Source: Verrucomicrobiales bacterium (GTDB lineage Bacteria; Verrucomicrobiota; Verrucomicrobiia; Limisphaerales; Palsa-1400). Taken from it: a DNA stretch of 12,654 nt. Shown here piece after piece: positions 1 to 12,654 of the stretch. The stretch's first letter is position 1; each line of letters begins with the position of its first letter. The stretch lies in the NCBI GenBank assembly GCA_028293405.1, contig JAQGOW010000385.1:1-12654 (forward strand), written 5' to 3'. Below the pieces are notes generated by a model, which saw only the letters and a program-made list of their open reading frames with translations, had not been told where the DNA came from and did no database searches. The translations under genes were made by a program, and so were the position numbers.

Positions 1-1422
1 CGTCGAACGTTGAAGGAATTCGCTCGATGTAGATTTCCAAACTTCATCGACGTTTCGCGATGTGATCTCGCCCTGCCAAAAGATAGACGGCTTCCATGGA
101 TAATAATTGGGTCGGACCAGCACAGGACCGTCGAAACGGTTGCCATTGATCATCTGTTGCGCACAAGCCTGATCGTTGGCGATGGTGAAGAACTTATCCA
201 CCTTCATCAGCCGCAAAGCCGAACGAACAGCGGAACTGGGCGCGAGCAGGATTATTTTTCGACCGGCAATTCGAGCGTGTCGTTGCAAACGCACGAGCAA
301 GCCCATTCCGGTGCTATCGATGAAACGCACGCGCTGCAAATCGAGCAGACAGGTTTGCGATGAGGCAAGAGCGTTCGCGCAAAGCAAGGAGTATTGCCGC
401 ACCGCATCGGCATCGACGCGTTTCGGGAAGACAATGTGTTGCCATTGTTTTTTGTTCTTCACCGGATTGATCCGTGGCGTGGATCGGCTTGTTACCCCGC
501 GCAATTGCATACGCCACCATTGCAACAGAATCGCCCATGTGAAAATCCACAGGCCGCGCATGTAACGCTTGAATAATCGGCGCGGCTCCTGCGCGAGTCG
601 AAATAACCATTCGGTCCCGGTCCCGCGCATCCATCGCGGGGCGCGCAAAACTTTTCCAGCAAGGAAATCAATCGTCGCACCGACGCCAACCGACACTGGA
701 ACACCAAGATCGCGATAATGCATCGCAATCCACTTTTCCTGTTTGGGACAACCGAAAGAAACGAACAACAGATCAGGTTTGGCTTCGCGGATTTGGCGAC
801 AAATCTCCACGTGATCCATCTCGAACAAGTTCGCAACCGGCGGCGAGAAATGTCCGGCAATAACAACCTGCGGATGTTTCTGTTTGAGATTGGCAACAGC
901 TTGCGCCGCGATCTCTGGCGAGCCACCAAGAAAGAAAATCCGATATTGTTTGCGCACCGCTGTTTCGATCAACAGCGGGACCAGGTCAGAACCGGCGACG
1001 CGTTCGGGCAATGGATTGCCCAACAATCGCGACGCCCAAACCAACGGCATGCCATCGCACAACACCATGTGTGCATCGGTGAGGATCCGATGCAATTCCA
1101 CGTCGTGCAGTGATTGAACAAGGAAATCAACATTGGCCGTGACCAATTGATGCGGCTCACGCGATTCGACCATGTCCTCTATCAACGACACCGTTTGCGC
1201 GGTCGTCACGTTATCGAACGGCACACCAAGTATAACAATCGGCGCGGCCACCAACGGCTTCCCGTCTTCAGAGCTGTTCGGCTGAACTTGCCGTTCCTTC
1301 TCGACGCCCGGCGGAGTCGTGGGCGGCAGCGTGTGGCTGTGATCAGCCGACGGACCGGTGGTGGCATCGCGCAACGCACGGAACGACAATACAGACGGAC
1401 TTGGTTGAATTGCTTTTATCAT
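1..1422 (-). CDS. WecG/TagA/CpsF-family glycosyltransferase fused to a C-terminal STAS domain (3' end beyond window)
   Basis: The frame is open for 474 codons from the ATG at 1422 down to base 1 with no stop, so the C-terminus is outside the window. Residues about 50-290 match the WecG/TagA/CpsF family, which adds a sugar (typically ManNAc or a related sugar) to an undecaprenyl-linked acceptor at the inner membrane face. Visible motifs are TANVDF (95-100), catalytic-type DGMPLVW (from D123), FLGG, and CPKQEKW (225-231). The Arg-rich stretch EPRRLFKRYMRG and hydrophobic WIFTWAILLQWW (about 279-303) resemble the membrane-binding C-terminal appendage of TagA. Residues about 330-415 then form a STAS domain with the anti-sigma-antagonist signature IDSTGMG, whose phosphorylatable serine is S370. 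About 60 further residues have no recognised fold. The start overlaps the methyltransferase stop as ATGA, so translation is probably coupled. The N-terminal 45 residues are Pro/Thr-rich and look disordered. Both domains are clear; the regulatory role is inferred. Confidence 0.9.
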   Translation of the reverse strand, partial: MIKAIQPSPSVLSFRALRDATTGPSADHSHTLPPTTPPGVEKERQVQPNSSEDGKPLVAAPIVILGVPFDNVTTAQTVSLIEDMVESREPHQLVTANVDFLVQSLHDVELHRILTDAHMVLCDGMPLVWASRLLGNPLPERVAGSDLVPLLIETAVRKQYRIFFLGGSPEIAAQAVANLKQKHPQVVIAGHFSPPVANLFEMDHVEICRQIREAKPDLLFVSFGCPKQEKWIAMHYRDLGVPVSVGVGATIDFLAGKVLRAPRWMRGTGTEWLFRLAQEPRRLFKRYMRGLWIFTWAILLQWWRMQLRGVTSRSTPRINPVKNKKQWQHIVFPKRVDADAVRQYSLLCANALASSQTCLLDLQRVRFIDSTGMGLLVRLQRHARIAGRKIILLAPSSAVRSALRLMKVDKFFTIANDQACAQQMINGNRFDGPVLVRPNYYPWKPSIFWQGEITSRNVDEVWKSTSSEFLQRST

Positions 1423-2462
1423 GCGTGACTTTGCAAAGCTCCCATCGGCACGGTCCCACTCTCGACGTGCAACTGTTCAATCGGCGCGATGTAACTGCGT
1501 CGGGACCGTTGTTTTTTGAGAACGATCAGAGCCGAATTCAATTGTTTGAGGGCCAATGGCACGCTTTCGATCGCGTGCACCACTAAATCGCCCACGACCG
1601 AAAACTTCGTGTTCAGTTTTTTGCGAACGTGTTCGGCGACGTAGAATTCTGCTTCGAAACCTGCCTTTTTCACTGACGCGTCGAATTCCGCGTATTCGAT
1701 GCGATGATGTGAACCAGTGTCACTGGTCGATTCAGGACAGAACAGCCGTTGGCGTAGCGAACCGAATTCTTCATTCACCATGGCGATCATGCCATGGGGC
1801 TTCAGCACGCGGAAACATTCGGCCAACGTGCGGTCATGATCGGGCGTGTGATGGAACGACGCATTGAACGTGATGCGATCAATCGTGCCGTCGCCAAACG
1901 GCAGGTGCGTCATACTTTCCAACACGCGCTCGAAATAGACGTTGTGCGCGGAAAACAAAATGTCCGACGTTTTCAGCCCGTAGAAATTTGCTTCATTGAC
2001 GTCGAGTGCAATCACGCGAGCGCCGCGTTGGGCGAGCAGGCGACTGCTCCAACAAGGACCAGTGCCGATGTCGAGCACCCAGTCACCCGGACGCACATCG
2101 ATGCGATCGATCAGCTCTCGGAAGTCAGGCCCAAAATGGGCGGTGTGCGGCCAAAGCTCGGTTAATGTGTCGGGAAAACCGGCGATGAGCTTCGGGTCGG
2201 TGAGACGATCGCTACCGTGATACGTGGTGTTCTCGTACTCGATTTCCTTTTGCACGATTTCTGCGGAGAAGCCTTGGCAAAAGCGAATTATGCCATCTTC
2301 AACATCGTAATGGTGACTAAGCATTCCACCACCGAACTGAGGGTGGCCGTTGCAAACAATTTGGCCGGCGCGAATTTCTTCACCCACTCGCTGGTCGACG
2401 CGCAGCGTGAATTTGGAATTGCATTGCGGGCATCGCAAAATGTCGAGGATTTCGGTTTTCAT
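1419..2462 (-). CDS. SAM-dependent methyltransferase with N-terminal Trm112-like zinc ribbon
   Basis: 347 residues from the ATG at 2462. A longer frame could begin at a TTG at 2522, but that would overlap the deacetylase, and the ATG places the domain at the very N-terminus as is usual. Residues 1-62 resemble a Trm112-like zinc ribbon: CPQC (11-14), then C37 and H40 (CNGH) as likely third and fourth ligands, then the typical YDVEDGIIRF segment. Residues 120-235 are a class I (type 11) methyltransferase: motif I DIGTGPCWSS (131-140), acidic motif II ALDVNE (152-157), and FHHTPDHDRTLAECFRVLKP as the motif IV-VI region. The C-terminal 100 residues are unassigned. Its position between a deacetylase and a glycosyltransferase suggests methylation of a saccharide or lipid-linked intermediate, but the substrate cannot be read from the sequence. 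No good Shine-Dalgarno is present. The start lies 13 bases after the upstream stop. Confidence 0.88.
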   Translation of the reverse strand: MKTEILDILRCPQCNSKFTLRVDQRVGEEIRAGQIVCNGHPQFGGGMLSHHYDVEDGIIRFCQGFSAEIVQKEIEYENTTYHGSDRLTDPKLIAGFPDTLTELWPHTAHFGPDFRELIDRIDVRPGDWVLDIGTGPCWSSRLLAQRGARVIALDVNEANFYGLKTSDILFSAHNVYFERVLESMTHLPFGDGTIDRITFNASFHHTPDHDRTLAECFRVLKPHGMIAMVNEEFGSLRQRLFCPESTSDTGSHHRIEYAEFDASVKKAGFEAEFYVAEHVRKKLNTKFSVVGDLVVHAIESVPLALKQLNSALIVLKKQRSRRSYIAPIEQLHVESGTVPMGALQSHA

Positions 2463-2475
2463 AAATTTTCGGCGA

Positions 2476-3303
2476 TCAGTTGAGGGCAACTTTTCTATCT
2501 GCAACGTCGTTGAACGAGACAACTTTTAGATATTCGCGGCTGGCGAGGTAATCGGCAGTGCGATGGAGCACATCGATGAATGCGTCATCGGCCCGACCGT
2601 CGCGGAAATATTCCCACCAATGCGTCACCAGCACCGTCAGTGTGCGGCTCTCGATGCTGCGTTCGATTTCCTGCAACATTAGACTGTAAGAGCGGTGATA
2701 GGACAAATGGCAGCCGGGATGCGACAGCAATGTCGTGTTGCCGACGCGCCAGTGCGCGGCACCGCTCATTTTTTTAACGGCATATTTGGGCCACCAGGCA
2801 GGAGGAATGCGGCCGAGTTCGAACCAACCAGTCGAAACTACTTCGAATCGTTTCGCCACTTCTTCCATGCTCACGCGCGATAGTTGATCGTAAGGAGCAA
2901 CGAATCCTCGCGGACGTCCCAACCCAGCCTGCTCAAAAAATTTAATCCCATCATCCAGGCGCCTAGCAATTTCTGCGCGGTCGTCATGATCGAACTCATA
3001 ATGGTTGCCCACGAATTCATGACGCGAGCCGTGCTGGACGAAATTGTATTGTGGAAAGCAGCGCAGGTATCGCAGCAACTCGGCATTGGTTCCGATTGGC
3101 ACACAGCCCTTCTCGTTCCCGCGATACGCGATGAGAAATTTTTCCAGGCGACCCGGCGCGTAGCTCGCTTGCGTCGAAACGTTCGGAATGACCGCAAGGT
3201 TCACCGGCAAATTACGTTGGATGAATGGTCGATACAGGCGCTCGAGATATTCGACGGGCATGAGCGCGTTTGTGTCATCGTCACGAATAATCACATATTT
3301 CAT
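2476..3303 (-). CDS. Polysaccharide deacetylase-like (NodB-homology) protein, cytoplasmic
   Basis: 275 residues. The N-terminus MKYVIIRDDDTN carries the NodB-type motif 1 acidic cluster (D8-D10). HGSRHEF gives the metal-binding H91 and H95 (HxxxH, motif 2). APYDQ (136-140) resembles motif 3, and THWWEYF (H228) may supply the late catalytic histidine. The family (CE4-like) uses a divalent metal to remove N- or O-acetyl groups from glycans. There is no signal peptide or membrane segment, so it should act in the cytoplasm on a precursor such as a lipid-linked sugar rather than on exported polymer. The ATG at 3303 has a strong Shine-Dalgarno (GGAGG, 7 bases upstream) and overlaps the stop of the GT4 gene as ATGA. 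The family assignment is good; the substrate is unknown. It might instead be one of the divergent deacetylase-fold proteins without deacetylase activity. Confidence 0.82.
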   Translation of the reverse strand: MKYVIIRDDDTNALMPVEYLERLYRPFIQRNLPVNLAVIPNVSTQASYAPGRLEKFLIAYRGNEKGCVPIGTNAELLRYLRCFPQYNFVQHGSRHEFVGNHYEFDHDDRAEIARRLDDGIKFFEQAGLGRPRGFVAPYDQLSRVSMEEVAKRFEVVSTGWFELGRIPPAWWPKYAVKKMSGAAHWRVGNTTLLSHPGCHLSYHRSYSLMLQEIERSIESRTLTVLVTHWWEYFRDGRADDAFIDVLHRTADYLASREYLKVVSFNDVADRKVALN

Positions 3304-4583
3304 GCGCGCTCCTCCCGAAGCCGTGGCGTCACGCGTGCGCCACGTTTTTGTTCGATTAATTCCTCATACAAATGCTTCACCTGTCCCGCGACGACGACCG
3401 AATCATACTCAGCGCGAACGCGTTCGCGTCCAAGTTGACCCGCGCGTTTCGTCGCTTCCGGTCTCGTCAGCGCCTGATGAAGTGATTCGTGAAAACCGGT
3501 CGGGTCGGAAAGATCAAACAACCAACCGTTCTCGCCGCGTTGAATCAATTCACTCGCACCAGAAGTGCGACTCGAAATCACCGGCGTGCCACAAGCCCAT
3601 GATTCCAAAATGACCAAGCCAAACGGTTCCGAAATCGACGGCAACACCAACGCCACTGCCTGCTGAAATAATCCAATCAATCGCCGATCCTGCGGCGGGA
3701 GTCCGCCAGTCATGATGATATTATTCTGCAACCCAAGCTGCTTGATCTTTGCCTGGATACTCGCGAGATAAGCGTCATCGGTGCTCGCGCCGGCCATGAC
3801 CAAAACAGTGTCGGGATAACGTTGAAAAATGCATGGAGCCTGCTCGACCACCCAACTTTGGTTTTTCACCGTGTCGATGCGTCCCACCATCAACAACACG
3901 CGCTTGCCCACGATACCGGGAAATGCAGCTAACGCATCCGCCCGATGATCGTGCATGTAATCATCCGCTGGAATCCCGTGTGGTTGTACGATCACCCGTT
4001 GGTTCGGATATTTCTCCCTGAGCATTCGCGCTTCATTGCGATTACACGTCAAAATGGCATCCGCTTGCTCAAGCACTTTGCGCGAGCGCAAAAACGCACC
4101 AAAAAATTTTCCCCATTCGTAACCACCACTCAGCGGCTCAGCGAGATGCGCTTTTGCAGTTGCAGGTAAATCAAGCACGCCACCGTGAATGGAAGCAACC
4201 AGCGGAAGATTGCGAGCGCGCGCAATCGTCAGGGCCGTTCCGCCAAGACGATTTTGTGTGTGCGCATGGATCAAATCGATTTTTGGTTCACGCAACAATT
4301 GCCAGATGAGGTCAAACGAAATCAGATTCCCACCCATTGCAATGAGAGCCCGGCGTTGCTCAGCGTCGATCCCCCAAACTGGGACAATTCCGTTGAAGCG
4401 TTTAACGCGATGACCCGCGCCAGCCAACGGATCGCTGCGAACCAGACCCGTAAGCCGCGGCGCATACGCGATACTGGTGACCTCGTGGACGCGCAAGCCG
4501 TCGCAAAGCCGTTTTACCGCTGTTTCCGTTCCGCCCCATTCGCGGGGATCGTATTTTCGCAATACGTGAGCGACTTGCATCAT
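3300..4583 (-). CDS. GT4-family glycosyltransferase
   Basis: 427 residues, a retaining GT-B glycosyltransferase of the GT4 group, expected to transfer a sugar from a nucleotide-sugar donor onto a lipid-linked glycan in the cytoplasm. The acceptor-side domain starts with HVLRKYDPREWGGTETAVKR, which carries the glycine-rich acceptor loop, and has DLIHAHTQNRLGG and SIHGG. The donor-side domain has GRIDTVKNQ (from G234), then the EX7E signature SEPFGLVILE (E319 and E327) and GTPVISSRTSGASELI. The frame could extend to a GTG at 4700, but the extra 39 residues resemble nothing. The ATG at 4583 has GGAAGG 8 bases upstream and begins right at the first beta-strand, so it is preferred. This is the first gene of the minus-strand polysaccharide operon, and the deacetylase start overlaps its stop. 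Donor and acceptor sugars cannot be determined. Confidence 0.93.
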   Translation of the reverse strand: MMQVAHVLRKYDPREWGGTETAVKRLCDGLRVHEVTSIAYAPRLTGLVRSDPLAGAGHRVKRFNGIVPVWGIDAEQRRALIAMGGNLISFDLIWQLLREPKIDLIHAHTQNRLGGTALTIARARNLPLVASIHGGVLDLPATAKAHLAEPLSGGYEWGKFFGAFLRSRKVLEQADAILTCNRNEARMLREKYPNQRVIVQPHGIPADDYMHDHRADALAAFPGIVGKRVLLMVGRIDTVKNQSWVVEQAPCIFQRYPDTVLVMAGASTDDAYLASIQAKIKQLGLQNNIIMTGGLPPQDRRLIGLFQQAVALVLPSISEPFGLVILESWACGTPVISSRTSGASELIQRGENGWLFDLSDPTGFHESLHQALTRPEATKRAGQLGRERVRAEYDSVVVAGQVKHLYEELIEQKRGARVTPRLREERA

Positions 4584-4591
4584 GACAACAA

Positions 4592-4597
4592 CCTTCC
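4592..4597 (-). promoter_or_regulatory. Ribosome binding site deciding the GT4 start
   Basis: On the minus strand GGAAGG lies 8 bases before the ATG at 4583. It supports that start over the upstream in-frame GTG at 4700. Confidence 0.6.
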
Positions 4598-4744
4598 AGA
4601 CCCTAAATCGGGCACCAATGTGTCCATCCATTAAGCGCGTAACGGCGTTCATTGACCATCGGGTCACAGGCTGTTTGTTCGGTGCGTGCATTGCCCCCAC
4701 CCACTCATGCCGACGCTGAACAATGATTCGCAGGTTGCCCCGAT

Positions 4745-4759
4745 TTCAAAGCATTTGAA
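4745..4759. repeat. Short inverted repeat before the Wzy-like gene
   Basis: TTCAAA-GCA-TTTGAA is a perfect 6-base inverted repeat with a 3-base spacer, ending 11 bases before the proposed TTG start at 4771. It covers the weak GAAG ribosome-binding sequence (4757-4760). It could be an operator or a small mRNA hairpin affecting translation. A chance palindrome of this length is also possible. Confidence 0.35.
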
Positions 4760-4770
4760 GCGGCTTAGCA

Positions 4771-6198
4771 TTGGACAGTTTGGAAGCTATAGATTTTATC
4801 AAAATTTGTGTTCTGTTCTTCGCCTACTTTGTTTTTGCGCCGCTGCTCGGCGTTGTAATCAAGGGCCGCACGAAGATTCAGGATTGGATTTTCTTCGTCA
4901 TGTGTTTCATGACGATCTCAGGATTTCTCGGACCAGCGGAGTGGGGGCTGACCATTGATTTCCATCCGACTTACCGCGGGACTGCTCGCGGCTACCACTT
5001 CTATTTCAACGAAGCCTTGGCTGGCGCTTTGATTGTCGCAAATTTTCTCGAATCACCCCGCCGCTTCCGCTGGCTGCCGCCGGGACTGATTTTTTACATC
5101 GCTAACATTTGCCTGAGCTTTGTCTCAATCATCAACGCGCCGCATCCCGAATACGTTGTCATGGCCGCTGTGAAGGCATCGGAAGTCATCGTCATTTTTG
5201 TCGCTACTTACAATTATCTGCAAAACACCGAACGCGTTCGCTGGTTCTTAACGACCTTTTGTTTCGTGCTGTTTTGGGAACTGATCGTCTGTTTAAAATT
5301 AAAATACGTCGACCACCTCTACCAGGTGATCGGCACCTTCGAGCATCAAAATCCCCTGTCAATGTATGCAATTCTCATCGGCGTGGTTCTGTTAAGCGCA
5401 GGCGTCGGCCCAAAGCAAAAACGTTCCACACTTTACCTATTGGGATTTTGCGCAGCGGCTTGGATTGTCGAATGCACATTGTCGCGCGGTGGCCTTGTCG
5501 CTTTCGCGATTGGCACACTGGCAGTCATGGGATTGGGGTTACTCGACAAAATCACGATTCGACGTCTTTTGGTGATCGCAGGTTTGGCGGCCATTGTTTG
5601 CGTCGGCATTGCCGCCTCGCTACAGACGATCATCAATCGCTTCAACGACACCTACAACAAAGACAGTTCCGAAACGCGCCGCATGCTCAACATTGCCTCG
5701 CGCGAAATGCTTCGCGATTATCCGCTCGGCGGCGGTTGGAATAATTTCGGCGTGCTCATCAACCCGCCGTATCCCTACGGCAGTCTCATCGACCAATATT
5801 TCAAAGACCACAATGAGTTCAAAGAAGTCGACACCTCCAAAGGAATCGTCGAGAGCCATTATTACCTGCTGCTGTCCGAAACCGGATACCCCGGCTACAT
5901 CAGCTATCTAATTCTCATCGCGTATTTCCTCTACCTCAACGCCCGTGCGGCGCTCTTTTTCCGCAATCACTTTCTCGGCGTGATCAGCGTTGGCATCGGC
6001 ATCGGTTGCTCGTGCAATTATTTACAAAGCCTGCTCGAACGCGTGCTCACGCAGCCACGCAACTTGATGCTGTGGTTGATCCTGCTCGCGCTCACGGCAC
6101 GCATCGAAACCTGGCGCAAACAGGCCAAAGCTCAACGCGCCAAACCTCGCTACGCAGAGCCCGAACGAATCGAAGTCGAAACCGCAGAAGCAGCCTAG
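4771..6198 (+). CDS. O-antigen polymerase/ligase-like (Wzy_C family) membrane protein
   Basis: 475 residues, polytopic, with about ten hydrophobic segments (for example 11-30, 38-54, 105-122, 137-148, 158-175, 196-211, 221-233, 240-258, 265-283, 376-390, 400-415, 432-442). Such proteins use periplasmic undecaprenyl-linked glycans to extend a polymer or ligate it to lipid A or another acceptor. Family signatures are HQNPLSMYA (192-200), the SRGGL turn (238-242), GGGWNNF (320-326) and ESHYYLLLSETGYPG (361-375) in the large periplasmic loop. The C-terminal tail from about 446 is charged and cytoplasmic. The frame has no early ATG and a stop at 4756-4758. The start is therefore TTG at 4771 or TTG at 4780, both with weak ribosome sites, so the exact start is uncertain. 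It diverges from the glycosyltransferase operon. Polymerase versus ligase cannot be separated by sequence alone. Confidence 0.87.
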   Translation: MDSLEAIDFIKICVLFFAYFVFAPLLGVVIKGRTKIQDWIFFVMCFMTISGFLGPAEWGLTIDFHPTYRGTARGYHFYFNEALAGALIVANFLESPRRFRWLPPGLIFYIANICLSFVSIINAPHPEYVVMAAVKASEVIVIFVATYNYLQNTERVRWFLTTFCFVLFWELIVCLKLKYVDHLYQVIGTFEHQNPLSMYAILIGVVLLSAGVGPKQKRSTLYLLGFCAAAWIVECTLSRGGLVAFAIGTLAVMGLGLLDKITIRRLLVIAGLAAIVCVGIAASLQTIINRFNDTYNKDSSETRRMLNIASREMLRDYPLGGGWNNFGVLINPPYPYGSLIDQYFKDHNEFKEVDTSKGIVESHYYLLLSETGYPGYISYLILIAYFLYLNARAALFFRNHFLGVISVGIGIGCSCNYLQSLLERVLTQPRNLMLWLILLALTARIETWRKQAKAQRAKPRYAEPERIEVETAEAA

Positions 6199-6207
6199 CG
6201 GGCAGCA

Positions 6208-6236
6208 TTGACCCCCACCCGCCGCGCTCTTATTGT
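6208..6236 (+). promoter_or_regulatory. Candidate sigma70-type promoter for the Fe-S carrier gene
   Basis: TTGACC (6208-6213, 5 of 6 to consensus) is separated by 17 bases from TATTGT (6231-6236, 4 of 6). Transcription would begin near 6242-6245, at or within 3 bases of the ATG at 6245, giving a nearly leaderless mRNA. That agrees with the absence of a Shine-Dalgarno. This is read by eye and not tested. Confidence 0.45.
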
Positions 6237-6244
6237 GTAGACGA

Positions 6245-6640
6245 ATGATCGCGCCCGTTCCGAACACCACCAACAAAAGCGCCGCTCAGCCAACCATCCG
6301 TGTTGGCGACGAACGCCTCATCAAGGTATCCGAGAGCGCCGCGAAAAAAGTTGGTTCACTTTTGCAACGCCAGGGCCGGCCCAACGGCGTCTTGCGCGTG
6401 GCTGTCATCGGCGGCGGTTGCTCGGGTTTGCAGTATAAAATGGATCTGCAGGATCAACCCGCGAACCGCGACATCCTCGTCGAAAGCGGTGGTATCAGAG
6501 TCGTAGTCGATCCCAAGAGCGCACTTTACGTCACCGGCAGCGAGCTCGACTACATCGACGCGTTGCAGGACGGCGGGTTCAAAGTAAAAAATCCGAACGC
6601 CGCAAGCAGCTGTTCCTGCGGCGAAAGTTTCAGCGCCTGA
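6245..6640 (+). CDS. A-type iron-sulfur cluster carrier (HesB/IscA/ErpA family)
   Basis: 131 residues, against about 107-115 for E. coli IscA and ErpA; the extra length is an unconserved N-terminal stretch of about 24 residues. A-type carriers receive a cluster from the scaffold and deliver it to apo-proteins in the cytoplasm. The three cluster-binding cysteines are present: C59 in GGGCSGLQY and C123/C125 in CSCGESF near the C-terminus. The fold-typical ALYVTGSELDYIDAL lies at 93-107. The ATG at 6245 is preferred over a TTG at 6233, which would add only four residues. No Shine-Dalgarno is visible and a promoter may abut the start. The next gene, a CbiX-type chelatase, begins 5 bases after the stop, suggesting co-transcription. 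The IscA or ErpA subtype cannot be set confidently. Confidence 0.93.
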   Translation: MIAPVPNTTNKSAAQPTIRVGDERLIKVSESAAKKVGSLLQRQGRPNGVLRVAVIGGGCSGLQYKMDLQDQPANRDILVESGGIRVVVDPKSALYVTGSELDYIDALQDGGFKVKNPNAASSCSCGESFSA

Positions 6641-6645
6641 TCGTC

Positions 6646-7491
6646 GTGCCCGAACTGTATTCAGACGCCACCCTTGTTATTGTTGGTCACGGCTCCACCG
6701 TGAACGCCGGATCGGCAGCACCCGTCCATCAGCATGTCGAAGAGTTACGCCGCCGCAAAATCTTCGCGCAAGTTGCCCCTGCGTTGTGGAAAGAAGAGCC
6801 GTTCGTCGATGCCGTCGTCAATCGGATTACCGCTCCGCGCGTCTTTGTTGTTCCGCTCCTCATCAGCGAAGGTTACTTCAGCGAAGAAGCCATTCCTGAA
6901 AAACTCGGCTTGCGACAAAAAGGACAAACAGATTTCAACCGCGTCCAAAAACGCGGCGCACAAACTTTATATTACTGTCGCCCGATCGGCACGGACGAGA
7001 GCATGACCAACGCCCTACTCGGCCGAGCGAAGGAAATCGTCGAACAATTCCCCTTCCCTCGCGCGCCGAAACCGAAGGACACGTCCCTGTTCATCGCCGG
7101 CCATGGCACAACCGCCAACGACAACTCGCGAAAAGCCATTGATCGTCAGGTCGAGTTGATTGCAGCCATGAACATCTACAACGACGTTCATCCTATCTTC
7201 ATCGAAGAAGACCCGCGCATAGCCGACTGCTACATGCTCGCCGCAAAAAAGAACATCATCGTCGTCCCCTTTTTCATCAGCGACGGCATGCACACCGTCG
7301 AAGACATCCCTGAAATGTTGGGCGAACCAAAACGCCTCGTGCAGGAGCGGCTCAAAACCGGGCAACCGACTTGGCGCAACCCATCCGAAAAAAAAGGAAA
7401 GATGGTTTGGTATACCCGAGCTGTCGGCACCGAGCCGCACATTGCAGACGTGATTCTCGAGCGAGTGCTCGAAGCCAGTAAACAGTTGTAA
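6646..7491 (+). CDS. Tandem-domain CbiX/SirB-type sirohydrochlorin chelatase
   Basis: 281 residues made of two CbiX repeats (about 5-130 and 144-275). The family inserts Co or Fe into sirohydrochlorin for cobalamin or siroheme synthesis in the cytoplasm. Repeat 1 has VGHGST with H15, repeat 2 has AGHGTT with H153. The second typical metal ligand lies in the conserved [I]SxGxH..(D)IPE motif. Repeat 2 keeps it (ISDGMHTVEDIPE, H216), but repeat 1 reads ISEGYFSEEAIPE, with F78 at the histidine position. Repeat 2 is therefore the likelier catalytic half, with repeat 1 degenerate or structural. Both repeats end in a similar Y-x-R-x-(V/I)-G-T segment, CRPIGTDE and TRAVGTEP. The start is GTG at 6646, 5 bases after the Fe-S carrier stop, with no clear Shine-Dalgarno, so coupling is likely. 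The metal (Fe or Co) is not determinable; no other tetrapyrrole gene is in the window. Confidence 0.88.
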   Translation: MPELYSDATLVIVGHGSTVNAGSAAPVHQHVEELRRRKIFAQVAPALWKEEPFVDAVVNRITAPRVFVVPLLISEGYFSEEAIPEKLGLRQKGQTDFNRVQKRGAQTLYYCRPIGTDESMTNALLGRAKEIVEQFPFPRAPKPKDTSLFIAGHGTTANDNSRKAIDRQVELIAAMNIYNDVHPIFIEEDPRIADCYMLAAKKNIIVVPFFISDGMHTVEDIPEMLGEPKRLVQERLKTGQPTWRNPSEKKGKMVWYTRAVGTEPHIADVILERVLEASKQL

Positions 7492-7525
7492 CTGACGACT
7501 GATTACTGATTACTGTTCACTACTC
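7491..7525 (+). repeat. Five degenerate ACTGNNN heptamers between genes
   Basis: Starting on the last base of the chelatase stop codon, the gap reads as 7-base units: ACTGACG, ACTGATT, ACTGATT, ACTGTTC, ACTACTC. It fills almost the whole gap before the next start at 7530. I recall similar ACTGATT-type runs in intergenic DNA of some Verrucomicrobiota; that is memory, not a search. No terminator is seen. Confidence 0.65.
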
Positions 7526-7529
7526 AGAG

Positions 7530-9116
7530 ATGAAAGCGTTCCTGATACTTGCGGCCATTTGCATCGTTGCACTGGTCCGTCCTTATTTTGGCCAGCGCTT
7601 TTTTGAAACGGTTGAAGCTCGCTGCGCACGTTTTGCAAACAGCCGTTGGGCCACGTTGTGGATCGGTCTCGCGATATTTATATTCAGCATCGCGCTCACC
7701 TCGATCTATCGCCTGCCCCAACCACGCATCCACGACGAGTTCAGCTACCTCTTACAATCCGACACCTTCGCGCACGGCCACCTCGCCAATCCAACTCACC
7801 CGCTCTGGCGTTATTTCGAAACGTTTCACGTTTTGCAACAACCGACCTACGCCTCCAAATATCAACCCGGCCAAGGCTTATTCCTCGCACTCGGCCAAAT
7901 CATTTGTAACCCAATCCTCGGCGCCTGGATCTCTACGGCCCTCGCGATCGCTGCGTTGTTCTGGATGTTACGCGCACTATTCGCACCGGGCTGGGCGCTC
8001 GCCGGTGCAGCGCTTGCCGCGCTAAACGCTCAAGTGCTCTGGTGGAATTGGAGTTTTTGGGGCGGCTGCGTGCCTATGTTCGGCGGCGCACTCGTGCTCG
8101 GCGGAATGTTTCGCACGCTCAAAAACATCACACCGACCGCCAGCATCGCCATCGGCGTCGGCGCTGGATTGCTCGCCGTCACAAGACCATTCGAAGGCGC
8201 GGCGCTCTGTGCCGTCGCCGGCGTCGTTTGTCTTTGGTCATTCTGGAAAACTGCCAGGCTCAACGCCCTCATCCGTTTCGCCGCTCCGGTTTTAATCGGC
8301 GCAATCCCCTTCATCACTTTCGATCTAATATATAATGAGCGCGTCACCGGCCACCCGCTCAAGCCTCCCTACGCCGTCTACGAAAAAACCTACAGCCGCA
8401 ATGCCCTCTTCATCTGGCAAGCCGATCCTCAGAACGATCGCAATCATCGCGCGGAAATCAATGGCTTCTACGACGACGAAAAGCGCGACGCCAACATGCA
8501 ACGCTCGTTCAGTGGATTTATCCGCGGCCTCTGGCCAAAACTAAAATTATACGACCGCTATTTTCTCCATGGCTTGCTTGCGTTGATGCTCATCCCCGCG
8601 TCGTTCCTTTGGCGCACTCGGCCGTTGCGCATTTGCCTATTCATGTTCATCGCGCTCGTCACCCTCACGCTGTGCAGCTCCTTCTGGGCCCAACCCCACT
8701 ACTCCGCACCGATCCTTCCGTTATTTATCGCACTCGTCCTTTTCGGATTCACTCAACTCCACACAATCGAGCGCACCCGCCTGCTCGCTCGCATGTTATT
8801 CATCGGTTTGTGTCTGCTCGGCTTAACAATGTTCACCACGCGTTTGTGGAAAGACCAAAACACCCAGTGGCAATACAAACGCGCCGACATGATCGCGGCG
8901 CTCAACAAATTGCCCAACAAACAACTCGTGCTCATTCACTACGCGCCGAAGCACAACCCAAAAACCGAATGGATCTATAACCGCGCCGACATCGATGCCG
9001 CGCACGTCGTGTTTGCGCCGGACGGCGATGCAGAGTATTTGAAACCTTTGCTATCGTATTTTAAAGGCTACGACGTGAGTCACATCGAGCCCGACCGGCC
9101 CATGTGGGGCGATTAA
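7530..9116 (+). CDS. Polytopic membrane protein, probable GT-C-type glycosyltransferase (ArnT/PMT-like)
   Basis: 528 residues with about 9-11 membrane segments (for example 3-17, 43-60, 131-150, 154-168, 178-196, 206-232, 251-266, 346-361, 367-384, 392-409, 421-436). After the first segments comes IHDEFSYLL with D69/E70, the acidic pair expected in the first extracytoplasmic loop of GT-C enzymes. It is followed by a typical YASKYQPGQGLFLALG segment (107-122). These enzymes use polyprenyl-phosphate sugars to glycosylate lipids, glycans or proteins outside the inner membrane. A soluble C-terminal domain of about 85 residues (444-528) includes WIYNRADIDAAHVVFA and a final EPD, a module I recall at the end of uncharacterised GT39-like proteins. 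The ATG at 7530 follows the heptamer repeat, with only AGAG as a possible ribosome site. rsmI starts 2 bases after its stop. The GT-C call is inference; substrate and activity are unknown. Confidence 0.72.
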   Translation: MKAFLILAAICIVALVRPYFGQRFFETVEARCARFANSRWATLWIGLAIFIFSIALTSIYRLPQPRIHDEFSYLLQSDTFAHGHLANPTHPLWRYFETFHVLQQPTYASKYQPGQGLFLALGQIICNPILGAWISTALAIAALFWMLRALFAPGWALAGAALAALNAQVLWWNWSFWGGCVPMFGGALVLGGMFRTLKNITPTASIAIGVGAGLLAVTRPFEGAALCAVAGVVCLWSFWKTARLNALIRFAAPVLIGAIPFITFDLIYNERVTGHPLKPPYAVYEKTYSRNALFIWQADPQNDRNHRAEINGFYDDEKRDANMQRSFSGFIRGLWPKLKLYDRYFLHGLLALMLIPASFLWRTRPLRICLFMFIALVTLTLCSSFWAQPHYSAPILPLFIALVLFGFTQLHTIERTRLLARMLFIGLCLLGLTMFTTRLWKDQNTQWQYKRADMIAALNKLPNKQLVLIHYAPKHNPKTEWIYNRADIDAAHVVFAPDGDAEYLKPLLSYFKGYDVSHIEPDRPMWGD

Positions 9117-9118
9117 TC

Positions 9119-9793
9119 ATGAGCACTCTATATTTGGTCGCGACACCAATCGGCAATCTGGAAGACATCACCTTGCGCGCCCTGCGCGTGCTGAAGGAGT
9201 GCGACGTCGTTGCCGCCGAAGACACCCGTCGCACCGGCCAACTACTGAAGCACTTTGAAATTTCCAAGCCGCTCCTCAGCTACTTTCAATTCAACGAAGC
9301 CAAACGCAGTGAGGACATTCTCCAACGTCTCGCTCGCGGCGAAAAAGTCGCTCTCTGCACCGACGCCGGCACGCCCGGCATCAGTGATCCGGGCGAGCGC
9401 GTCGTCAAAGCAGCCGTCGCCGCTGGGTTCAAAGTTGAGCCGATCCCCGGCCCATGCGCTCTCGTCGCCGGCCTAACCGCGAGCGGACTTCCCTGCGATG
9501 AATTTCATTTCGTCGGTTTCCTGCCGCACAAATCCGGTCAGCGCCGCAACCTTCTGGAAAAACTAAAAATTATTCCCGGCACCCTCATCTTCTACGAATC
9601 ACCCTATCGCGTCATCAAGATGCTCGAAGAACTCGTCGACATTTATCCCGATCGCCAGGTCGTGCTTGCGCGCGAAATCACCAAAAAATTCGAAGAATTT
9701 ATCCGCGGCACTCCGCGCGACCTGCTCGATCAGATGCAAAAGCGCTCCATCAAAGGCGAATTTGTCGTACTGGTTTCTCCTATGCCAATGTAG
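9119..9793 (+). CDS. rsmI: 16S rRNA (cytidine1402-2'-O)-methyltransferase RsmI
   Basis: 224 residues. RsmI methylates the ribose of C1402 in 16S rRNA near the decoding centre, using SAM, in the cytoplasm. The tetrapyrrole-methylase fold motifs are all present: VATPIGNLEDIT (7-18), AAEDTRRTG (32-40), TDAGTPGISDPG (81-92), IPGPCALVAGLTASGLP (109-125), FVGFLPHKSGQRR (131-143) and FYESPYRV (158-165). It ends shortly after GEFVVLVSP, so it lacks the extra C-terminal domain of the 286-residue E. coli enzyme; short forms like this are common. The frame could start 5 codons earlier inside the previous gene, but the ATG at 9119 aligns with the family N-terminus MSTLYLVATPIGN. It begins 2 bases after the stop of the membrane protein, so the two are probably co-transcribed. 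Confidence 0.96.
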   Translation: MSTLYLVATPIGNLEDITLRALRVLKECDVVAAEDTRRTGQLLKHFEISKPLLSYFQFNEAKRSEDILQRLARGEKVALCTDAGTPGISDPGERVVKAAVAAGFKVEPIPGPCALVAGLTASGLPCDEFHFVGFLPHKSGQRRNLLEKLKIIPGTLIFYESPYRVIKMLEELVDIYPDRQVVLAREITKKFEEFIRGTPRDLLDQMQKRSIKGEFVVLVSPMPM

Positions 9794-9957
9794 CAAATTT
9801 AGCCCCTCAATTTTCCAAACCTTTTTCGTTGCATGCATTGTATGGTTGTCAATAGAGTTTCCTTATTCCTGGAACGGAACGTCGGTTCGTTCGCTTTGGG
9901 CTTTCAGCGCCGAGTGGCCGACAAGAGACAAAAAAACCAGGGTAAAGTTAGAAGTAT
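9794..9957 (+). other. Leader/intergenic region before the RRM gene, with hairpin at 9872-9892
   Basis: 164 bases with no gene. A hairpin is visible: GAACG (9872-9876), a bulged G, AAC (9878-9880), loop GTCG, then GTTCGTTC (9885-9892), giving 8 pairs. It is not followed by a T tract, so it is not an evident terminator of rsmI. If it is transcribed it could be a structured 5' leader of the RNA-binding protein gene, which would suit autoregulation or cold response, but that is speculation. I found no convincing -35/-10 pair. Confidence 0.4.
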
Positions 9958-10356
9958 ATGCCTGCTAAACTATTCGTCGGAAACCTCACCTTCACCGCAA
10001 CTGAAAACGACCTGCAAGATCATTTCGCGCAAGCCGGCGTCGTGGTGTCTGTTAACATAATGCAAGATCGCATGACTGGCCGCTCCCGCGGTTTTGCATT
10101 CATCGAAATGGCGTCTCAAGAAGATGCCGAAAAGGCCGTCCAAATGTTCCACTCCAAGGACTTCCAAGGCCGTGCTCTGACGGTTAACGAAGCCCGTCCC
10201 CGTGAAGATCGCCCAAGTGGCGGCGGCGGTGGTGGTGGTGGTTACCGTGGTGGTGGCGGCGGCGGCGGTGGTGGCGGTGGCTATCGCGGCGGTGGCGGCG
10301 GCGGCGGCGACCGTGGAGAGCGTCGCGGCGGTGGCGGCGGTGGATACCGCGGCTAA
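9958..10356 (+). CDS. RRM RNA-binding protein with glycine-rich C-terminal tail
   Basis: 132 residues. Residues 3-80 form a single RNA recognition motif with RNP2 LFVGNL (5-10) and RNP1 RGFAFIEM (44-51), including the aromatic positions that stack on RNA bases. Residues 87-132 are a low-complexity tail of Gly runs broken by YRG, DRG and ERR, resembling RGG boxes. This architecture is known from bacterial and cyanobacterial Rbp proteins and plant GRPs, often cold-induced and involved in mRNA binding. The role here is inferred. The tail is encoded almost only by GGC/GGT codons, so length variation by slippage is likely. The ATG at 9958 has only a weak GAAG nearby. A strong intrinsic terminator follows 25 bases after the stop, so this is probably a single-gene transcript. 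Confidence 0.95.
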   Translation: MPAKLFVGNLTFTATENDLQDHFAQAGVVVSVNIMQDRMTGRSRGFAFIEMASQEDAEKAVQMFHSKDFQGRALTVNEARPREDRPSGGGGGGGGYRGGGGGGGGGGGYRGGGGGGGDRGERRGGGGGGYRG

Positions 10357-10381
10357 ACGGAACCTCTGGTTTCAATTTAAC

Positions 10382-10413
10382 AACCCATCTGGCGCAAGCC
10401 GGATGGGTTTTTT
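10382..10413 (+). terminator. Rho-independent terminator of the RRM gene
   Basis: AACCCATCTGGC (10382-10393) pairs with GCCGGATGGGTT (10398-10409). This gives 12 base pairs with a single G-T wobble, closed by a GCAA (GNRA) tetraloop and followed by six T (10408-10413) and a further T-rich stretch. Confidence 0.95.
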
Positions 10414-10504
10414 GATTTTCTAACCGCCGTCTCGTTCCGCAGAAGAAATTAAGAAACGCAGAGTGTGGAACGTGATGACTTCGCGTTCTTCTCTCTTTAT
10501 CCCT

Positions 10505-10528
10505 TCTCCGTGCCTCTGTGACTCTGTG
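10505..10528. repeat. Three tandem octamers (NCTCYGTG; CACRGAGN on the minus strand) in a convergent intergenic region
   Basis: The 168 bases between the terminator and the FAD oxidase stop hold no gene. The units TCTCCGTG, CCTCTGTG and ACTCTGTG follow each other exactly. On the minus strand, just downstream of the oxidase gene, this reads as CACAGAGT, CACAGAGG, CACGGAGA. A partial copy in the opposite orientation (CGCAGAGTG) lies near 10458. I recall closely similar CACAGAG-type repeats between genes of Verrucomicrobiota and several other phyla; their function is not known to me. No classical terminator for the minus-strand oxidase is visible. Confidence 0.6.
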
Positions 10529-10581
10529 GTTAATCCCGTTTTCGTGCTGCGTGGTGGTTGAAACTTGGTCCGGCTTTTGTG

Positions 10582-11970
10582 TTACACAAACTTCCCAGGA
10601 TTCAACAACCCCTTAGGATCCAACGCCGCCTTGATGTTCTTATGCATCGCCCGCACTTCCTTCGAAGTCGCCAGCGGCCACCATCGTTTTTTCGCCAACC
10701 CAATTCCATGCTCGCCCGTAATCGATCCACCCATCGCGAGCACTTCCCGGAACAAATCATCCAACGCATCCTGCGTGCGTTGCTCGATGTTCGGCCACTT
10801 CGGGTCGTACATGACATTGCAATGAATATTGCCGTCACCGGCATGCCCGAAACACGCCACCGGCACGTCGTACTTTTTCTGCAACCGCTCCGCAAATTGA
10901 AACAGCTCCTCTAACCGACCTCGCGGGACCACAATATCTTGGTTCAGCTTGATCAACCCGGTATCTCGAAGTGAGTAAGAGAATTCCCGGCGCAAACCCC
11001 AAAGCTTCTCGACCTCGTCAGCTCCGAGCGCTTTTTGCAACATCACCGGATCAAAGCTCCGCACAATTTTTTCCAGCGAAGACAACTCCGCCGCTACTGA
11101 CTTCTGTTGCCCGTCGAGTTCGACCAAAATCATCGCATCACAACCCTCCAGCTTTTTACTGCCGGTCCGTTTGCGAGCCGCCGCCAACGTAAACTTGTCT
11201 GCCACCTCCAATGCGCACGGCAAAAATCCAGCAGCAAAAATCGCGCGAATCGCGCGTGCCGCACTTTTCATCGAATCGAATCCGGCACCAATCAACGCTC
11301 TATATGGCGGCAACGGAATCAGTTTCAACGTCGCTTCGGTAATCACCCCCAACATTCCTTCCGAACCCACAAACAACCGCGTCAGGTCAAAACCGGTTTT
11401 GTTCTTATGCGTGCGCCCGCCAATTCGCGCAATTGATCCATCAGCCAGCACCACTTCGAGCCCGAGCACATAATCGCGCGTCACGCCGTATTTCAAACAA
11501 CGCGGTCCACCCGCATTGGTCGCGACCGTCCCGCCAACACTTGCATCAGCGCGACTCGCCGGATCTGGTGGATAATACAACCCTTGCTTCTCGACGGCGT
11601 CCTGCAACGTTTTGAGAATCACTCCAGGTTCAACCACGGCGACGAAATCGCCTGCATTGATTTCCTTGATGCGATTCATCCGATTCAACGACAGAGCAAT
11701 CCCACCGAACTCAGGAACCGCACCACCAACGTATCCAAAGCCAGCGCCACGCGCGGTCACCGGAATGTTATTCTTTGAAGCGAACTTAAGAATCTGCGAA
11801 ACCGACTCCGTGCTTTTCGGGAAGGCAACCGCATCCGGCAAATGACTCGCAAACCATTTGTCGCCGGAATTTTGTTTGCGCACTTCAGGGTCGAACGACA
11901 ACTCGCCGCGCCCAAGTGAACGCGCCAACACCTTCAGCTTACGCTGGTAATTCTGTTTTGCGGGGGTCAC
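10582..11970 (-). CDS. FAD-linked oxidase, GlcD/D-lactate dehydrogenase type
   Basis: 462 residues, the usual length for GlcD-like flavoproteins that oxidise 2-hydroxy acids such as glycolate or D-lactate. The FAD-binding (PCMH) domain covers about 40-220: RGAGFGYVGGAVP (74-86), PPDPASRADASVGGTVATNA (134-153) and VGSEGMLGVITEATLKLIPL. The C-terminal oxidase domain has NQDIVVPR (343-350), the metal-site-like GHAGDGNIH (376-384), GEHGIG (419-424) and LDPKGLLNPGK (450-460). No 4Fe-4S domain is fused, and no GlcE or GlcF partner is in the window, so it may be a stand-alone dehydrogenase or pair with a distant subunit. The start is GTG at 11970; there is no in-frame ATG before residue 98. It lies 11 bases after the stop of the DUF2007-like gene. 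The substrate cannot be chosen from the sequence. Confidence 0.93.
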   Translation of the reverse strand: MTPAKQNYQRKLKVLARSLGRGELSFDPEVRKQNSGDKWFASHLPDAVAFPKSTESVSQILKFASKNNIPVTARGAGFGYVGGAVPEFGGIALSLNRMNRIKEINAGDFVAVVEPGVILKTLQDAVEKQGLYYPPDPASRADASVGGTVATNAGGPRCLKYGVTRDYVLGLEVVLADGSIARIGGRTHKNKTGFDLTRLFVGSEGMLGVITEATLKLIPLPPYRALIGAGFDSMKSAARAIRAIFAAGFLPCALEVADKFTLAAARKRTGSKKLEGCDAMILVELDGQQKSVAAELSSLEKIVRSFDPVMLQKALGADEVEKLWGLRREFSYSLRDTGLIKLNQDIVVPRGRLEELFQFAERLQKKYDVPVACFGHAGDGNIHCNVMYDPKWPNIEQRTQDALDDLFREVLAMGGSITGEHGIGLAKKRWWPLATSKEVRAMHKNIKAALDPKGLLNPGKFV

Positions 11971-11981
11971 AAAACCATCTA

Positions 11982-12218
11982 TTACTGCACACCAGCATCA
12001 GCGGGCGCTTCCTCAGGGGAATCGAGCAGTGCTTTGGCATCGACGGCTTGATCATCGGGCACTTGGACGAAAAGTCCGCCCGACGTAATTCCTCCGCCCC
12101 AGGCCGCGGCAGAATCCTCATTCTTAATAGAGACATCGAATTCGGCGAGTTCCAGGCGGGCGCGGATCAAGTCCGCTTCCGCCGGATTTAGCGTGGAGAA
12201 AACGGTTACCAGTTCCAT
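11982..12218 (-). CDS. Small DUF2007-type protein (putative signal-transducing, function unknown)
   Basis: 78 residues from the ATG at 12218; a TTG at 12224 would add two. The pattern FSTLNPAEADLIRARLELAE, a variable middle with an acidic and Gly-rich stretch, then LFVQVPDDQAVDAKALLD, matches DUF2007, a small alpha/beta fold often annotated as a putative signal-transducing protein. No experimental function is known to me. There is no signal peptide or membrane segment. It precedes the FAD oxidase by 11 bases on the same strand and diverges from moaC across a 57-base gap, so it is probably the first gene of a two-gene unit. No clear ribosome site is seen. Confidence 0.75.
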   Translation of the reverse strand: MELVTVFSTLNPAEADLIRARLELAEFDVSIKNEDSAAAWGGGITSGGLFVQVPDDQAVDAKALLDSPEEAPADAGVQ

Positions 12219-12275
12219 ATTCAAAGCATGGCTTCGCTTGACGTTGCGCGCAATGCGGAAAAAGATGGTTAATCA
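12219..12275. promoter_or_regulatory. Divergent intergenic region, DUF2007 gene / moaC
   Basis: 57 bases must contain the start signals for both divergent genes. A plus-strand TTGACG at 12238-12243 could be a -35 box for moaC, but the matching -10 region (AAAGAT, 12261-12266) is poor. No riboswitch could fit here. Confidence 0.3.
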
Positions 12276-12654
12276 ATGGCTAGATTGACTCACATCAATT
12301 CGCGCGGCGAAGCGAGCATGGTCGACGTGTCGGCAAAACCGATCGTCTTGCGCGAAGCTACTGCATCTGGCGAAATCATTCTCCAACCCGCTACTATTCG
12401 CGCCATTCAACGTGATCAAATCGCCAAAGGAAACGTCTTGGCCGTCGCACGCATCGCTGGAATCAGCGCCGCCAAAAAAACCGGCGAACTGATCCCACTC
12501 TGCCACCCTCTCCCCCTCACTCATTGCGAAGTGCAATTTGCCGTTAAACGCGATCGCATCATTATTACTGGGTCGGCAAAAATCGCCGCTCAAACTGGAA
12601 TCGAAATGGAAGCGCTCACCGCCGTTTCCGTAGCCGCCCTGACCATCTACGACA
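12276..12654 (+). CDS. moaC: Cyclic pyranopterin monophosphate synthase MoaC (3' end beyond window)
   Basis: 126 residues of the N-terminal part; the gene runs off the right edge. MoaC converts the MoaA product (3',8-cyclo-GTP) to cyclic pyranopterin monophosphate in molybdenum cofactor synthesis. Family motifs are in order: GEASMVDVSAK (11-21), KGNVLAVARIAGISAAKKTG (51-70), IPLCHPLPLTH (73-83) and TGIEMEALTAVSVAALTIYD (107-126). K51 and H77 coincide with the E. coli active-site lysine and histidine, and E110/E112 with its conserved glutamates. The final Asp is the conserved one just before the missing catalytic lysine segment. About 30-35 residues are missing by comparison with the usual 160. 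The ATG at 12276 gives the standard N-terminus. No other Mo-cofactor gene is visible, though one could follow to the right. Confidence 0.97.
   Translation, partial: MARLTHINSRGEASMVDVSAKPIVLREATASGEIILQPATIRAIQRDQIAKGNVLAVARIAGISAAKKTGELIPLCHPLPLTHCEVQFAVKRDRIIITGSAKIAAQTGIEMEALTAVSVAALTIYD

Follow-up and report, generated by a model that had tools for sequence, protein, structure and literature searches.

A glycosyltransferase of the WecG/TagA/CpsF family that ends in two STAS domains was identified in Verrucomicrobiota and Chloroflexota, and in both phyla such fusions were found next to genes for STAS proteins, RsbW-type kinases and PP2C phosphatases. This WecG-STAS-STAS architecture and its recurring neighbourhood of kinase, PP2C and sugar-transferase genes seem to be new. 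We give an even chance to the reading that the enzyme is itself the output of a partner switch, in which the kinase and the phosphatase would act on the STAS tail and thereby control glycan assembly. This estimate rests mainly on the gene orders in the Chloroflexota and at the loci L094 and L098.

The gene and its missing end

The window, a stretch of 12,654 nucleotides, corresponds to the complete contig C664 from a draft genome (G000; 3.85 Mb in 684 contigs, 67% complete). On its minus strand a single ATG-started open frame of 474 amino acids runs from base 1422 to base 1 with its 3' end open. The gene leaves the contig at this point, so that the coordinates describe only its visible part. 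The main features of the protein and of the genes next to it are the following.

1261 to 1422, minus strand: N-terminal extension (residues 1-54), predicted to be disordered and poorly conserved in the 120-protein alignment
562 to 1074, minus strand: WecG/TagA/CpsF glycosyltransferase domain (Pfam core residues 117-287; structural domain about residues 60-278)
502 to 612, minus strand: C-terminal appendage (E271-W272...R275 and a long helix, residues 280-307, with R282 and R286)
145 to 459, minus strand: STAS domain 1 (STAS1, about residues 322-426), of the anti-sigma-factor-antagonist type
313 to 315, minus strand: codon of S370, the SpoIIAA-type phospho-acceptor position (IDSTG)
1 to 123, minus strand: first part of STAS domain 2 (STAS2, residues 434-474), interrupted by the contig end
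1419 to 2522, minus strand: SAM methyltransferase, upstream (Methyltransf_11, E 6e-18); its stop overlaps the start of the fusion
2476 to 3303, minus strand: DUF2334 gene (Pfam PF10096, E 1.6e-10)
3300 to 4700, minus strand: GT4-type glycosyltransferase, first gene of the minus-strand cluster (Glycos_transf_1, E 2.6e-34)
4771 to 6198, plus strand: O-antigen ligase/polymerase-like membrane protein (Wzy_C; PF04932, E 1.4e-9), divergent from the cluster

The initial annotation had described an uninterrupted frame that joins a WecG enzyme to a STAS domain, and this was borne out by Pfam matches above the respective cut-offs to Glyco_tran_WecG (residues 117-287, E 6e-64), STAS_2 (residues 332-409, E 3e-11) and STAS (residues 353-417, E 2e-9). 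The appendage-like helix that it had noticed was recovered as a 28-residue helix at 278-305 in the predicted model of the relative P0004, corresponding to 280-307 in the window protein, and the acceptor serine was placed correctly, as IDSTGMG begins at residue 368 and its Ser is S370. The STAS fold, for which structure modelling had been advised, is supported by the predicted folds together with Pfam. Residues 1-52 of the P0004 model have a pLDDT below 50.

The fusion closes a series of four minus-strand genes with overlapping ends (GT4-type, DUF2334, SAM methyltransferase, fusion), in which we take the DUF2334 product to be polysaccharide-deacetylase-like. The Wzy_C-type neighbour belongs to a BLAST cluster (cluster 7) that is also represented near the fusions in L012, L013, L024 and L026. 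Further along the window lie a protein with two CbiX matches that adjoins an Fe-S biosynthesis gene (6646-7491), a 528-aa protein that looks membrane glycosyltransferase-like by eye and has no Pfam match at E 0.001 (7530-9116), and an RRM RNA-binding protein with a long glycine-rich tail (9958-10356). At other loci (L005, L009-L011, L016, L020-L023 and L025) large NRPS- or PKS-like genes were seen by eye upstream of the fusion on the opposite strand. A second WecG match in the genome of the window (G000:C590:7368-7862) lies within a 270-aa open frame.

About 60 residues behind STAS1 had originally been considered unexplained. They constitute the first half of a second STAS domain; a new domain in the C-terminal tail was ruled out, as the tail aligns as half a STAS with the relatives and with the P0004 model. 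The guess that more sequence lies past the edge proved right: most full-length proteins in the list of 120 have 485-540 aa, their second STAS follows where the window protein stops, and Pfam finds two STAS stretches in each of P0002, P0004 and P0020. Moreover, another contig of the same genome, C232, opens in frame with the expected second STAS half (TRDRRCYIDLSGLQFIDTAGAG...), followed by a stop and a GT4 gene. In the relative L003 the fusion is likewise followed by a GT4 gene, giving the gene order of C664 plus C232. The two contig ends have 4 nt in common by eye (GACG), and a scripted test found no overlap of at least 10 nt between them. The search for the missing 3' end, suggested at the outset, thus yielded a matching second half, whereas the joining of the contigs is something we infer: C232 would carry the end of the fusion, and the joined protein would have 539 aa. 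The STAS2 acceptor position is Thr (IDTAG) both on C232 and in the nearest relatives.

Spread of the architecture and conservation of its sites

A protein search in which 8,000 candidates were scored gave 4,646 relatives at E 1e-3, of which 120, including the window protein, were listed. The search for the two-domain architecture (PF03808 plus PF01740) that had been proposed turned out clearly positive, with PF03808 plus PF01740/PF13466 in all 120 listed proteins. In two of these (P0054 and P0056, 763 and 762 aa) an extra WecG-like region precedes the WecG-STAS-STAS part; in P0054 Pfam recognizes WecG twice and STAS twice, and P0056 was judged by sequence similarity.

The genome scan matched 32 loci, among which 25 are from Verrucomicrobiota (L003-L027) and two from Chloroflexota (L028, L029). 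In three Acidobacteria loci (L030-L032) the WecG protein carries a single, degenerate STAS without the Asp-Ser site, and the STAS region of L032 was not detected with a purpose-built HMM. The matches at L033 and L034 are WecG-only, ending before the STAS region, and these two were excluded from the scans of 30 genomes described below. GT4-fused versions at L012, L016 and L025 were recognized on reading as wrong-frame extensions by the ORF caller and discarded; the true fusion frame was later recovered for L016 and L025, not for L012. Within a phylum-wide sample of 387 genomes, a match at E 1e-60 was obtained in 82. In 34 of these it extends into STAS1, to at least position 356 of the 492-position profile (four of these rows contain in-frame stops); the best matches of the remaining 48 stop short of this, resembling plain WecG proteins.

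That the window is the contig end of a fragmented MAG might suggest two separate genes fused by an indel or by mis-assembly. Since both domains occur in all 120 listed proteins, one of which (P0004) is encoded on a 6.03-Mb contig, and the L003 copy has an identical gene order, we rejected this explanation on the evidence of the homologues and regard its probability as close to nil.

Membership of family GT26 follows from the PF03808 cut-off, which was passed, and from the TagA fold of the predicted model. T95 and D123, the equivalents of Thr37 and Asp65 of TagA, are invariant in all 120 listed relatives, as are E271, W272, R275 and R282 of the appendage, while R286 is present in 118; the equivalence of the appendage arginines to those of TagA was assigned by position and not from a solved structure. 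The fusion enzyme is likely to transfer an early sugar in the building of a cell-surface polysaccharide. TagA is reported to require its C-terminal appendage for activity, and it was proposed that only membrane-bound monomers are active, with the appendage providing an active-site Arg, and that dimers bury the site (PMC6493773). In the fusion, the STAS tail starts directly past the appendage region.

STAS1 combines a STAS fold with an Asp-Ser acceptor, as in the anti-sigma factor antagonists. It matches these at E 1e-12 and is antagonist-like in sequence as well as in fold. As the truncated window protein scored below the cut-offs of TIGR00377 (36.8 versus 53.45 bits) and TIGR02886 (25 versus 114.75 bits), STAS1 was not assigned as SpoIIAA or RsbV. 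STAS2 is nearest to MlaB and to the STAS domains of SulP proteins, the SulP-type matches being weak, and in the clade of the window this MlaB/SulP-like domain has Asp-Thr. The likeness to MlaB is a fold resemblance of STAS2 only; the truncated window protein stayed below the NCBIfam mlaB equivalog cut-off (23.7 versus 90 bits), with the match lying in STAS1. The Foldseek/VIA table was computed on the whole model and tests chiefly WecG and STAS1.

The acceptor of STAS1 is Asp-Ser in 119 and Asp-Thr in one of the 120 listed proteins (window included), and that of STAS2 is Asp-Ser in 107, Asp-Thr in 12 and missing in one, the window protein itself. In a 66-row alignment the Asp-Ser pair of STAS1 is invariant. 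At the level of loci, 44 of 48 distinct fusions (a set that omits L006, L007 and L012, where the fusion frame was lost in ORF calling) keep Asp-Ser/Thr in at least one STAS domain, and which one varies by clade: both sites are intact in 22, that of STAS2 alone in 17, that of STAS1 alone in five (three of which have no aligned STAS2 motif) and neither in four, namely L112 and three Acidobacteria. Such retention of different sites in different clades, with hardly any loss of both, is easier to reconcile with an acceptor in use than with a relic, although a Ser or Thr there is widespread among STAS domains.

Kinase and PP2C genes near the fusions

Both Chloroflexota loci (L028, L029) show the series fusion, NTP-transferase/LbH/Bac_transf, lone STAS, SpoIIE PP2C and HATPase_c_2 kinase, the last being 143-156 aa long. 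The module of L028 also holds a second enzyme-like STAS fusion, a PHP-domain protein with a C-terminal STAS (L028:5619-6728). In Verrucomicrobiota kinase and PP2C are often united in a single protein some 600 aa long (HATPase_c_2-GAF-SpoIIE in L048 and L094). Directly past the fusion of L094 there is a STAS gene on the opposite strand with a kinase-PP2C gene, and in L098 the fusion, an LbH protein, a STAS and a REC-PP2C-kinase protein are all encoded on one strand. Both activities of the bifunctional proteins look intact to judge from the alignment, because the N-box (E69, N72, N73) of the kinase and the metal-site Asp of the PP2C domain are invariant in 11 of 11 aligned proteins. In SypE, N52 is required for inhibition.

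Twenty of 30 fusion-carrying genomes were picked for an already known kinase-PP2C match. A lone STAS gene lies within 300 bp of the kinase-PP2C gene in 18 of them, and a sugar-phosphate transferase plus an LbH protein within about 6-6.5 kb in 14; two of the six genomes without a nearby sugar-phosphate transferase have less than 3 kb of upstream sequence. The cluster of sugar-phosphate transferase, LbH protein, lone STAS and kinase-PP2C recurs in Verrucomicrobiota (L043-L062, L133, L137, L138), also in three genomes in which no WecG-STAS match was found (G040, G253, G369). In one copy of the module an inserted ECF-sigma-like ORF with an apparent anti-sigma gene was seen by eye (L044:5732-6909).

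With purpose-built HMMs, a kinase domain was found in the fetched stretch of 12 of 37 distinct fusion loci (L019, L026/L113, L028, L029, L094, L097, L098, L107, L112, L115, L116 and L118) and not in that of the other 25, some of which are cut by contig ends. The set is enriched for linked loci, as L112 and L113-L118 were fetched for a known module on the contig, and the HMMs, which also served for the 20 genomes above, derive from these very loci, which makes their E-values there non-independent; the kinase near the fusion was checked with Pfam in L028, L029, L094 and L098. At L112 the module lies 2.4 kb away, yet both STAS domains lack Asp-Ser.

Regarding the window itself, Pfam found neither a kinase nor a PP2C domain among the 13 gene products scanned. 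In the 67% complete genome G000 there was no SpoIIE match, no kinase-PP2C gene was recovered, and HATPase_c_2 matches occurred only within frames of 268-1036 aa. In the family of the window (six genomes), both genes are present in a relative of the same genus and absent from four genomes, while G000 has just the fusion. The suggestion that an RsbW-like kinase or a PP2C gene would be found nearby therefore failed for the contig of the window and held for some of the relatives.

In the 387-genome sample, 34 genomes have the fusion match, 18 have a listed kinase-PP2C match extending into the kinase part, and five have both. The two genes share a contig in four of these five (G170, G343, G273 and G078, at 0.8, 2.4, 4.7 and 21 kb), the exception being G344. 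The combined p of 3e-8 for the four linked genomes is descriptive only: it omits G344, assumes uniform placement and ignores the clustering of EPS genes. An earlier count of seven in eight (combined p 4e-11) was rejected as biased, because the kinase domains of G069, G188 and G202 had been checked owing to the shared contig; in these three the genes lie 14-31 kb apart, and initially only partial kinase-PP2C matches were found. A REC-PP2C-kinase variant near the fusion, seen on reading in G339 and G251 (Pfam-checked in G251 only), was not counted. Thirteen of the 18 genomes with a kinase-reaching match gave no fusion match, an absence that is soft as at most four candidates per genome were scored. 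Of 21 fusion genomes from the genome scan for which a kinase-PP2C gene is known, five carry it on the contig of the fusion, at a distance of about 6-23 kb. In the other 16 it is not on that contig, and ten of these 16 fusion contigs are shorter than 20 kb.

SpoIIE and HATPase_c_2 matches are present in 30 of 30 fusion-carrying genomes, but also in 5 and 12, respectively, of 14 control genomes, and HATPase_c_2 matches are unspecific. A mirror-tree test corrected for WecG by a quadratic term, with GT4 as negative control, gave no signal between STAS1 and the kinase (partial r -0.20 versus 0.38 for the GT4 control, n=14), and positive values obtained earlier without a control (n=18) were set aside after it. 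For STAS2 and PP2C the values were 0.74 versus 0.15 for GT4, from too few related genomes to be used as evidence. Module and fusion may adjoin simply as both are polysaccharide genes. Partner-switch control of EPS synthesis, as first put forward for this gene, is indirectly favoured by the fusions of two phyla that adjoin STAS, RsbW-type kinase and PP2C genes, and disfavoured by the contents of the window and by the coevolution test.

Readings of the STAS tail and relation to known systems

In the partner-switch reading, the fusion would be a peripheral-membrane enzyme of the WecG/TagA family that places an early sugar onto the undecaprenyl-linked precursor of a surface polysaccharide, and the two-STAS C-terminal tail would turn the enzyme itself into the output of the circuit. 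An RsbW-type Ser kinase would bind and phosphorylate the tail, chiefly at S370 in STAS1 and also at the equivalent Ser/Thr of STAS2, a PP2C phosphatase would undo this, and the lone STAS protein, made together with the kinase, would compete for the latter. The tail starts just past the appendage helix, which supplies the last part of the active site in TagA; a protein docked or a phosphate added at this point would therefore switch glycan assembly with no need for transcription. The same helix governs the change from inactive dimer to membrane-bound monomer in TagA; we infer this step for the fusion, and likewise the acting kinase and the occurrence and sign of the phosphorylation. More tentatively, and at somewhat less than an even chance, the kinase/PP2C pair, the lone STAS and the WecG-STAS-STAS enzyme, whose genes accompany that of the initiating sugar-phosphate transferase, may together form a post-translational valve on lipid-linked glycan assembly in Verrucomicrobiota and Chloroflexota, which predicts that the target of a SypA-type STAS protein is an early enzyme of lipid-linked glycan assembly.

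The main rival is that the tail serves as a constitutive docking or scaffold element, like MlaB for MlaF, with no kinase acting on it, and that its partner is the neighbouring sugar-phosphate transferase, another glycosyltransferase or the enzyme itself. The affinity of STAS2 to MlaB and SulP domains agrees with this, as do the 25 of 37 loci without a kinase domain nearby, and the Acidobacteria, with one fused STAS lacking an acceptor site, and L112, with two, indicate that a tail can be retained without phosphorylation. In addition, MlaB directly binds and stabilizes its enzyme partner, its phosphorylation reportedly not yet having been shown (PMC7367683). We nevertheless consider docking alone rather unlikely in view of the antagonist-like match of STAS1 and the repeated placement by STAS, kinase and PP2C genes in two phyla; the acceptor Asp-Ser/Thr in 44 of 48 locus fusions points the same way, though Ser/Thr is common at this position in STAS domains generally, MlaB included (PMC7367683).

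Information might also flow in the reverse direction, the enzyme-tethered STAS antagonist capturing the kinase depending on the state or location of the enzyme and so reporting glycan assembly to a sigma factor or another regulator. The antagonist character of STAS1, the SpoIIE and HATPase_c_2 matches in all 30 fusion-carrying genomes searched and the 16 of 21 genomes with the known kinase-PP2C gene off the contig of the fusion would suit such a role. It appears improbable, however, since a sigma-factor-like ORF was seen in only one of seven loci read gene by gene (L044, by eye, with an apparent anti-sigma gene of its own) and since the STAS protein is reported to be the downstream partner in SypA/SypE. 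Finally, the STAS domains could be allosteric regulators of the enzyme that bind a small ligand such as a nucleotide, a sugar-nucleotide or a lipid. Ligand-binding allostery has been proposed for some SulP STAS domains, STAS domains exist outside partner switching and STAS2 has weak SulP-type matches, but the invariant Asp-Ser pair of STAS1 argues against this and nothing came up that points to a ligand site, which makes it the least probable of these alternatives, with a very small chance of being right.

The widespread fusion of STAS domains to an early glycan enzyme, with kinase and phosphatase genes adjoining in several lineages, names a concrete and testable class of targets. If the partner-switch reading is true, partner switching controls enzymes directly and not sigma factors alone, EPS output in these bacteria has a fast post-translational valve, and the fusion is a 'Rosetta stone' for the target of SypA-type STAS proteins. 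Among the hits listed by literature searches, with subscription papers mostly outside the coverage, no paper dealt with a WecG-STAS protein. The initial remark that no characterised example is known holds to that extent, but a STAS-glycosyltransferase is in print (all4160, see below), and NCBI names some relatives 'Anti-sigma-factor antagonist and glycosyl transferase'.

Among the closest known systems, TagA/TarA (GT26, WecB/TagA/CpsF family; structures 5wb4, 5wfg, 7mpk and 7n41), ends after the appendage, whereas the fusion has two STAS domains behind it. With the SpoIIAA/RsbV-SpoIIAB/RsbW-SpoIIE/RsbU systems the fusion shares the fold and acceptor motif of STAS1 and, in some loci, the kinase and phosphatase families; the canonical switch has a sigma factor as its output, whereas the STAS domains of the fusion are part of an enzyme. 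MlaB-MlaF resembles the fusion in that a STAS sits directly on an enzyme partner, the STAS2 of the fusion being MlaB-like, but MlaB is encoded apart from its partner, an ABC ATPase, and is reportedly not shown to be phosphorylated (PMC7367683). In Anabaena, all4160 is a glycosyltransferase with an N-terminal STAS (PMC8256260), on which, among other genes, the synthesis of the heterocyst envelope polysaccharide depends (PMC4390870). It is thus also a STAS fused to a glycosyltransferase for an envelope polysaccharide, with the STAS at the opposite end from that of the fusion and no partner kinase mentioned in these accounts.

SypA/SypE of Vibrio fischeri, a STAS protein and a kinase-REC-PP2C protein encoded in the syp polysaccharide locus, are a functional analogue and are reported to show that a STAS/kinase/PP2C switch can control a polysaccharide biofilm below transcription. 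By description, this system and ours have in common a STAS with a DS acceptor, a bifunctional HATPase_c_2/PP2C protein and surrounding polysaccharide genes, and L098 even unites REC, PP2C and kinase in one protein as SypE does. The domain orders differ from that of SypE, being kinase-GAF-PP2C in L048 and L094 and REC-PP2C-kinase in L098. Moreover, SypA is a lone STAS, for which the published account names no target, whereas the STAS domains of the fusion are covalently part of a glycosyltransferase.
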